From: Bacillus sp. Cs-700
Lineage (GTDB): Bacteria; Bacillota; Bacilli; Bacillales; Guptibacillaceae
Reading direction: 5' to 3'
Assembly (NCBI RefSeq): GCF_011082085.1
Contig: NZ_CP041063.1
Coordinates: forward strand, 4,016,001 to 4,080,000
Length of the DNA: 64,000 bases
Shown in pieces: positions 1-64,000 of this stretch. The notes beneath the pieces are model-generated. The model was not told the DNA's origin. It did not search any database and saw nothing but the letters and a program-made list of their open reading frames with translations. A program made the translations under genes and the position numbers. The first letter of the stretch is position 1. Each line of letters begins with the position of its first letter.

Positions 1-105
1 CTCTTGCGTCATAAAAAAGCGAACATCGAAAATAAAATCAATGAGCTTCAACTTCAAGTAACTGAGATTGATGAGTTTCTTAGATCAGGGAGGGAAAATG
101 AATGA
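1..105 (+). CDS. C-terminal end of an unidentified protein (partial)
   Basis: Only the last 34 codons are inside the window. The frame is open from base 1 to the TGA at 103-105 and encodes a charged segment rich in Glu, Lys and Leu that could be a coiled coil. Its stop overlaps the ATG of the next gene by four bases (ATGA), so the two are probably translationally coupled. A helical tail like this is common at the end of MerR-type regulators, but too little is visible to assign a family. Confidence 0.6.
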   Translation, partial: LLRHKKANIENKINELQLQVTEIDEFLRSGRENE

Positions 106-557
106 TTCAATGGCAAGAAGAAAAGACGATTGAAGCACCGATCGAAACGGTTTGGGAATTATTTAAAGACGAGCATATTAAAGCGATTATGCCTAAGGTT
201 GAAGAGCATGTGTTAATTGAAAAAGAAGAGCATGAAGTAGGCGCAAAGCATCGCCAAACGTATCGTGAAGGAAAAAGACTAGAAACGTACACGGTTGAAA
301 CGCTTGCTTATGAAGATAACGAAACGTTTAAAGTGAAGCGCATTTGCTTTGTTTTAGGAAAAGCATTTGAAATCACGCTTGGCTTTACACTCCAAAAGGT
401 GGGAGAAAACCAAACGAAATTCACTTATGAAGGACAAAATAAAGGAGTGAATTTTGTAGGTAGAGCGATGCTGAAGTTAAGTCGACCGAAGGATCAAATG
501 AACGTTGTTCAGGAGTTTATGGACCGAGTGGAAAGCGAAGCAAAGAAGAGGGCTTAG
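102..557 (+). CDS. SRPBCC family protein (polyketide cyclase/START-like fold)
   Basis: The protein has 151 residues, the usual size of a single SRPBCC (Bet v1-like) domain. It begins with the typical pattern of this fold: a first strand around IEAPIETVWELF, then alternating strands and a long C-terminal helix from about residue 120. These proteins bind hydrophobic ligands in a deep cavity; the ligand here cannot be predicted. There is no signal peptide or membrane segment, so it should be cytosolic. The start overlaps the upstream stop codon, and the ribosome binding site (GGGAGGG) lies inside the upstream gene. A hairpin terminator begins at its last codons. Confidence 0.8.
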   Translation: MIQWQEEKTIEAPIETVWELFKDEHIKAIMPKVEEHVLIEKEEHEVGAKHRQTYREGKRLETYTVETLAYEDNETFKVKRICFVLGKAFEITLGFTLQKVGENQTKFTYEGQNKGVNFVGRAMLKLSRPKDQMNVVQEFMDRVESEAKKRA

Positions 558-577
558 ACGCGAAGCCCTCTTTTTCT
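546..577. terminator. Intrinsic terminator between convergent genes
   Basis: A perfect 10-bp stem (AAGAGGGCTT / AAGCCCTCTT) with a 7-base loop is followed by a T-rich run. It overlaps the end of the SRPBCC gene and could also stop transcription of the convergent TetR gene. Confidence 0.85.
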
Positions 578-578
578 T

Positions 579-1442
579 TTACTTAAAATAGTTGCAAACT
601 AACTCATCAAGCTGTTTAACAGTTGTTTGATCAAGCTTCGGATCATCTCTTAGTGAACAAAGAACACTTTCAATGAGGAACTTTCGGGATTTCTTGGAAT
701 GAAGAAGCTCATCCTTTACAAAATCTAATCGTTCAATTGCTTCATTATTTGATTCTGATAGATCAGATTTTAATGAACGGATGGTACTAACGAGGTTTGT
801 TTGAAACAACTGGTTACCTTCTGGAAACCAGTCGTCCATTTGCTCTGGCTTGTTTAGTTGTTGATCTGTGATTGAAGCATCTTCCACGACCGTAACCATC
901 CGATCCACGCTGTATTCCACAACTGGATAAATATCTGCACTTGCTCCATTCGCGATCGAATAATACTTTACATTATGGTGAAGTATCCCCAAAAACATGA
1001 TGGCCCCATCCAATAAGTACGGTTGTTTTTCTTCGCCAAATAGCTCAAGAAAGCGGTTGTAAACCCATCGAAGCATTCGTTTCTGACCTTCTCGTAGGAA
1101 ATGTTTTAAGTCTTCATCATTTGAAACAAACACTTCCTCAAACAGCGTAATGAGCTTGTTTTTTTTATTTGTATTCATTTGCAGTTCGATTTGTTTCTTG
1201 AATATCGTAAGGTCTGATGGGTCCTGACCGATAAGCAGTTCATCTCGTTTCTGCTCCATCGATTCATATAGTGCTTTAAACAGAGCGATTAAAAGTTCGT
1301 TTTTAGAAGAAAAGTAATTGTAAAACGTTCCTTTTGAAATCCCGCTATACTCTAAAATGTCTTGTATGGAAGTAGACTGAAAGCCTCTTTCTATAAAAAG
1401 CTGATGCGCCATCTTAATAACATGCTGTTTGCGATCGTTCAT
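579..1442 (-). CDS. TetR/AcrR family transcriptional regulator
   Basis: The protein has 287 residues. The first 50 form the TetR DNA-binding domain, including the recognition segment ISKGTFYNYFSSK. The remainder is a long helical ligand domain, larger than the usual 190-210 residues. The frame is open for 44 more codons upstream, but the ATG at 1442 is chosen because it follows AAAGGTGAT at good spacing and begins just before the HTH. It is divergent from the DHA2 exporter at 1657 and probably represses it and itself; a 19-bp inverted repeat and three GGTATA repeats lie between them. The inducing ligand is unknown. Confidence 0.88.
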   Translation of the reverse strand: MNDRKQHVIKMAHQLFIERGFQSTSIQDILEYSGISKGTFYNYFSSKNELLIALFKALYESMEQKRDELLIGQDPSDLTIFKKQIELQMNTNKKNKLITLFEEVFVSNDEDLKHFLREGQKRMLRWVYNRFLELFGEEKQPYLLDGAIMFLGILHHNVKYYSIANGASADIYPVVEYSVDRMVTVVEDASITDQQLNKPEQMDDWFPEGNQLFQTNLVSTIRSLKSDLSESNNEAIERLDFVKDELLHSKKSRKFLIESVLCSLRDDPKLDQTTVKQLDELVCNYFK

Positions 1443-1488
1443 CGTATCACCTTTTACTTCTTTATAGTTATAAGTTGTTCTCATCACT

Positions 1489-1507
1489 TTTATACTGTCG
1501 GTATAAA
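1489..1507. promoter_or_regulatory. Inverted repeat, candidate TetR operator
   Basis: TTTATAC-TGTCG-GTATAAA has perfect 7-bp arms and a 5-bp centre. It lies about 50 bp before the TetR start and overlaps a possible minus-strand -10 box (TATAAA). The half site GGTATA recurs in the exporter promoter. Confidence 0.55.
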
Positions 1508-1568
1508 TCTGATCATACCTTACTTTTAGTATTGAAACAAATCCTTTTGAATTGGGAAGAAATAATGA

Positions 1569-1644
1569 TTGCAAAAATTGAACTCATGGTATATGATATG
1601 AGAGATTTGAACCGATGGTATAAATAATTGAACTGAAGGTATAT
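1569..1644 (+). promoter_or_regulatory. Exporter promoter with three direct repeats
   Basis: TTGCAA (1569-1574), a 17-bp spacer and TATGAT (1592-1597) make a plausible sigma-A promoter. A repeat of form TTGAACNNANGGTATA occurs at 1578-1594, 1607-1623 and 1628-1644. The first copy covers the spacer and -10 box, and the last runs into the ribosome binding site. This suggests repression by the adjacent TetR protein. Confidence 0.5.
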
Positions 1645-1656
1645 GGAGGTATGATG

Positions 1657-3174
1657 ATGAATCAATCAGGAAAAGAGACGCCTCGTCCAAAGTACGGTAT
1701 TCTTGCGATTTTAATTGTTGGCGCGTTTATCGCGTTTCTAAATAATACGCTACTTAATATTGCACTACCGTCGATTATGGCGGATTTACAAATAGAAACC
1801 GCAACGGTTCAGTGGCTTACGACAGGTTTTATGCTTGTAAACGGAATCATGATTCCAGCTACGGCCTTTTTAATTGAAAAATATTCGGTGCGCCGCCTCT
1901 TTCTTGTGGCGATTGGACTATTTACGCTTGGTACCGTGATTGCCGGAATGGCTCAGATTTTCCCTGTCCTACTTGGAGGGAGAATGTTACAGGCTTCAGG
2001 ATCCGCCATTATGATGCCGCTCTTAATGAACGTGATGCTTATTAGCTTTCCGATTGAAAAAAGGGGAGCGGCGATGGGCGTTTTCGGTCTCATTCTAATG
2101 GCAGCGCCAGCGATTGGTCCAACGCTATCTGGGTGGATTATCGAACATTATGATTGGAGAATGTTATTCCACTTTGTTACACCAATTGCGATTTCAATCT
2201 TCTTGCTTGGGTTCTTCTTATTAAAAGATAAGAAAGAAAAGGTAAACATTCGACTCGATTTGTTCTCACTTATTTTATCAAGCGCGGGGTTTGGTGGTAT
2301 TCTTTACGGCTTTAGTTCTGCGGGAAATAAAGGATGGGATAGTCCGCAAGTTTATTTAACGATTGGGATTGGGGTTATCTCGCTGACAACCTTCATTATT
2401 CGACAGTCGAAGCAAGAGCGACCGATGCTAAACTTTACGATCTTTAAATATCCAATGTTCGCTCTTTCATCTTCCATTACAATGGTTGTGAACATGGCGA
2501 TGTTTTCAGGAATGCTGTTGCTTCCGATCTACGTACAAACGATTCGAGGCATTTCACCGCTTGATGCCGGTTTAATGATGCTGCCGGGAGCACTCGTAAT
2601 GGCCTTCATGTCACCGATTACGGGTCGATTGTTTGATAAAATTGGTGGGCGAATTCTTGCAACAACTGGTCTTGCGATTACGGTAGTTACAACATACCTG
2701 TTCAGTACACTGTCGATGGAGACAACGTATAACTACATTATGATTCTTCATGCTGTCCGAATGTTCGGGATGTCGATGGTGATGATGCCGGTATCAACGA
2801 ACGGGTTAAATCAACTACCAGCTCGTTTCTATCCGCACGGGACTGCAATGAACAATACGCTCAACCAGGTAGCTGGTGCGATTGGCACAGCTCTTCTCGT
2901 GACGATTATGTCTAACCGGACGGAATCTGTTGCGGCCGATCTTGCGAAGGAAGCTGCGGCTGGAAACGCAGGAGTTGACCCGGCTACGCTTCAACAGCAA
3001 ATCGCCATGCAAGCGATGCTTGAAGGTATTAACTTCGCTTTCTTTATCGCTACCTTTATCGCAGGTTTGGCGTTTGTGCTTGCTTTCTTCATTAAGCGCG
3101 CGGGACGTGAAAAAGAAGTGAAGCAGCCGATTGTGCCGGAGTCGAAGCCTGTTGATCTAGTAACAAATGCATAG
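1657..3174 (+). CDS. DHA2 family MFS drug:H+ antiporter
   Basis: This is a 505-residue integral membrane protein with about 14 hydrophobic segments, the size and layout of the DHA2 (EmrB/LmrB) exporters. The conserved first-segment pattern LNNTLLNIALPSIMADL and the following QWLTTGFMLVNGIMIP are typical, as is the central GPTLSGWIIEHYDWRMLF. These proteins expel drugs or bile-salt-like compounds using the proton gradient. Three ATGs occur in a row at 1651; the third is preferred because GGAGG then lies seven bases upstream. A closely similar exporter, also next to a TetR gene, occurs at 34921, so the two modules are likely paralogous. Substrate unknown. Confidence 0.9.
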   Translation: MNQSGKETPRPKYGILAILIVGAFIAFLNNTLLNIALPSIMADLQIETATVQWLTTGFMLVNGIMIPATAFLIEKYSVRRLFLVAIGLFTLGTVIAGMAQIFPVLLGGRMLQASGSAIMMPLLMNVMLISFPIEKRGAAMGVFGLILMAAPAIGPTLSGWIIEHYDWRMLFHFVTPIAISIFLLGFFLLKDKKEKVNIRLDLFSLILSSAGFGGILYGFSSAGNKGWDSPQVYLTIGIGVISLTTFIIRQSKQERPMLNFTIFKYPMFALSSSITMVVNMAMFSGMLLLPIYVQTIRGISPLDAGLMMLPGALVMAFMSPITGRLFDKIGGRILATTGLAITVVTTYLFSTLSMETTYNYIMILHAVRMFGMSMVMMPVSTNGLNQLPARFYPHGTAMNNTLNQVAGAIGTALLVTIMSNRTESVAADLAKEAAAGNAGVDPATLQQQIAMQAMLEGINFAFFIATFIAGLAFVLAFFIKRAGREKEVKQPIVPESKPVDLVTNA

Positions 3175-3182
3175 CAAGACTA

Positions 3183-3218
3183 AAAAAGATGAAGCCGAAT
3201 TGGTTTCATCTTTTTATT
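3183..3218. terminator. Bidirectional intrinsic terminator
   Basis: AAAAAGATGAA and TTCATCTTTTT form a long stem with GCC/GGT at the top, A-rich before and T-rich after. It separates the exporter from the convergent ger operon and can work in both directions. Confidence 0.85.
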
Positions 3219-3235
3219 TATTCTTTTTGAACACA

Positions 3236-4378
3236 TTAATTTATATCCTGTGTTCCATAGCCAGTTAAAGTGAAATCAACATCAATTGTTACTGGCAATT
3301 GAGCAAAAATACGATTCCAATCTTTATGGTGTTTTTGCCAATAGGCGGGTTGTTTGATGCTTGTCCAAGTACCGAATTCTAAGTAATCGAGCTGTTGTTC
3401 CTGAGCAATCGAAATTACGTGCTCCATCTCTTCTTTAACGACTTTTTCGCCTTGTTTCTTTAATTCATCTTCCCAACCTTCTTGAAAAACGTCTCGCTTG
3501 ATTTCCCAGTCTTCTGCAAGTCTCAGAGAGCTTTTCACTTTTAACTGAATGGCCAGCTGTCCATCTTTTAACACGGGTTCAATGGACGTGCTTGCTTTCG
3601 TAATCTCAAGCACAGCTTGATCCGTCTCAGAATTATTCTCTTTAATCGCTACTAATCCACCACTCACTTCATTTGTCACCCATTTTAACCCGCCAATTTC
3701 TTCAGGCGTAAGCCAACCGACGATCTGCTCGGATTTATCTGAAATGATCCCAGCACCAAGCAGTCGTATACGTCCTTTATTTATTCCGACTTCTGGAATT
3801 ACAAAGCTTGCGCCTTCAGTAATTTTTTTCGACACTTCTCCAAATTTGAGTGTATCTTGAACGTACAAACTTCGATCATGGTTTTGTGTCAGTTCTTTCA
3901 ACTGTACGGCTGGAAACATTTCTTTTGTCGGTTCAATTGAAAGAATTTCAGATGCAGATTCTTTCGTAATAAAAACAGCCACTGTTCTCCTAAATTCATG
4001 ATCTCGTAGGAAGAAGCTAATTAACTGCTTTAAAGGTTCTTCTTTTAATAGCTTTTCCGTCAGAACAATGGATTTTAAGTGGGTGTAATTTGGTGGACGA
4101 TCGGTTTCAAGGGAGTTCTCACGGATGATTTGAAAGAAGTTGCTTCCGTTTAATGTGATGTTCTGATAAGGAGTTCCTCCTGAACTTCCAAACTGTGTTC
4201 CTTCAATATTGTTTGGTACAACGTACTGGTTAGTCATGGAAAAGACGTCTTCACCTGATTCATTATAATCGAGTCCAATCCCCATAATCATCCCCAAATC
4301 CTCGATTTCATTGCTATCCCAGCACGCAGTAAGGAAGAGAAGTTGAAGAGAAATGAAAACAAGCAATCCTTTCCTCAT
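3236..4378 (-). CDS. Ger(x)C family spore germination lipoprotein
   Basis: This is a 380-residue C subunit of a gerA-type germinant receptor. The N-terminus is a lipoprotein signal with the lipobox LTAC (Cys19), followed by WDSNEIEDLGMIMGIGLDY, the signature opening of Ger(x)C proteins. In the family, the C subunit is anchored to the outer face of the spore inner membrane and works with the A and B subunits. It is the last gene of the operon; its ATG overlaps the stop of the permease gene (4375-4378), so translation is probably coupled. Which nutrient is sensed cannot be read from the sequence. Confidence 0.93.
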   Translation of the reverse strand: MRKGLLVFISLQLLFLTACWDSNEIEDLGMIMGIGLDYNESGEDVFSMTNQYVVPNNIEGTQFGSSGGTPYQNITLNGSNFFQIIRENSLETDRPPNYTHLKSIVLTEKLLKEEPLKQLISFFLRDHEFRRTVAVFITKESASEILSIEPTKEMFPAVQLKELTQNHDRSLYVQDTLKFGEVSKKITEGASFVIPEVGINKGRIRLLGAGIISDKSEQIVGWLTPEEIGGLKWVTNEVSGGLVAIKENNSETDQAVLEITKASTSIEPVLKDGQLAIQLKVKSSLRLAEDWEIKRDVFQEGWEDELKKQGEKVVKEEMEHVISIAQEQQLDYLEFGTWTSIKQPAYWQKHHKDWNRIFAQLPVTIDVDFTLTGYGTQDIN

Positions 4379-5463
4379 TTCATCGCCCCCTTTCTAAATG
4401 AAAAGAGGAATAACAATAGAGGAATGGCGATTAAAGAAGCATACGATAAATAGTTTAAATAGGTTCCATATGAAAATAGCTCTGTAATGCCCGATGGTAG
4501 CAACGAGAGCAGTAGGATAAGCATTCCGATGATGGCATTCATTAAGAGTGATTTTTTGCAATTAACGGTTTTACAAACACCAAGCATCGCAGAGTAATAG
4601 TATGCGGTTAGGGTGGTGAAGATCGTGATAATCCATCCAAATAAAAAGAGAAGCTCAAATCTTTCAAAGAAAAACCCCTGGAATTCGATCGCTTTTGCCA
4701 TTTCGATCGTTGGAAACGTAATCACTTTGAGCTCTTCAATACTAAGAACACCAATGTTTAGGATGAAGAACAGCACATAAATAAAGCATACACTGCCGAT
4801 GCTGATGCCTAGAATAAAGACAACTGGTTTCCAGCGTGTAAGGCGGTGTTGTCCTGATAGCACCATAAGAAGCTCATATCCTACGAACGAGAAAAAGGTG
4901 GAATTGACTCCTTTTAGTAGGTCAATTCCATCCATATACATCATCGGTCGTAAGTGAGTCGGTTCAATATTTTTAATGCTAAGTAAGGTTAAGAGGAGAA
5001 ACATTAACAAAATAATTGGGAAGTACAGTTGTAAAAAGAGCAGGATGTTTGAAAGCCCAGTTGATACGAGATACATACAAGAGAGTACAAAAACAAGCAA
5101 GACAACGAATTTGGGTGTTTTATCAAGTAAGTAATAATTCACAATTTCAGCCATTGTTCGAATGATGTAGGCGGAAATCGAAATCGTATAGCAAACGAAA
5201 ATCAGATTGAGGAGCTTTCCAATCCATTTTCCTACCAATTCTGGCGCGATATCAAAAACGGTTTTCATCGGATATTTCTTCATTAACATAAAAATAAATA
5301 GCGCGTTCATGAAGGCGATCATCGCTCCGAGAATGACACTAATCCACATATTTGGCTGTCCAACAATCGTAGCTGTTTCACGTGGTAACGTGACGATTCC
5401 AACACCAATAATGGTTGAAATAAAAAAGATAATGATGGGAAGAGAGTGCTGGTTGTTTTGCAA
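4375..5463 (-). CDS. GerAB-type endospore germination permease
   Basis: This 362-residue protein has about ten transmembrane segments and the start HSLPIIIFFISTIIGVGIVTLPRE, typical of the spore germination permease family within the amino acid-polyamine-organocation group. In this family the B subunit binds the germinant, such as an amino acid. It lies directly after the A subunit gene (which ends at 5464) and overlaps the C subunit gene by four bases. Expression in the forespore would be expected, but I cannot identify a sigma-G promoter with confidence. Confidence 0.93.
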   Translation of the reverse strand: MQNNQHSLPIIIFFISTIIGVGIVTLPRETATIVGQPNMWISVILGAMIAFMNALFIFMLMKKYPMKTVFDIAPELVGKWIGKLLNLIFVCYTISISAYIIRTMAEIVNYYLLDKTPKFVVLLVFVLSCMYLVSTGLSNILLFLQLYFPIILLMFLLLTLLSIKNIEPTHLRPMMYMDGIDLLKGVNSTFFSFVGYELLMVLSGQHRLTRWKPVVFILGISIGSVCFIYVLFFILNIGVLSIEELKVITFPTIEMAKAIEFQGFFFERFELLFLFGWIITIFTTLTAYYYSAMLGVCKTVNCKKSLLMNAIIGMLILLLSLLPSGITELFSYGTYLNYLSYASLIAIPLLLFLFSFRKGAMK

Positions 5464-6891
5464 TTAAATCCCCGTCCTTTTTCCCACACGATAATAGAGC
5501 CGTATAAAGGAGTCTTTCCATCGTCTGAAATGAATGGGCGCAAATGGCTCCATATAAGGGCTCGAAAAACTTCTAAGTTTAATTAGATGGGTCGTGACAA
5601 TAAAGATGGCAATTAGCATACCATAGACGCCAAGAACGGATGCAGAAAATAAGATAAAAAAGCGAATCGTTCTGAGCGCAAGGCTTAGCTGGTAATTCGG
5701 TATAGCGAAAGAACAGATCGCTGTAAATGAAATCACCATAACCATCATCGGACTAACAATTCCAGAGCTTACGGCAGTTTCGCCAATGACAATGGCCCCG
5801 ACGATGCTTACTGTTGAACCAATCGGTTTAGGGAGTCGCACCCCAGCCTCACGTAAAATTTCAATGGTAAGTTCCATAATAAAGGCCTCAATAACAGAAG
5901 GGAATGGAACACCTTCCCTCGTCTTTGAGAGAGAAACCGCAAGACTTGTAGGAATAAGTCCATGGTGAAAGGAAATGAGTGAAATATAAGCTGCAGGCAA
6001 AAGAACTGAGATCAGGGCTGTGAAATAACTCAAAAGCCGAATGAGAGAGGCTGGAATCCATTTAAAGTAATAGTCGTCAGGTGTTTGAAGAAGCATGTTC
6101 AGCGTTGTTGGTGCAATTAATACTGTTGGCGAGCCGTCTGTCATTAGAGCGACGCGCCCTTCAAGTAGCGCATTCGCTACTTTCGTTGGATGCTGAGTCG
6201 AGGCTAGTTCAGGGAAAACAGAGAGGGGATTGCGTTCAATCAACTGCTCAAGCACTCCAGCATCTGTCATATAATCTACCTCAATTTGACTGATTCGCTC
6301 TCTCACTTCGTTAATTAGTGTCTCGCTCGCTTTTCCCTGTAAGTATGTGATTGAAATCGACGTCACGACATCTTTCCCAACAAAATACTGCTCAAACAAA
6401 AGATCGCTCGTTTTTAAATGAGCACGCAATAATGCTTTATTATCCTGAATGCATTCGATAAAACCATCTCGTGGCCCACTAATCGTCGGTTCATTCACCG
6501 GTTCATCCGGTGATCTCTTGACGGAATACGTCGTTTTTACAGAGTAAACGTGATCATCTGTCGTTTCCCGTGCAATAAGTACCGTGCAGCCATCCATCAG
6601 GTGTCTTGAAATGGTACTGTGATCGTTAATATTATTCACCGCTGCCATTGGAATAAGATCAGGAATATCAGTTGAGCTAATCTTCGTGTCTTCACTTGAG
6701 ATCGTTAGTAGTGGACTAATAATGGTTTTTTGAATGACCATGCGATCAGAAATGTCATCGAGATACAACAGTGTCAGTGTAAGACCGTCGAGTTGAATGG
6801 TTTTCTGTTTTAGGTCTTCACTGTTATGAAATTCAAGCTTAATTTGTTCCTCTAGTAATGAAGAAGAACGTACGAATCGTCTTCTTTTCAT
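5464..6891 (-). CDS. GerAA-type spore germination protein
   Basis: This is a 475-residue A subunit of a gerA-type germinant receptor. It has a soluble N-terminal domain of about 240 residues, then four to five membrane segments around SLIRLLSYFTALISVLLPAAYI and a short basic tail. The block VPFPSVIEAFIMELTIEILREAG is the family hallmark. An in-frame start 12 codons earlier (6927) has no ribosome binding site, whereas the ATG at 6891 follows GGAG. It is the first gene of the A-B-C operon and is divergent from the FAD reductase at 7065. Confidence 0.92.
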   Translation of the reverse strand: MKRRRFVRSSSLLEEQIKLEFHNSEDLKQKTIQLDGLTLTLLYLDDISDRMVIQKTIISPLLTISSEDTKISSTDIPDLIPMAAVNNINDHSTISRHLMDGCTVLIARETTDDHVYSVKTTYSVKRSPDEPVNEPTISGPRDGFIECIQDNKALLRAHLKTSDLLFEQYFVGKDVVTSISITYLQGKASETLINEVRERISQIEVDYMTDAGVLEQLIERNPLSVFPELASTQHPTKVANALLEGRVALMTDGSPTVLIAPTTLNMLLQTPDDYYFKWIPASLIRLLSYFTALISVLLPAAYISLISFHHGLIPTSLAVSLSKTREGVPFPSVIEAFIMELTIEILREAGVRLPKPIGSTVSIVGAIVIGETAVSSGIVSPMMVMVISFTAICSFAIPNYQLSLALRTIRFFILFSASVLGVYGMLIAIFIVTTHLIKLRSFSSPYMEPFAPIHFRRWKDSFIRLYYRVGKRTGI

Positions 6892-7064
6892 CTTATCATC
6901 ACTCCGAAAATGATCTCTCTTTATCATTTGCTGAAATCATAAAACTATCCAAATGGTGTTCTGTCTTTCAAAACCCTGTTAGGATATATGACCAATTTGT
7001 TATTTTCAATTTTCAAACATGGTACGATTTTGCATATGATACAGTCCAGAAAGAAGGGGATTCC

Positions 7065-8315
7065 GTGAAACGCCTTGTTGTAATTGGAAATGGACTTGCC
7101 GGCATTCAGTTTCTTGAACGCTTACTTTCGATGAAGTCTTCTCGTTTTGAAATAACGATTATTGGAAAGGAGCCTGCTTATAAGCGATATTTACTTTCGC
7201 GGATTCTGCAACAAAATGTTGCTTTTGAAAAAGCAGAATTAGAAGAGGAAGATTGGTACAAAGAACGAGGAATTCGACTCATTGAGAATGAAGCAGCGGT
7301 TATGATTGATCCACTCAGTCGTTATGTGAAAACAGATCGAGGACGGAAAATCGCCTATGACACGATTGTTCTTGCGACAGGTGCTAATCCGCACGTACTT
7401 CCAGTAAAAGGAGCTGGAAAGAACGGGGTTATGACGTTCCGTTCTATGAACGATTGCAAAGCTTTAATGGATGCATCGAAACGTTATCGAAAAGCAGCTG
7501 TGATTGGTGCTGGTATTCTAGGCTTAGAGACAGCGATGGGGCTTGTGCAACAAGGGATCGATACGACGGTTGTTCATCATCAACCGAATGTGATGAATCG
7601 ACAGCTTGACCGACTTGCATCTGAAATGCTACAAGAAGATTTAGAAAAATTAGGTGTGAAATTTGCTTTATGCAAACGAACAAAAGAAATTATTGGGAAC
7701 TCTTGTGCACAGTCGCTCACTTTTTCTGATGGGACTTCGCTTGAAGCCGATCTCGTTCTTATGGCTGTTGGTGTAAAGTCAAATGTGGAGTTAGCGAAAA
7801 AGAGTGGATTGGAAGTTCACCGCGGTATTCTTGTCGATGACTATTTGCAAACAAGTGATCCATGTATTTATGCGATAGGTGAATGTGCAGAGCATCGTGA
7901 CGTTACGTACGGTGTGATTGATCCGATTCTTGATCAAGCGGAACATTTAGCAGGTACGATTGCAGGTTGTCCGAAACCATACCGTGGTTCCGTAGCTTCA
8001 ACAACCTTAAATATTTCAGGTATCAGCTTGTTTTCTACAGGTCAAGTGCTTGAAACGGAGGATACGCGAACGTACCAATGGATTGATCCCATTCGTCACG
8101 TTTACAAAAAAATTGTAACCTTGCATGGTCATGTGATCGGGGCGATTCTTTACGGAGATACTTCAGAAGCGGTCATTTTAGCAAAACTGGTTAGTCGTTT
8201 AGCGCCGGTTTCTGACATTCCTTCTAATCAACTTTTTCCTGAAGAAAGGAAACGAAAAACCAATTTAACGCTTGTTCCAAGAAGTGATCAAGTCAGTCGA
8301 ACAGCTCAAAGCTAG
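7065..8315 (+). CDS. NAD(P)/FAD-dependent oxidoreductase, NirB N-terminal domain type
   Basis: The 416-residue flavoprotein resembles the FAD/NADH half of assimilatory nitrite reductase NirB/NasD. It opens with the FAD-binding LVVIGNGLAGIQ, has a second dinucleotide fold AAVIGAGILGLE near residue 145, and the late FAD motif YAIGECAEH. It stops where NirB would continue into its [2Fe-2S] and siroheme domains, so it can only transfer electrons. The frame is open much further upstream, but the GTG at 7065 follows GAAGGGGA and begins exactly at the FAD fold. A Rieske gene and a HemD-like gene follow in the same direction. Confidence 0.85.
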   Translation: MKRLVVIGNGLAGIQFLERLLSMKSSRFEITIIGKEPAYKRYLLSRILQQNVAFEKAELEEEDWYKERGIRLIENEAAVMIDPLSRYVKTDRGRKIAYDTIVLATGANPHVLPVKGAGKNGVMTFRSMNDCKALMDASKRYRKAAVIGAGILGLETAMGLVQQGIDTTVVHHQPNVMNRQLDRLASEMLQEDLEKLGVKFALCKRTKEIIGNSCAQSLTFSDGTSLEADLVLMAVGVKSNVELAKKSGLEVHRGILVDDYLQTSDPCIYAIGECAEHRDVTYGVIDPILDQAEHLAGTIAGCPKPYRGSVASTTLNISGISLFSTGQVLETEDTRTYQWIDPIRHVYKKIVTLHGHVIGAILYGDTSEAVILAKLVSRLAPVSDIPSNQLFPEERKRKTNLTLVPRSDQVSRTAQS

Positions 8316-8357
8316 TGAAGGTGAAAGACAATAGTAGGGTTTAGGAGGATCGATACG

Positions 8358-8675
8358 ATGCCGGTTCAAGCTGTCAAAATCAATGTTGGAAGAACACGTG
8401 ATCACGTTCCTGGTTTTGGTCGTGCAATTGATTTACTTCAGCTATCAATTGCGATTTTTTGTCTGCCGGATGGCACGTTTCGAGCGCTTCATAACCGTTG
8501 TCCTAAGGGTGGGCCCATCGTCAATGGAGAAATGTCTGGGCGATTTATCACGTGCCTCGACCATCAGTGCTGCATTGATCTCTTTACAGGGAGTCTTCAA
8601 TCAGCTCTTAACAGCAAGGTCGAAACGTTTCCGGTTGAAGTGGAGGATGGGTTTATTTATGTCACGTTAGAATAG
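8358..8675 (+). CDS. Rieske [2Fe-2S] protein, NirD-like, with altered cluster motif
   Basis: This 105-residue protein matches the small subunit of assimilatory nitrite reductase (NirD/NasE) in length and layout. Rieske clusters are normally held by C-x-H and C-x2-H. The second pair is present as TCLDH. The first reads HNRCPKGGP where the family has C-P-H-K-G-G-P, so one histidine ligand is missing by an in-frame loss of one codon. The ATG at 8358 follows GGAGGATC. It probably works with the flavoprotein before it, but the lost ligand may prevent normal cluster binding. A sequencing error would have to be exactly three bases. Confidence 0.8.
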   Translation: MPVQAVKINVGRTRDHVPGFGRAIDLLQLSIAIFCLPDGTFRALHNRCPKGGPIVNGEMSGRFITCLDHQCCIDLFTGSLQSALNSKVETFPVEVEDGFIYVTLE

Positions 8676-8746
8676 CGTTTAGTTGAACAAATCGACATGG
8701 TGCTGTACCCTCTATTTAAGATAAGGCTTAAGGAGATGGTAGAGGG

Positions 8747-9538
8747 ATGGGACTTAAGGATAAAAGGATTGCCGTAACGGGTGGGCGAAAGGGAGAAGAG
8801 ATCCGCACCCTTATCGAAAAACAGGGTGGAAAAGCATTCATTCGCCCCGCGCAGGGAACCGTCTTTACAAACGCGGCGCATGTTGTTCAATCAATACAAG
8901 AAATCATTGAAAACCCTCCGGATTTGTTGATTTTCACAACGGGTATGGGCGAAAAGAGAATGGCTGAGCTTGCGGAAGCGAACGGTCTAGGAGCACCTTA
9001 TGAACAGCTGCTTCGAACAGTACCAATCGCTGTTCGAGGTACGAAAACATTCCAACATTTTAAACAAAAAGGGATTACTCCAAGAACAGTAGCCGATCGT
9101 GGGACGATGCATCAACTTGAAGAATCACTCGCGATCGAAAATCAATCCATTGCTCTTCAAATGCATGGAGAGAATGTGCCAACGTTTATTAAAACGCTTG
9201 AACAAGCAAATAATGAGGTTCGAACCATTTATCCGTACGAACACACGCCTCCTGAGGAAGCGGTGGTCGAACAATTGGTTGAGGAGATGGAAAGTGGGTT
9301 ACTTAATGCGGTGGCATTTACGAGTGCCATCCAGGTACGGTACTTTTTTGACTATGTTGAAAATAAGAAAAAGAAAAACGCGATCCTGTCTCTCTTAAAT
9401 GGTGAGGTTCTTCCTGTAGCCGTTGGGGAAGTAACAGAAGAACACCTGAAAGAGCGGGGAGTTGAGCGCGTCTTAACGCCAACCACACCACGTATGGGCG
9501 CGATGGTGATGGCCATGTCCAAGTATTATCAGGAATAA
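8747..9538 (+). CDS. Uroporphyrinogen-III synthase (HemD family)
   Basis: The 263-residue protein has the two-domain HemD pattern: an N-terminal IAVTGGRKGEEI strand-loop, and a C-terminal block AVAFTSAIQVRYFFDYV followed by PVAVGEVTEEHLKERGV. HemD closes hydroxymethylbilane to uroporphyrinogen III, the precursor of siroheme and heme. Because it follows a NirB-like reductase and a NirD-like protein, it may be a second copy serving siroheme supply for nitrite reduction; this is inference. The start follows AAGGAGATGGTAGAGGG. A strong terminator follows the gene. Confidence 0.85.
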   Translation: MGLKDKRIAVTGGRKGEEIRTLIEKQGGKAFIRPAQGTVFTNAAHVVQSIQEIIENPPDLLIFTTGMGEKRMAELAEANGLGAPYEQLLRTVPIAVRGTKTFQHFKQKGITPRTVADRGTMHQLEESLAIENQSIALQMHGENVPTFIKTLEQANNEVRTIYPYEHTPPEEAVVEQLVEEMESGLLNAVAFTSAIQVRYFFDYVENKKKKNAILSLLNGEVLPVAVGEVTEEHLKERGVERVLTPTTPRMGAMVMAMSKYYQE

Positions 9539-9549
9539 GAAATAAACCA

Positions 9550-9587
9550 AAAAGCCGTCTTCCTATTTAAAGGATGACGGCTTTTTA
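9550..9587. terminator. Intrinsic terminator
   Basis: AAAAAGCCGTC pairs with GACGGCTTTTT (11 bp), with the loop side extended by TTCC/GGAT. It separates convergent genes and is usable in both directions. Confidence 0.9.
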
Positions 9588-9594
9588 TATGGGT

Positions 9595-9900
9595 TTAATT
9601 TGTTTGATCAGCGAGTTTCACGAGAACGTGAGACATATGCTGACGTTCTTCCTCGTTCGCTACGTTCCATAGTTCATTTAGTACTTTTTCTTCACGGTTA
9701 CGTGGTTCTTCATGCTTCGCTAGATAGTCTGCAACGCGCTTAGCGCCTTTTGATAATCCTTCTTCACCAAGACCGAGTTTTTCGCCTTTATGAACCTGGT
9801 CACCGAGGTAGTCTTTGAAGGTTTTGAAGTTCTGCATAATATCGTCTTTCTTATCCTCACTCATATGTGCTGCTGCTTGTTTTGGATCTTTCTCTGCCAT
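9595..9900 (-). CDS. DUF3243 family protein
   Basis: This small, highly charged, soluble protein has 101 residues. The central FKDYLGDQVHKGEKLG and the C-terminal block EERQHMSHVLVKLAD match my recollection of the DUF3243 (YmfJ-like) family of Bacillus; the function of that family is not known to me. ATGs occur at 9906 and 9900; the second has better spacing from AAGGAG. The leader (AAGGAGATGAATGAAAATGGC) is almost the same as that of the YjzC-like gene upstream, so the two may be co-regulated or share ancestry of the 5' region. Confidence 0.7.
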   Translation of the reverse strand: MAEKDPKQAAAHMSEDKKDDIMQNFKTFKDYLGDQVHKGEKLGLGEEGLSKGAKRVADYLAKHEEPRNREEKVLNELWNVANEEERQHMSHVLVKLADQTN

Positions 9901-9947
9901 TTTCATTCATCTCCTTTAGTTATGTTCATTCGTTTGCTTTTTCGAAA

Positions 9948-10130
9948 TTAGGCTTTTTTCCAATATGCCGATTCTTTGCTCGATCGAAGGGGAGGAAAGG
10001 TTTCTCCACTTTGAAGGCTAATGTGCTTCTCATCTTCTGTAGGATTGCTATTGTTCCCGTTCGTTAAACCATCAAACTCATACTTGGCGTTTTCTGGAGC
10101 CTTTTCACCTGTTTTGTAACGATCTGCCAT
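9948..10130 (-). CDS. YjzC family protein
   Basis: The 60-residue soluble protein fits the YjzC family: a start of RYKTGEKAPENAKYEFDG, then HISLQSGETFPP and a C-terminal WKK. The family is small, basic and of unknown function. The ATG at 10130 follows AAGGAG at nine bases; an upstream in-frame ATG overlaps that site and is rejected. It is followed on the same strand by the DUF3243 gene 47 bases away, and preceded by a perfect 12-bp palindrome at 10207-10232. Confidence 0.7.
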   Translation of the reverse strand: MADRYKTGEKAPENAKYEFDGLTNGNNSNPTEDEKHISLQSGETFPPLRSSKESAYWKKA

Positions 10131-10206
10131 TTCACTCATCTCCTTTTTAATTAAGTACATAGGATATGTAGCCGGAAATGAGAGACAGTAAACCCAATAA
10201 ATGGTT

Positions 10207-10232
10207 TATGAGCACATTGTAATGTGCTCATA
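10207..10232. promoter_or_regulatory. Perfect 12-bp inverted repeat upstream of the yjzC-like gene
   Basis: TATGAGCACATT and AATGTGCTCATA are exact complements separated by two bases. No T-run follows on either strand, so it is less likely a terminator than a protein-binding site for the YjzC-like gene starting 77 bases away. Confidence 0.45.
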
Positions 10233-10274
10233 TGGTTTTGAGAGATTTCGAGTGGAATAAGGACTGAAAACAGA

Positions 10275-10301
10275 AAGAGGAGAGCGCTACGCTCTCCTCT
10301 T
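10275..10301 (-). terminator. Hairpin terminator overlapping a stop codon
   Basis: AAGAGGAGAGCG and CGCTCTCCTCTT form a perfect 12-bp stem with a 3-base loop. It overlaps the stop codon of the broken XRE gene and is followed on the minus strand by TCTGTTTTC. Confidence 0.75.
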
Positions 10302-10507
10302 ATTCTTCGTTTCTGTATTCCAACAAGTCGCCAGGCTGACAGTCAAGAGCCAGACAGAGCGCGTCTAATGTTGTAAAACGAATGGGTTTTCCCTTTTCGT
10401 TTTTTAATATGGATAAATTCGCCGGTGTAACGCCTACGAGTATCAGATAAGCGGTTAAGCGACATTTTCCTCTTAGCCATCATCACATCCAGTTTAATTC
10501 GAATCAT
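10300..10507 (-). pseudogene. Frameshifted XRE-family (YozG-like) regulator
   Basis: Starting at 10507, the minus strand reads MIRIKLDVMMAKRKMSLNRLSD, the usual start of short Cro/C1-type regulators that pair with DUF2975 proteins. The frame then runs to an early stop. From about 10441 the frame one base over continues as VGVTPANLSILKNEKG, then IRFTTLDALCLALDCQPGDLLEY and a stop at 10300. Removing one A within GATACTCGTAGG (about 10439-10446) restores a protein of about 68 residues with normal length and motif order. So this is either a one-base insertion that inactivated the gene or a sequence error. Confidence 0.8.
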
Positions 10508-10525
10508 CGTCCATCGCCATTGCTG

Positions 10526-11098
10526 TTAGATTGTTTGTTCATTTTCCTCCACGGCATTGACAGCGTACTTTAAGGCGGAGGCGATAAGAATAAGAACAAA
10601 ACCGCTTATTATCGTATCAATATAGTTTAATGTTGAATATTGGATCGTAGCATTCGTGATTTTTAGCAATTCAAGCGTTCGAGATGTGATCTGTTCATCT
10701 ATGTAAGTTGATACCGTTCCTAATACGATGGTTATGACGCCAAGCTTCCAAATGATCGCTACGTTCTGGTGGAGAAAAAGGCTTTTCAAATATATATTTT
10801 TTAATAACTTCCGCATGAACCATAAAAATAGCATCATAAAGAGGACGCTAGTAGATATTGAAATAAACGATAAAATCAAAAAAGATTTTTCGTCATAAAG
10901 GTCTGGCTGATTTTGGAACGTTAGTTGAATATAACTGAAAATCGGTTCATAAGGACGGAAAGATTCCGCGAGTGCACTATCGGCAAACCAAATAAGTGAC
11001 ACGTGTTCTAGTGTTGTAAAAACAAATAGTAAACCTATGACATAAAACAGGATCATGCAAATTTTCGATAATAGATTAAACCCAAACTTCCATTTCAT
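10526..11098 (-). CDS. DUF2975 family membrane protein
   Basis: This 190-residue protein has four hydrophobic segments (about residues 10-32, 68-90, 110-128 and 155-178). Size, topology and its place directly before a YozG-like XRE gene fit DUF2975 proteins such as B. subtilis YoaS. In these pairs the membrane protein is thought to act with the regulator, but the mechanism is unknown. It starts with ATG after AAAAAAGGAG. The regulator gene begins 18 bases after its stop and is frameshifted, so the pair may no longer function together. Confidence 0.72.
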   Translation of the reverse strand: MKWKFGFNLLSKICMILFYVIGLLFVFTTLEHVSLIWFADSALAESFRPYEPIFSYIQLTFQNQPDLYDEKSFLILSFISISTSVLFMMLFLWFMRKLLKNIYLKSLFLHQNVAIIWKLGVITIVLGTVSTYIDEQITSRTLELLKITNATIQYSTLNYIDTIISGFVLILIASALKYAVNAVEENEQTI

Positions 11099-11270
11099 TC
11101 GTAAACTCCTTTTTTACTGAGATATTTGATTAACATTATTTTACTACAAAACATCCCCTGTTTCGATGCTTTTTTATTGATAAACAATAATTTTATATTG
11201 AATTAAATTATTTTTACTGATATCTTAATGTTAGGAAATATTGGAATTAACTATGGATGGAGGTCACAGC

Positions 11271-12455
11271 ATGGTGGGTTGGGACAGAAACGGTCTGGTA
11301 GATGCACTGCGAGGCTGGAGTTTATTTGGGATACTAATCGCAAATCTTTTAATCTTTCAGTATGGTATTTTCGGGAAAGATGAGATTTCTTTTTTTCAGT
11401 TATCATCTGTGGATTATGGTGGATATGTAGCGATTAAAGTTCTTATCGAAAACTCGTTTATGCCTATTTTTACGTTTTTATTTGGGTATTCATTGATTTT
11501 GATGAGGAACCGTTTGCGAGAAAAAAAGCGTCGCGTAAAGTGGCATCTTTTTCGAAGATTCCTCATTTTGATTTCATTCGGTGTGCTACATGCTACCTTC
11601 CTTTGGGAGGGAGACATTTTACTTCTTTATGGCATAATGGGCATGCTCCTTCTGTTTTTTATTAATCGAAAGCGAAAGACCATTCTTGTTTGGTGTGTGG
11701 TGCTGTTTTCAATCATAACCCTTATTAGTTTCGTAGGGGGAGAAGAAGAGGCGCTCATAAGTGAAGAAAAAATCGATGTTTATCTAAAGGATACGATGGA
11801 GATATATGGATCAGGCTCTTATGACATGATCAAACATCACCGCAATAACGTGGATCCTATGGAATTAAGTGAGGGCGAAGCGTTTTTCGTCGTCTTATTT
11901 ATGCCTTTTCTTATCCTTCCAATGATGCTTCTTGGTATGTATGCTGCGCATGTTGGCTGGCTTCATACAAACAGGGTTAAGCTTTTTCAATACCTATCGA
12001 TTATTTGTCTTCCGGTTGGTCTGTTCTTGAAAGCATCACTGTATCTATCAAAAGAAATCCATTGGCTGCCAGATATGAGCTTAATAGGTGGAAGTGTTTT
12101 GGCAATCGGCTATATCAGTTTGTTTAGCTATTTTTACAGTAAGTCCAATGCCCACCTTTTTAAGGGGTTTGAAAATTTAGGGAAACTCTCGTTAACAAAC
12201 TATATCCTTCAAACGGTCGTATGTACTTCCGTTTTCTATGGCTATGGATTTGGTTTGTTTGGGAAGATGGGCGTTATTCTTTCCATTCTATTTGGAATTG
12301 GACTTTTCACTCTTCAGGTTGTAGGCAGTACGTTCTTCTTGAAGCGATTTAGACAGGGGCCGCTTGAAAAGGTGATGCGGACGGTTGTTTACTTAGAAAA
12401 CCCTTTTCAAAACAGGAAAAAAAGTCAATTAAAAGATGAAATGAAAGTTAGTTAG
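11271..12455 (+). CDS. DUF418 (YeiB-like) membrane protein
   Basis: The 394-residue integral membrane protein has about nine to ten hydrophobic segments. The opening VDALRGWSLFGILIANLLIF, the arginine-rich loop after the second segment (MRNRLREKKRRVKWHLFRR) and the C-terminal block LSLTNYILQTVVC identify the DUF418/YeiB family, which is related to acyltransferase-3 membrane proteins. The role is not established. The frame is open from 11241, but the ATG at 11271 has GGAGG at proper spacing. PH-domain genes ydbS and ydbT follow closely and may be in the same transcript. Confidence 0.85.
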   Translation: MVGWDRNGLVDALRGWSLFGILIANLLIFQYGIFGKDEISFFQLSSVDYGGYVAIKVLIENSFMPIFTFLFGYSLILMRNRLREKKRRVKWHLFRRFLILISFGVLHATFLWEGDILLLYGIMGMLLLFFINRKRKTILVWCVVLFSIITLISFVGGEEEALISEEKIDVYLKDTMEIYGSGSYDMIKHHRNNVDPMELSEGEAFFVVLFMPFLILPMMLLGMYAAHVGWLHTNRVKLFQYLSIICLPVGLFLKASLYLSKEIHWLPDMSLIGGSVLAIGYISLFSYFYSKSNAHLFKGFENLGKLSLTNYILQTVVCTSVFYGYGFGLFGKMGVILSILFGIGLFTLQVVGSTFFLKRFRQGPLEKVMRTVVYLENPFQNRKKSQLKDEMKVS

Positions 12456-12467
12456 AGGAGTGGCGGT

Positions 12468-12965
12468 ATGGCAGTAGAAATTAGTAATCCAAATCTGACA
12501 TTGTCAAAGGATGTTGTGAAAGTATGGACGATTAATGAAATCATTGGAAACGCTATCGGCTTTCTTGTATTAGGTACTCTTTTTTATCTGGACCATCGTT
12601 TTTTATGGTGGGAATGGATCGGATGGCTTCTACTTGTGGTAACGGTGGTTTCCATCATAACAGCCATTTGGGATATTTTCTTTCATCCAAAACTAAAATA
12701 CAAGCACTGGCGATATGAAATAGACGAGGAGTATTTGAAACTGCGGCACGGGGCGATCAATGAAACACATCAGCTTGTGCCGATGAGCAAAATTCAATCT
12801 GTCGCAACGAAACAGGGGCCCCTACTTAGACGATATAAACTTTACGCCTTAACAATTGAGACGATGGGCTCCTCTCATCAGATTCCTGCACTGGTAAAAG
12901 AAGAAGCGTTTCAACTTCGTGATGAAATCGCTCGCTTTGCGAAGGTAACGGAGGAAGGGGAATGA
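12468..12965 (+). CDS. ydbS: PH domain-containing membrane protein, YdbS-like
   Basis: The 165-residue protein has two membrane segments near the N-terminus (about residues 27-65), then a bacterial PH domain (bPH2) with YEIDEEYLKLRHGAINETHQLVPMSKIQSV. This matches B. subtilis YdbS, which is encoded with YdbT. A role of the pair in resistance to antimicrobial peptides or envelope stress has been suggested for relatives; I infer no more. Its stop overlaps the ATG of the next gene by four bases, indicating coupled translation. Confidence 0.85.
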   Translation: MAVEISNPNLTLSKDVVKVWTINEIIGNAIGFLVLGTLFYLDHRFLWWEWIGWLLLVVTVVSIITAIWDIFFHPKLKYKHWRYEIDEEYLKLRHGAINETHQLVPMSKIQSVATKQGPLLRRYKLYALTIETMGSSHQIPALVKEEAFQLRDEIARFAKVTEEGE

Positions 12966-14443
12966 TGAGTTTTAAAAGGTATTCCCTCTGGATGATTGCC
13001 TTTGACACATGGAAGCTCGGAAAGAATGCGATCTTCTTTCTTGTTTACTTTTTCCTTATTAAAGGGAGTTCTGATTCATTTTTCTTTGTATATGGGAGGC
13101 CGGCTGTTCTCATTCTTCTCGGACTTTCAGTTGTTCGCATTGGATTGAAATGGTTCACAAAAAAATACTGTCTTGATGACCATGCCTTCCATCTTCATGA
13201 AGGAATTTTTACGACCTCCAAACGGACCATTCCATTCACAAAAATTGAAAACATCAATGAACATACATCCTTCTTTCATCGCCTAACCGGAACAACCTCC
13301 ATCATTTTTGAAACAGGTATGAAGGGCGACGAAGCAGCTGTTGAATTTGACATTGTTTCACGCAGTCAGGCAAATGCACTGAAGGAACACGTTTCTACTA
13401 AATTAGAAAAGAAAGAAACGGAAGAATTGGATGCAGCTGAGGAAAAAGAGCTATCTGATCGAAAAATCCATTTCAGAGCTCAAAAAAAGGATCTCTTGAA
13501 AGCTTCATTTACCTCCTTAAGCTTTCTTTTCTTTGTTCCTTTGATCGCTAGTTTGTATTCTAAATTGGATGACATGTTTGGGGTAGAAAAAGATGCAGAA
13601 GGCTTGATTGCCTTTCTATTGCAGTCAGGTTGGTTGATTGCAATAATCGCCTTACTCGTCATTTTAGTATCCATTGGGTTTGGGATCACACGAACGTTTC
13701 TAAAATATGGGGGTTTTGAAATCACTTCTGACGCTGATCGCATCTACATACAAAAAGGGGTGGTGGATGCTACGAAGTTTTCGATATCAAAACATCGCGT
13801 TCAGGCAATAGAAATTCACCAAACAGTGCTCAAGCGCTTATTGGGTCTTGCGGAGGTAAAGTTAACGAGTGTTGGTGAAGCACGATCTGATGAAGTAAAG
13901 CTTGAAAGTAATTCTTTGTACCCGTTTTTACCTGTCCATCAAGCCTATGAAATGATTGAAGAGATGTTGCCAACTTATCAAGTAACGGAAAAGATGAATC
14001 AGCTGCCAAGAGCCTCTTTGTGGATTCGCCTGATGCGGCCAAGCTTTTTGTGGATCATTGGAACAGGCGTAGTCTGGTATTTTAAGCCGGATATACTAAA
14101 TGTTCCCTGGTGGGTTCTCTCGCTGATTTTGCTTCTTATTGTTAGTGTCATCAAGTACTTTGATTACAAAAACACAAAATATATGTTAAACGAAGCTTTT
14201 GTGCAATTTAAAACAGGTGGTTTATCCACTTCTTTGTTTGTAACAAAGCGAAGCAAAGTGATTGAAATTAGCGTAAGTCGTGGCTTTATTCAAAAACGGT
14301 TTGGACTGACTTCGATTGGCATCGTGAACCGTTCAAAACCTGTTCATCATTCAGAAGTTGTGGATGTCCCACAGGAGCTAGCAGATGCTTTTTATCAATG
14401 GTATTTAGGAAGAGGGAAAGAAGTGCAATTAACCAGGAGATAG
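12962..14443 (+). CDS. ydbT: PH domain-containing membrane protein, YdbT-like
   Basis: The 493-residue membrane protein contains repeated bPH2 domains. The first follows the N-terminal membrane pair (HLHEGIFTTSKRTIPFTKIENI), the second follows a central pair near residue 220 (IYIQKGVVDATKFSISKHRVQAIEI), and a third follows the membrane pair near residue 370 (FKTGGLSTSLFVTKRSKVIEI). This three-repeat layout is that of YdbT. It is coupled to the YdbS-like gene by an ATGA overlap and should form an envelope complex with it. Confidence 0.85.
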   Translation: MMSFKRYSLWMIAFDTWKLGKNAIFFLVYFFLIKGSSDSFFFVYGRPAVLILLGLSVVRIGLKWFTKKYCLDDHAFHLHEGIFTTSKRTIPFTKIENINEHTSFFHRLTGTTSIIFETGMKGDEAAVEFDIVSRSQANALKEHVSTKLEKKETEELDAAEEKELSDRKIHFRAQKKDLLKASFTSLSFLFFVPLIASLYSKLDDMFGVEKDAEGLIAFLLQSGWLIAIIALLVILVSIGFGITRTFLKYGGFEITSDADRIYIQKGVVDATKFSISKHRVQAIEIHQTVLKRLLGLAEVKLTSVGEARSDEVKLESNSLYPFLPVHQAYEMIEEMLPTYQVTEKMNQLPRASLWIRLMRPSFLWIIGTGVVWYFKPDILNVPWWVLSLILLLIVSVIKYFDYKNTKYMLNEAFVQFKTGGLSTSLFVTKRSKVIEISVSRGFIQKRFGLTSIGIVNRSKPVHHSEVVDVPQELADAFYQWYLGRGKEVQLTRR

Positions 14444-14456
14444 TAAAGAGGAAGAA

Positions 14457-14615
14457 ATGGACTTATTGAATGAGGTCTCTTTAATTTCAAACAAGGTAAA
14501 TGCAATAGACCTATTTCATCATGTAAGGACGTATGTGGATGATTTCTTGAACAAGGGAATCATTATCTTTCTTATTGTGGTATCTAGCCTTGCTTTCAAA
14601 TTTACTTTAGAGTAA
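14457..14615 (+). CDS. Small single-pass membrane protein, hypothetical
   Basis: A 52-codon frame starts 13 bases after the ydbT-like stop, behind AAAGAGGAAG. It has a polar N-terminal half and one strongly hydrophobic C-terminal segment (about residues 33-48, GIIIFLIVVSSLAFKF). Location, spacing and composition make it a believable last gene of the PH-domain operon. I do not recognise it. Confidence 0.45.
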   Translation: MDLLNEVSLISNKVNAIDLFHHVRTYVDDFLNKGIIIFLIVVSSLAFKFTLE

Positions 14616-14670
14616 AGGACGGAGTGGTGTGCGAGAGACTACTTGCAAAGGGATATGAGGGAGTTTGTGA

Positions 14671-14763
14671 ATGAAGCACTATGCTTCCATTTTAGATGCG
14701 TTGCTATACCGGAGCTGGTGTTGCGATCGCTTAGGGTTTTCTTATGAGTGGTATGATAAGTAG
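14671..14763 (+). CDS. Possible 30-residue peptide, hypothetical
   Basis: An ATG with GAGGGAG nine bases upstream opens a 30-codon frame ending at TAG 14761-14763. The peptide is aromatic and has a Cys-Cys pair (WCCDRLGFSYEWYDK at the end). It lies in the otherwise gene-poor stretch 14616-14802. Support is only the ribosome binding site and unusual composition. Confidence 0.25.
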   Translation: MKHYASILDALLYRSWCCDRLGFSYEWYDK

Positions 14764-14802
14764 TATATTAATTGAAAGAAATAGAGTAATGGAGGTGCCA
14801 TC

Positions 14803-15657
14803 ATGCAACAGATCAAACAAATCGGTGATCGTTTTTACTACCAAACCCCGGTTTCAGAAACCGACCGCCCGATTCTAGGAATGGTAGTTGGGGATGAGAA
14901 GTCGTTAATGATTGACGCAGGAAATTCAGAAAACCATGCACGTTATTTTCTAGAGGAACTTTCAGATCGGGGACTTAAAAGACCTGATCTGTTGGCGCTT
15001 ACCCACTGGCATTGGGATCACATCTTTGGATTATCCGCGCTCAGAGATACGGTCTCGATTTCTTCTTTACAAACAAAAGAAGAAATGGCTAAGCTCATCC
15101 CCTTATCATGGTCTGATGCTGCCCTTGATCAGCGTGTGGCAGAAGGAACGGAAATTGAATTTTGTGCAACTGCTATTAAGAAGGAGTTTGGGGATCATCG
15201 TGATATAACGATCACGCTTCCACATGTAACCTTTGAAGGAAAGCTAGAAATTGATTTAGGTGGCGTAACGTGTGTCCTTCAACATGTTGGCGGGAATCAT
15301 GCCGCTGACTCGGTTGTCGTCTACCTAAAAGAAGAAAAAATTCTATTTTTAGGTGATTGCTTTTATCCTGATATTTTTTCTAGTAAAACCAACTACACGG
15401 TGAAAACGACAAACCGACTCCTTGATGTGCTTGAAGGATTTGAAGCGGAATGGGTGATTTTATCACACGGGGAGGCGATTCAAATTGAAGCATTTAGGAA
15501 AGAAGTAAAGCTTCTGCGAACGGTTTCTTCTATTGCGGAAGCGTGTAGTGGGAATCAGCAAGAAATGCAACGTTCTTTCAAAGATAGCGTTGGAAGAGAG
15601 CTTAACGAAGAGGAGCTTGAAGTAGTTCAAGAATTCGCAAACGGGTACCGTCTCTAA
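14803..15657 (+). CDS. MBL-fold metallo-hydrolase
   Basis: The 284-residue soluble protein has the metallo-beta-lactamase zinc motif HWHWDH near residue 68 (HxHxDH), a later metal-binding His in GGNHAADSVVVY near residue 166, an Asp in LFLGDCFYPD near residue 185, and a final His in LSHGEAI. All metal ligands appear present, so it should be an active hydrolase. The substrate cannot be deduced. The ATG follows GGAGGTG. An ABC ATPase gene follows 40 bases downstream in the same direction. Confidence 0.88.
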   Translation: MQQIKQIGDRFYYQTPVSETDRPILGMVVGDEKSLMIDAGNSENHARYFLEELSDRGLKRPDLLALTHWHWDHIFGLSALRDTVSISSLQTKEEMAKLIPLSWSDAALDQRVAEGTEIEFCATAIKKEFGDHRDITITLPHVTFEGKLEIDLGGVTCVLQHVGGNHAADSVVVYLKEEKILFLGDCFYPDIFSSKTNYTVKTTNRLLDVLEGFEAEWVILSHGEAIQIEAFRKEVKLLRTVSSIAEACSGNQQEMQRSFKDSVGRELNEEELEVVQEFANGYRL

Positions 15658-15697
15658 AAGAGTTTGTGGAAATACACGATAAAAGTGAGGGAGTATC

Positions 15698-16510
15698 ATG
15701 GCGCTCGTTCATGTTGAAAACGCCTATTATCAGCGACAGAACCAAATGATTTTATCTAACATTTCTTTTACAATTGAACAAGGACAGCACCAAGCAATCA
15801 TTGGATTAAATGGATCAGGAAAAACGACGCTGCTTCAGTTGATTTACGGAGAAACTTGGCCGCTGAGTCGGTATTCCCCGGTTATCGAAGTGTTAGGTGA
15901 GCGGCTTGGAAAAACCGATTTAAATGAATTGAGAAGATCGATTGGATGGGTAAGTAGTGCATTTACAGAACGAATTTCACCCATGCAAGAGGTAACAGAA
16001 GTTGTGATGAGTGGGAAATTTGCTTCCGTGGGTCTTTATGAGCATGTGACAGAAGAGGATAAAGCGCAGGCAGAGAAGCTCATGCAAGAGTGGGGGCTAC
16101 AGCATTTGCATAACAAGACGTTTCAGGTTTGTTCGCAGGGAGAAAAGCAAAAGATCCTAATTACGCGAGCCTTAATGGCTTCACCAAAGCTTCTTATTCT
16201 CGATGAACCGTGTACGGGTCTTGATTTGTATTCACGTGAAAAGCTCTTAGCACAAGTGGAGCGACTTGCAAAACAGGAAAAGAGTCCAACAATGATCTAC
16301 ATTACGCACCATATTGAAGAAATTCCTCCTGCCTTCACTCATGCGATGTTAATGGAAAATGGAACGATTGCGGCAAAAGGAAACAAAGAGGATGTCATCA
16401 CATCAGGAAATTTAAGTGAAATCATGGATCTACCGCTAGATGTTACGTGGAACAAAGGGCGTGCGTGGGTTCAAGTTATATCAGATGAGAAGGAGTCAAC
16501 AGTTAGATAA
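15698..16510 (+). CDS. ylmA: ABC transporter ATP-binding protein, YlmA-like
   Basis: This is a 270-residue stand-alone ATPase. Walker A is GLNGSGKT at residues 36-43 and Walker B is LLILDEPCTGLDL near residue 168. The signature loop is degenerate (CSQGEKQK instead of LSGGQ), as I recall for YlmA and its relatives. Length and layout match B. subtilis YlmA. No permease gene is adjacent: the two genes downstream encode small hydrophobic proteins that do not look like ABC permeases. It could therefore serve a distant transporter or act in regulation. Confidence 0.8.
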   Translation: MALVHVENAYYQRQNQMILSNISFTIEQGQHQAIIGLNGSGKTTLLQLIYGETWPLSRYSPVIEVLGERLGKTDLNELRRSIGWVSSAFTERISPMQEVTEVVMSGKFASVGLYEHVTEEDKAQAEKLMQEWGLQHLHNKTFQVCSQGEKQKILITRALMASPKLLILDEPCTGLDLYSREKLLAQVERLAKQEKSPTMIYITHHIEEIPPAFTHAMLMENGTIAAKGNKEDVITSGNLSEIMDLPLDVTWNKGRAWVQVISDEKESTVR

Positions 16511-16532
16511 ACGTTATCGATAAGGAGGTTTC

Positions 16533-16790
16533 ATGAAACGATTTAATAAACTAATGTATGGTTGGTTTTATATTATAAACCCACTAGGATTTGTAATAGG
16601 AAGTCTTCTGTGGAAATACTATTTGTCGGATCTCTCTCTTAGTGAAAGTGTAACAGATACCCTTTCCATTCTTGGAATCTATTATTTCTTCATGAGCATT
16701 CTCTGGTTTTTCAACATGAATAAGGTTGAACGTGTTTCTCGAGAGATGGCACATACGCCTAACCAGCAACATAAGGATGGAATGAGATGA
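16533..16790 (+). CDS. Small membrane protein, hypothetical
   Basis: The 85-residue protein has two predicted membrane segments (about residues 10-28 and 42-62) and a basic, polar C-terminal tail. It starts with ATG after AAGGAGG. Its end overlaps the next gene by four bases (ATGA). I do not recognise the family; operon position after the YlmA-like ATPase may mean related function. Confidence 0.7.
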   Translation: MKRFNKLMYGWFYIINPLGFVIGSLLWKYYLSDLSLSESVTDTLSILGIYYFFMSILWFFNMNKVERVSREMAHTPNQQHKDGMR

Positions 16791-17152
16791 AAGATTTCAA
16801 CTCACTTACATATAAAGAACTCACGATCCGATATGCGGTGCTGACGATTTTGCTGTCGCTTACAATCTTTGTGGTACCGTACTATTTACCGATATGGACT
16901 TATCTTGTTTGTATGGTTATTGCCATCTCTAGCGTTGGGAGAACCCTTGTGAAATGGCTGCGTGGTGAGGTGAGAAAAACGTCTCTTAAGGGAGATGTCA
17001 TACGAAGCTGTACAGTTTCTTTTATGGCTATTCTCTTATTAGTAACGCCGCTTCCTTATTCGATTGTAGTAAAGCTGGGGATTGTTCTCTTTCTATTGAT
17101 TGTGAATATGTTTGAAATTATGGAGCTGAAAAATAAGCATCAACGTTCATGA
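16787..17152 (+). CDS. Small membrane protein, hypothetical
   Basis: The 121-residue protein has two pairs of hydrophobic segments (about residues 14-50 and 75-112) separated by a basic loop with several Lys and Arg. It is translationally coupled to the preceding small membrane protein through a four-base overlap, so the two may form a complex. No known motif is recognised. Confidence 0.7.
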   Translation: MKDFNSLTYKELTIRYAVLTILLSLTIFVVPYYLPIWTYLVCMVIAISSVGRTLVKWLRGEVRKTSLKGDVIRSCTVSFMAILLLVTPLPYSIVVKLGIVLFLLIVNMFEIMELKNKHQRS

Positions 17153-17247
17153 AAATAGACCTAAATCATTTGACTCATTTTTCTTAATGAATGTTTGCTA
17201 TCATCACGTTTCATTTAATTGAATGGTGATAATTTTCTAATAATACA

Positions 17248-17276
17248 TTGACAATTCATTAAACAAAAGATATTAT
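17248..17276 (+). promoter_or_regulatory. Sigma-A promoter of the cysJI leader
   Basis: TTGACA, a 17-bp AT-rich spacer and TATTAT lie 40 bp before the S-box aptamer. This is an almost consensus promoter in the right place to drive the riboswitch transcript. Confidence 0.8.
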
Positions 17277-17315
17277 TTGAAACAATCATTGTTATCAAAA
17301 CATTATAGCAACATT

Positions 17316-17427
17316 TCTTATCAAGAGAGGTGGAGGGACTGGCCCTTTGAAGCCTCGGCAACCGATGAGTTGAATCGTCAACTCATACTGTGCCAAATCC
17401 AGCAGGTGTATCCTGAAAGATAAGAAG
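17316..17427 (+). promoter_or_regulatory. SAM-I (S-box) riboswitch aptamer
   Basis: The leader has the S-box signatures in order: TCTTATCAAGAGAGGTGGAG at the 5' arm of P1/P2, GGCCC...GAAGCC, CGGCAACC, a P4-type hairpin (ATGAGTTG...CAACTCAT), GTGCCAAATCC, GCAGG and the closing GAAAGATAAGA. High S-adenosylmethionine favours the terminator that follows, so sulfite reductase is made when SAM is low. Confidence 0.95.
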
Positions 17428-17444
17428 ATTGGCATCGTTCTCAC

Positions 17445-17482
17445 AAACCTTTCTTCTTATGCTTAAAGAAGAGAGGTTTTTT
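17445..17482 (+). terminator. Riboswitch expression-platform terminator
   Basis: AAACCTTTCTTCTT pairs with AAGAAGAGAGGTTT through one G-U wobble and is followed by six T. Its 5' arm can compete with the aptamer for pairing, the usual S-box switch. Confidence 0.9.
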
Positions 17483-17584
17483 ATGTGTATCTTAAAAGAG
17501 AGGAGCATGCTTCGTATTCATACGGTTTTAAATCCGGGTAAACAACTTGTATTACATTGAATTAAATATGCGAGGTGGATTGTA

Positions 17585-19396
17585 TTGCATTTACAGGTTA
17601 TGAATAGTCCTTTTGATCAAGAACAAACGGAACTTTTAAATCGTTTGTTACCAACGTTAAATGAAACGCAAAAAAATTGGCTAAGTGGATACCTAGCTGT
17701 TCCGGGAGTGGCAGAAACAGCGACAACAACTGAAGCTCCCTCAACTGAAGAAGCGTTCTCAAAGAATGAACCAAAAACGCGTGAAATTACAATTCTCTAT
17801 GGCTCTCATACGGGAAATTGCCAGTCGCTAGCAGAATCTTTTTTTGAGCGGCTAGATCACGAAAAGTACAACGTTACGCTCTCATCCCTCGATGATTTTA
17901 AACCAAAGTCACTAAAGAAAGTAGAAGACCTTTTGTTGATTACAAGCACGCATGGAGATGGAGACCCTCCTGATAATGCGCTAAGCTTTTATGACTTTAT
18001 CAAAAGTAAGCGAGCTCCTGAATTGGGGGAAATTAGATTTTCTGTCTTATCACTTGGAGATAGCTCGTATGAATTTTTCTGTCAAACTGGGAAAGATTTC
18101 GATGGACGTCTGGAAGAATTAGGAGCTACTAGAATTTATCCTCGTGTTGATTGTGATTTGGATTTTGAAGAACCTGCGGAAGAATGGTTTGAAGGTGTCA
18201 TGAGTGTGTTGTCTGATGCCCCGTCCAATAGTGAAGCGTCACCTTCTAAGGAAGCAAGTGAACCGAATCTTTCGTACTCAAGAACGAATCCGTTTAAAGC
18301 AGAGATTTTAGAGAATATCAATTTGAACGGAAAGGGATCGAATAAAGAAACGCGTCATCTTGAGCTTGATCTTGAAGGATCCAATCTCGTATACGAACCA
18401 GGCGACAGTCTAGGGGTTTATCCTGAAAATGATACCGACCTTGTGCTTCAACTGATTGAAGAAATGAATTGGGACCGAGACAGCCAGGTGGTTGTAAACA
18501 AGCAAGCAGACGTACAGTCACTTCAGGAAGCTTTAACGAAAACATATGAGATTACTAGTCTAACAAAACCATTACTTAAGAAGGTTGCGGAGCTCACAGA
18601 GAGTGCGGAGCTACTAAGTATGGTTAAGGCTGAAGGTGAAGAGCTCAAAACTTATATTTATGGTAGAGATCTCATTGATCTGGTGAAAGATTATGGTCCG
18701 TGGGAGATTGCTGCAGAGGAATTTGTGAAGGTGCTTCGTAAAATCCCAGTCCGTCTTTACTCCATTGCAAGCAGTCAGAAAGCGAGTGAAGACGAAGTTC
18801 ATCTTACAATCGGGGCGCTTCGCTATGACGCACACGGTCGAGCTCGCACTGGCGTTTGTTCGGGGCAATGCGCTGAGCGCTCACAGGCAGGAGATCAATT
18901 GCCGGTCTTTGTTCAACGGAACGAGAATTTTAGATTGCCAAATAATCCAGATACACCTGTCATCATGATTGGAGCAGGGACTGGAGTAGCCCCGTATCGT
19001 GCATTTCTACAGGAACGAGAAGAAATTGGTGCCCGTGGGGAGACGTGGTTGTTCTTTGGTGAACAGCACTTTGTGACCGATTTTCTTTACCAGTTGGAAT
19101 GGCAAAAGTGGTTAAAAGATGGCGTGTTGACTCGCATGGATGTTGCTTTTTCACGCGATACAGAGGAGAAAGTGTATGTTCAGCACCGCATGCGTGAGCG
19201 AAGTAAAGAACTATACGAATGGCTTCAGAAGGGAGCACACATTTATGTATGTGGTGATGAGAAATATATGGCAAAAGATGTTCATATTGCTCTCGTCAAC
19301 ATTCTGGAGCAAGAGGGCGACTTGAGTGAGTCTGAAGCAGAGGCTTATCTAGCGGATCTGCGAAACGCGAAACGCTACCAGCGTGATGTGTACTAA
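17585..19396 (+). CDS. cysJ: Assimilatory sulfite reductase (NADPH) flavoprotein subunit
   Basis: The 603-residue CysJ carries electrons from NADPH through FAD and FMN to CysI. The N-terminal flavodoxin domain is visible at [20 protein letters not shown] (about residue 68) with [12 protein letters not shown]. The FAD-binding RLYSIASS is near residue 390, and the NADPH-binding [16 protein letters not shown] is near residue 460. The start is the TTG at 17585 behind GAGGTGG; it gives a protein starting with [10 protein letters not shown], matching Bacillus CysJ. It is controlled by the SAM riboswitch upstream and is followed 22 bases later by cysI. Confidence 0.96.
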
Positions 19397-19418
19397 GCGT
19401 GATGGAAGGAGTTTGGTT

Positions 19419-21128
19419 ATGTCAAAGAAGACGGTAACACAAGATGGAAAACCGAGTGAAATGGAGAAAATTAAAGACGAAAGCCACTATTTACGTGGGT
19501 CTCTTGTCGAAAGTTTTGCGGATCCGATTACTGCATCGATTCCGGATGCGGATACAAAGCTATTAAAGTTTCATGGTAGCTATATGCAGGACGATCGTGA
19601 CATTCGCCAGGAGCGGAAACAGCAAAAGCTTGAACCGGCTTATCAATTCATGGTTCGCGTCCGATTGCCCGGGGGCGTAGCGACGCCAGAACAGTGGTTA
19701 GTGATGGATGATCTTGCAAATCAGTACGGAAATGGAACGCTCAAATTAACGACGCGTCAAACCTTTCAAATGCATGGGATTTTAAAATGGAATATGAAGA
19801 AGAGTATTCAGGCAATGGATTCTGTTCTAATGGATTCTCTTGCAGCCTGTGGTGACGTGAATCGAAACGTGATGTGTAACGCCAATCCGTATCAATCTGA
19901 TATTCATGCAGAAGTGCACGGATGGGCACGAAAACTAAGCGACGATCTGTTACCAAGAACAAGAGCGTATCATGAAATTTGGTTAGATGAAGAGAAGGTG
20001 CTCGATCGAAAAGAAGAAGAGATTGAGCCAATGTATGGCCCTCATTACTTACCGAGAAAATTTAAGATTGGTGTTGCGGTTCCGCCATCAAACGATGTGG
20101 ACATTTTCTCCCAGGACCTTGGCTTTATTGCGATTCTTGAAGATGGCAAGCTACAAGGGTTTAATGTTGCCGTAGGCGGTGGAATGGGCATGACGCATGG
20201 CGACACAAGTACGTATCCGCAGCTGTCGCGAATTATTGGCTTTTGTTCACCTGAAAACATTGTTGATGTGGCCGAGAAGATCATTACGATTCAGCGTGAT
20301 TATGGCAATCGCTCAGAGCGAAAGAACGCTCGCTTTAAATATACAATTGATCGAAGAGGACTGGATTGGGTACGGAACGAATTGACTAGTAGACTCGGGT
20401 ATGAACTAGAAGAAGCTCGTTCTTATCATTTCGATCATAACGGCGACCGCTATGGGTGGGTCAAAGGTGATGGCAAATGGCACTTAACGCTCTTTATCCA
20501 AAATGGTCGCATTGTTGATCTAGAAGATTATCAAATCATGACCGGATTACGTGAAATTGCAAAAGTTCATGAAGGTGATTTCAGACTAACACCGAACCAG
20601 AATCTCATTATTGCAAACGTACCAGAAGAGAAGAAAGCGGAAATCGATGAACTTGTCGCTGCATACGGTCTGACAGACGGGAAGCAGAATTCAGCCCTAC
20701 GCCGTAATTCGATGGCCTGTGTGGCTTTCCCGACATGCGGTTTAGCAATGGCAGAAGCTGAGCGGTATTTACCTTCTCTTATTGATAAAATCGAGGAGAT
20801 TGTGGATGAAGCAGGTCTAAGAGAAGAAGAGATTGTGATTCGTATGTCGGGCTGTCCGAATAGCTGTTCACGTCCAACATTAGGCGAGATTGCTTTTATT
20901 GGAAAGGCACCTGGTAAGTACAACATGTATATGGGAGCCGGATTCGTTGGCGATCGTTTAAGCAAGCTTTATAAAGAAAATATTGGCGAAGAAGAAATCC
21001 TCGCTTCTCTCAAACCAATCTTCTTTAACTACGCAAAAGAAAAAGAAGAGAATGAGCATTTCGGTGATTATGTGATCCGAGCGGGATATGTTGAAGAAGT
21101 GCGTTCCGGACTTGATTTTCATAGTTAA
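19419..21128 (+). CDS. cysI: Assimilatory sulfite reductase (NADPH) hemoprotein subunit
   Basis: The 569-residue CysI reduces sulfite to sulfide at a siroheme/[4Fe-4S] centre. The cluster ligands are present as [15 protein letters not shown] and [11 protein letters not shown] near residues 430-480 (C-x5-C and C-x3-C). The conserved substrate and siroheme region [18 protein letters not shown] and [11 protein letters not shown] are near residues 85-120. The frame is open upstream, overlapping cysJ, but the ATG at 19419 follows GGAAGGAG. It is co-transcribed with cysJ. Confidence 0.96.
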
Positions 21129-21142
21129 TGCTTTGACAGAAA

Positions 21143-21178
21143 GAAACCCAAAGATCACGTGTGTGAACTTTGGGTTTC
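21143..21178 (+). terminator. Hairpin after cysI
   Basis: GAAACCCAAAG and CTTTGGGTTTC form an exact 11-bp stem. The following T-run is poor (CCTATTC), so termination may be partial. Confidence 0.6.
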
Positions 21179-21201
21179 CCTATTCAAACGGAGGTGTATG
21201 A

Positions 21202-22416
21202 ATGAATTACAGCATGGTTTCCCATTTAATCTGCCCAAAGTGTAGTGAAACATATGATGTGGATAAGATCCAACAGCTCTGTGTTTGTGGATCGCCACTT
21301 CTCGTTGAGTATAAGCTTGATGAAGTGAAGAAGTACGTTACAAAGGAAATGATCGCAGAACGAGAGCCGTCACTGTGGCGCTACCATGAGTTGCTTCCTA
21401 TTAAAAATGTAGAAAATAAAGTGAGTTTCGAGGAAGGCATGACGCCAATCCTGTCACTCCCTATTCTTGGTAAGGAGGTAGGCATCCCGAATTTGTACAT
21501 AAAAGATGAAGGCCTGGTACCAACTGGTTCGTTTAAAGCAAGAGGCGCTGCGGTTGGGGTTTCAAAGGCAAAAGAGCTTGGTGTTCGGAACTTAGCGATG
21601 CCGACGAATGGTAATGCAGGAGCTGCCTGGTCGCTTTATGCTGCAAAGGCAGGATTAGAAGCTCATATTGTGATGCCAGTTGACGCTCCTGAAATTACGA
21701 GAAAAGAAGTAAGTATATCTGGAGCGCATCTGCATCTCGTGAACGGTTTGATTAGTGACGCAGGGAAAATCGTAGGTGACCTCGTGAAAGAACAGGGATT
21801 CTATGATGCTTCTACGCTTAAAGAACCTTATCGCATTGAAGGTAAAAAGACGATGGGGTATGAAATAGCGGAACAACTGAATTGGAAGCTTCCTGATGTG
21901 ATTCTTTATCCAACAGGTGGAGGCGTCGGCCTGATCGGCATCTATAAAGCGTTTATTGAACTCCAACAGCTTGGGTGGATCAAAGAAGAGAAGCTTCCTA
22001 GATTAGTTGCTGTTCAATCGGAAGGATGTGCTCCAATCGTCAAAGCATTCGATGAAGGGAAAATGGAATCGGACTTCTGGGAGAATTCAACCACGCATGC
22101 GTTTGGGATTAATGTCCCAAAAGCCATAGGTGATTTTCTTGTTCTGGACGCGATCTACCAAACGAATGGTTGTGCCATTTCCGTTTCTGAAGAAGAAATC
22201 CGTGCATCGCAAAGGGAAGTAGCCACTCTAGAAGGGCAATTTGTTTGTCCTGAAGGAGCCGCTACGTTTGCAGCAGCCAAAAGGTTAAAGGAGCACAATT
22301 GGATCAAAGAAGATGAAAAGGTCATTTGTTTAAATACAGGCCTCGGAATAAAATATCTGGACGCATTTGAAGTGGATGTGAAGACGATGGAGGCTTTTGA
22401 AAGAATTAAATCGTAA
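21202..22416 (+). CDS. thrC: Threonine synthase
   Basis: The 404-residue PLP enzyme converts O-phosphohomoserine to threonine. An N-terminal zinc-ribbon-like segment has CPKC and CVC at residues 11-29. The PLP lysine is in PTGSFKARGA (Lys112), and the phosphate-binding loop is PTGGGVGLIG near residue 237. This length and the N-terminal extension fit the plant/archaeal-like class of threonine synthases found in many Bacillus as extra copies; a closely related role such as cysteate synthesis is possible but less likely. It stands just after cysJI but is separated by a hairpin. Confidence 0.85.
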   Translation: MNYSMVSHLICPKCSETYDVDKIQQLCVCGSPLLVEYKLDEVKKYVTKEMIAEREPSLWRYHELLPIKNVENKVSFEEGMTPILSLPILGKEVGIPNLYIKDEGLVPTGSFKARGAAVGVSKAKELGVRNLAMPTNGNAGAAWSLYAAKAGLEAHIVMPVDAPEITRKEVSISGAHLHLVNGLISDAGKIVGDLVKEQGFYDASTLKEPYRIEGKKTMGYEIAEQLNWKLPDVILYPTGGGVGLIGIYKAFIELQQLGWIKEEKLPRLVAVQSEGCAPIVKAFDEGKMESDFWENSTTHAFGINVPKAIGDFLVLDAIYQTNGCAISVSEEEIRASQREVATLEGQFVCPEGAATFAAAKRLKEHNWIKEDEKVICLNTGLGIKYLDAFEVDVKTMEAFERIKS

Positions 22417-22422
22417 CAGAAT

Positions 22423-22455
22423 GAGCCCCGTCCTTAGGTAATAAGGGCGGGGCTC
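22423..22455. terminator. Bidirectional intrinsic terminator
   Basis: GAGCCCCGTCCTTA pairs with TAAGGGCGGGGCTC, a 14-bp stem with one mismatch. It separates thrC from the convergent MEDS-domain gene. Confidence 0.85.
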
Positions 22456-22458
22456 ACT

Positions 22459-23016
22459 TTAGCCAAGGTATTGCTTGGACAATGTAAATTCATCATTCAT
22501 TAAAACGTAGGGGTGCGTTTCCATTAAGATTGTGACCAGGTAATCAGGCATTCTTTCGCTGTTATAGGCACAAATAAGTGGAAACGAAAAGTCGTTCACA
22601 GCTTCATCAACAATTTTCTCGAAATCTTCGATTAGAAAAAGGGGCTCTTCCATTGAAGCCCATTCTACGTGCGCCCAGGAACGGAAGGAAAGATTACTTT
22701 CCACGTACGGCCCCACGGTCTCTTTAAAATACTCATGAATGGCAGGAGGATGATAACTTCCACTTGAAAAGTAAAAATCAAAGCTATTAACACGGTGGAC
22801 ATAGTTTAATTGATTCTCAGTTAGCTTTCGTTGTAATTCTGTTAAAATCATCGGATAAAGGCGATCATTTTCAATGAGAATCGTGTATTCTCCGTGCAAT
22901 GCTCCTTGTTCAATGAAGTCGCAAACCTGTTCAATGTAGCTCTTAACTTCTTGATATGCATAAAGCACATGAACACATTTTTTCTCTATGAACAGCTGGT
23001 TCATTTTACTTTTCAA
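22459..23016 (-). CDS. MEDS domain-containing protein
   Basis: The 185-residue soluble protein fits the MEDS (DcmR-type sensory) domain, seen in Bacillus regulators of stress response. Pointers are HVLYAYQEVKSYIEQVCDFIEQG at the start, the central GEYTILIENDRLYPMI and the C-terminal FPLICAYNSE. It lacks a kinase or HTH domain, so it is a stand-alone sensory module. The start is TTG at 23016 after GGGAG with seven-base spacing. A terminator of the preceding gene lies 60 bases upstream. Confidence 0.75.
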   Translation of the reverse strand: MKSKMNQLFIEKKCVHVLYAYQEVKSYIEQVCDFIEQGALHGEYTILIENDRLYPMILTELQRKLTENQLNYVHRVNSFDFYFSSGSYHPPAIHEYFKETVGPYVESNLSFRSWAHVEWASMEEPLFLIEDFEKIVDEAVNDFSFPLICAYNSERMPDYLVTILMETHPYVLMNDEFTLSKQYLG

Positions 23017-23074
23017 CTAATCACTCCCTCAAGTTTGATGTTACATCTAGTTTACTACAGTTTTGATAAATGAA

Positions 23075-23102
23075 AAACCCGCTTCTAATTTGAAGCGGGT
23101 TT
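23075..23102 (-). terminator. Intrinsic terminator
   Basis: AAACCCGCTTC and GAAGCGGGTTT form an exact 11-bp stem, followed on the minus strand by TTCATTT. It ends the M50-like gene. Confidence 0.85.
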
Positions 23103-23106
23103 CCGT

Positions 23107-23586
23107 TTAATCAATAGGGTCAACGGATTTTCCATAACGGAGAACATCAAAGACAGCCATCCCGTCACTTGGTCTCCCATCATCATTGCGAAAAGGCATA
23201 AGAGAGAAGAAAATGAAGTAGATGGAGAAATAAGTAAATTGATAGAAAAAGAGCGTAACAGGAATCATGTTTGACGTGATCAAATAGTTTATGATTAAAA
23301 TAACGATTAAATTAAACAAACTACCACTTAAGTAAATGGCGATGTGTGCCCAGGTTTTATTATATTTCAACTCCTCGTACTGACACCAACCTTCCATAAA
23401 GTACTTTCTTCGAATTTCTAGTGGACCTATATGAAAAAGCGTGCGTCCTGTACCGATACAAAATTTCACTTTACCTCCAAATAGTCTGGCAACAAGCACG
23501 TGACCAGCTTCATGGACGAGCGTGACAATTGGTAGGATAACGAAGAAATTCACTAGAAACATTGGGATATCATTAAACGTAAACAT
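23107..23586 (-). CDS. M50-like (site-2 protease family) membrane peptidase
   Basis: The 159-residue membrane protein has the zinc motif HEAGH at residues 25-29 within the first membrane helix, and a late Asp region SLMPFRNDDGRPSDG near residue 135 that resembles the NxxPxxxxDG metal-binding motif of site-2 proteases. About four hydrophobic segments are visible. It has no PDZ domain and is shorter than SpoIVFB or RseP. Whether it is an active intramembrane protease is uncertain. Confidence 0.72.
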   Translation of the reverse strand: MFTFNDIPMFLVNFFVILPIVTLVHEAGHVLVARLFGGKVKFCIGTGRTLFHIGPLEIRRKYFMEGWCQYEELKYNKTWAHIAIYLSGSLFNLIVILIINYLITSNMIPVTLFFYQFTYFSIYFIFFSLMPFRNDDGRPSDGMAVFDVLRYGKSVDPID

Positions 23587-23805
23587 TCTCTTACCTCCAC
23601 AAGGTGATTGGTATTTCTATAAGAAAGACCGTTCCCGAATGAGAGGATTCCTAACGTTTTTTCAGTAAGTAACATGAAACGGTAATAAACGAAATCATCT
23701 CGATACATTTTTGGTTTAATGTGGTGAAATTTACATGATGAAAAAAGGAAATCATGATTCAAGAGCGTAAAAGGAAAGAGAGAACTTACTAAGGAGGCTT
23801 CCTAC

Positions 23806-24231
23806 ATGTACGAATTAAAAACGAAAGAAACGGACAATAGTGTCATTGAATTTATTGAAAGTGTCGATCATCCGAAAAAGCGAGAAGATGGATACCGGTT
23901 GTTAGATCTATTTACTGAAACAACGGGATATGAAGCGAAAATGTGGGGGCCAAGCATTATTGGTTTTGGCTCGTATCATTATCAATACGCGACGGGTCAT
24001 GAAGGAGATGCGCCACTCGTAGGATTCTCACCAAGGAAAGCAAAAATTAGCTTATATCTCGCTCAAGGTGAACCGGAACGCGAGAACGCACTTGAGCGAT
24101 TGGGTAAGCATAAGACAGGTAAGGCGTGCGTATACGTGAATAAGTTAGACGATATCGATCTTGATGTTTTGAAAGAGATGATTCGACAGTCAGTTGATTA
24201 CTTGAAAGAGTTATATCCTGAGGGTTCTTAA
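23806..24231 (+). CDS. DUF1801 domain-containing protein
   Basis: This is a 141-residue soluble protein. The blocks EAKMWGPSIIGFGSYHY near residue 45, GFSPRKAKISLYL near residue 73 and the late LGKHKTGKACVYVNKLDDID define the DUF1801 (YdhG-like) family. The family folds like a small alpha/beta module; its biochemical role is unknown. The start follows AAGGAGG. Confidence 0.85.
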   Translation: MYELKTKETDNSVIEFIESVDHPKKREDGYRLLDLFTETTGYEAKMWGPSIIGFGSYHYQYATGHEGDAPLVGFSPRKAKISLYLAQGEPERENALERLGKHKTGKACVYVNKLDDIDLDVLKEMIRQSVDYLKELYPEGS

Positions 24232-24280
24232 AGAACATTAAATCGGTTGTGCACAACATAATAACCCTTCAAAGAAAGTG

Positions 24281-24312
24281 AGGGGTGAGGCATTGATAGC
24301 CTGACCCCTTTA
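24281..24312. terminator. Probable terminator
   Basis: AGGGGTGAGGC pairs with GCCTGACCCCT with one mismatch and is followed by TTTAAAT. It lies between convergent genes. Confidence 0.6.
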
Positions 24313-24325
24313 AATAGATAGAGAA

Positions 24326-25576
24326 TCATTGAACGGTCATCGTTTGAAGCGCAACCGCTTTAATGGCGCCTTCTTTCGAATCAGACACAAAGGAAAGTTT
24401 ATTTTCCCCAGCATAATAAACATGAAGATATTCAGAATCCAATTCGTTAAACACCACTTCGTCAGGCTCTCCGAATTGACAAACAACTTCAGCGTATGGG
24501 ACAGCTGGGCCCTCCGAAAGCGCATTGTATCTTAGATTACTTACTTTCTCATCGGCTGTTAAGTAAGAGTAGCTGTCATCATAAAAACCTGGCGTTCCTT
24601 CATAAAGTGCTTCATCAAACGTCATGGAAGGCTTCAGTTTTTTCAAGGCTTCTTCCGACATACCAAGAAAAATGGACGTATCTTTTAAGTGGCCCTGTTC
24701 GGCAAACTGCAAAAGTTCAGAATGAAAAGGGGCCTTGTCACAAGAAGCGGTCTCGTTAGTGGCTGCAGGCTTTTCGTTTGAAAGAGCATATTCCCCGTTA
24801 AAACCGACAGCTGCATCATGATAATTTAAGCACGTATCCTCAATAAATGAAATCACATCATCTGATAGTACAAACGTTCCTGAACAGGCGGGATCTTCTG
24901 AATCCTTGAACGTTGCTTCATTACCGTTAATTGTAGCAGTACCTTTTAGTTCACCGACCTGATCGCCGTTACGAACATCGAAGGCGAACTCAAAAGATTC
25001 CTTAGTTACATTTGATAGCGTAAGGGTGCCTTGCTCAAAAGTTGGGTTAATATAAAGTGCTTCTTGCCAGTTAGCTTCTTCAGCTGTCGTAGTTTCTTCT
25101 GTTGAGGAAGAGGAATTTCCAACTTCAATCTTTGTATAAACACCTGTAAACGAAACCGGGTTTTCATTTAAGTTCTCACAGGCTTCGCTCGTATCGATCG
25201 TTAACCGATCTTCTTTCCAGCCGAAAGAAACTTTGCATTCTGAGTTTTCAGTGTGTGTAAATGAAGCCATTTCTCCATTAACCTGAGCGATTCCGGACAA
25301 TTCACCAACGTTTTGACCATCGTAGGCTTGGAGCATAAACGTGAAGGAATCCGCTTTTGGATCGGTTATATCAAGTCCACCAAGAATTTCGCCATCCTTT
25401 TCCCATTTGTAGGTACCTTCTTGAAAAAGAACTTCTGTTGCAGTCTCCGTCGAAGACTTGTCTACCGCTTCTTTTTCTGCTTCTACTTTTTCTGAGGAGT
25501 CTGAGGTGGTAAGGAAATTACAAGCCGACACAGTAAGTAACAAGACGAATAAAAACACCATACGGAGCGTTTTCAT
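24326..25576 (-). CDS. Lipoprotein with two internal repeats, hypothetical
   Basis: The 416-residue protein has a lipoprotein signal with lipobox VSAC (Cys19), then a Ser/Glu-rich linker. Two related segments follow: about residues 50-150 (FTFMLQAYDGQNVGELSGIA, EMASFTHTE, SEACENL) and 175-270 (FEFAFDVRNGDQVGELKGTA, NEATFKDSE, EDTCLNYHD), each probably with one disulfide. A third, different domain occupies residues 280-416 (GHLKDTSIFLGMSEEALKKL). It should be attached to the outer face of the cytoplasmic membrane. No family is recognised with certainty. Confidence 0.8.
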   Translation of the reverse strand: MKTLRMVFLFVLLLTVSACNFLTTSDSSEKVEAEKEAVDKSSTETATEVLFQEGTYKWEKDGEILGGLDITDPKADSFTFMLQAYDGQNVGELSGIAQVNGEMASFTHTENSECKVSFGWKEDRLTIDTSEACENLNENPVSFTGVYTKIEVGNSSSSTEETTTAEEANWQEALYINPTFEQGTLTLSNVTKESFEFAFDVRNGDQVGELKGTATINGNEATFKDSEDPACSGTFVLSDDVISFIEDTCLNYHDAAVGFNGEYALSNEKPAATNETASCDKAPFHSELLQFAEQGHLKDTSIFLGMSEEALKKLKPSMTFDEALYEGTPGFYDDSYSYLTADEKVSNLRYNALSEGPAVPYAEVVCQFGEPDEVVFNELDSEYLHVYYAGENKLSFVSDSKEGAIKAVALQTMTVQ

Positions 25577-25929
25577 AGGATTCCTCCCTATTAAAGTAAG
25601 TTGATGTCATTATTATACATAAGCTTCTCTGAAAGAAAGGGATATTGGTGTCGAGACATAAAAAAATCTCTTGTCTACTTTAAGCGAATACTTGTGTAAA
25701 CTAGTTGGCCATTTCCGGGGAAATGAGTGGAAGAAGTCGAACCGTTTCTTAACTGTGAGTAGAAGGGAAGGATTGTGGTGAAAACTGGTCAAAAGCGTTT
25801 GGTTGGAAATTCACTGTTGCTAATTTCGCAAAGAGACGATAGTGATAATTTTATATGTGATTGAGCATTTTACTAGAATTACTTAAGGTAGACAAAATCT
25901 AAGCAATAGTGAAAATTTATGATAAGCTA

Positions 25930-26060
25930 ATGGAAGACCTTAAAGATGTTAGAAAGGTAGTTGAGTCATTCTGGATTTCATCAATAACAATGTTGTGTTA
26001 CTTGGCATAGGATGTCTTATTGTGGCTTTGTTGCTTGCAAAGTTTACAAAAAAGAAGTGA
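25930..26060 (+). pseudogene. Frameshifted small membrane protein
   Basis: An ATG at 25930 opens MEDLKDVRKVVES. At 25969 the reading must move by one base, after which LDFINNNVVLLGIGCLIVAL continues to a Lys-rich end and TGA at 26058. The joined product would be a single-pass protein of about 44 residues with a basic tail. A terminator follows at once, which supports the reading of a former small gene. Confidence 0.4.
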
Positions 26061-26087
26061 GCTGTTTATGTGTACAGCTCCTTTTTC
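26059..26087 (+). terminator. Intrinsic terminator
   Basis: GAGCTGT and ACAGCTC form a 7-bp stem with an 8-base loop, followed by CTTTTTC, directly after the small membrane frame. Confidence 0.75.
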
Positions 26088-26216
26088 TATAGACAAGCTA
26101 CTAAAACATTACTTACGTGATACCCAATTGGACGGACGTCCGTGCCTTTTTTCTTGAATGGATTACCGTAGCAACGAATCGTGTTACACTAATGCCAGAG
26201 GAGTGAAGATGATAAA

Positions 26217-26459
26217 ATGGGGAAATGTACAATTGATCATTCATACGAAGATGTGAAAACAAAGCTCGACAACCAATCACCTTATATGCCTGATGCGCTT
26301 GTCCAAGAAGCTTATGACTTCTTACATCAAACGATCATTCAGGAAACGTTGAATGAGCTTTTTCATTTATTAAAGAAATATGATCTTGCTTCAGAACAAG
26401 ATCGACGAAACCGAGATGCTGAGCTCCGAAAGCTCATGCAGTTAGCTAGAAGAGAATGA
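26217..26459 (+). CDS. Small soluble protein, hypothetical
   Basis: The 80-residue protein is mostly helical and charged (ELFHLLKKYDLASEQDRRNRDAELRKLMQ), without membrane segments or cysteine motifs. GAGGAG lies 13 bases before the ATG, a rather long spacing. It is followed 23 bases later by the AlaX-type gene, so both may share a transcript. The family is not recognised. Confidence 0.65.
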   Translation: MGKCTIDHSYEDVKTKLDNQSPYMPDALVQEAYDFLHQTIIQETLNELFHLLKKYDLASEQDRRNRDAELRKLMQLARRE

Positions 26460-26482
26460 CGGATAGAAAGAAGTGATAGGAT

Positions 26483-27679
26483 ATGACGACAAAATTATAT
26501 TATAACGATCCCTACATAACGACTTTTACCGCTGGGAAATGTGAGCAGTTTACCGATGATGAGAATCGCTCATACGTCATTTTAGATCAAACGGCGTTTT
26601 ACCCAACTGGTGGCGGTCAGCCGTATGATACTGGAACACTAAATGGCGTGCAGGTTCACGACGTAGAAGAAGTGGAAGGCGAAGTACGTCACTATGTCGA
26701 TGGCACGCTTGACGAAGAGCAGGTTAAAGGAGAAATTAACTGGACAAGACGCTTTGATCATATGCAGCAGCATGCAGGACAGCACATTCTTTCAGCAGCT
26801 TTTGAAGATCGGCTTGGATATAGCACAGTCAGCTTTCATCTTGGTCAAGAAGTTTGTACGATTGATTTAGATGTTGCACAACTGAGTGAAGACGATGCCG
26901 CAGTAGCAGAAGCGTTTGCAAATGATGTCATCCAACAAAACCTTCCGATTGAAACAAAGTGGGTAAATGAAGAAGAGCTTGCACAGTATTCTCTTCGCAA
27001 GCAGCTCGCTGTGTCAGAAGATATTCGTCTCGTGATGATCCCGAACGTTGACTATAGCGGTTGTGGTGGGACACATCCTTCTTCGACTGGCCAGGTAAGG
27101 GCAATTTCACTATTAAAAATCGAAAAACAGAAAAAACAAACCCGTGTTCATTTTGTTTGTGGTGAGCGTGTGACGAAAGAACTGCGAACAAAACAAGCGG
27201 TTATACAAGGACTTACGAACGTATTGAGCGTTCCGGAATCAAAGCTTGTTGATGCAGCTGAACGTGTTCTTCATCAATCAAAAGAATATGAAAAAACGAT
27301 TGATGAGTTAAATGAAAAGCTTCTTTCCTTTGAGGCGAAAGAATTAGTACAATCAGCGGAAATGATCCATGATCAAAAAGTCGTTCAACTGATTTCATCT
27401 CAACATGGAATGAAAGAGCTACAAAAGCTAGCGAAAATGATTCTTAAGGAAGATTCAGAGGTTGTCGTCTTTTTCATTAGTGAAAGCGATCAGAAGCTTC
27501 AGATCGTGTGTGGCAGAGGAGAAGAAATCGAACGAGATATGAATCTTACCTTAAAAAAAGTACTCCCTTTCATTAATGGTAAAGGTGGAGGAAAGAAAGA
27601 CTTTGCACAGGGGGGAGGAGAACCCATTCGCTCGGCAGAAGAAGTGTTAATTGAACTAGTAAAGGCCACATTTCAATAA
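26483..27679 (+). CDS. AlaX-type alanyl-tRNA editing protein with DHHA1 domain
   Basis: The 398-residue protein matches the editing and C-terminal parts of alanyl-tRNA synthetase without the catalytic core. The zinc-binding editing site is HMQQHAGQH near residue 93 and CGGTH near residue 193; the N-terminal FYPTGGGQP is the usual substrate loop. The C-terminus has a DHHA1 domain ending in GKGGGKKDFAQGGG. Such proteins remove serine or glycine from mischarged tRNA-Ala in trans. All zinc ligands are present, so it is likely active. Confidence 0.92.
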   Translation: MTTKLYYNDPYITTFTAGKCEQFTDDENRSYVILDQTAFYPTGGGQPYDTGTLNGVQVHDVEEVEGEVRHYVDGTLDEEQVKGEINWTRRFDHMQQHAGQHILSAAFEDRLGYSTVSFHLGQEVCTIDLDVAQLSEDDAAVAEAFANDVIQQNLPIETKWVNEEELAQYSLRKQLAVSEDIRLVMIPNVDYSGCGGTHPSSTGQVRAISLLKIEKQKKQTRVHFVCGERVTKELRTKQAVIQGLTNVLSVPESKLVDAAERVLHQSKEYEKTIDELNEKLLSFEAKELVQSAEMIHDQKVVQLISSQHGMKELQKLAKMILKEDSEVVVFFISESDQKLQIVCGRGEEIERDMNLTLKKVLPFINGKGGGKKDFAQGGGEPIRSAEEVLIELVKATFQ

Positions 27680-27686
27680 TAAAGGA

Positions 27687-27714
27687 GCGCGCTGAGGTCT
27701 CAGTGCGCTTTTTT
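27687..27714 (+). terminator. Intrinsic terminator
   Basis: GCGCGCTGAG pairs with CTCAGTGCGC (one G-T wobble) with a 2-base loop, followed by six T. Confidence 0.9.
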
Positions 27715-27740
27715 ATTTGGAAATAAAATGAAAATAACCC

Positions 27741-27784
27741 TTGCCTTACAAGGTAGTGGTCGTTATACTGTAAGTATACCTTGT
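27741..27784 (+). promoter_or_regulatory. PadR promoter with nested inverted repeats
   Basis: TTGCCT (27741-27746), a 17-bp spacer and TATACT (27764-27769) make a sigma-A promoter. The -10 box is half of the palindrome TATACT-GTA-AGTATA (27764-27778). A wider pair, ACAAGGTA (27749-27756) and TACCTTGT (27777-27784), encloses it. The arrangement fits autorepression by the PadR protein. Confidence 0.65.
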
Positions 27785-27859
27785 TTTACAAGATAGTTTA
27801 ACCATTCTCATATCTCTTGCATAACAAGTGTTATGAGATTAAAGGAAAAGGTGAAGGAC

Positions 27860-28183
27860 ATGCAAACGACACAAATGTTAAAAGGCATTATTGATGGCTG
27901 TATTTTATCCATCATTCATGAAGGAGAAGTTTATGGCTACGAGCTTGCCTCAAAGCTTGATTCGTACGGGTTTGAGTCGTTTAGTGAAGGAACAATTTAT
28001 CCCATTCTCCTTCGCCTGCAGAAAGATAAGTTAATTCAGTCAACCTTAAAAAAATCAACTGCGGGTCCGAAACGAAAGTATTATTCATTAACGGAAAAAG
28101 GAGTGGAAGAATTGGCAGGTTTTCAAAAGAGATGGAATCATTTAAGTACAACAGTGAATCAAATTTTACACAAGGGGGAGTAA
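27860..28183 (+). CDS. PadR family transcriptional regulator
   Basis: The 107-residue winged-helix regulator has the PadR block GCILSIIHEGEVYGYELASKL, then FSEGTIYPILLRLQKDKLI and the wing GPKRKYYSLTEKGVEEL. The ATG at 27860 follows AAGGTGAAGG; an open extension of nine codons upstream is less likely. It is followed four bases later by a HAAS-domain membrane protein, the most common partner of short PadR regulators in Bacilli. The ligand or stress sensed is not evident. Confidence 0.92.
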   Translation: MQTTQMLKGIIDGCILSIIHEGEVYGYELASKLDSYGFESFSEGTIYPILLRLQKDKLIQSTLKKSTAGPKRKYYSLTEKGVEELAGFQKRWNHLSTTVNQILHKGE

Positions 28184-28187
28184 AAAG

Positions 28188-28934
28188 ATGACAAAAGAAA
28201 ATGAGAAATTTATTCAGGAGATGCGCGTGTATCTGATTACGAAAGGGGTGGATGAGGAAGATATTGATAGCTTTCTCATGGAAGCGGAAGATCATCTAAC
28301 TGAAGGAGAGAAAGAGGGAAAAACAGCAGATGATATTTTTGGGAAATCACCAAAAGCGTATGCGAAAGAGCTTATTGCTTCGATGGAGCAGTCACCAAAG
28401 GACAACCGAAAGCTTATTGCGCGATTAATCGCTGGCGTATTTGGAATCTTTTTAGTTTCCCAGTTCATCGATGGAAATACTGCTTTCTCGTTAATTGAAC
28501 TGATTGGCTATCCGGCTTCGACGGTTATCTGGTTGATCGCACTAATCGGTGCGCTGCGGCTTAGTTCATTTCACAATGGTGTAAAAGGTTTTTTGATTGT
28601 ATATGGCATAACGATGATTCCGATGCTCTTTACAGTAGGGGTAACGATTCTTCATATGCAGTACGGAACAGACATTTTATTTCTTAGTCAACCAGTTGTT
28701 TTTACAATAGGAGGCATCATTATTCTAGGATTAATTGCGAACTTTACCTCTCTTATAGGAATCTTATCAAGCCTGGTATTAATGGCCATTCTTTTTGGCA
28801 GCCAGCTCCTTATTCGTCTGTTTCAGTTGGAGGGTTTCGGATGGGAAATAGGCGCCTATGCTGTTAGTGTGAGTGGACTTCTTTTGATGATGAACTTTCA
28901 GAAGCAAGTACCGAAACCATCCATGAAAGGCTAG
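28188..28934 (+). CDS. HAAS/DUF1700-like membrane protein
   Basis: The 248-residue protein has an N-terminal helical domain of about 75 residues (FIQEMRVYLITKGVDEEDIDSFLMEAEDHL), as in the HAAS signalling domain often encoded next to PadR regulators. Five to six hydrophobic segments follow. The family is thought to transmit signals or act as anti-regulators at the membrane; the exact function is unknown. It is separated from padR by four bases and should be co-expressed with it. Confidence 0.7.
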   Translation: MTKENEKFIQEMRVYLITKGVDEEDIDSFLMEAEDHLTEGEKEGKTADDIFGKSPKAYAKELIASMEQSPKDNRKLIARLIAGVFGIFLVSQFIDGNTAFSLIELIGYPASTVIWLIALIGALRLSSFHNGVKGFLIVYGITMIPMLFTVGVTILHMQYGTDILFLSQPVVFTIGGIIILGLIANFTSLIGILSSLVLMAILFGSQLLIRLFQLEGFGWEIGAYAVSVSGLLLMMNFQKQVPKPSMKG

Positions 28935-28963
28935 ATGAAGTGACTCCGATGTTAAAAGAGGCT

Positions 28964-29929
28964 TTACTTAACTACCTCTACTGGTAATCGGTTCATCATT
29001 TTTACACGAAAACTATGCAAAATAATGCCAGTAATGATAAGCATCATACCGATCCATGCGATCGTATTTGGGAGTGGACTAGATAGAAAGATTCCCTCAC
29101 CAGCGAGAACAAACAAGACTTGCGTTGATTGCGTCGCTTCAACGGAGGCAAGCTTCGATTGATGACGTCTCACACGATCCGTTGCGATGAAGAATAGGGT
29201 TGTCGCGATAACTCCTGAACAGACGGCTACAATAAAGGATTGAATCACCTGTCCACTAGAAGGAAGACCGACGTTCGGAATGGCAAATAGACAGATCATG
29301 ATCCAAAAAGGCAGACTGGCAAGCGTCATGCCGAACACACGCTGAAACGTATCAAGACGTCCGTCGCAAATCTCCATCATTTTTCGATTTCCAAGCGGAT
29401 AGGCAAATGAGGCAAGTAGGACAGGAAGAATGCCGATGAAAACTTCGTTCCATGAAAGATCGCTCGCTTTTTGCCATTGAATGAGAATAACACCTGCGAG
29501 AATGATGGTAGATATAAGAAGCGCCCTCGTTTGGATGCGATGGCGTTTTTTTATTGGCCCAAGTCTCGTTTGTACAGTTGAATAAAAAAGTGGCGCAACA
29601 AGAATACCGGCTACAATTGTAATTTGCCACGTGCCAGCAACAAGCCACCCTGATCCATATGATGCAGCGTAGGTTAACGGCGCATAAAATAAGACGAATC
29701 CTACAAAACTCCAGCTGAACCATTGGATGGGGTGCTTCTTCATTTCAATAAGAACTTGTTTCATGTTCCGTCTAACGAGTACAATAATAAGAAGAAAAGG
29801 AACCATGAAGAGGAAACGAAGAGAAGCGCTCCACATCCAGCTACCGCCTGCTAGTTCCATTGATCGATTCAGTATAAATGTGACTGCGAAAAACATAGAG
29901 GCGAGAATGCCGAGCGCTATTTCCTTCAT
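28964..29929 (-). CDS. DMT superfamily multidrug efflux transporter (EamA/EmrE type)
   Basis: The 321-residue membrane protein has ten hydrophobic segments in two halves, the layout of EamA-type drug/metabolite transporters. The first helix MKEIALGILASMFFAVTFIL followed by a conserved NRSMELAGGSWMWSASLR supports the multidrug resistance efflux subgroup. A GTG three codons earlier is possible, but the ATG at 29929 has better spacing from GGAAG. It is divergent from an XRE-cupin regulator, and a 12-bp inverted repeat lies between them. Confidence 0.82.
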   Translation of the reverse strand: MKEIALGILASMFFAVTFILNRSMELAGGSWMWSASLRFLFMVPFLLIIVLVRRNMKQVLIEMKKHPIQWFSWSFVGFVLFYAPLTYAASYGSGWLVAGTWQITIVAGILVAPLFYSTVQTRLGPIKKRHRIQTRALLISTIILAGVILIQWQKASDLSWNEVFIGILPVLLASFAYPLGNRKMMEICDGRLDTFQRVFGMTLASLPFWIMICLFAIPNVGLPSSGQVIQSFIVAVCSGVIATTLFFIATDRVRRHQSKLASVEATQSTQVLFVLAGEGIFLSSPLPNTIAWIGMMLIITGIILHSFRVKMMNRLPVEVVK

Positions 29930-29947
29930 ACATATCACTTCCTTTTG

Positions 29948-29984
29948 GTATATTATAATTAACTATTCATATATTATAATATAC
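29948..29984. promoter_or_regulatory. Inverted repeat in a divergent promoter region
   Basis: GTATATTATAAT and ATTATAATATAC are exact 12-bp complements 13 bases apart. Each arm contains a possible -10 box (TATAAT), so one regulator bound here could control both divergent genes. Confidence 0.5.
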
Positions 29985-30034
29985 TAAACCAATAAGTGAA
30001 GAAGTACAAGAAAAATTGTAGAGAGGACTATTTT

Positions 30035-30625
30035 GTGAGCGATCAAAGAGAAACCAATGCACAAAAACTTGCTCAGCAAGTTGGCGCAACGTTAAGAAGT
30101 ATTCGAAAAGAGCGAGAAATGAGTTTGCAGGATCTTGCTGAGGTAACGGATGTTAGTAAACTGACGTTAGGGAAAATAGAAAGGGGAGAAGCAAATCCTT
30201 CTTTAACAGTCATATGGAAAATAGCGAATGGCCTTTCCATTCCGATCTCCAGTCTACTTGCAGAAAAAGAAGAAGTCGTTATTTCGAGAAGTAACGAAGG
30301 AAATAAGGTGTTGAGCTCAAATGAAGATTTAACACTCGAGCCGATGTTTACAAACAGTGGCTATGGTTCTCTTGAAACACATCGTGCTTTTCTAAAACCA
30401 GGGGGTCAGTATTATGCTGAGGCGCACCAAGAGGGTGTGGTCGAATATGTGACAGTCATGGAAGGAAAGGCGACCGTTCAAGTTCTGGAGGAAACATATG
30501 AATTAAACAAGTATGATTCAATTAAATTTAAGGCAGATCAGCGACATGGTTATCTCAATCCTAACCTTCATCCAGCCGTGCTTCATTTCGTCATGATCTA
30601 TCCTAATGCTAAACAACAACCATAG
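30035..30625 (+). CDS. XRE family regulator with C-terminal cupin domain
   Basis: The 196-residue protein has an N-terminal helix-turn-helix (LRSIRKEREMSLQDLAEVTDVSKLTLGKIE, about residues 19-50) and a cupin sensor domain (HQEGVVEYVTVMEGKATVQV and FKADQRHGYLNP). The start is the GTG at 30035 after GAGAGGA; the GTG at 29996 has no ribosome binding site. XRE-cupin proteins usually sense a small molecule and control a neighbouring transporter or catabolic gene. The divergent DMT exporter is the obvious target. Confidence 0.9.
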   Translation: MSDQRETNAQKLAQQVGATLRSIRKEREMSLQDLAEVTDVSKLTLGKIERGEANPSLTVIWKIANGLSIPISSLLAEKEEVVISRSNEGNKVLSSNEDLTLEPMFTNSGYGSLETHRAFLKPGGQYYAEAHQEGVVEYVTVMEGKATVQVLEETYELNKYDSIKFKADQRHGYLNPNLHPAVLHFVMIYPNAKQQP

Positions 30626-30653
30626 AAAAAAGCCACAGGACTGTGGCTTTTTT
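30626..30653. terminator. Bidirectional intrinsic terminator
   Basis: AAAAAAGCCACAG and CTGTGGCTTTTTT form a perfect 13-bp stem with a 2-base loop. Confidence 0.92.
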
Positions 30654-30660
30654 CTTGTCA

Positions 30661-32112
30661 TTATTTATTATAAACGGCTAAACGATCAATGAGTTGTGAA
30701 CTCTCTTGGTTCACACCAGTTACTTTCACATCGATCTCGTTTTGTCTGAATTTCATAATCACTTTATCAACAGCACCAACCCCTGAGTCATCCCAGACGT
30801 GAGCATCAGATAAGTCGATTTCGACAGCTTTAATGCCTTCTTCTTTGTAATCAAAGCTATTTACAAAGTCAGTAACAGATGCGAAGAAAAGCTGACCGTG
30901 AATGTGATAGATCTTTTTCTCAGCAAGTTCGTCGATTTTTTCTTCAACGCGTACTTTTGAGATTTTAGAAGCAAAGAATAGGGCACTTAGAATAACCCCG
31001 GCAAGAACACCTTTTGATAGATCATGTGTTGTGACAACCGTAATAACCGTAACAACCATCACGGCAGCGTCTGAACGCGGCATTTTATGAAGGTTTTTCA
31101 GTGAGCCCCAATCAAATGTACCGATTGAAACCATAATCATAACGCCGACAAGGGCTGCCATTGGTATTTTAACGAGTAGATCGTTTAATAGTAAAATTAA
31201 AATCATTAAGAAAACACCAGCGACGAATGTCGATAAGCGACCTCGTCCACCTGATTTCACGTTAATCACCGATTGTCCGATCATCGCACAACCAGCCATT
31301 CCTCCGAAAAATCCTGCAACTACGTTTGCCATACCCTGACCTTTTGCTTCTTTGTTCTTATTGCTATCCGTGTCTGTTAGATCATCCACGATTTGTGCAG
31401 TTAAGAACGTTTCAAGCAAACCAACAACAGCTAAAGCCATTGAATAAGGAAAGATAATTGCAAGTGTTTCAAAATTCAGTGGAATACTTGGGATCAAAAA
31501 TAACGGTAATGCTTGCGTTAATTCACCCATATCGCCAACTGTTCGTACGCCACTGTTTAGCGAAATCGCTACGATTGTGATAACAACGATTGCGATAAGT
31601 GGTGATGGAACAGCTTTTGTGAAGCGTGGGACAATATAAATAATCGCAAGAGCACCTGCTACCATTAGATACATTGGCCAAGATTCACCAACAAAGTGTT
31701 GAAGCTGTGAAGTGAAAATTAAAATAGCCAGTGAGTTAACAAATCCAATCATGACAGAGCGTGGAACAAACTTCATAAAGCGAGCAAGTTTGAATACGCC
31801 AAGAAAGAATTGGATAACACCTGTTAAGATAGTTGCTGCAAGTAAATATTGAAGTCCGTGATCGGCGACTAGCGTTACCATCAGTAGCGCCATAGCCCCT
31901 GTTGCTGCAGAAATCATTCCTGGTCTACCGCCAACGAACGAAATCACTACGGCGATACAAAAGCTTGCGTATAGTCCAACCATTGGATCGACTCCAGCGA
32001 TAATGGAAAAGGCAATCGCTTCTGGGATTAAGGCAAGTCCAACTACGATGCCAGCTAAGGTATCGTTTTTCACATTGCCAAACCAATCTTGTTTAATCGA
32101 AGATACGTTCAA
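30661..32112 (-). CDS. SulP family inorganic anion transporter with STAS domain
   Basis: The 483-residue protein starts with [27 protein letters not shown], the SulP signature, and has ten or more membrane segments including [23 protein letters not shown]. The C-terminal STAS domain spans about residues 395-480 ([35 protein letters not shown]). SulP proteins carry sulfate, bicarbonate or other anions; the substrate here is open. The long upstream region (32113-32468) holds the promoter of this gene and of the small HTH gene. Confidence 0.92.
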
Positions 32113-32468
32113 TGTTGCACCTCTTTCTAAATCTAGTATTGTGATGACTCCTAACTCTCATAGAAGTCGGGTCCGTTTACAACAAGATGAAGTTTAGCAC
32201 AGAATCTATGAAAATGGAAATAGTTATGTAAGCGAAAATCATAGGTGTTATTCTTGATAATTCTCCTATATACGATTATTTACGCATTAACTTGATTTTG
32301 ATCATTTACTACTAGTACGCTAAAAATGAGTGATTAAAGTTCTTTTTAATCTAAATGAACCTAATTTGATATAACCTGTTATAATGAGTTATCGTATTGA
32401 TAGAGTTTTGGTCCATAGTCGAAAGAACTTTGTTAGAATAGGGTGATAGATTGATAAGGAGCGATAAC
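32113..32468. other. Intergenic region between divergent genes
   Basis: This AT-rich stretch of 356 bases has no gene. It contains the inverted repeat TATAACCTGTTATA (32370-32383) followed by TATAAT-like sequence, which may regulate the small HTH gene. I see no RNA structure with a terminator. Confidence 0.4.
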
Positions 32469-32666
32469 ATGAGTCAGGATAATGAGCATCATGATATTAT
32501 GACAATCTCTCAAGTGGCGAAGTATTTTCAAATTAGTGAGATGACCACATATAAATTAGTTCAGGATGGAAAAATTCCGGCTTTTAAAATTGGCAGTCAC
32601 TGGCGTATTCAAAAGTCTGATCTTACTGAATTAATTAAGAAACTTAAGAACGGTGAGCGAATTTAG
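32469..32666 (+). CDS. Helix-turn-helix protein, excisionase-like (MerR-type HTH)
   Basis: The 65-residue protein is a single DNA-binding domain of the excisionase/HTH_17 type: MTISQVAKYFQISEMTTYKLVQDGKIPAFKIG followed by HWRIQKSDLTELI. The ATG at 32469 follows AAGGAG. No integrase, recombinase or att repeat is nearby, so I read it as a small chromosomal regulator and not as part of a mobile element. Confidence 0.88.
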   Translation: MSQDNEHHDIMTISQVAKYFQISEMTTYKLVQDGKIPAFKIGSHWRIQKSDLTELIKKLKNGERI

Positions 32667-32677
32667 ACGCTCTAAAC

Positions 32678-32719
32678 GAAGAAAGCCCGATGATCCAAAC
32701 GGATCATCGGGCTTTCTTC
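32678..32719. terminator. Strong bidirectional terminator
   Basis: GAAGAAAGCCCGATGATCC and its exact complement form a 19-bp stem with loop AAAC. Confidence 0.92.
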
Positions 32720-32724
32720 ATTAC

Positions 32725-34068
32725 TTATGAAGCAGAGGCTTCTCCTCTAAGCTCATTTTCAATGTCTTCAAGACTTCTTCCTTTCGTTTCTGGTACATAC
32801 TTCATAACAAATAGGAAAGCAAATACACCGATTACAGCAAAGATTACAAATACCCATGCTGTTCCGAGCGCACCAAGTAAAACAGGGAAAAATAATGAAA
32901 CAATTAGGTTTGATGCGGATAACAGGAGCGTCGTAAATCCTGTCGCTGCGCCACGTGCTTTATTCGGGAAGAGTTCTGGTAGCATAACCCAAACAACCGG
33001 ACCCCAAGTGGCGGAGAAAAACACGATAAAGAGACCGAGAAAGACAACGGTTAACCAGGCAATTGTCGTGGTTAGTTCTGCCGTAAAGAGAATGGTTGCA
33101 AGAACGGCTAAGCTTAACGACATGCCAACATTGCCTAGGAGTAACAGTTTTTTTCGACCGAGTTTATCAATCGTAGCGATGGCAACAAGCGTCATTAAGA
33201 CATTTACGATTCCGATCCCAAGCGTCCCAAGAATGGAAGCTGAATCACCGAGACCGGCTTTCGTGAAAATGGTAGGTGCATAGTAGATCACCGCATTAAT
33301 ACCAATTAACTGCTGAAAGATGGCGATCCCACTTCCAACGAGAAGCATCGGTCGAATCCATTTTGATTTAAGAACATCCCACGTGCTTTCTTCCACTTCT
33401 TCAATCTTCTTCATTTGCTTCATTTCTTCATCAATTTCATCTTGCTTTCTCGTTAAAGCCATGACGTTTCGTGCCTCATCTTCACGATTTCGTTTGATGA
33501 GCCAACGCGGGCTTTCTGGCATAAAGAGAACGCCAATCATTAAAACAAGTGCAGGAACGGAAGCGAGTCCAAGCATCCAGCGCCACCCCTCAATTGGTGC
33601 AAATGCATAATTAATGAGGTAAGCAAGCACAATTCCTATTGTAATCATTAACTGATTAAGTGAAGCAAGTGCGCCTCTTGATCTTGTTGGCGCCATTTCT
33701 GATAAGTATACAGGTACAATGGCCGTGGATCCTCCGACAGCAAGCCCAAGAATAACGCGACCTATAATTAAAACGACAGCATTCGGAGATAAAGCCAATA
33801 CGAGTGAACCGATTAAATAAATGAGTGCGATTGCAAATACAACCCGTCTTCGCCCAAAACGGTCTGACACATATCCGCTCATGCCTGCTCCTACGATCGC
33901 ACCACCTAATAGCGAGCTAACGACAACCCCTTGTAGAAAATCGGATAAAGGGATGTCTTGTTCAATAAATAATAACGCGCCAGATATGACACCGGTATCA
34001 TATCCATACAACAATCCTCCGAGAGCCCCGAAGAAAAAAATCCAACCTTTGCTTATGTTTCTTTTCAT
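32725..34068 (-). CDS. MFS sugar porter family transporter
   Basis: The 447-residue protein has 12 membrane segments and the sugar porter motifs: GGLLYGYDTGVISGA at the start, DRFGRRR in the first cytoplasmic loop, PESPRWL after helix 6, DKLGRKK in the second half, and PETKGRSLEDIE at the end. These proteins are proton symporters for hexoses, pentoses or inositol (CsbC/YwtG/AraE type). The frame is open 12 codons further, but the ATG at 34068 follows AAGGTGG. It is divergent from the TetR gene at 34260 and may or may not be its target. Confidence 0.92.
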   Translation of the reverse strand: MKRNISKGWIFFFGALGGLLYGYDTGVISGALLFIEQDIPLSDFLQGVVVSSLLGGAIVGAGMSGYVSDRFGRRRVVFAIALIYLIGSLVLALSPNAVVLIIGRVILGLAVGGSTAIVPVYLSEMAPTRSRGALASLNQLMITIGIVLAYLINYAFAPIEGWRWMLGLASVPALVLMIGVLFMPESPRWLIKRNREDEARNVMALTRKQDEIDEEMKQMKKIEEVEESTWDVLKSKWIRPMLLVGSGIAIFQQLIGINAVIYYAPTIFTKAGLGDSASILGTLGIGIVNVLMTLVAIATIDKLGRKKLLLLGNVGMSLSLAVLATILFTAELTTTIAWLTVVFLGLFIVFFSATWGPVVWVMLPELFPNKARGAATGFTTLLLSASNLIVSLFFPVLLGALGTAWVFVIFAVIGVFAFLFVMKYVPETKGRSLEDIENELRGEASAS

Positions 34069-34179
34069 AGAAGTACCCACCTTTTCACAACTTCTTTCTC
34101 CCAAATATCTTCCACATTTATGCAGGGAGCAAACATGGTATTTGAGGATGAATGTGTTCAGAAAAGGAAAGCTCTTGTC

Positions 34180-34236
34180 TTGACTTGTGACACGGTGTCA
34201 CATATAGTTGGGGAGGTGATATGACACGGTGTCATA
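34180..34236 (+). promoter_or_regulatory. TetR promoter with two 17-bp palindromic operators
   Basis: TTGACT (34180-34185) and TATAGT (34203-34208) are separated by exactly 17 bp, and the spacer is itself the palindrome TGTGACACGGTGTCACA (34186-34202). A second palindrome, TATGACACGGTGTCATA, lies at 34220-34236, just after the expected transcription start. The centres are 34 bp apart, about three helical turns. This fits repression by the TetR protein encoded immediately downstream. Confidence 0.85.
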
Positions 34237-34259
34237 ATTTTGTTGGTAGGTGATTTAAT

Positions 34260-34880
34260 GTGCCAAAAGCTACGTTCTATAATTTAAAAGAAGAAAAGCG
34301 ACAAATATTAATTGATGCTGCGAAACAGGAATTTTCCAGAGTTTCTCTTTACGAAGCATCTATCTCCAATATTTTAAAAACAGCTGGTATTCCAAGGGGA
34401 AGCTTTTATCAATACTTTGAGGATAAAGAAGATGCTTTTTTTTATTTATTAAATGAACATGCAAAAGAACGTCACGAATGCTTGGTTTCAAACTTAAAAA
34501 AGTACGAAGGAGATTTGTTTAAAGCCATTAGTGAAATTTTTAGGTCGACACTTGAGCATTCTGAGGATAAAGGGCAAAGGGATTTTATACGAAACGTATT
34601 GCTTAACATGAACTACAAAATTGAAAATACGTTTTCACAATATTTATCAGAAGACGTTGCTAATGAGCGGTATGATGATATTTATGATCTTGTTAATGCC
34701 GAACAGCTAAATGTAGCAAGCCGAAAAGAAATGTTTCATGTGATGCAAATCCTAACCGCAGTTACCTTTCATAATTTGATTCACAGCGTTTCGAACAACT
34801 TATCGGTCTCAGCTGCAATGAAGAAATATGAGACGGAGCTTAAACTATTGCAATCGGGTCTTATGCGATCGTCTTCTTAA
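34260..34880 (+). CDS. TetR/AcrR family transcriptional regulator
   Basis: The 206-residue regulator starts with PKATFYNLKEEKRQILIDAA and has the recognition region ILKTAGIPRGSFYQYFEDKEDAF, a normal TetR HTH. The rest is a helical ligand domain. The start is GTG at 34260 after TAGGTGA; the ATG two bases earlier is out of frame. It precedes the DHA2 exporter by 40 bases and is co-directional, so repressor and exporter probably form one autoregulated operon. Confidence 0.92.
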   Translation: MPKATFYNLKEEKRQILIDAAKQEFSRVSLYEASISNILKTAGIPRGSFYQYFEDKEDAFFYLLNEHAKERHECLVSNLKKYEGDLFKAISEIFRSTLEHSEDKGQRDFIRNVLLNMNYKIENTFSQYLSEDVANERYDDIYDLVNAEQLNVASRKEMFHVMQILTAVTFHNLIHSVSNNLSVSAAMKKYETELKLLQSGLMRSSS

Positions 34881-34920
34881 CGAACATCAAGAAAACAAAC
34901 AGTGAGAAAGAAGGGAGAAC

Positions 34921-36360
34921 ATGAACGACAATCAACAATCAGGAGAAGGGATTGGTTCCTTTAACAAAGTCCCGCTCTTGATCGTCCTTTTATCTGGGGC
35001 ATTTGCAGCCATTTTAAACCAAACGCTGCTTGCAACAGCTCTGCCTCATATTATGGTCGATCTCGATCTTGAGGCAAGTACAGCACAGTGGCTAACATCG
35101 ATCTTTATGCTCGTCAACGGCGTGATGATTCCAATTACGGCATTTCTAATAGGAAAGTTCACCACAAGAACACTCTTTTTAACCGCGATGGGATTATTTG
35201 CAGTCGGAACGGCGATTTGTGCAGTGGCACCGAATTTTCCCCTCCTTATGGTCGGGCGAATTATTCAGGCTTCTGGGGCGGGGATTATCATTCCCCTCAT
35301 GCAAACGATCCTCTTTTTAATCTTTCCCGTAGAAAAACGCGGAACAGCAATGGGGATGTTTGGCCTTGTCATTTCATTTGCACCAGCAATCGGACCGACG
35401 TTATCCGGTTGGCTCGTTGAGCAATACCCGTGGAGAAGTTTGTTCTATGTCATTCTTCCCATTGTGATTATTGATTTTGTTATTGCTTATTTGATTTTGA
35501 AAAACGTGACAGAACAAACGAATCCGAAGCTTGATATTTTATCAATCGTCCTTTCTTCACTAGGATTTGGCGGTTTGCTGTACGGGTTTAGTAGTGCAGG
35601 TACAAATGGATGGGCAAGCGAACAGGTTATTATTTCCATGCTTATTGGCGCAGTTACACTATGCTGGTTCATTTTACGTCAGCTAAAATTAAAACAACCC
35701 GTGCTTCAATTTAGAGTGTTTCAATATAAGCTTTTCACGTTAACAACGGTATTAGGAATGGTTGTGTTTATCGCGATGATTGGGGCGGCAACTGTGCTCC
35801 CTTTGCTGATGCAAAATATGCTTGGTTTCACAGCGTTTGAATCAGGATTAATGCTTTTACCAGGTGCTCTTATAATGGGCTTTATGAACCCTATTACTGG
35901 ACGAATTTTTGATAAGTTTGGGGCAAAGTGGCTTGCCATTATTGGGCTGATCATCGTAACGGTGACGACATTTATGTTTACGAACTTAACACCTGATACA
36001 ACGTTCACTTATCTTGCCATTGTGAATGCGGTAAGAATGTTCGGGGTTGCCATGGTTATGATGCCGGTAACTACAGCTGGACTTAATCAGCTTCCAGCTC
36101 ATCTTATTCCACATGGCACAGCCATGAACAATACCATGCGTCAGGTGTCTGGTGCGGTTGGCACAGCCCTTCTCGTAACTGTCATGTCTCAAGCAGCACA
36201 GCCATCCCGTGGTGTGGAAGGTCTTGTTCACGGGGTGAATGTCTCCTTTATCGTTGCGGGGATTTCTGCGATTATTGGACTTGTGATGGCATTCTTTATC
36301 AGGCAGCCGAAAGCGGATAAAGAACCTGCTGAACGAACCAAAGTAGCGACTGAAAATTAA
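34921..36360 (+). CDS. DHA2 family MFS drug:H+ antiporter
   Basis: The 479-residue membrane protein has about 14 segments and the same landmarks as the exporter at 1657 (LNQTLLATALPHIMVDL, QWLTSIFMLVNGVMIPITAFL, GPTLSGWLVEQYPWRSLF, and the late HGTAMNNTMRQVSGAVGTALLV). The two are clearly paralogous. It likely expels toxic compounds sensed by the TetR protein encoded just before it. The ATG follows AAGGGAG. Confidence 0.92.
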   Translation: MNDNQQSGEGIGSFNKVPLLIVLLSGAFAAILNQTLLATALPHIMVDLDLEASTAQWLTSIFMLVNGVMIPITAFLIGKFTTRTLFLTAMGLFAVGTAICAVAPNFPLLMVGRIIQASGAGIIIPLMQTILFLIFPVEKRGTAMGMFGLVISFAPAIGPTLSGWLVEQYPWRSLFYVILPIVIIDFVIAYLILKNVTEQTNPKLDILSIVLSSLGFGGLLYGFSSAGTNGWASEQVIISMLIGAVTLCWFILRQLKLKQPVLQFRVFQYKLFTLTTVLGMVVFIAMIGAATVLPLLMQNMLGFTAFESGLMLLPGALIMGFMNPITGRIFDKFGAKWLAIIGLIIVTVTTFMFTNLTPDTTFTYLAIVNAVRMFGVAMVMMPVTTAGLNQLPAHLIPHGTAMNNTMRQVSGAVGTALLVTVMSQAAQPSRGVEGLVHGVNVSFIVAGISAIIGLVMAFFIRQPKADKEPAERTKVATEN

Positions 36361-36431
36361 CAGAGTGAATTATTAAGAGAATCTCTTTTCTAAAGAATTG
36401 ATCTAGATCTTAAAAAGAAATAACTCTTCAA

Positions 36432-36467
36432 AAACTCTTTCTACACATAAGTAGGAAGAGTTTTTTT
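36432..36467 (+). terminator. Intrinsic terminator
   Basis: AAACTCTTTCTAC pairs with GTAGGAAGAGTTT (one mismatch), loop ACATAA, then seven T. Confidence 0.88.
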
Positions 36468-36540
36468 GTAAGAACGGATGAAACAAATTTCCTACTCATT
36501 CGTAGAAAGAGATAACCTTTGTTAGAAGGAGCGGTAAGTG

Positions 36541-36705
36541 ATGAAAAGAGCAAAAAATGAAAGCAAGATGGGAGTAGGGATGGGTGTTGGAGTGGCAATC
36601 GGAGCAGGAGTAGGGGTTGCGCTCGATAACATTGCAGTAGGTATTGGTGTTGGCATCGCGCTAGGAGTAGCTTATGGTACTAGTGTAAATAAAAAGAAGG
36701 ATTAG
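36541..36705 (+). CDS. Glycine-rich small membrane protein (glycine-zipper type)
   Basis: This is a 54-residue protein with GAAGGAGCGG before its ATG. After a basic N-terminus, it consists of two Gly/Val/Ala-rich hydrophobic stretches with regular small-residue spacing (GVGMGVGVAIGAGVGVAL and AVGIGVGIALGVAYG), ending in KKKD. Such glycine zippers pack tightly in membranes and occur in pore-forming peptides and small envelope proteins. Function unknown. A terminator follows eight bases later. Confidence 0.75.
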   Translation: MKRAKNESKMGVGMGVGVAIGAGVGVALDNIAVGIGVGIALGVAYGTSVNKKKD

Positions 36706-36712
36706 CAGAAAG

Positions 36713-36742
36713 GCAGCTCAACCTACTATGAGGTTGAGCTGC
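36713..36742. terminator. Bidirectional intrinsic terminator
   Basis: GCAGCTCAACCT and AGGTTGAGCTGC form an exact 12-bp stem with a 6-base loop. Confidence 0.88.
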
Positions 36743-36746
36743 TTGT

Positions 36747-37490
36747 TTATTTGTTTTGATCTGCATATACGGTCATGGCATCTCTCATAAAGAGCGCGAG
36801 ACCTTCTCCGTATTGGTCAATGTTCTTTGTGAAGCGCTCATCCTCGATATACATTTGACCAAGTCCTTGAAACGCCTCAAGCGTATAATGATAGCCTACA
36901 TTGTTGTTTAGAAAGTCATACCACTCGTGAATAGCATTCTGTGCTTCTTCTGAAGCGGGGGAGCCATGTCTTAACTTGGCAAGCTTTCTATAAATCGTAT
37001 GGAACGACTGACCGAGCGCCTCTGTTTCATTTCTAGATAAGTTCTTCAGCTTTTGTGTTGAACCGTTAACGGCTTCATCTCCAAACCTTTCTCGAGCTTC
37101 TTGTTCATACTGGTTTTGAGCAAAGTCTAAGCCTTTAAATTTCTCTTGATCTGTCATAGTCCGTTCTCCTTTCACATTTTGAATCGTTTGGTCAATCGTG
37201 GCAATGATCGTCTCCAGACGCTCCTTCTTTTCGACAAGTCGTTCTTTTTGATAGTGCAATGCTTCAAGTTGATTGAAATCAGGGCGTCCCAAAATATTTT
37301 TGATTTTCTTAAGTGGGAAATCAAGTGCCTTAAAGAACAAAATTTGCTGTAGCTTTTCAATATCATCGTTCGTATAAAGACGATAGCCGGTTTCTGATGT
37401 TGCAGGCGATAATAGGCCAATTTCGTCGTAGTAATGAAGGGTTCGAATGCTAATACCAGTTAAATTAGCAACTTCTTTCACGTGTTTCAC
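36747..37490 (-). CDS. MerR family regulator with TipAS antibiotic-recognition domain
   Basis: This is a 247-residue protein. Residues 1-70 are a MerR winged helix (VKEVANLTGISIRTLHYYDEIGLL), followed by a coiled-coil dimer helix, then a C-terminal TipAS domain from about residue 125 (KGLDFAQNQYEQEARERFGDE ... YGEGLALFMRDAMTVYAD). TipAS domains bind thiopeptide or other large antibiotics, as in TipAL and B. subtilis Mta. The start is the GTG at 37490 behind GGAGGAGAGG. Its own promoter has the typical 19-bp spacer, so it should activate itself. Confidence 0.92.
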   Translation of the reverse strand: MKHVKEVANLTGISIRTLHYYDEIGLLSPATSETGYRLYTNDDIEKLQQILFFKALDFPLKKIKNILGRPDFNQLEALHYQKERLVEKKERLETIIATIDQTIQNVKGERTMTDQEKFKGLDFAQNQYEQEARERFGDEAVNGSTQKLKNLSRNETEALGQSFHTIYRKLAKLRHGSPASEEAQNAIHEWYDFLNNNVGYHYTLEAFQGLGQMYIEDERFTKNIDQYGEGLALFMRDAMTVYADQNK

Positions 37491-37516
37491 AACAACCTCT
37501 CCTCCTTTCCTTGTTA

Positions 37517-37547
37517 ACTTTAGAGGATTACGTAACGTAAGAGTCAA
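37517..37547 (-). promoter_or_regulatory. MerR-type promoter with 19-bp spacer
   Basis: Read on the minus strand, TTGACT and TAAAGT are separated by 19 bp, longer than the usual 17. The spacer contains the exact palindrome TTACGT-T-ACGTAA. This is the classic geometry of promoters twisted into shape by an activated MerR protein. Confidence 0.85.
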
Positions 37548-37713
37548 CATAAAAGATAAACGTCTTTCGTCCTATTTTAAAGATTCCTCCTCGTACTCGA
37601 TCTCTTTCTAGCGGAAAAATGTTATTATTTAGGTGAATGTAGTGAATATTTAGAATAATGTACTGATCCACAATTTTCCCCTTTCACGATAAGACAACTA
37701 AAAGGAGGAGCAT

Positions 37714-38619
37714 ATGCAGGAGATGTCAATGGTTTTAAGAGATGGAAGAAGACTTGGCTATTGGGGTTATGGTGATGAAACAGGAACACCAATCATGCTT
37801 TTTCATGGAACGCCAGGATCGCGCATCTGGTTTTTAGAAGATGATGAACTGGCAAAAGCAATGGGCATTAATTTAATTTCAATTGATCGACCGGGATACG
37901 GACTTTCGACTTTTCAACATAACAGAACAATTCTCGACTGGGCTGTTGATGTGGAGGAGCTTGCATCACATCTTGGTTTAAACCGTTTTTCTGTTCTCGG
38001 CGTTTCTGGAGGGGGTCCATTTGCTGCGGCGTGTGCGTTTGCTTTACCTGATCGGATTCATCATACCGCGCTTGTTTCTTCAGCTACGCCATTTCGAAAG
38101 GGGAAAGCGCCGAAGGAAATGGCGAAAGAAAACCGCATTGCCTTTTTTCTAACAAAGTATTTTCCTTGGGTGATTAGAAAAGCGAACCTTGCTCAAAAGA
38201 AAATGTTAGAGAAAAATCCTGCGAAATACAAGTCCTCCATGTTAACTGCCACACACCGTCATCTCTCCAAGTGGGATCGGGAATTGTTAAAAGAAGAACC
38301 ACTTGTGGAAACGAGCTACTATCATGCAAAAGAAGCTTACCGGCAAGGTGTAGAAGGTGTGATGTATGAAACACAGCTCTTATCGAAGGAGTGGGGCTTT
38401 GAAATTAGTGAGATTCAAAGTCCACTTCGCATCTGGCATGGAGAAAAAGATACGCTCTCACCAGTGAACGAAATTCGTAAGTTGGCAGCATATAGTTCAT
38501 CAACTGAAATTACTGTAATTGATGAAGGAGGTCATTTTTTAACGGAAAATGAAGATCTTTGGGCTGATATGTTACGATATTTAAAAGGTAGTAGTAATGG
38601 CGTTTACGTAAACGCTTAA
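37714..38619 (+). CDS. Alpha/beta hydrolase
   Basis: The 301-residue soluble enzyme has the oxyanion motif FHGTPGSR near residue 31, the nucleophile elbow GVSGGGP near residue 97, an acid residue in [12 protein letters not shown] near residue 245 and the final His in [10 protein letters not shown]. The catalytic triad Ser-Asp-His is therefore complete. The natural ester or other substrate is unknown. The ATG follows AAAGGAGGAG. Its last codons overlap a 16-bp palindrome, and the maa-like acetyltransferase follows 17 bases later. Confidence 0.9.
38600..38615. promoter_or_regulatory. 16-bp perfect palindrome at the end of the hydrolase gene
   Basis: GCGTTTACGTAAACGC is self-complementary with a central CG, like LacI/GalR-type operators. 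It lies just before the acetyltransferase gene. It differs from the CCNAAACGTTTNGG element that marks the LacI regulon downstream. Confidence 0.4.
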
Positions 38620-38636
38620 ACGATGGAGATGATGAA

Positions 38637-39197
38637 TTGAAAACAGAAAGAGAAAAAATGGTAAGCGGGGAGCTTTACCGTCCAGACGACCATGAGCTTC
38701 TAGGGGATCGCCTTCATGCAAGGCAGATAACAAGACTATACAATCAAACCATTGAAACAGATTTAGAAGAAAGAACGAGGTTGTTGAAGACCTTTCTTGG
38801 TTCAACGAAACAGAACGTATACATTGAACCTACGTTTAAATGCGATTACGGTTACAACATACATGTGGGAGAGAACTTTTTCGCGAATTTCGACTGTGTG
38901 TTTCTCGATATTTGTGAGATTCGATTTGGAGACAACTGTATGTTAGCTCCAGGTGTACACATTTATGCTGCCACGCATCCGCTCGATCCGACTGAACGCA
39001 ATTCAGGTCAAGAATATGGTAAGCCTGTCTTAATTGGTGACAATGTTTGGATCGGGGGAGGAGCTATTATTAATCCAGGTGTTACGATCGGAGATAATGC
39101 CGTTATTGCTTCAGGTGCCGTGGTTGTTAAGGATGTACCGGCAAATGTGGTGGTTGGCGGGAATCCTGCAAAGCTTATTAAAGAGATTGAAAAATAA
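38637..39197 (+). CDS. maa: Maltose O-acetyltransferase family protein (hexapeptide repeat)
   Basis: The 186-residue acetyltransferase has an N-terminal maltose/galactoside acetyltransferase domain ([19 protein letters not shown]) and a left-handed beta helix of hexapeptide repeats in the second half ([33 protein letters not shown]). The catalytic His lies in YAATHPLDP. It transfers acetyl groups from acetyl-CoA to sugars. The start is TTG at 38637 with GGAG eight bases before. Its position before a sugar-uptake operon fits a sugar detoxification role. Confidence 0.88.
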
Positions 39198-39222
39198 ATC
39201 ATTAGAAAATCATTAAATCTTA

Positions 39223-39281
39223 TTGAAAGCGGTTTAAAAGTGGTGTATAGTTTGGTTATTAAAGTTACCAAAACGTTTCGG
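39223..39281 (+). promoter_or_regulatory. lacI-type promoter with cre site and LacI operator
   Basis: TTGAAA (39223-39228) and TATAGT (39246-39251) are 17 bp apart. A catabolite-responsive element, TGAAAGCGGTTTAA (39224-39237), overlaps the -35 box and matches the cre consensus at 13 of 14 positions. The operator CCAAAACGTTTCGG lies at 39268-39281 after the expected start. So the regulator gene is probably repressed by CcpA and by its own product. Confidence 0.7.
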
Positions 39282-39308
39282 ATATGATGGAGGTTGTGAG
39301 AGAAGCAA

Positions 39309-40322
39309 ATGGCAACGATTAAAGATATTGCAAAACAAGCAGGCGTTTCCGTCACAACAGTGTCCAGGGCATTAAATGGGTACTCTGATGTGAGTGAGCG
39401 TACAAGAAAGAAAATTAAGCAGATCGCAGATGAGCTTTCTTACAGTCCAAACGCGTTAGCGAGAAGTCTCGTCATGAATAAGACAAAAACAATAGGTTTA
39501 CTCGTATCAGGGATTTCGAGAGAAGGAGCGAAGGATAATATTGTTTTTGAAGTGTTAACTGGCGTGAATGAATACTGCGGTGAAGTTGACTATGATATTG
39601 TTTTGTTCAATACATCGAGCAGTCAGCAGAAACAGAAAACCTATACCCAGCTCTGTCGAGAGCGCCGCGTAGATGGAGTGGTTATTCAAGGAATTAAAAA
39701 CGATGACCCCTATTTAATGGAAGTTGTTGAAAGCGATATTCCCTGCGTACTTGTTGATATACCGATCCAGGGTGATACGGTTGGCTATGTTGCGACTGAT
39801 AATGTGGCTGGCGCAAAAGAGGCGGTTCAGTATCTCATCGATCTTGGACATAAGCAAATCGGCATGATTAATGGTCATGACCGTGCCTTTGTTAGCCAAG
39901 AGCGAATTCAGGGATATAAAGATGGATTAGAAAGCAATCATCTTCCTTATCATGAAGCACTTGTGTCTAACGGCGGATTTTCTGAAAAACAAGCAGAAAA
40001 AGAAGCTGTTTCCTTACTAACAGCCTTTCCAGAGACGTCAGCTATTTTTTGTGCGAGTGATTTAATGGCATTTGGCGTTATGAGAGCGGCAAAACGAGTT
40101 GGAAGAGAAGTCCCTAAAGAGTTGTCGATCATTGGATATGACAATATCAATCTTTCTAGCTATGTTACACCTGCTCTGACGACCATATCTCAGGATATGT
40201 TTCAAATCGGCTACTCAGCCGCCGAATTATTAATTGATTTATTGGAAGGTGGAAATCCGCCAAGAAGTAAAATTGTTTCTCATGAGCTTGTGATAAGAGA
40301 ATCGACTTGTGAGCGCAAATAG
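39309..40322 (+). CDS. LacI family transcriptional regulator
   Basis: The 337-residue regulator has the LacI HTH and hinge (ATIKDIAKQAGVSVTTVSRAL, then YSPNALARSLVMNKT) and a periplasmic-binding-protein-like sugar domain with ALTTISQDMFQIG at the end. It is the first gene before the glucosidase and ABC importer. Three copies of the motif CCNAAACGTTTNNG at 39268, 40360 and 40391 are likely its operators. The inducer is probably a glucose oligosaccharide or a related sugar. Confidence 0.93.
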   Translation: MATIKDIAKQAGVSVTTVSRALNGYSDVSERTRKKIKQIADELSYSPNALARSLVMNKTKTIGLLVSGISREGAKDNIVFEVLTGVNEYCGEVDYDIVLFNTSSSQQKQKTYTQLCRERRVDGVVIQGIKNDDPYLMEVVESDIPCVLVDIPIQGDTVGYVATDNVAGAKEAVQYLIDLGHKQIGMINGHDRAFVSQERIQGYKDGLESNHLPYHEALVSNGGFSEKQAEKEAVSLLTAFPETSAIFCASDLMAFGVMRAAKRVGREVPKELSIIGYDNINLSSYVTPALTTISQDMFQIGYSAAELLIDLLEGGNPPRSKIVSHELVIRESTCERK

Positions 40323-40323
40323 A

Positions 40324-40350
40324 AAACCTGCATGGTCAGGTTTCTTTTTA
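40324..40350 (+). terminator. Terminator after the lacI-type gene
   Basis: AAACCTG and CAGGTTT form a 7-bp stem with a 6-base loop, followed by CTTTTT. Confidence 0.7.
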
Positions 40351-40359
40351 GGAGAAAAT

Positions 40360-40404
40360 CCGAAACGTTTAGGATTTTTTTGCGCTATTTCCAAAACGTT
40401 TAAG
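40360..40404 (+). promoter_or_regulatory. Two LacI operators before the glucosidase gene
   Basis: CCGAAACGTTTAGG (40360-40373) and CCAAAACGTTTAAG (40391-40404) share the core of the operator at 39268. Their starts are 31 bp apart, close to three helical turns. The second abuts the ribosome binding site (GGAGGG). Confidence 0.75.
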
Positions 40405-40416
40405 TAGGAGGGCAAA

Positions 40417-42525
40417 ATGGATTATAGAGTAATAAAAGAAAATGACTTATTTCTACTAACAGATGAGAATGGGAACATTCCTCGTGACCATCCCTATGGA
40501 CCAGGTCTCTATAAAAAGGATACAAGATTTCTAAGTAGCTTTGAGTTAAAGATAAACGGTGAAGAACCGATTCTATTGTCTTCAGAAGCGAAAAAAAGCT
40601 ACGAAAATGAAATGATTCTGACCAATCCTCATATGGAAGATAATGGCCAGCTGATCTTATGGAGAGAGTCCATTGAACTAAAACGTAAACGCTTTATTTA
40701 TGATGATGTTCTTTATGAACAGGTGACAGTGAAGAATTATTATCCGAAGCCACTTACGTTCCGCATCAGCCTCGATATCGACGTTGATTTTGCAGATATG
40801 TTTCATGTAAGGAAATTTCACAGCGGTGTAGTGGGAGCACGTACTGGTGTAGATGTGAGTACATATTCAATGAGCTACGACTACAAAGGAGCAGACAACG
40901 TCAGTCGTTCAACAGTTTTAAGCTGGGATCGTAAACCGATCGATGTGAAGGAAGGCTGTTTAGATTTTGAATTTACTCTTAATCACAGTGAGGAGGAGAC
41001 GCTGACTATTAAAGTGAACCCGACGATTGCTGAAGAGCGTGGCAACGAGTATTCAACCGATGTTGCTTACGAGAAGCTCATTACTTCCTACCAATCTTGG
41101 AGTGACAAAACCACAAAAGTGAAAACAGATTATCTACCGCTACAACATATGGTTGATCGAGGTCTCAGTGATCTAAGGTTATTGTTAACGGATCTTGGTT
41201 ACGGTTCCTTTCCAGTCGCTGGATTACCATGGTTTGGCGTTCCGTTTGGACGGGATAGTTTAATTGCTGCTCTACAAATGCTCTCATTCAATCCGGATGT
41301 CGCCAAAGGAACACTTAGAACAATGGCACATTATCAGGGGGAAAACAATGATCCATGGAGAGACGAACAGCCTGGAAAGATCATGCATGAAATGCGGTAT
41401 GGCGAGTTAGCAAATACCAACCAAGTTCCGTTTACTCCATACTATGGTTCGGTTGATTCGACACCGTTGTTTCTCGTATTACTCGTTGAATATGTAAAGT
41501 GGACGAAAGATTTGGCACTGGCGGAAGAACTCATGCCAAACATCCTTGCTGCGCTCGATTGGATTGACCAATTTGGGGATCAAGACGGAGATGGGTTTGT
41601 GGAATACCATCAGGAATCAAGTAAAGGAATTGCGAATCAGGGATGGAAAGATTCAGGTGATTCCATTGTGCATCGGAATGGCGATTACGCGGAAACTCCA
41701 ATTGCATTAGTAGAAGTCCAGGGTTATGTCTACCAAGCGAAAATAGGTCTTGCTGATATATTTGAAGCTTTACGTAATACGGAAATGGCCAATGAATTGC
41801 GTGAACAAGCGGCAAGTTTAAAAGTGATATTTCACGAAGCTTTCTGGATGGAGGACCAAGATTTTTATGCGTTAGCACTTGATAAAGATAAAAAGCAAGT
41901 TGGTACACTAACTTCAAATCCAGGACATCTGCTAGTTTCAGGTATTTTAAACAAAGAGGCAATCGAGTCTGTCTCACGCATTCTTACTTCAGAAAAAATG
42001 TTCTCCGGGTTCGGCATCCGGACAATGGGTGAGGGAGAAGCAGGATACAACCCAATGAGCTATCACGATGGAAGTGTATGGCCGCACGATAATAGTCTGA
42101 TCTTGCTAGGCATGGGTAAAAACGATCGAGAAGAAGAAGCGTCTCTTATCATGAATGGTCTTATTACTGCAGCTGCGCATTTCGACTATGATCGTCTTGC
42201 CGAATTGTTTTGTGGCTACGACCATGGTTCTGGCAAATTGGTTAAATATCCAGTGGCTTGTTCTCCTCAAGCATGGGCAGCGGGGACGCCGCTAACATTT
42301 GTTCAAACACTGCTCGGGTGTTTCCCAGATAGTTTGAAGGGTGAATTAACATTAAAACCCCGTCTACTCGAAGGGATGAATGAGCTACATGTGGAGCAAT
42401 TACGTATCGGTGATGGCTTTCTATCCCTCTCGCTAAAGCGAACGACGAATGGGATGACGGAACTAAATGTTCACGAAAATTCAACTGGATTAAGTATGAG
42501 TACTGCAGAAACTTCCCTGAGCTAG
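40417..42525 (+). CDS. Amylo-alpha-1,6-glucosidase / glycogen debranching-type enzyme
   Basis: The 702-residue soluble enzyme has a glycogen-debranching N-terminal domain (RDHPYGPGLYKKDTRFLSSFEL) and a six-hairpin (alpha/alpha)6 glycosidase domain from about residue 270. The latter includes LPWFGVPFGRDSL and the catalytic-type acids in YHQESSKGIANQGWKDSGDS and GSVWPHDNSL. Enzymes of this type release glucose from alpha-linked oligosaccharides. It has no signal peptide, so it would act on sugars brought in by the ABC importer encoded after it. Confidence 0.88.
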   Translation: MDYRVIKENDLFLLTDENGNIPRDHPYGPGLYKKDTRFLSSFELKINGEEPILLSSEAKKSYENEMILTNPHMEDNGQLILWRESIELKRKRFIYDDVLYEQVTVKNYYPKPLTFRISLDIDVDFADMFHVRKFHSGVVGARTGVDVSTYSMSYDYKGADNVSRSTVLSWDRKPIDVKEGCLDFEFTLNHSEEETLTIKVNPTIAEERGNEYSTDVAYEKLITSYQSWSDKTTKVKTDYLPLQHMVDRGLSDLRLLLTDLGYGSFPVAGLPWFGVPFGRDSLIAALQMLSFNPDVAKGTLRTMAHYQGENNDPWRDEQPGKIMHEMRYGELANTNQVPFTPYYGSVDSTPLFLVLLVEYVKWTKDLALAEELMPNILAALDWIDQFGDQDGDGFVEYHQESSKGIANQGWKDSGDSIVHRNGDYAETPIALVEVQGYVYQAKIGLADIFEALRNTEMANELREQAASLKVIFHEAFWMEDQDFYALALDKDKKQVGTLTSNPGHLLVSGILNKEAIESVSRILTSEKMFSGFGIRTMGEGEAGYNPMSYHDGSVWPHDNSLILLGMGKNDREEEASLIMNGLITAAAHFDYDRLAELFCGYDHGSGKLVKYPVACSPQAWAAGTPLTFVQTLLGCFPDSLKGELTLKPRLLEGMNELHVEQLRIGDGFLSLSLKRTTNGMTELNVHENSTGLSMSTAETSLS

Positions 42526-42576
42526 TCATTGGACCGCTCAGAGGCATTCATATCAAATTTTGAAAGGGGATTCATT

Positions 42577-43860
42577 ATGATGAAAACGAAAAAATGGTTG
42601 TCTGCTACTGTTGTCTCTTCCTTCTTAATCGGCTCGATGTTAACTGGTTGTAGTAGTGGCGAGGAGTCTGGAAATGAAAGTTCAGATGGAAAGACTGTTG
42701 TTGAAATGAGCGGGTGGGGAGCTAGTCCAGAAGAACAAGAATTACTTGAAGAGACGCTTGCTTCTTTTGAGGAAGAGCATCCAGACATCGACGTAGAGTT
42801 CCAAACAATTTCTGATCAGTATATGGATGTCATGAAAACGCGCTTGATTGGCGGAGAAGCTGCGGATGTGTTTTATCTTGATGCTTCTGAAGCACCAGGT
42901 CTTATGAGCAAGGGCGTGCTTGAGCCATTAGATGAGTACGTGACAGATGATTTTGATATAGACGATTTTGAACAGCCACTCGTAGATGCATTTAAACAAG
43001 ATGGCAAAACATACGGTTTTCCGAAAGACTTCTCTACCTTAGCTCTTTTTTACAATAAAAAAGCGTTTGAAGAAGCTGGATTAACGGAACCGCCTAAGAC
43101 CATGGAAGAGCTTAGAGAGTATGCAAAGAAATTAACGGTTGATGAAGATGGTGATGGTAAACCAGAACAATATGGCCTAGGTCTTGCAAAAGAACTTGCA
43201 CGACAATTCTACAAACTGGATTCTTATGGAGCAAAATTGGTTGACAAAGATGGAAATGCTGCATTTGCAAGTAAGGAAGCGATCGAAGCTCTTCAACCAG
43301 TTGTGGATCAATATCGTAACGATAAAACATCAGCGCTACCAAGTGATGTAGGTGCAGGCTGGGGCGGAGAGATGTTTGGACAGGGTGAAGCCGCTATGGT
43401 GATTGAAGGAAACTGGGCTGTGCCCTTCCTTGAAAATAACTTCGCTGACCTTGAATTTGGAACAGCAGAAGTTCCAACGATTAAAGGTGAACAGGCTACA
43501 GCCGCCTTTCCAGTTGCTTATGTGATGAACAAAGAGTCAGAGAAAAAAGACGCTGCCTGGGAGCTGATTTCCTACCTCACAGGGAAAGAAGGGATGAAGA
43601 TTTGGACGAGTAAAGGCTTCGCGCTACCAACGAGAAAATCGGTTGCAGAAGAATTAGGTTATGCAGATGATGAAATTCGCGGTGCCCTCGTAGATGGTGC
43701 ATCCTATGCGCAACCATGGCAAGCAGGGGAAAATCTTCCGACCATTTCCAATAACTTTGACAATCAATTTACAAGCGCTTTGCTTGGAGAACAACCTCTT
43801 GATAAAGCTCTGAAGAAAGCAGAAGATACAGCTAACCAGGAAATTAGTGCTGGAAATTAA
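42577..43860 (+). CDS. Sugar ABC transporter substrate-binding lipoprotein
   Basis: The 427-residue family 1 solute-binding protein has a lipoprotein signal ending in MLTGC (lipobox) followed by a Ser/Glu-rich linker. The body shows the usual pattern, with LIGGEAADVFYLDASEAPGLMSKGVLEPLDEYV and GQGEAAMVIEGNWAVPFL. It binds an oligosaccharide outside the cell. The reading frame is open from 42529, but the ATG at 42577 has AAAGGGGA six bases before and starts exactly at the signal peptide. Confidence 0.93.
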   Translation: MMKTKKWLSATVVSSFLIGSMLTGCSSGEESGNESSDGKTVVEMSGWGASPEEQELLEETLASFEEEHPDIDVEFQTISDQYMDVMKTRLIGGEAADVFYLDASEAPGLMSKGVLEPLDEYVTDDFDIDDFEQPLVDAFKQDGKTYGFPKDFSTLALFYNKKAFEEAGLTEPPKTMEELREYAKKLTVDEDGDGKPEQYGLGLAKELARQFYKLDSYGAKLVDKDGNAAFASKEAIEALQPVVDQYRNDKTSALPSDVGAGWGGEMFGQGEAAMVIEGNWAVPFLENNFADLEFGTAEVPTIKGEQATAAFPVAYVMNKESEKKDAAWELISYLTGKEGMKIWTSKGFALPTRKSVAEELGYADDEIRGALVDGASYAQPWQAGENLPTISNNFDNQFTSALLGEQPLDKALKKAEDTANQEISAGN

Positions 43861-43924
43861 GTGAGCATGGGGGAGATCTTTCCCCTTTTTAATTGGACCG
43901 TATCTTTGAAAGGAAGTGTTGTAA

Positions 43925-44884
43925 TTGAGTAAGGGTCATCCTTCAAATCAACCCTTAGAAACGCAGGGTACAAATCCAAATTACACGAAGCGTAAGCCAA
44001 TCGGGAAGGCCTTGAAAGAAACGTTCACAGGGTATTTTTTCATGGGGCCGGCCATTTTTGTGATTGGCATTTTCATCTTAATCCCTATTTTTTACGCTAT
44101 TTTTCTCTCATTTAATAAAGTGGAACTTCTTGGTGGGACAAGCTATCAATTTACTGGACTGGACAATTTCTTAAGGATGGAAGTTGACAGCAGGGCATTG
44201 ATTTCACTGAAGAATACAGCAGAGTATGTGGCAATCGTCGTGCCAATTCAGACATTTCTAGCCCTTATCCTCGCAGCTGTATTAAATTCAGATATTAAAG
44301 GGAAAAATTTGTTTCGTATTATTTTTTTCCTACCAACCGTTACGTCATCAGCTGTCCTCACCCTTATTTTTATGTGGATGTATAATCCAGATGGGTTAAT
44401 CAATCATGTGCTAGCATTCGTAAATCTCCCAACCTATAACTGGCTAGCTGATCCAGCGATCGCCTTGAAATCGATTATGATTATGAACATTTGGGCGACG
44501 GCTCCATTTTTCATGATCATTTATTTAGCAGCCATGCAAGATATTTCAGATTCAATCTACGAAGCGGCAACGATCGACGGAGCAAATTGGTGGCAGAAAT
44601 TCTTTAAAATTACCATTCCGATGTTGAAACCTGTGACATTCTTTGTGGTAGTTATGTCTGTGATTGGGACATTTCAATTGTTTGACCAATCATATATTTT
44701 CTCAGGTGGATCAGGTGGGCCAAATAACTCGACGTTGACAATTGTGCTATTAATCTACCAATATGCCTTTAAACTATTAGATATGGGGTATGCCTCGGCA
44801 CTTGCAGTCGTGTTAGCCATTATCATATTGGTGGTTACACTGATACAGAGGAAATTCTTTGCAGAAGAAAAACTACATGATTAG
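43925..44884 (+). CDS. Sugar ABC transporter permease (MalF/LacF type)
   Basis: The 319-residue permease has six membrane segments and the EAA loop EAATIDGANWWQKFFKITIPML near residue 220, which contacts the ATPase. It begins with TTG at 43925 behind AAAGGAAGTG. The partner permease follows 11 bases later. No ATPase gene is in the operon; in Bacillus a shared ATPase such as MsmX usually energises such importers. Confidence 0.93.
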   Translation: MSKGHPSNQPLETQGTNPNYTKRKPIGKALKETFTGYFFMGPAIFVIGIFILIPIFYAIFLSFNKVELLGGTSYQFTGLDNFLRMEVDSRALISLKNTAEYVAIVVPIQTFLALILAAVLNSDIKGKNLFRIIFFLPTVTSSAVLTLIFMWMYNPDGLINHVLAFVNLPTYNWLADPAIALKSIMIMNIWATAPFFMIIYLAAMQDISDSIYEAATIDGANWWQKFFKITIPMLKPVTFFVVVMSVIGTFQLFDQSYIFSGGSGGPNNSTLTIVLLIYQYAFKLLDMGYASALAVVLAIIILVVTLIQRKFFAEEKLHD

Positions 44885-44895
44885 GGGTGTTCCAT

Positions 44896-45726
44896 TTGAA
44901 GAAGAAGAAGAAAGGATTTTCGAAACCTCTTTTATATACCGTCTTAATCATCTACGCGGTTATCACGTTTATCCCATTTATTTGGGCGATCTCTTCCTCA
45001 TTTAAACCGCTTCCTGAAATTGTTTCTGGTGAGCTTTCGCTTATCCCGAAGGATTTTACTCTAGATAACTACACGGAACTATTTAAACAGGAGCCTTTGT
45101 TTTTTAGATGGATGTTAAATAGTTTGTTTGTAACAGGATCGATGGTTATCCTAAACCTTATCTTTAACTCGATGGCTGGGTATGCATTAGCCCGGATTAA
45201 ATTCTCAGGTCAGAAGGTCTGGTTCTTCCTTATCCTTGCTGTCCTAATGATTCCTGGACAGGTAACGATGATTCCGAGCTATTTAATTTTGAAATCATTT
45301 GGATGGCTTAATACGTATCAAGGATTGATTGTTCCTGGCATGGTGAATGCAACCTTTATTTTCATGATGCGCCAGTTCTTTATTAATTTCCCTAAAGAAC
45401 TAGAAGAGGCAGCTCAAATGGACGGACTTAGCAGAATCGGAACCTTTTTTAGGATTGTCCTTCCTCTTGCCAAGCCAGCTCTAGCTGCACAGGCTGTTTT
45501 TACGTTTATGGCAGGATGGAATGATTTTATGCGCCCTCTTATCGTTATGTCAGATAAAGAGATGTTTACGTTAACGCTCGGGTTAAATGCGTTTAAAGGT
45601 CAATACATTAGCTTCTGGAATTACATTATGGCGGCTTCTACGTTGATGACGATCCCCTCTTTATTAATATACGCTTTCTTTAATCGATTTTTTATTAAAG
45701 GAGTTACTTTTACAGGTGGAAAATGA
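44896..45726 (+). CDS. Sugar ABC transporter permease (MalG type)
   Basis: The 276-residue permease has six membrane segments and the EAA loop EEAAQMDGLSRIGTFFRIVLPLAKPAL. The TTG at 44896, seven bases after GGGGTG, is preferred over a GTG at 44887 that overlaps that site. The product starts with a run of lysines before helix 1. It pairs with the preceding permease; a strong terminator closes the operon. Confidence 0.92.
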   Translation: MKKKKKGFSKPLLYTVLIIYAVITFIPFIWAISSSFKPLPEIVSGELSLIPKDFTLDNYTELFKQEPLFFRWMLNSLFVTGSMVILNLIFNSMAGYALARIKFSGQKVWFFLILAVLMIPGQVTMIPSYLILKSFGWLNTYQGLIVPGMVNATFIFMMRQFFINFPKELEEAAQMDGLSRIGTFFRIVLPLAKPALAAQAVFTFMAGWNDFMRPLIVMSDKEMFTLTLGLNAFKGQYISFWNYIMAASTLMTIPSLLIYAFFNRFFIKGVTFTGGK

Positions 45727-45740
45727 TGAATTATTATTAT

Positions 45741-45775
45741 AAAAGCAACCCTTATTTCAAAAGGTTGCTTTTTTT
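45741..45775 (+). terminator. Intrinsic terminator
   Basis: AAAAGCAACC and GGTTGCTTTT form a 10-bp stem followed by further T residues. Confidence 0.9.
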
Positions 45776-46008
45776 GTATGCGTTCACAGAAATTTGTTTT
45801 TCATGATAAAATGGAAATTATATGATGTACATTGTCCTAATTTGATTTTGACTAAATAAAGATAATAATTGGAATATATGGGTACAAAGTATAACGGATA
45901 AAAAGATACGTAATTTTCCCTCTCGTATATGATGATTATAAGTAATAAACACCCTGAAATACTATAAATATATTAGAACCATAACAGGCAGAAAGAGGTG
46001 AATGAGCA

Positions 46009-47142
46009 ATGGCTGTACGAGAGCAACTACTAGACTACCTGGATCAAAATCTAGAAAGCTATCTTATTAATTGGAAAGCGAAAATTCGAATTTCCGATAC
46101 GGATGTTCACCGAGATAAAGTAGAGGCGAATGGTATTCTTATGTACCGTCTAGTGCAGAAAAACATTGAGGAACCGATTTGTGAGGAAAAAATCATATCG
46201 CTAGCTCATAAAGTTGCGATTGAGCGAGCTGAAGCAAACGTGAATATTGGCGATTTTATTTACAATGTAAATGCAGGCCGAAGCGTGCTTATGAAGCATA
46301 TGACCTACTCAAATGTCCAATTGAATGACTTGCAAGTGATTTTAGATTCTATCAATGAACTCTTTGATCTGTTTTCATATCATGCCGTAACAGAGTACAC
46401 GAAGTTAAAAGAAAATGAACTTCAGGAGAAAATTTCTTTTATTGATGAAACGCATCAAGAGAAGCTTTCGATTCTCGGTCAGATGTCTTCTAGTTTCGTA
46501 CACGAATTTAGAAACCCACTTACAGCAATTATGGGGTTTGTAAAGCTGCTACAAAAAGAAAACCCTTCATTAAATTATATTGATGTGATAGACCATGAAC
46601 TTCAGCAGTTAAATTTTCGTATTGCTCAGTTTCTTCATGTCTCGAAGAAGGAAGTCGATAGTGGTCTTGAAGAATGGTTAGAAGTGAATGCGATCTTCGA
46701 GTCAATTATAGAATTCATTTATCCTAGCATTGTTGACATAGACGTAGAGATTCGAAATGACTTTCCTGAAGGCATTTCTATTTTTGGACAACAGGATAAG
46801 TTAAGGCAAGTTTTTCTTAACATTCTCATGAATTCTCTAGATGCTTTGAAGGCTGAAGGTTATCCAAGATGTATACGTATTCACGGTGAACGCTTGCATG
46901 GAACAATTCATATTCATATTACGAACAATGGTCCTAAAATCCCGATGGAAACATTGGATCGAATATTTGAACCTTTTTATACAACGAAAGAACTTGGCAC
47001 TGGAATTGGTCTGTATGTTTGTCAGAAGATCATTCAAAATCATAGTGGCAACATTAGCTGTCAGTCAGATGAAAACGAAACAACTTTTACGGTAAGCTTA
47101 CCCTTTCTAGATCAGAGTGATCTGTCTAATGAAACATTTTAA
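46009..47142 (+). CDS. Soluble sporulation-type sensor histidine kinase with HisK_N domain
   Basis: The 377-residue protein has no membrane segment. The first 140 residues resemble the HisK_N domain found in sporulation kinases of Bacilli (DYLDQNLESYLINWKAKI). The H box FVHEFRNPLTAIMGFVKLL is near residue 165, followed by the N box LMNSLDAL, G1 and G2 motifs (ELGTGIGLYVC). No response regulator gene is adjacent, so it is an orphan kinase that probably feeds the Spo0F phosphorelay. The ATG follows AAAGAGGTG. Confidence 0.88.
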   Translation: MAVREQLLDYLDQNLESYLINWKAKIRISDTDVHRDKVEANGILMYRLVQKNIEEPICEEKIISLAHKVAIERAEANVNIGDFIYNVNAGRSVLMKHMTYSNVQLNDLQVILDSINELFDLFSYHAVTEYTKLKENELQEKISFIDETHQEKLSILGQMSSSFVHEFRNPLTAIMGFVKLLQKENPSLNYIDVIDHELQQLNFRIAQFLHVSKKEVDSGLEEWLEVNAIFESIIEFIYPSIVDIDVEIRNDFPEGISIFGQQDKLRQVFLNILMNSLDALKAEGYPRCIRIHGERLHGTIHIHITNNGPKIPMETLDRIFEPFYTTKELGTGIGLYVCQKIIQNHSGNISCQSDENETTFTVSLPFLDQSDLSNETF

Positions 47143-47252
47143 ATTGCTTTCCTCTTAAGAGGACCATTATAATATGGGCAAGATTCATTTGACTTATTAG
47201 CTACGAAATTCCTCTTTAGGGGAACTGGCTTCAATTTAAGGGGTGAGAAGTA

Positions 47253-47459
47253 ATGATTACGAAAAATGCAGGTAAGCTAAGTAAGGCTTATTTTAAGTCG
47301 TATATGCAACTCGTTATGAGTTCGCGAGATTTCTCTTTAGAAAAGGCAAGGTCATATGCGTTTGAAGAACTTTTTCAAGGTGATGAAATGAAAAACGGTG
47401 AGGAAACGTATCAGAAATTTACACAAGCCTATGATGAACTTTCGCAAGAACTGCGTTAG
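47253..47459 (+). CDS. Small soluble protein, hypothetical
   Basis: The 68-residue protein is helical and charged, starting MITKNAGKLSKAYFKSYMQLV. The ATG follows AAGGGGTG. It is flanked by a kinase gene and a terminator at 47481, so it is an independent or last gene of a transcript. Family not recognised. Confidence 0.7.
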   Translation: MITKNAGKLSKAYFKSYMQLVMSSRDFSLEKARSYAFEELFQGDEMKNGEETYQKFTQAYDELSQELR

Positions 47460-47480
47460 TCTAGAATGAACAGTTGATGA

Positions 47481-47504
47481 GAGACTCGCGGCAGTCTCTT
47501 TTTT
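47481..47504 (+). terminator. Intrinsic terminator
   Basis: GAGACT and AGTCTC enclose a 6-base loop and are followed by six T. Confidence 0.85.
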
Positions 47505-47538
47505 CATTGCTGTTTCGGTTTAAGAGAGGGGCGTTATC

Positions 47539-47637
47539 TTGTTTGGATGGGAGTATGTGCCCGATTGGTTTCCATGGTTTGCTGTAGTAGTAGTCATTTT
47601 GTTTATCGCTTTAAGCGAATGGTGGATTAGAAGATAA
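47539..47637 (+). CDS. Small single-pass membrane protein, hypothetical
   Basis: A TTG start after GAGAGGGG opens a 32-codon frame. The peptide has a Trp- and Pro-rich N-terminus (FGWEYVPDWFPWF), one membrane segment (AVVVVILFIALS) and a basic end (WWIRR). A strong terminator begins directly at the stop codon. These features make it a likely true small gene despite its size. Confidence 0.5.
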   Translation: MFGWEYVPDWFPWFAVVVVILFIALSEWWIRR

Positions 47638-47673
47638 AAAAACAGGTCAGGAATATAATCCTGACCTGTTTTT
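47636..47673 (+). terminator. Intrinsic terminator
   Basis: AAAACAGGTCAGGA pairs with TCCTGACCTGTTTT, an exact 14-bp stem with a 6-base loop. Confidence 0.9.
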
Positions 47674-47693
47674 CGTATGCATTTTTTTGAAAG

Positions 47694-48050
47694 GCTCCAG
47701 CGCCCAGGTCCTCGAGACGCTTCACCTTTCACTCTGAACACAAAGACCGTGTTCAAATTGAAAGGCTCCAGCGCTTGTCGGACCTACCGGACGCTTGTGC
47801 TTTTCTGATCTAGCTCCAGCGCCCAGGTCCTCGAGACGCTTCACCTTTCACTCTGAACACAAAGACCGTGTTCAAATTGAAAGGCTCCAGCGCTTGTCGG
47901 ACCTACCGGACGCTTGTGCTTTTCTGATCTAGCTCCAGCGCCCAGGTCCTCGAGACGCTTCACCTTTCACTCTGAACACAAAGACCGTGTTCAAATTGAA
48001 AGGCTCCAGCGCTTGTCGGACCTAAACGGGCGCTTGCGCTTTTCTTTATT
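47694..48050. repeat. Three tandem copies of a 119-bp repeat
   Basis: Units begin at 47694, 47813 and 47932. The first two are identical; the third diverges only in its last 25 or so bases. Each unit contains two GCTCCAGCGC modules, one followed by CCAGGTCCTCGAGACGC and one by TTGTCGGACCTACCGGACGC. The GC content is clearly higher than around it. Similar GCTCCAGCGC elements are, to my knowledge, scattered between genes in many Bacillaceae. Confidence 0.92.
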
Positions 48051-48225
48051 AAAGCATTTTATATTCTTCGTGTCTTACGACGATTCGTTTTTCTTCGTCT
48101 TCTGAGTATTCTTCCCATTCAGCCACAATCGTATTGTTCAATAAGCTAACTACTTTAGCTTTTCGGTTATCGATTTCGACTACACTACCGATTTCAGGGA
48201 GAATGATTTCCTGTTCTTCCTCCAT
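48049..48225 (-). CDS. DUF2187 (YkvS-like) family protein
   Basis: The 58-residue acidic protein has a small barrel-like pattern: IGSVVEIDNRKAKVVSLLNNTIVAEW and the ending KRIVVRHEEYKML, as in the DUF2187 family. The ATG at 48225 follows AAAAGAGGG; the open frame further upstream is not supported. Function is unknown. Confidence 0.72.
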   Translation of the reverse strand: MEEEQEIILPEIGSVVEIDNRKAKVVSLLNNTIVAEWEEYSEDEEKRIVVRHEEYKML

Positions 48226-48399
48226 GCAAATCCCTCTTTTCCATTTAAACTGATTTATATAATAACATAATTCATTTCTTATGCCTAACAATCTGGGAAA
48301 TTTGCTCCTCACTTTTAAATCAAAGGTTAAAAGGGAGCGTTATTCCTGATCATAAAGTTAACGTGGTTTGCATATAGTGAAACATAGCCTATTCTCTCC

Positions 48400-48422
48400 C
48401 CCCTCCTTGTGAGGGGATTTTT
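48400..48422 (+). terminator. Possible terminator
   Basis: CCCCTC-CTTGT-GAGGGG is followed by ATTTTTG. It lies in the interval before the DinB gene and may end a short untranslated RNA or leader. Confidence 0.45.
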
Positions 48423-48527
48423 GTGTGTTGAAACCGACTTGGAAAACAGGTACTTTCTCTCTTTCATGTCTTAGGTCCAAGGTGTAAAATAGGTTGGGAA
48501 ATGAATACATATTCAGGAGGTTATGAA

Positions 48528-49010
48528 ATGTTCCGTCAAATGGAGGATTTTGTTCATGTTTGGGAGCGCGAAACAGCGCAAACTAGTAAACTGTTGAGTT
48601 ATTTAACAGATGAGTCTCTCTCGCAAAAGGTGGCACCAGATCACTTTACGCTTGAAAAGTTAGGGGTTCATTTATCACAGGCGATCACGTTTATGATGTC
48701 GAGTGCGGGACTTGATCTAACTCCTTTAGAAGAACGGGAGTCTTACAATGCCAATGAAATTAAAGCGTTATATGAGCAAACGGCTGAAAGTTTTGTCCGC
48801 GTGCTACAAGAGCAGTGGAATGATGAAAAATTATCAGAAACAACAACGTTTTTTGGTAGTGAAACAACTTACGGAAGTATTCTGTATTTATTGCTTCAAC
48901 ATCAAACACACCACCGAGGACAAATGACGGTTCTGATGCGTCAAGCCGCTTTAACCGTTCCTGGAATGGTAGGACCTTCTCGAGAAGAGTGGGCTGCTAT
49001 GAAAGGATAA
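48528..49010 (+). CDS. DinB family protein
   Basis: The 160-residue four-helix bundle has three metal-binding His positions typical of DinB/YfiT-like proteins: HLSQAITF near residue 52 and [13 protein letters not shown] near residue 130. The ATG at 48528 follows GGAGG. DinB-like proteins include thiol transferases for bacillithiol. The selenocysteine-type peroxiredoxin gene follows, but with its own leader and after a terminator. Confidence 0.88.
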
Positions 49011-49021
49011 TGAATATGGAA

Positions 49022-49060
49022 CAGAGAGCTTATTCAATAAAGAAGAAGCTCTCTGTTTAT
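49022..49060 (+). terminator. Intrinsic terminator
   Basis: CAGAGAGCTT and AAGCTCTCTG form an exact 10-bp stem, then TTTATTTG. Confidence 0.82.
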
Positions 49061-49131
49061 TTGTTAGAAGAAAAAAGACAATAAATCTCTTTTCCTCACA
49101 TATACTGCCTGTGAAAAGAGGTGGAAATGTC

Positions 49132-49731
49132 GTGGATGAAAAGCAATCATGTTCTCTTCCGAACTGTGCACAAACAAACGATCAGGCTCCTTTATTTCGA
49201 GCTGAAGCATATGATCCGATTGGGAGGAAATTCAAAGAAATTAACCTTGAGGACTATAAAGGAAAATGGGTGATCTTATTTTTCTATTCAAGTGATTTTA
49301 CCTTTGTTTGACCGACAGAACTGGCAGCGGTCGCTGCTATTTATCCAGAGCTTCAAGCTATGAATACTGTAGTACTCGGAATTAGTACAGATAGCGTGTA
49401 TGCCCATAAAGTTTTTACCGAGGTTTCCCCAGCCGCCTCTAAAGTGAACTATCCTCTTGTTAGTGATCGGAATCATCGGATTAGCCGAGACTACCGCGTG
49501 TTAAATGAAGAAGCGGGGGCGACGTATCGAGGAACAGTTATTATAAACCCAGATGGCGTAATCGTTTCAAAGATGATGTATCCTGTCGAGGTGGGAAGAA
49601 ACGCTTATGAAATTCTTCGTCTCATGCAAGCACTTCAATATAATGTAAAAACGGGAGAAGCAGTGCCGGCAAATTGGGTACCGGGTCAACCAGGAATTGT
49701 TCGAAGGTCAAAGTATATTGGAAGGATGTGA
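49132..49731 (+). CDS. Peroxiredoxin (AhpC/TSA) with in-frame UGA at the peroxidatic position: candidate selenoprotein
   Basis: The frame encodes a complete AhpC/TSA-type peroxiredoxin of 199 residues if the TGA at 49309-49311 is read as an amino acid. The UGA is codon 60, in DFTFV-U-PTEL, exactly where the family has the peroxidatic Cys (FVCPTE). The following 140 codons are open and well conserved ([37 protein letters not shown]). The late resolving Cys motif CPANW reads VPANW. Cys7 and Cys12 occur in an N-terminal extension. The start is GTG at 49132 behind AGAGGTGG. A SECIS-like hairpin starts ten bases after the UGA. The alternative is a pseudogene caused by a Cys-to-stop mutation; intact flanks and the hairpin speak against that. 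The genome's Sec machinery is not in this window. Confidence 0.75.
49321..49348 (+). promoter_or_regulatory. SECIS-like hairpin after the UGA codon
   Basis: GCAGC (49324-49328), loop GGTC (49329-49332) and GCTGC (49333-49337) form an exact hairpin, with a further CTG/CAG pairing outside (49321-49323 with 49346-49348). The GGU in the apical loop is the known SelB contact in bacterial SECIS elements. It lies 17 bases after the UGA, against 18 in my recollection of E. coli fdhF. Confidence 0.65.
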
Positions 49732-49763
49732 GAGCTTCGGAATCATTCCGCTGCTCTTTTTTT
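49731..49763 (+). terminator. Intrinsic terminator
   Basis: AGAGC and CGGAAT pair with ATTCCG and GCTCT around a small internal mismatch, followed by seven T. Confidence 0.8.
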
Positions 49764-49943
49764 ATGCCTGTCAATGAAGGGAAACATTTCACAAGCATGT
49801 TAGAAGGTAGGGGAGAAAGGGAAGTATAATACTGTTTAAAGTTACATCATGATGTGAAATATGGGGATATAGTGTGGTTTTGTCATTATGAAATTGCGTT
49901 GGATGTTCAAACAGAAGTTGTTAAAAGGAAGGGACGTTTTACC

Positions 49944-50555
49944 ATGAATCCAACGAAACAAGCTAAAATATTTGATACCCATGCAAAAATGTACGAAAAA
50001 AGAAGACAAAAAACGACTATAGATACGAAGTGGCGACGTGAGTTATTAGCTAAGGCAGATGGAGATATACTTGAGCTATCTGTAGGAACAGGAACGAATT
50101 TTCCGATCTATCAAAACATTTCCTCGCTCATAGCCGTCGATTTTAGTATAGAAATGGTTCGATATGCGAGGGAGGCTGCAAAGGAAACGACATATCCGTG
50201 TACAGTGCTCCATAAGAATGTGGAACAACTTGAGTTTGAAGAAAATACATTTGATACGGTTGTATCGACGCTGTCTATGTGTTCTTACCCACACCCAGCC
50301 TTTGTACTAGAGAAAATGGCGAAATGGTGTAAACCAGGCGGGCAAGTTTTATTGTTTGAGCACGGCGTTAGCACAAATCCCTTAGTAGGTAAATTACAGA
50401 CTCAACTAGACCCCTTCTTATCGGAAAGGATAGGCTGTCATGTCGACAGAGATATGTTGGAGTATATTAAGCAATCAAGCTTGCATGTGAATCGGATTGA
50501 GAGCCACTTATTTGGTATGTTTCATCTTATCTTTGCAACAAAACGCGAGGTATAG
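49944..50555 (+). CDS. Class I SAM-dependent methyltransferase
   Basis: The 203-residue enzyme has a UbiE-like SAM-binding fold: motif I ILELSVGTGTNFP near residue 41, the acidic end of strand 2 in AVDFSIEMV, and the post-motif region FDTVVSTLSMCSYPHP. The ATG at 49944 follows AAAGGAAGGG; an upstream frame start at 49854 has no support. The methyl acceptor is unknown; related proteins act on small molecules or phospholipids. Confidence 0.88.
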   Translation: MNPTKQAKIFDTHAKMYEKRRQKTTIDTKWRRELLAKADGDILELSVGTGTNFPIYQNISSLIAVDFSIEMVRYAREAAKETTYPCTVLHKNVEQLEFEENTFDTVVSTLSMCSYPHPAFVLEKMAKWCKPGGQVLLFEHGVSTNPLVGKLQTQLDPFLSERIGCHVDRDMLEYIKQSSLHVNRIESHLFGMFHLIFATKREV

Positions 50556-50781
50556 AAAAAGGCTGAATTTATCTAAACTTGTCGAATAATGACTTGTTTT
50601 GGTTAGCGGTTACGATTGGTTCAGGATTGTGATTTAATAGAAGAAGTGACGAGCGGACAGTGAACGAAATAGCTAGTTTAAGAAAATGATTCGAATGAAA
50701 CCTTTTCTATTGTCAAAACGTCTATAGAACGAACCTTTTGATAACGAAAGTTCGTCGCAAAAAAATTAGAGTAATCGCCTT

Positions 50782-50823
50782 TTGTAACATTTTGATTACT
50801 TTTTTGTTACGTAAATGTTACAA
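50782..50823. promoter_or_regulatory. Inverted repeat upstream of the asparagine synthase gene
   Basis: TTGTAACATTT (50782-50792) and AAATGTTACAA (50813-50823) are exact complements 20 bases apart. The right arm overlaps a possible -10 box TACAAT. A nitrogen-type regulator is conceivable, but the spacing does not match the TnrA consensus exactly. Confidence 0.45.
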
Positions 50824-50860
50824 TAAGCGTGTTAATCTAAATGAAAGTGTGGCTATAAAT

Positions 50861-52768
50861 ATGTGTGGTTTTGTTGGGGTATTACGTACAGAACCAGGAA
50901 AAACGGATCATCACAATCATGCTGATTTCAAGAAAAGAAATCAAATTATTACGCATAGAGGTCCCGATGATGAGGGCTATTATACAGATGAATCAATTTC
51001 TCTTGGTTTTAGAAGATTAAGTATTATCGATCTTGAAAGTGGCCATCAGCCTTATCATTATGAAAATGAGCGCTATTGGATGGTTTTTAATGGTGAAGTT
51101 TATAACTATGTTGAACTTCGTGAACGATTAAAGAAAGAAGGCTATACGTTCCAAACAGAGTCAGACACAGAAGTTGTGCTAACTCTTTTTGTTCATAAAG
51201 GAGAAAAGGCATTCTCAGAATTAAGGGGGATGTTTTCAATCCTCATTTGGGACAAGCTTGAAAAGAAACTAGTTGGTGCTCGCGATCCTTTTGGCATTAA
51301 GCCGCTTTACTATAAGCAAACAGAAGAAGAAGTGATTTTTGCTTCTGAGAAAAAAAGTATTACGATGATTGATGAGTTCGAAGCAGTGAATCCAGCTGCT
51401 CTTCAGCATTATTTAAGTTTTCAATATGTGCCAGAACCGCTGACAATGACGGAGGGTATTAAAAAAGTCGAACCTGGTCATTATTTTGTGAAGAAACATC
51501 ACGAACCTATGCTATTCAAACGTTATTTCCACGCAACATTCACACCAATAACAGCCGAACGAAATTGGGTGAAGGATATTCAAAACGTTCTTTATGATTC
51601 CGTGAATATGCATATGCGCAGTGATGTTCCAGTAGGTTCTTTCTTATCTGGAGGAATTGACTCATCCATTATCGTTTCCATGGCAAAGAAATTCAATCCG
51701 CAAATTAAAACTTTTTCTGTTGGTTTTGAGCGGGAAGGATACTCTGAAGTTGACGTTGCCAAGGAAACGGCTGATAAACTTGAGGTTCCTAATTATTCAT
51801 ATATGATTTCTGCTAAAGAATATGTTCAAAAGCTTCCTAAGATTATGTGGCATATGGATGACCCTCTGGCGGATCCAGCCTGTGTGCCTCTTTATTTCGT
51901 AGCACGTGAAGCAAGAAAGCATGTGACGGTTGTTTTATCAGGTGAGGGTGCTGATGAGCTCTTTGGTGGATATAACATTTATCGTGAACCCGATGCGCTT
52001 CGGCTCTTCCAGCCAATGCCGGGAGTTATGAAGAAAATGGTGAATCGTGTTGCGAATGTGTTGCCTGAGGGAGTTCGAGGAAAAAGTTTTCTTGAGAGGG
52101 GTTCAACACCACTTTCTGAGCGATATATCGGAAATGCTAAGATGTTTGAAGAAAACGAAAAGGAAAAACTTCTCACTACTTACTATCAAAACGAGCATTA
52201 CCAAAAAATCACTAAGCCATTTTATCAAAATGTGAAGCGAGACAATCCGGTTAATCAGATGCAATACATCGACATTCAAACGTGGTTAAGAGGAGATATC
52301 CTTCTTAAAGCGGATAAGATGACGATGGCGAATGCGCTTGAATTACGCGTTCCATTTCTAGATAAAGAAGTGTTTAACGTGGCGCGGGAAATTCCAGTTC
52401 ATGAAAAAATAGCAGACGGTACGACTAAATCGATTCTTAGGAAGGCAGCGCGTGGCGTCGTGCCGGATCATGTTCTGGATCGAAAGAAACTTGGTTTCCC
52501 AGTACCGATTCGCCACTGGTTACGGAATGAATTATATGAATGGGCAAAGCAGTTGATTCATGTAAGTGAAACGGATTATTTGATCGATAAAACGATTGTG
52601 ATAAAGCTTCTTCAAGCCCATAAAGCTGAAAAAGGAGATTATTCACGAAAAATATGGACCGTGCTAATCTTTATGCTCTGGCATCAAATTTTTGTAGAAG
52701 GCGTATATTCGTTTGAAGAACTGCAAAAAGAAGATGAAATTGTAAGCAAAGTAGCAACGTATCGGTAA
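50861..52768 (+). CDS. asnB: Asparagine synthase (glutamine-hydrolysing)
   Basis: The 635-residue enzyme starts MCGFVGVL, so Cys2 is the glutaminase nucleophile after removal of Met. The glutaminase domain shows ITHRGPDDEGYY and FNGEVYNYVELRE; the synthetase domain has the ATP loop GSFLSGGIDSSII near residue 260 and LSGEGADELFGGYN. It makes asparagine from aspartate, ATP and glutamine. Length fits AsnB/AsnO of B. subtilis; which of the paralogues cannot be decided. The ATG at 50861 is fixed by the Cys2 motif, though its ribosome binding site is weak. Confidence 0.93.
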   Translation: MCGFVGVLRTEPGKTDHHNHADFKKRNQIITHRGPDDEGYYTDESISLGFRRLSIIDLESGHQPYHYENERYWMVFNGEVYNYVELRERLKKEGYTFQTESDTEVVLTLFVHKGEKAFSELRGMFSILIWDKLEKKLVGARDPFGIKPLYYKQTEEEVIFASEKKSITMIDEFEAVNPAALQHYLSFQYVPEPLTMTEGIKKVEPGHYFVKKHHEPMLFKRYFHATFTPITAERNWVKDIQNVLYDSVNMHMRSDVPVGSFLSGGIDSSIIVSMAKKFNPQIKTFSVGFEREGYSEVDVAKETADKLEVPNYSYMISAKEYVQKLPKIMWHMDDPLADPACVPLYFVAREARKHVTVVLSGEGADELFGGYNIYREPDALRLFQPMPGVMKKMVNRVANVLPEGVRGKSFLERGSTPLSERYIGNAKMFEENEKEKLLTTYYQNEHYQKITKPFYQNVKRDNPVNQMQYIDIQTWLRGDILLKADKMTMANALELRVPFLDKEVFNVAREIPVHEKIADGTTKSILRKAARGVVPDHVLDRKKLGFPVPIRHWLRNELYEWAKQLIHVSETDYLIDKTIVIKLLQAHKAEKGDYSRKIWTVLIFMLWHQIFVEGVYSFEELQKEDEIVSKVATYR

Positions 52769-52771
52769 ATA

Positions 52772-52805
52772 AAAAAGGGTGAGCCTCTAGAGGCTCACCC
52801 TTTTT
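52772..52805. terminator. Bidirectional intrinsic terminator
   Basis: AAAAAGGGTGAGCCTCT and its exact complement form a long perfect palindrome, A-rich on one side and T-rich on the other. Confidence 0.93.
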
Positions 52806-52820
52806 GCGTTCACGTCAAAA

Positions 52821-54206
52821 TTAAGTATGCTTTTTTTCAATTTCAAGAAGGCGTTTTTCAATTGGTTTATAATCATCTTGATGCCCCGTGAAGAGAGCGA
52901 GGTCATAGAGTCGATTTAACAAGTAATCACGGTCAAGATGATAGATGAACTGTTTCGGAATATGGTCCATCGAATTTTTGGCAAAATCCCAAACAACATC
53001 GAGCTTATCTTTACTAATCGACTGAGCAACCATACTAAGGGCTGCGATAATTTCAGTTATGATTGGGTAATTGTCTCCTGCATAATGCCTTAAATAGCCA
53101 AAGCCACGATACAGATAATAACTAAAATCTTCTGCATCCATGACAACTCTTACTTGTTGTTCATGATCGGCAAGATAAGGGGTAAATGTAATGTCTCGCT
53201 CGACTTCTAGAAGGAGATCGGCCATTTGGTGAATGACAGTAATGCTTGTTTGAGGGTCGTCATTCCCTAATGATTTTACTCCGATTTCCGCAAGTTTCGT
53301 CATTCCCATCTTTAAATCTTGAATTTCTGTTTCTTTATAGCCCTGCTCAATGTGCTGGCAGTACTTTTCGACGTTTACTCGCTCTGCGCCAGTTCCCCAG
53401 TAAGAGAAGAAGCGGTTCCCTTTTAATACGTAATCTCCTACTTTATTATGAAGTTTAATAATAATTTGATCTTTTTGAGCTTCATCAATCATTGCTTTAA
53501 AGTCAATAAGCTGGATGTATCCTGAGTCAGGAGCAGTAATAAGCGTCTCGGTCTCTCGTTCTTTCTCCATCAGATCGCCAGGGTCTTCGCAGCGAAATTG
53601 TTCAAGGTCGTTTCTAAGTGTTTCTCTCACAATTGAGATCGATTCTTCCTTCATGTTTGTGGCGATATTATGTACCTGCATCCAACTTGTTGCATGGTTG
53701 ATAAAGAAAATAAACGTAATAACCGTCACAAATGCGAGGAAAACGGTCGTGCCTGGAATGGCAACGAAATATTCATCTTCTTTACTTGTAATAAATAAGA
53801 AAACGACAAGAACATAAACAAAGCTGCCGTGGAAAATACCGATAAAGTGCTGGGTGGTTCGATCGGCTACGAAATTAAGTAGCATTCGGGGTGAAAATTG
53901 TCCGCTAAATGTTGTCAGAACAACGAGTAAGGAGTTAAGCGTGAAGGCGCTTAGCGTTAAAATTCCTCCTATAAGGGCACTAATGAGTAGCCTGGTAGGT
54001 TGTGCTGTCGTTCGGATCATATTGGGCGTGTACTGTGAGAGTTCGAGAACTAAATCTAAATATAACGTGGCGGCGACAAAAACAAAGGCACCTAAAATAT
54101 ATAAGCCTGGCATATACCAGAGCGTTGCCTGAAGTTCATGTTTGCGGATTCGCCTTGACATCTCGAAATACTTCCGTAACTGCCATGGCAATAGTTTTTT
54201 TATCAT
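52821..54206 (-). CDS. DUF2254 family membrane protein
   Basis: The 461-residue protein has four membrane segments in its first 170 residues and a large cytoplasmic C-terminal part. The blocks TQHFIGIFHGSFVYVLVVF, INHATSWMQVHNIATNM and the phrase GDPQTSITVIHQMADLL mark the DUF2254 family, whose function is unknown. The ATG at 54206 follows GGGAG; six extra codons upstream are less likely. Confidence 0.88.
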   Translation of the reverse strand: MIKKLLPWQLRKYFEMSRRIRKHELQATLWYMPGLYILGAFVFVAATLYLDLVLELSQYTPNMIRTTAQPTRLLISALIGGILTLSAFTLNSLLVVLTTFSGQFSPRMLLNFVADRTTQHFIGIFHGSFVYVLVVFLFITSKEDEYFVAIPGTTVFLAFVTVITFIFFINHATSWMQVHNIATNMKEESISIVRETLRNDLEQFRCEDPGDLMEKERETETLITAPDSGYIQLIDFKAMIDEAQKDQIIIKLHNKVGDYVLKGNRFFSYWGTGAERVNVEKYCQHIEQGYKETEIQDLKMGMTKLAEIGVKSLGNDDPQTSITVIHQMADLLLEVERDITFTPYLADHEQQVRVVMDAEDFSYYLYRGFGYLRHYAGDNYPIITEIIAALSMVAQSISKDKLDVVWDFAKNSMDHIPKQFIYHLDRDYLLNRLYDLALFTGHQDDYKPIEKRLLEIEKKHT

Positions 54207-54418
54207 GACTGGGGCTCCCTTCAAATTCTTTCATTAACACTTTAGAATTACCCTCCGTGTGGGTCGTTAAACCGTGGAGGTATAAAAATATTTTTTTCTT
54301 ATAAGGTGCCAACCCAAATTCATCCTTTATGAAACGTTTACCAATAAACGTGTATGCATAGGTCATGTAAGTGGGGGGATAATGAAGTGATAGAGGATGA
54401 AGACGAAGGTGATATACA

Positions 54419-54886
54419 GTGATCGAAAAAACAATACTCTGGTTATTAGTTATTATAGGAATTGGTTTATTTATATTTAGTCTTCGAAAGCCCCCATTAA
54501 AAGAATGGCTTCTCTTTTTTTTACTGACAGTGTATTTTTCTTCTATTATTGGAGTGATTGTTGTGGAAGAAGGGATGCTTTCTTATCCTGTCAACTTGTT
54601 TAATCGACATTTTGACTCTAGCCTTACATATGAATATGTATTATTTCCGGTATTAGGCATTTATTATTATCAGTCGACATTTCGTTCTGGATGGGTTGGT
54701 TATTTTGGGAAGGCAGCCATTTATTCGGGGATTATTACGATCTTGGAATTTTTTCTTGAAAAATATACTGATCTTATCCACTATGAGAGTTGGACTTGGT
54801 GGTATACGTTTGTGAGTACACTGTTATTGTTGGTGATTATTAGGGTGATTGTAAAATATTTACCTGATGTGGAACAGCAGAGATAA
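54419..54886 (+). CDS. CBO0543 family membrane protein
   Basis: The 155-residue protein is almost entirely hydrophobic with five segments. The middle NLFNRHFDSSLTYEYVLFPVLGIYY and the ending SWTWWYTFVSTLLLLVIIRVIV fit the CBO0543 family of Bacillus membrane proteins, of unknown role. The start is GTG at 54419 behind AAGGTGAT. A second, distant member of the same family lies at 59080. Confidence 0.7.
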   Translation: MIEKTILWLLVIIGIGLFIFSLRKPPLKEWLLFFLLTVYFSSIIGVIVVEEGMLSYPVNLFNRHFDSSLTYEYVLFPVLGIYYYQSTFRSGWVGYFGKAAIYSGIITILEFFLEKYTDLIHYESWTWWYTFVSTLLLLVIIRVIVKYLPDVEQQR

Positions 54887-54949
54887 CGCATGATTTTCAC
54901 AACATGAATGAATACTATCTTCAGAGTACAGTGAATGGAGGTAGTCGAG

Positions 54950-55270
54950 TTGTTACAAAAACTAATTTTTTTATTAAGTATAACCGTGCTATTCCTAGTC
55001 CCCATTAACGTTCATGCAGAAGCTCCTTCTTATGCAAAATGGGGGAAAACGGCTATTGAGGAAACGACCAAAAAATATCCAGATCAACAAGTGACTGACT
55101 ATAGGTATGATGGGAAAGTATTTATCTCTGATGTAAGAGAACAATATGATTTCGAATTTACGTTAAAGCAAAACGGTCAGTCAAGAGAGATTCGCGTGTA
55201 TGTGCTCGTTAATCCTCAAAAAGATAAGCTGATCGATGTGAAATATGATGAGATCGAAGAATTTCAATAA
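54950..55270 (+). CDS. DUF3889 family secreted protein
   Basis: The 106-residue protein has a signal peptide (KLIFLLSITVLFLVPINVHA, cleaved before EAPSY) and a mature part of about 85 residues with YAKWGKTAIEETTKKYP and DYRYDGKVFISDVREQYDFEFTLK, as in the DUF3889 (YqzG/YhdC-like) family. The start is TTG at 54950 because GGAGG at 54937 would be inside the coding sequence for the earlier ATG. It is likely exported or membrane-tethered. Confidence 0.82.
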   Translation: MLQKLIFLLSITVLFLVPINVHAEAPSYAKWGKTAIEETTKKYPDQQVTDYRYDGKVFISDVREQYDFEFTLKQNGQSREIRVYVLVNPQKDKLIDVKYDEIEEFQ

Positions 55271-55278
55271 GCTACGTT

Positions 55279-55306
55279 AAAAGCCAGTTATGATAACTGG
55301 CTTTTT
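55279..55306 (+). terminator. Intrinsic terminator
   Basis: AAAAGCCAGTT and AACTGGCTTTT form an exact 11-bp stem with loop ATGAT. Confidence 0.92.
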
Positions 55307-55401
55307 GTTGTTGGCACTGTAAAAAAAGGAATTTAGCGTGTTAAATCGAATAATAGTAGCTAGAGATAAAGAGCGATTTTGCAAATAAGGAGAGGAAGAG
55401 C

Positions 55402-55704
55402 GTGAACATTATTAAACGTAAGGTAGATGTAGAAGTATTGCTAAAGGATTTCGAGCAACTAGCTGAATTTGATCAGGTTGGTCAAAAGCATTATATGGTT
55501 TTTGAGGATACTGAAAGAAATGGCCTTTGTACTCTCATGAAATATAAAAACTCGTCGTTTTCTATTCATTGTAAAGGTGCATCATATTGCGATGAAGAGG
55601 AGCGTTTTTTGAAATCTGAAGAGCTAATTCACTATTTATGGAAGCGCCGAAAAGCTGTTAATGCGGTGCTCCGTGATTCAATGAAGGAAAGAATTGAAGC
55701 TTAG
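55402..55704 (+). CDS. Hypothetical protein
   Basis: The 100-residue soluble protein starts with GTG at 55402 behind AAGGAGAGG. It has three Cys residues (GLCTLM, SIHCKGASYC), of which the last two are spaced C-x5-C, and ends in a basic helix. No family is recognised. It stands alone between the DUF3889 and AEC genes. Confidence 0.65.
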   Translation: MNIIKRKVDVEVLLKDFEQLAEFDQVGQKHYMVFEDTERNGLCTLMKYKNSSFSIHCKGASYCDEEERFLKSEELIHYLWKRRKAVNAVLRDSMKERIEA

Positions 55705-55835
55705 AACAAATGAATTGAGTTTTACTCTTTGTGTAATTGATTCCTTATAAGATTAAGCAAGAGTACTGAAGAGTTTCTGAGATTCGTGTAGACTGTAAAG
55801 GGTAACAGAATGCAGTTAAGAATTGAGGGACTCTT

Positions 55836-56750
55836 GTGTTAGGTGTATTTATTGAGATTATCGTGCCCGTGTTTATTCTAATTGGGATTGGCGTAGTGCT
55901 TCATCGCATTTTTCAATTTGATTTATACACGCTTGCAAAAGTAAACATTTATTTTATCGTGCCTGGATTTATTTTTCTAAAGCTTTACGAAACAGCTTTT
56001 TCTTTATCATTATTTCTATCCGTACTTACGTTTTTTAGTATTTTAATTGTGGTTTTATACTTTGTGTCTCAATTAATCAGTCGATTATTTGGCTACAGTC
56101 GAAGCGTACGTGCTTCGTTTACAAACAGTATACTTTTCTATAATTCAGGGAACTATGGCGTCCCTGTAAATGATCTCGTTTTTAAACAAGACCCGTTTGC
56201 CATGTCGATTCAAGTCATTATCTTAACGTTCCAGAACATTCTTACGTTCTCGTGGGGCATTTTTACTTTGAAAACGGTTGAAGGAAGCAAGGTAAGCGCG
56301 CTTCTTGGTTATTTTAAAATGCCGGTTTTATATGCGATGTTACTTGGGATCGGGTTCAATTTACTAGATGTCACTGTTCCTGAATTTGTCCTTATACCAG
56401 CAGATTATATTGCCGATTCGATGATCGCGGTCGCGTTATTGACACTTGGGGCTCAAGTTGCTCAACTACGTTTATCGAAGAATTTATCAGTTGTGTATGT
56501 GAGTTTGATCATCCGTCTCTTACTGGGACCACTCATTGCCCTCGGCATTATTTTTGTATTAGGGATCGAGGGTGTCACAGCGCAGGCCTTGTTTATTTCT
56601 TCCGCGATGCCAACAGCAGTGAATAGTGCGATCATTGCGCAAGAATATGAGAATGAGCCCGAACTTTCTGCGCAAATTGTCCTTGCTTCAACGGTCTTCA
56701 GTATGATTACGGTTACTGCCGTTATTTCTGTTGGTCGTTTGTTATTTTAA
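55836..56750 (+). CDS. AEC family transporter (auxin efflux carrier type)
   Basis: The 304-residue membrane protein has ten segments in two groups of five. The N-terminal IIVPVFILIGIGVVLHRIF, the central FYNSGNYGVPVNDLVF and the C-terminal SSAMPTAVNSAIIAQEYENEPELSAQIVLASTVFSMIT are the signature of the AEC family (YfdV/MdcF type). Members export or exchange organic acids. The start is GTG at 55836 after GAGGGA. Confidence 0.9.
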   Translation: MLGVFIEIIVPVFILIGIGVVLHRIFQFDLYTLAKVNIYFIVPGFIFLKLYETAFSLSLFLSVLTFFSILIVVLYFVSQLISRLFGYSRSVRASFTNSILFYNSGNYGVPVNDLVFKQDPFAMSIQVIILTFQNILTFSWGIFTLKTVEGSKVSALLGYFKMPVLYAMLLGIGFNLLDVTVPEFVLIPADYIADSMIAVALLTLGAQVAQLRLSKNLSVVYVSLIIRLLLGPLIALGIIFVLGIEGVTAQALFISSAMPTAVNSAIIAQEYENEPELSAQIVLASTVFSMITVTAVISVGRLLF

Positions 56751-56828
56751 CGGAAGAGGGACGCCGAACTGGAAATCAGAACCATTGATTTTCTATGGTG
56801 GAAGGTGTAGAGTATAAGCATAAGCAAT

Positions 56829-57016
56829 ACCCATTTCCTGCAACGCACGTTAACAACGGTTGTCTCAAACCGATGCTAGTTTTCCGGGAACTCTACATCC
56901 AGTTGCTGATAACAAGCCGGCCTTCTGAGCGGGACGTTAAAGGTAGCTGTGCGGGTACCCACCTGCTTTTACGCGGGCTTTGAGACACTTATAGTGACGA
57001 CGGAGCGGGTTTGGGT
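56829..57016 (+). ncRNA. Candidate 6S-like structured RNA
   Basis: A 188-base segment closes on itself: ACCCA (56829-56833) and CCTGC (56837-56841) pair with GCGGG (57005-57009) and TGGGT (57012-57016). Inside, TGTCTCAAA (56861-56869) pairs with TTTGAGACA (56979-56987), leaving internal bulges and a long irregular hairpin. Length, terminal stem, open internal loops and a GGGTACCC-ACCTGC hairpin recall 6S RNA, the sigma-A polymerase inhibitor. Its GC content exceeds that of the flanks. I cannot confirm the family without a covariance search. A 62-codon frame in it has no ribosome binding site. Confidence 0.5.
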
Positions 57017-57061
57017 TTAAACTTGCTTATGTGATTACATAGAGTGATGATCGTTCATAGA

Positions 57062-57099
57062 TAAAAGGCATGGAAGCAAACTGCTTCCATGCCTTTTTT
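57062..57099 (+). terminator. Intrinsic terminator
   Basis: AAAAGGCATGGAAGCA and TGCTTCCATGCC form a perfect 12-bp core stem with loop AAC, followed by six T. It ends the transcript of the structured RNA. Confidence 0.92.
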
Positions 57100-57138
57100 A
57101 GTGTGCAGAGCACCTGTCCGACACATTTCGAGCTAAAA

Positions 57139-57156
57139 CGGGTGGTGACAGGCACT
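57139..57156 (+). repeat. Short interspersed repeat CGGGTGGTGACAGGCACT, copy 1
   Basis: The same 18 bases occur at 58876-58893, on either side of the spl operon. The flanks differ between copies, except for hairpin potential. Confidence 0.7.
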
Positions 57157-57171
57157 TTCCGCATTTCCCAC

Positions 57172-58200
57172 CTAAGTAAAATACTCTAATTTCGCATCTG
57201 GGAAGAACTTATTAATGTATCCTCCTAATGTGTCTTTCATATCTTGCTGCTGATCTTTTTGATAGACGTACTTGCCGATGCCGTATTTCCCCCATTTATA
57301 CATCCGATCTTCTTCTTCCATTTCAAGTTTTGTCATCGGGTAATTTTTTTGAATGACGCGCTTCGCCGGTTTTGTGAATCGGTGCTGAATGAGTTCAAAT
57401 GTTAAATCTCTCGTTGCGCTTTTAGGAAGCTTTGCTTCAAGTTTCTCAAACAAAGTGAGATACCCTTGTTTCCAATCATCATACAAGTAAATAGGTGCGA
57501 TAATAAATCCTAGTGGGTAACCTGCTTCAGCAACTTTCGCTGCTGCTTCAATCCGTTCATCCAGTCGTGAGGTACCCGGTTCAAGAAACTTAATCACATA
57601 ATCGGCATTCATACTAAAGCGAAAACGCGTCCTTCCTTGATGGTCTGCATCGAGAAGGTGATCAACGTGTGCGAACTTTGTTACGAAGCGGAGGCGTCCG
57701 TAATCTGATTTTCCGAAGTATTCAATCGCGTGTTTCAAAGTATGTGTTAAATGATCAATGCCAACGATGTCAGACGTACAGGACGCTTCAAACCGGGTTG
57801 GTTCTGGTGCACGCTCCTGCATATATTTCTCAGCTGCATCGAATATGTCATCCGTATTCACGTATGTTCGGATATAGGGCTTGCTTCCCATTGTGGTTTG
57901 AAGATAGCAGTAATGACAGTGGCCCATACAACCAGTTGCAAACGGAATCGCATATTCAGCAGAAGGTTTGGAAGTATCAAACTTTAACGTTTTTCTTACA
58001 CCAACAACAAGCGTTGATTTTGCAACGCGATACTGCTGGAAATGATTATCTCCTGGAAGGTTCCTTACTTGATTGTGTGAGGTTGTTTCCCTAATTTCAA
58101 TATCCATTTTAGAGAACTTCTCGTGCAATTCCCGTCCAAGAGGGTATTCTAACGCTCTTGGTTCCATGTAGACAAGCTGAGGTACAAATGGTTTAACCAA
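57172..58200 (-). CDS. splB: Spore photoproduct lyase
   Basis: The 342-residue radical SAM enzyme has the cluster motif CMGHCHYC (C-x3-C-x2-C) near residue 90. It repairs the thymine dimer particular to UV-irradiated spores, using S-adenosylmethionine. The region FATGCMGHCHYCYLQTTMGS and the late GTSRLDERIEAAAKVAEAGY match Bacillus SplB. It is directly preceded by splA with 11 bases between, and both should be expressed in the forespore. Confidence 0.96.
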   Translation of the reverse strand: MVKPFVPQLVYMEPRALEYPLGRELHEKFSKMDIEIRETTSHNQVRNLPGDNHFQQYRVAKSTLVVGVRKTLKFDTSKPSAEYAIPFATGCMGHCHYCYLQTTMGSKPYIRTYVNTDDIFDAAEKYMQERAPEPTRFEASCTSDIVGIDHLTHTLKHAIEYFGKSDYGRLRFVTKFAHVDHLLDADHQGRTRFRFSMNADYVIKFLEPGTSRLDERIEAAAKVAEAGYPLGFIIAPIYLYDDWKQGYLTLFEKLEAKLPKSATRDLTFELIQHRFTKPAKRVIQKNYPMTKLEMEEEDRMYKWGKYGIGKYVYQKDQQQDMKDTLGGYINKFFPDAKLEYFT

Positions 58201-58211
58201 TGAAAGACCTC

Positions 58212-58472
58212 CTATTCAATCGATCCGAAATATGTGGCATAGGCCTGTTCTGCTTCCGCTTCTGAATGATAAATTGCAATATCAGAATCAAGTGGGTAGT
58301 AAGTTTCATATAAGAACAAGGCAAGCTTACCAGGTTGATCAGGATCGTTCACAACAGCAGCTTCCTGGATGTTGGCAACATTGTAAGTATGCGGATTACG
58401 ATACATGACGTAAACGACGTCACCCGCTTGATATCCTTGTCCTGAATCATATGTTGAATCATGTAAATCCAT
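58212..58472 (-). CDS. splA: SplA, negative regulator of splB
   Basis: The 86-residue acidic protein begins MDLHDSTYDSGQGYQAGDVVYVMYRNPHTYNVANIQ, the pattern of SplA, which is encoded before splB in Bacillus and limits its expression; in B. subtilis it resembles TRAP, the trp RNA-binding protein. The ATG follows AAAGGAGTGA. Confidence 0.93.
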   Translation of the reverse strand: MDLHDSTYDSGQGYQAGDVVYVMYRNPHTYNVANIQEAAVVNDPDQPGKLALFLYETYYPLDSDIAIYHSEAEAEQAYATYFGSIE

Positions 58473-58619
58473 CTTATCACTCCTTTACGTTCTTCTTCCT
58501 CATTGTTCCACAAGAGTGTGGATTCCTTTCTGGTAAATAACGCCTGTTTTAGTCATAAAGCGCTTAAAGAGTGCATACGATGTTCTGTTGACTTAATTTT
58601 AAGGGAGGTGCGTGAAGGG

Positions 58620-58820
58620 GTGTTAAAGTGGATTAAAATCTTGGTGCCTTCACATAGTGTGACAGACAGGGTCTTTGCTCGGTTCAAACTGTACAGGAAA
58701 TTGAGAGGTGGCACATGGCAAAAGGTATCTGATCGAGTAGCTCCTAAGAAAAGCGTATGGGTTAGAAAACAGGTTAATGCTGAAGATTATTATGTATGGA
58801 AAACAGAGGTCCATGAATAG
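58620..58820 (+). CDS. Small basic protein, hypothetical
   Basis: The C-terminal part of a longer open frame looks coding: 66 residues from the GTG at 58620, with GGGAGG 11 bases before. It is basic, with KLYRKLRGGTWQKVSDRV and VWVRKQVNAEDYYVWKTEV. The upstream part of the frame (58503-58619) has no ribosome binding site and odd composition. I do not recognise the family. Confidence 0.5.
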   Translation: MLKWIKILVPSHSVTDRVFARFKLYRKLRGGTWQKVSDRVAPKKSVWVRKQVNAEDYYVWKTEVHE

Positions 58821-58875
58821 GGTCGGATCTCAATGCCCATATTATAATAAATTCTCGACAATTATTTACAAATAG

Positions 58876-58893
58876 CGGGTGGTGACAGGCACT
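58876..58893 (+). repeat. Short interspersed repeat CGGGTGGTGACAGGCACT, copy 2
   Basis: Identical to 57139-57156. Here it sits in a hairpin, as AAATAGCG before and CGCTATTT after it are complementary. Confidence 0.7.
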
Positions 58894-59079
58894 CGCTATT
58901 TCTATAAAATGAATAAATTAATGGAAAGCCCCTATACTATTTTGTATATATATGTAAAAACGCATTCTAGAAAGAACAGTACTAAAAACAGTTTCGGAGT
59001 AAGGAAAAGTTGTATGTTACGCTACGTATAAAAACCGGAAGATCAATCCCTTTAACCGTTCGGAAGTAGGAGATAAGTA

Positions 59080-59571
59080 ATGAACATTGGTATCGTTATC
59101 GTACTAGCGTTACTTGCCTTATGGAAAGCTGATTGGAAAAATTGGGAGAAATACTACCCAACTATGCTATATATCGCATTAGCCGCCTCTGTTTATGAAA
59201 TCATTGCTTATGAGAAATTTCATTTGTGGGATTTTAAAGAGAGTATCATTCTCACTAAAGTAATGGTTCATTTTATACATAATTTACTCATAAATCCTCT
59301 CGTTGTCTTGCTCTTTTTATCGAATTATCCTTCGAGTGGAAGCGAAATTATCTACAATGCAAAATGGGTGGTAGGATTTTGGATTGTTGAATGTTTGGTA
59401 TCAACTACCGATGCAATTACTTATCATAATGGATGGAATTTGGGTTGGTCCTTATTATTTCTTATCGTTATGTTTCCAATGGTTCGTCTTCATCACCTTA
59501 ACAAAAGCCTCGCACTGCCTTTTTCTATCGGAATTTCATTACTCCTTTTACTTCTATTTGATTACATCTAG
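59080..59571 (+). CDS. CBO0543 family membrane protein
   Basis: The 163-residue protein has five to six hydrophobic segments and aromatic loops (KADWKNWEKYYPTMLYIAL, NGWNLGWSLLFLIVMFPMVRLHHLN). Size and layout resemble the CBO0543 family member at 54419, although identity is low. Function unknown. The ATG follows AGGAGATA. Confidence 0.65.
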   Translation: MNIGIVIVLALLALWKADWKNWEKYYPTMLYIALAASVYEIIAYEKFHLWDFKESIILTKVMVHFIHNLLINPLVVLLFLSNYPSSGSEIIYNAKWVVGFWIVECLVSTTDAITYHNGWNLGWSLLFLIVMFPMVRLHHLNKSLALPFSIGISLLLLLLFDYI

Positions 59572-59640
59572 TAAAGCATTCATTAGATAAGAGACACTAG
59601 TTGGCTGAACGAAAGTGGTTACAAGATAAATAAATTTAAT

Positions 59641-59684
59641 AAAGACAGTCATCAATATGCAGGTATTGTTGACTGTCTTTTCCT
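59641..59684 (+). terminator. Intrinsic terminator
   Basis: AAAGACAGTCATCAATA pairs with TATTGTTGACTGTCTTT with one mismatch and is followed by T-rich sequence. Confidence 0.88.
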
Positions 59685-59743
59685 ATGAATGGAAAACGTC
59701 TATACTTGGTGATGTAGTAAATGTTAGTAAAGGGGAACGTTCG

Positions 59744-60820
59744 ATGCAGTTATTCTTATCAAATAAATCATCTGCTTTTATTGAAACCATGGCAATTGGA
59801 TTACTAGGATCACTTTTGTTTCATTTTCTTCATGCGCCTCTTCCCTGGATGCTTGGTCCGTTAACTGGAGTAACGATCTGGCATTTTAGTACAGGAAGAA
59901 CGCTCTATTGGCCGACTCCATTACGAAACATAGCTCTACTTTTAATTGGTTATATGCTTGGTTCCTCTTTCACGCAGCGCACAGTTCATGAAATAACCCA
60001 ACATTTCCCCTATATTATTGCAGTTACCCTATCAACAGTTTTAGGAAGTTTGTTACTCGGGCTTATCATTGTAAATAAAACAAACATAAAGCTAATAGAC
60101 GGCTTATTCGGGAGTGTGCCAGGGGGATTATCTCAAGTTGCTATTCTAAGTGAAGAGACAACAGAAGTAGATACTGGAACAATTGTGTTTATGCAAACAA
60201 TTCGTGTGATCCTAGTCATCTTGTTAATCCCTTTTCTTACAATGTATTTTATTAAACCAGAAGCCTCGCTGAATAGTCCGGCACCTGAAGTTGGTACAGA
60301 AGCTGTTGCTTATCCTACCTTGTTCGGTCTGTTGTTACTTGCGATCATTGGAGCGTTTTTAGGGAAGAAATTAAAGCTTCCGGCTACATTTTTAACTGGC
60401 CCATTGCTTATCATCGCACTATTTTCGATAACAGCAGTGGAGGTACCTGCTCTTCCGCCTTCTTTCATGGTGGTTTCTCAATACTTTTTGGGTATTTACC
60501 TTGGTCTGTATTTGAAAAAAGAAATGCGCAGTAACATCCGGAGAATCGGGTTATATTCAATTTTTACAAGTATTCTCTTGGTGTTTTTTTCTTTTTTACT
60601 AGCGATTCTTTTAACAAAAATAACGTCTATTAACCTGGCAACGGCATTTCTCAGTACGGCTCCAGGAGGACTAGCTGAAATGGGCGTTACGGCAACAATT
60701 GTTGATGCTGACCTTGCGATGATTAGCGGCTATCAACTTTTTCGAATCTTTTTTATTATGTTTATCGCACTGCCATTGTTGCAATGGTGGATTAGAAGAA
60801 AGGTTCGATTGAATCAATAA
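59744..60820 (+). CDS. AbrB-type (PF05145) membrane protein
   Basis: The 358-residue integral membrane protein carries a duplicated AbrB/ammonia-monooxygenase-type domain: HAPLPWMLGPLTGVTIWHFS and GSVPGGLSQVAILSEE in the first half, and KLPATFLTGPLLIIALFS and STAPGGLAEMGVTATIV in the second. It is unrelated to the DNA-binding AbrB. Its role is unknown; the repeated PGGL loops suggest a transporter. The ATG at 59744 follows AAAGGGGAAC; the open frame from 59657 overlaps a terminator and is rejected. Confidence 0.88.
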   Translation: MQLFLSNKSSAFIETMAIGLLGSLLFHFLHAPLPWMLGPLTGVTIWHFSTGRTLYWPTPLRNIALLLIGYMLGSSFTQRTVHEITQHFPYIIAVTLSTVLGSLLLGLIIVNKTNIKLIDGLFGSVPGGLSQVAILSEETTEVDTGTIVFMQTIRVILVILLIPFLTMYFIKPEASLNSPAPEVGTEAVAYPTLFGLLLLAIIGAFLGKKLKLPATFLTGPLLIIALFSITAVEVPALPPSFMVVSQYFLGIYLGLYLKKEMRSNIRRIGLYSIFTSILLVFFSFLLAILLTKITSINLATAFLSTAPGGLAEMGVTATIVDADLAMISGYQLFRIFFIMFIALPLLQWWIRRKVRLNQ

Positions 60821-60969
60821 AAATTTCTCTAGCCTTATATGGAAAATCAACAGAAGCTTTGACGAAAATTGATTCTCCTACATATAAAGAACAATGAACG
60901 CAAATTCGATGATAACGTTTGTAGGATAAGCATCATTGAACATTATGACAAGAGGAGGAATCAACCAGG

Positions 60970-61533
60970 ATGAATGCTTTTCAAATGATCACTTTTATTA
61001 AAGAACTTGAACGATTGAAGGATACGACTCGGACGGCATACATGAGAAGCGGTAGACGAGAGAGTGTGGCAGAACATTCCTGGCGCCTCGCGATGTTTGC
61101 TTTGGCCTTAAGTGATGAATTTCCTGAGCTCGATCACTTTCGTGTTTTATGTATGTGTCTGGTGCACGATCTTGGGGAAGCGTATGACGGTGATATTTCT
61201 GCAACGATTCAGGTAAACCAGCAAGAAAAGATTCGAAAAGAGGAGGAGGCTGTGCAACGTCTCACCTCGGCTCTTGGTAGAAAACAGAGTGGCGCTATTC
61301 TTTCGCTATGTCAGGAATATAATCGTGGCGAAACGAAAGAATCTCAGTTTGTAAAAGCGCTAGATAAAATGGAGACGATCATTCAGCATACTCAAGGAAC
61401 GAATCCACCTGGTTTTGATTATGAGTTTAATCTTACTTATGGGAAAGAGTATGCAGAATATGATGAAATGACAAAGGCAATTCGTGATGAAATTGATAAA
61501 GAAACGGTAAAAAAAATAAATGAAAATGCGTAA
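60970..61533 (+). CDS. HD domain phosphohydrolase, YfbR-like
   Basis: The 187-residue enzyme has the HD motif in order: AEHSWRLAMFALAL near residue 35, the doublet LVHDLGEAYDGD near residue 65 and the late Asp in FVKALDKMETIIQH. Small HD proteins of this type include YfbR 5'-deoxynucleotidase. All metal ligands are present. The ATG follows AAGAGGAGG. The phosphatase gene behind starts 18 bases after its stop. Confidence 0.87.
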   Translation: MNAFQMITFIKELERLKDTTRTAYMRSGRRESVAEHSWRLAMFALALSDEFPELDHFRVLCMCLVHDLGEAYDGDISATIQVNQQEKIRKEEEAVQRLTSALGRKQSGAILSLCQEYNRGETKESQFVKALDKMETIIQHTQGTNPPGFDYEFNLTYGKEYAEYDEMTKAIRDEIDKETVKKINENA

Positions 61534-61551
61534 AAGGTAAGGTGTAAGAAG

Positions 61552-62094
61552 GTGGAAATTAGATTGATTCGACATGGGAAATCCGCGTGTGATTTTTCAA
61601 AACGGATATCGAGTTGGGATTATCGAGAATGGGTAATCAAATACGGAGAAGCAGGGATCTGCGATGAAGCACCTGCAAACGTACAACGGGCATTAAAGGA
61701 CGCTTCCATCGTATTTACAAGTGATTTCAAACGCGCTATCGACTCAGCACAATCATCGGTTGCGATCCAAAGCGATTCGATCTATCGGGAACTCGAACTT
61801 CCTTATTACCATGTTAAGTTGCTCAAGCTAAATCCTCGTGTATGGACAGTTTTCTACCGATTTCTCTGGCTGATAGGATTTTCCAAGAAAGTAGAGAACA
61901 AAACACGAGCCACGAAGCGGGCAAAAACGGCGGCTCAGAAATTAGAAGATAGCGCACGAAAGCACGGTACCGTCATTTTAGTGGGACATGGCTTTTTTAA
62001 CCGCTATATTGGAAATGTTTTAACAAAACGTGGCTGGACATTAGAAGGGAACAAAGGGACAGCAAACTGGACAATCCATACGTATACCAAATGA
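61552..62094 (+). CDS. Histidine phosphatase family protein
   Basis: The 180-residue enzyme has the catalytic RHG motif in LIRHGKSAC at residues 5-13 and the second His in VGHGFFNRYIG near residue 146, as in phosphoglycerate mutase-like phosphatases. Substrate is open. The start is GTG at 61552 after AAGGTG. It is likely in an operon with the HD phosphohydrolase. Confidence 0.87.
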   Translation: MEIRLIRHGKSACDFSKRISSWDYREWVIKYGEAGICDEAPANVQRALKDASIVFTSDFKRAIDSAQSSVAIQSDSIYRELELPYYHVKLLKLNPRVWTVFYRFLWLIGFSKKVENKTRATKRAKTAAQKLEDSARKHGTVILVGHGFFNRYIGNVLTKRGWTLEGNKGTANWTIHTYTK

Positions 62095-62633
62095 AATAAA
62101 CAGATGGGGTTGTTTCACCTCAAGGTGGTAAACGAATGAGACATAAGACGGTTCCTTTCCAAAAAAAATAATCGAGTGATTTTCCTTCAATCCTTATTAT
62201 GCTGAAATATTTTTAGGCATGCGGTGGAAAACAGAATTATTTAATAGAGGTCTTACATCATGATGGTGGCATACGAAGTCATTCTCCAGTGAGAGCGTTT
62301 ACGTAATTTCTTCTTCAGTTAAGTAAAGTGATTTGTTAACAATGCACATGTGGGACGAACTTTGCTTTTACTAAAAAGAGATTCAAGAAATCAGATTTAG
62401 GAACAACGTCGATGTTATCCCAGCAAAGCATAAAGGAAGAAGATGGGGGAGGTTTAGCTGAACGCTTGAGGAAGTAAGGGGTTGTCAAAAATAAAAAAGT
62501 AGGTAAAATGGACGCAAGGTTAAAGAAATGGCGTGTTTGGCATCATAGAAAAACATGCCAAACATATCATGGAAGTATAGAAACAAACTGTTCCACAGAG
62601 GAACCATTACATGCTTAGAAAGGGGAAAAAATC
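62095..62633. other. Long intergenic region without a recognised gene
   Basis: No frame with both a start signal and coding-like composition is visible over 539 bases. A 21-codon frame at about 62412-62477 is too short to support. A hairpin TGTTTGGCAT / ATGCCAAACA lies at 62534-62564 before the lipoyl-like gene and lacks a T-run. The rest may be decayed sequence. Confidence 0.5.
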
Positions 62634-62879
62634 ATGAATCGTTCAGTGGTCTGTCCATGTGAGGGTGTTATTGAGAAGATCTTTGTTCATCATTCATCCC
62701 GCGTTTATGAGTGGGAGCCAATGTTTGTCATCCGAAACGGGCAGGGCAATACCGAGAAAATTACGCTTGGAGTAAGCGGAGAAATTTCTGAACTTCATGT
62801 GAAAGAGAATGATCGTGTGACAGGCGGATACATTCTTGCGTCAATGAAAGAAGATGACTTTGTAACAGGAAGCGATTAA
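62634..62879 (+). CDS. Biotin/lipoyl-like domain protein
   Basis: The 81-residue protein is one barrel-sandwich domain: CPCEGVIEKIFVHHSSRVYEWEPMFVI forms the first half and GVSGEISELHVKENDRVTGGYILASMKED the second. In biotinyl and lipoyl domains the modified Lys lies in the turn between the halves (as AMKM); here that turn is IRNGQGN without Lys. An MK pair occurs at residues 71-72, in the second half. It is therefore probably a structural relative that is not modified. The ATG follows AAAGGGG. Confidence 0.7.
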   Translation: MNRSVVCPCEGVIEKIFVHHSSRVYEWEPMFVIRNGQGNTEKITLGVSGEISELHVKENDRVTGGYILASMKEDDFVTGSD

Positions 62880-62926
62880 TAATCGGTCTTTGCCGAACAC
62901 ATTTATAAATAAGATTGACACGAACT

Positions 62927-62971
62927 GGTGCAAGCATGACGGGCTACCGTAGTGCTTGTGCCTCTTTTATT
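62927..62971 (+). terminator. Intrinsic terminator
   Basis: GGTGCAAGCA pairs fully with TGCTTGTGCC through two G-U wobbles, followed by TCTTTTATTTT. Confidence 0.8.
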
Positions 62972-63116
62972 TTGTGAGTTAAACCTTTCTCTCTTTTTGT
63001 TTACAAAAGTTTCTTGTCAGATTCTAACGAATATGTCTTGCAGGATCCATTGATTTTTAGTAAAGTACACATATATTACACCTGAGATGGACAAATGTTT
63101 TTGTATGGAGGACACT

Positions 63117-64000
63117 ATGAAGAAAATTGGACTATTGCCACGTATTCTTATTGCTATTGCCCTTGGTATTGTTATTGGGGCTTATCTTCCTGAAGCGGTT
63201 GTACGTATTTTCGCGACGTTTAATGGGATTTTCGGAAACTTTCTTGGTTTTGCGATTCCATTAATTATTATTGGCTTTATTGCACCTGGAATAGGTGAAA
63301 TTGGGAAAGGCGCGGGAAAGTTGATCGGGATCACAACTACGGTTGCCTACCTTTCTACTTTTTTGGCTGGCTTGCTCGCCTTCTTCGCTGCACGAAATCT
63401 TTATCCCCTCTTTCTTGAAACGGGTGGAGCTGCATCAGACATGGCTAACCCTGAAGAGTCATTGTTAAAACCTTTTTTCGAAGTTGAAATTCCGCCTATT
63501 ATGGGTGTGATGACAGCGCTCGTACTGGCGTTTACACTAGGACTTGGAATGGCTGCCATGAAGGGAAAGATGTTAAAAGGCGTTATGGTTGAGTTTCGAA
63601 CCATTATTGAGAAAGTGATTCGTTTTGTCATCATTCCATTATTACCGCTTCATATTCTTGGTATTTTTGCTAACATGACGAGTGCTGGACAAGTTCAGAC
63701 AATCTTAAGCGTATTTGCAAAAGTGTTTGTCATGATCATACTTCTTCATCTGACAATGCTTTTGATCCAATATAGTGTGACAGGTGCTGCTACGTCACGT
63801 AATCCGTTGAAGCTTCTTAAAGGGATGATGCCAGCGTACTTTACAGCGCTTGGTACTCAGTCTTCTGCGTCTACTATTCCTGTAACATTAAGGCAAACGA
63901 AAAAGAACGGTGTACGTGAGAAAATAGCTGACTTCAGCGTTCCACTTCTTGCAACGATTCACCTTTCAGGAAGTACAATTACAATCGTTTCTTGTGCGAT
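63117..64000 (+). CDS. Dicarboxylate/amino acid:cation symporter (DAACS), partial
   Basis: The gene runs off the end of the window; the first 294 codons are seen. The ATG follows TGGAGGAC. It starts KKIGLLPRILIAIALGIVIGAYLPE and shows FAIPLIIIGFIAPGI, FGIFANMTSAG-like helices and the serine-rich hairpin FTALGTQSSASTIPVTLR, typical of the glutamate/aspartate/serine symporter family (GltP, SstT). A sodium- or proton-coupled substrate of the dicarboxylate or neutral amino acid type is likely. Confidence 0.92.
   Translation, partial: MKKIGLLPRILIAIALGIVIGAYLPEAVVRIFATFNGIFGNFLGFAIPLIIIGFIAPGIGEIGKGAGKLIGITTTVAYLSTFLAGLLAFFAARNLYPLFLETGGAASDMANPEESLLKPFFEVEIPPIMGVMTALVLAFTLGLGMAAMKGKMLKGVMVEFRTIIEKVIRFVIIPLLPLHILGIFANMTSAGQVQTILSVFAKVFVMIILLHLTMLLIQYSVTGAATSRNPLKLLKGMMPAYFTALGTQSSASTIPVTLRQTKKNGVREKIADFSVPLLATIHLSGSTITIVSCA

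Follow-up and report, generated by a model that had tools for sequence, protein, structure and literature searches.

The window analysed here is a stretch of 64,000 nucleotides from the genome of Bacillus sp. Cs-700 (NZ_CP041063.1, positions 4,016,001 to 4,080,000). Its positions 49132-49731 hold, as confirmed here, a complete peroxiredoxin frame of the AhpC/TSA type with one TGA at the position of the peroxidatic cysteine. This TGA (49309-49311, context DFTFV-TGA-PTEL) is the one internal stop of the frame, which ends in a TGA of its own. The features of the locus, with selenocysteine (Sec, U) as the predicted reading of the internal TGA, are as follows.

49114-49124, + strand: ribosome-binding-site-like stretch AAAAGAGGTGG ahead of the GTG start at 49132, from sequence reading
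49132-49731, + strand: predicted Sec-peroxiredoxin gene of the AhpC/TSA type; GTG start at 49132, 199 residues including Sec60, own stop TGA at 49729-49731
49165-49167, + strand: Cys12 codon of LPNCAQT, a possible N-terminal resolving Cys; the aligned column is Cys in 61/74 Sec homologues
49309-49311, + strand: in-frame TGA, predicted Sec codon replacing the peroxidatic Cys (TFV-U-P), from frame reading and homologue alignment
49324-49337, + strand: SECIS-type hairpin GCAGCG-GU-CGCUGC of six pairs; apical GU at 49330-49331, nucleotides 22-23 from the U of the UGA
49738-49750, + strand: terminator-like hairpin with a T tail 3' of the gene, from a consensus scan alone (1 found versus 0.7 expected)

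Part of the ribosome-binding-site-like stretch, AAAAGAGGTG, is present in 13/13 genus leaders compared. The leader at 49100-49124 reads ATATACTGCC...GAAAAGAGGTGG; among the 13 genus sequences, ATATACTGCC occurs in eight, ATATACTGCT in three and neither in two. A promoter scan returned a single site, on the opposite strand. No conserved gene neighbourhood was found: besides the gene and its own N-terminal half, reading-frame families, some of which are probably antisense frames, recur in at most 19 of 70 loci.

When the TGA is translated as a residue, the frame matches Pfam AhpC-TSA at 1e-35 (122.8 bits, gathering cut-off 26), and the read-through protein also matches 1-cysPrx_C (8.7e-8) and Redoxin. 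Solved peroxiredoxins align with the window protein, 4fh8 being the best (6.9e-42), and the Cys of their FTFVC motif falls on the TGA column in the two alignments inspected. The first-pass annotation had described a full AhpC/TSA peroxiredoxin with a single TGA precisely at the catalytic Cys, and is borne out on both points.

The internal TGA is a shared character of the relatives. It stands at the same place in 14/14 genus genomes and 15/15 family genomes, and among the best 80 of 189 relatives in a contig scan the codon at the site is TGA in 69 and TGT or TGC in 11; of the two patterns used in the scan, one was designed for Cys, so that Cys forms had the better chance of being picked up. Within these best 80 of 189, the nearest named loci belong to Pseudalkalibacillus (92 and 88% identity), and the Cys homologues reach an identity of only 40-47%. 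Alignment of homologues, proposed earlier as a check, thus gave TGA and not Cys in the close relatives. A sequencing error was considered as the source of the TGA and rejected, since the same TGA is found in many genomes. Most Sec loci belong to Bacillaceae and their kin within Bacillota (Pseudalkalibacillus, Neobacillus, Rossellomorea, Mesobacillus, Fictibacillus, Salipaludibacillus and others), and further ones come from Ammoniphilus (Paenibacillaceae), Melghirimyces (Thermoactinomycetaceae), two Pelotomaculum, one Clostridium and one member of the Desulfobacterales.

Removal of duplicates between genus genomes and scan loci reduced 80 TGA rows to 71 distinct ones, and three added later gave the 74 Sec rows counted below. 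Locus L118, which has the TGA, is absent from this set; L029 (differing N-terminal frame), L036, L115 and L121 (apparent C-terminal breaks) and L093 (early frame end) are included. Three of the loci have peculiarities of their own. In L036, from the genus genome G006, the frame is broken downstream of the TGA at a tandem GTGA, yet selA is kept; either the gene was lost recently or the assembly is wrong at this point. In L029 (G011) the N-terminal codons before PAPLF are out of frame with those of the relatives, and the genome as assembled therefore has no Cys12. The Desulfobacterales Sec homologue, L120, begins with a hydrophobic segment that looks by eye like a signal peptide, and may for this reason be exported.

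The codons 3' of the TGA are under purifying selection. Of 12 genus comparisons, 10 were computable behind the TGA, with dN/dS values of 0.030-0.093, and 7 before it, with values of 0.072-0.208; in the remaining comparisons synonymous sites were saturated. The earlier description of the downstream codons as intact and conserved therefore holds, and a situation in which relatives carry Cys and the downstream sequence has decayed was not seen, since the relatives carry TGA and the sequence is under selection. These data also bear on the idea that the gene is a pseudogene, an ordinary Cys peroxiredoxin hit by a nonsense mutation. Such an origin would account for the in-frame stop, and G006 shows that a truly broken frame occurs in a relative, but it is scarcely credible in view of the low downstream dN/dS, the presence of the TGA throughout the genus and in most of the best-matching loci, and the distance of the Cys homologues.

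The genome, a single contig of 4,297,839 bases, carries tRNA-Sec, selA, selB and selD together at 357.7-365.4 kb, the four genes for which a search had been suggested. The tRNA-Sec scores 59.4 bits with Rfam (cut-off 47) and is called tRNA-SeC with anticodon tca by ARAGORN. SelB (359 bits, cut-off 242) has EF-Tu-like and SelB winged-helix domains, and in a comparison with solved structures it matched SelB and EF-Tu chains, over the GTPase half only. SelA scores 563.6 bits and SelD 410.6 bits. In 14 named control genomes the cut-offs were passed by tRNA-Sec in five, selB in two, selA in one and selD in two, so that a tRNA-Sec match alone is not decisive; judged by their matches, tRNA-Sec, selA, selB and selD are jointly decisive for the Sec machinery.

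The selD gene carries an in-frame TGA of its own:

L022, about 10622-11671, - strand: selD with in-frame TGA

The TGA lies in the context KGG-TGA-GCK and is present in 10/10 sel loci read (10 genomes). By eye, selD of this genome has a hairpin-forming GACGCAAGTTTTGCGTC, which lies some 15 nt farther away from the UGA than does the hairpin of the peroxiredoxin, and stretches similar to GACGCAAGTTTTGCGTC are visible in the other sel loci read. A homologue of the formate dehydrogenase alpha subunit is over its cut-off and has no in-frame stop, and is therefore not read as Sec-FdhA. SelD and the peroxiredoxin are the only Sec genes identified among the candidates looked at in this genome.

selB and selD are separated by a PhnD/PhnE/PhnC-like ABC transporter (L022 8185-10586; G000:C1 about 360.2-362.6 kb). 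It occupies the same place in the three other genus genomes read (G001, G002, G006) and in G017 from another family and is missing there in G042, G018 and G023; in G125 and G047, selB lies outside the stretch read, which leaves the position of the transporter undecided. This transporter is a candidate importer of a selenium compound.

The distributions of the gene and of the Sec trait were compared over 120 genomes sampled evenly from the order, with the gene taken at E <= 1e-50 and selA at E <= 1e-80; the two counts were made on the same genome handles and are taken as one sample. The gene is present in 17/120 genomes, each with a single TGA, and selA in 62/120. All 17 gene-bearing genomes are selA-positive (17/17) and the gene occurs in 0/58 selA-negative genomes, so that neither a Sec nor a Cys form is present in the latter at E <= 1e-50. 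The link between gene and selA has a Fisher p of 3.9e-6, or 4.1e-4 when collapsed to genera, both values being too small because the genomes are related. Within the genus, selA is found in 14/14 genomes, G006 included. One side remark of the first-pass annotation fails here, namely that Sec in place of this Cys is unusual in aerobic spore formers: the Sec trait is not uncommon in the relatives, selA being present in about half of this order sample.

The UGA is followed by a SECIS-type hairpin, GCAGCG-GU-CGCUGC, which begins 16 nt from its U. Over 70 distinct sequences and six pairs, 99.5% of the cells hold standard pairs. Two of the pairs covary, 18-27 (A-U in 52, G-C in 14 and G-U in 4 sequences) and 21-24 (G-C in 59, A-U in 9 and C-G in 2), and both are made of third codon positions. 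Together they contain 136/140 Watson-Crick cells, compared with a mean of 96 and a maximum of 112 in 20,000 shuffles, figures that are inflated by the relatedness of the sequences. When the hairpin is slid by 1 or 2 positions, 20-33% of the cells are paired; slides of +/-3 leave 73-81% paired and form a weak control, since the arms are built of GCN codons. The apical GU, the element of bacterial SECIS hairpins that SelB contacts, is present in 74/74 Sec rows. A plain fold gives the hairpin at -10.3 kcal/mol, with a z-score of -1.03 over 42 nt, which is not unusual, and of -2.86 over the 27-nt core.

The codons that encode the hairpin are constrained at their wobble positions. The mean wobble entropy of codons +5 to +8 (four sites) is 0.74 bits, compared with 1.60 bits at ten nearby fourfold sites, the lowest of which (0.77) is the adjoining codon +9, with its first two bases at the foot of the stem. 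All 74 Sec rows, and none of the 11 Cys rows, carry A-A-V-A as residues +5 to +8, and 0/11 Cys homologues have more than two of the six hairpin pairs. This constraint shows what appears to be a protein motif, A-A-V-A, dictated by the SECIS hairpin.

As in the E. coli fdhF SECIS, the hairpin lies directly 3' of the UGA and exposes an apical GU at nucleotides 22-23. The window's six-pair stem differs from that type in that no bulged U is seen, and an Rfam search of the UGA region gave no SECIS match. A literature search for SelB-SECIS GGUC loops returned no paper that was relevant by title.

Two further explanations of the UGA can be judged against these results. The ORF listing contains a 123-codon frame from ATG 49360, behind the TGA, and the locus could accordingly yield two products, a short N-terminal peptide that stops at the TGA and, from a restart at this ATG, a second protein. 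The restart Met is present in only 16/74 Sec rows, the catalytic residue would be lost, and the covarying hairpin and the link to selA would be left unexplained, so that this arrangement has a negligible probability. UGA leaks in Bacillus-type cells, and general read-through in which Trp or Cys, and not Sec, is inserted is a second conceivable source of the full-length protein. It is very improbable: the gene itself ends in TGA, as do, the window included, 19/71 Sec rows counted, which means that UGA still stops translation, and the gene is found only with selA in the order sample and has the SECIS-type hairpin 3' of its UGA. An organism-wide reassignment of UGA was rejected on the same terminal TGA codons of the window gene and the 19/71 rows.

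The reading preferred here, and held with high confidence, is that the UGA at 49309-49311 is decoded as Sec60 under the direction of the hairpin and gives a peroxiredoxin of the TxxU type that is probably reduced by an outside thiol. The earlier proposal of a probable selenoprotein is hence supported by the machinery and the conservation of the TGA, and the covarying hairpin adds evidence that was not available to it. From what the sequence itself shows (the gene, the conserved UGA, the machinery, the covarying hairpin, the selection and the absent resolving Cys) we infer that Sec is in fact inserted, that the enzyme acts as a peroxidase and what kind of thiol reduces it, along the following route. 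SelA would make Sec-tRNA with selenophosphate supplied by SelD; SelB and Sec-tRNA would bind the hairpin just 3' of the UGA, which would be read as Sec60. Sec60, placed in a TxxU-type peroxiredoxin active site, would then attack peroxides, and its selenolate would become a selenenic acid to be reduced by an outside thiol, either a small thiol or a thioredoxin-like protein. Cys12 would perhaps be an optional helper in this reduction, in the species that have it. A selenoperoxidase cycle that passes through a selenenic acid and its reduction by a thiol is described in the available part of PMC8533274.

The call for an outside thiol comes from the C-terminal resolving-Cys column, which is Cys in 10/11 Cys homologues and in 0/73 Sec homologues with a residue there, 72 of them clean and one (L121, Gly) from an end that appears to be frame-shifted. 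At this position the window protein has Val (GEAVPANW, compared with VCPANW of typical 2-Cys enzymes). Lacking a Cys there, the enzyme probably depends on a thiol from elsewhere to reduce its oxidised selenium. The N-terminal Cys12 column is Cys in most Sec homologues (61/74, as listed above); seven of the 74 Sec rows, L029 and L115 with apparent frame breaks among them, contain no further Cys between 54 residues upstream and the end, so Cys12 is not a general resolving residue. The best reading of the window protein is that of a putative 1-Sec, thiol-dependent peroxiredoxin.

Around the predicted Sec, the Thr of TxxU (-3) is present in 74/74 Sec rows. The Pro of PxxxTxxC/U is present in 22/74 Sec rows versus 11/11 Cys rows, and the window has Ser53 in its place. 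In the portion available of PMC13188914, PxxxTxxU is described as highly conserved in Sec peroxiredoxins, and the clade departs from the motif as given there. Because the active-site Pro is often lost, Sec insertion is the more certain part of the reading and peroxidase activity the less certain one.

A tree was built from 71 Sec rows, 11 Cys rows and four AhpC paralogues, 86 rows in all. The Sec rows come together there as a single group (99/95; 98% of 200 bootstrap trees), separate from the other two sets. The tree leaves out L036, L115 and L121 with their apparent frame breaks and includes four of five paralogues (L052 is missing); the tree program warns of long branches, among them L120, L131 and L123. 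The gene might simply be an ordinary PrxU gene, of the family NCBIfam NF040737. Among NCBIfam models this one fits the window protein best, at 166.3 bits, and the Cys homologue L131, which likewise has no resolving Cys, passes it (301.1). The score of the window protein is nevertheless far below the curated cut-off of 270, six other Sec homologues reach 144.6-194.7, and one of these six, L102, fits AhpC better. Likewise, the Pro of PxxxTxxU that is highly conserved according to the accessible text of PMC13188914 is Ser in the window, and in the tree of Sec, Cys and AhpC rows the Sec rows are one group apart from L131 (99/95). Plain PrxU membership is thus unlikely, if less so than the other alternatives considered here.

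A wider proposal, put forward tentatively and favoured less than not, concerns the clade as a whole. It would be obligately selenium-dependent and mainly of Bacillota, largely aerobic ones, with neither a resolving Cys nor a Cys-containing orthologue and with the active-site Pro often lost; its members would act as 1-Sec, glutathione-peroxidase-like enzymes on a bacterial thiol, their A-A-V-A would be dictated by the hairpin, and together with SelD they would be a chief reason why the Sec machinery is kept.

Genes of this kind are easily misannotated as pseudogenes or as truncated genes. In the present case a single selenoprotein stays in its Sec form across many spore-formers, most of them aerobic, and lacks a close Cys counterpart among the loci seen, which makes it a good test case for why selenium is used over sulfur, and its Sec and Cys versions are open to direct comparison. 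The hairpin, moreover, shows that an RNA signal can dictate protein sequence beside an active site.

Reports on Sec peroxiredoxins form the background to this variant. The family 'Peroxiredoxin (Prx), TxxU' is listed as a bacterial selenoprotein family in the sections available of PMC9312934 and PMC13188914, and what is accessible of PMC5029168 counts a Prx TxxU selenoprotein in 78 organisms. The available part of PMC1794560 gives 12 Prx selenoproteins and, for Firmicutes/Bacillales, 3 selenoproteins of 3 families, and that of PMC7409299 reports PrxU as upregulated in Sulfobacillus. A Bacillales clade, a missing resolving Cys or an A-A-V-A signature is not described in the parts available of PMC9312934, PMC13188914 and PMC5029168, and the main text of PMC13188914 has no word beginning bacillus, Bacillota or Bacillaceae. 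A literature search of partial coverage found no Sec-peroxiredoxin clade in Bacillaceae.

Sec peroxiredoxins are already known, and the window protein is a well-supported variant of them. Some points appear fresh on the sequence evidence: a Sec-only group among the loci seen, mostly from spore-formers, the absence of a resolving Cys together with Sec, the frequent loss of the Pro and a motif that would be dictated by the SECIS. The window protein shares its domain family with the typical 2-Cys AhpC (TIGR03137) encoded by the paralogue at G000:C1:80605-81123, with about 40% identity; in AhpC both catalytic positions are Cys (L047), whereas the window protein has the predicted Sec and no C-terminal resolving Cys. 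With the Prx TxxU family, as far as the available text of the reviews describes it, it has in common the peroxiredoxin domain, the TxxU motif and the Sec machinery in the genome, and it differs by Ser in place of the Pro of PxxxTxxU. PrxU of Eubacterium acidaminophilum is a Sec peroxiredoxin (Sohling et al., 2001, as cited in the parts available of PMC9312934, PMC13188914 and PMC8533274), and like this enzyme, as described there, the window protein would carry Sec at the peroxidatic position. It is set apart from PrxU by model score (166 bits versus the NF040737 cut-off of 270); by description, loci of the window type differ from PrxU in coming mostly from Bacillaceae-type spore-formers, among the best 80 of 189, and in bearing the signature U-PTELAAVA.
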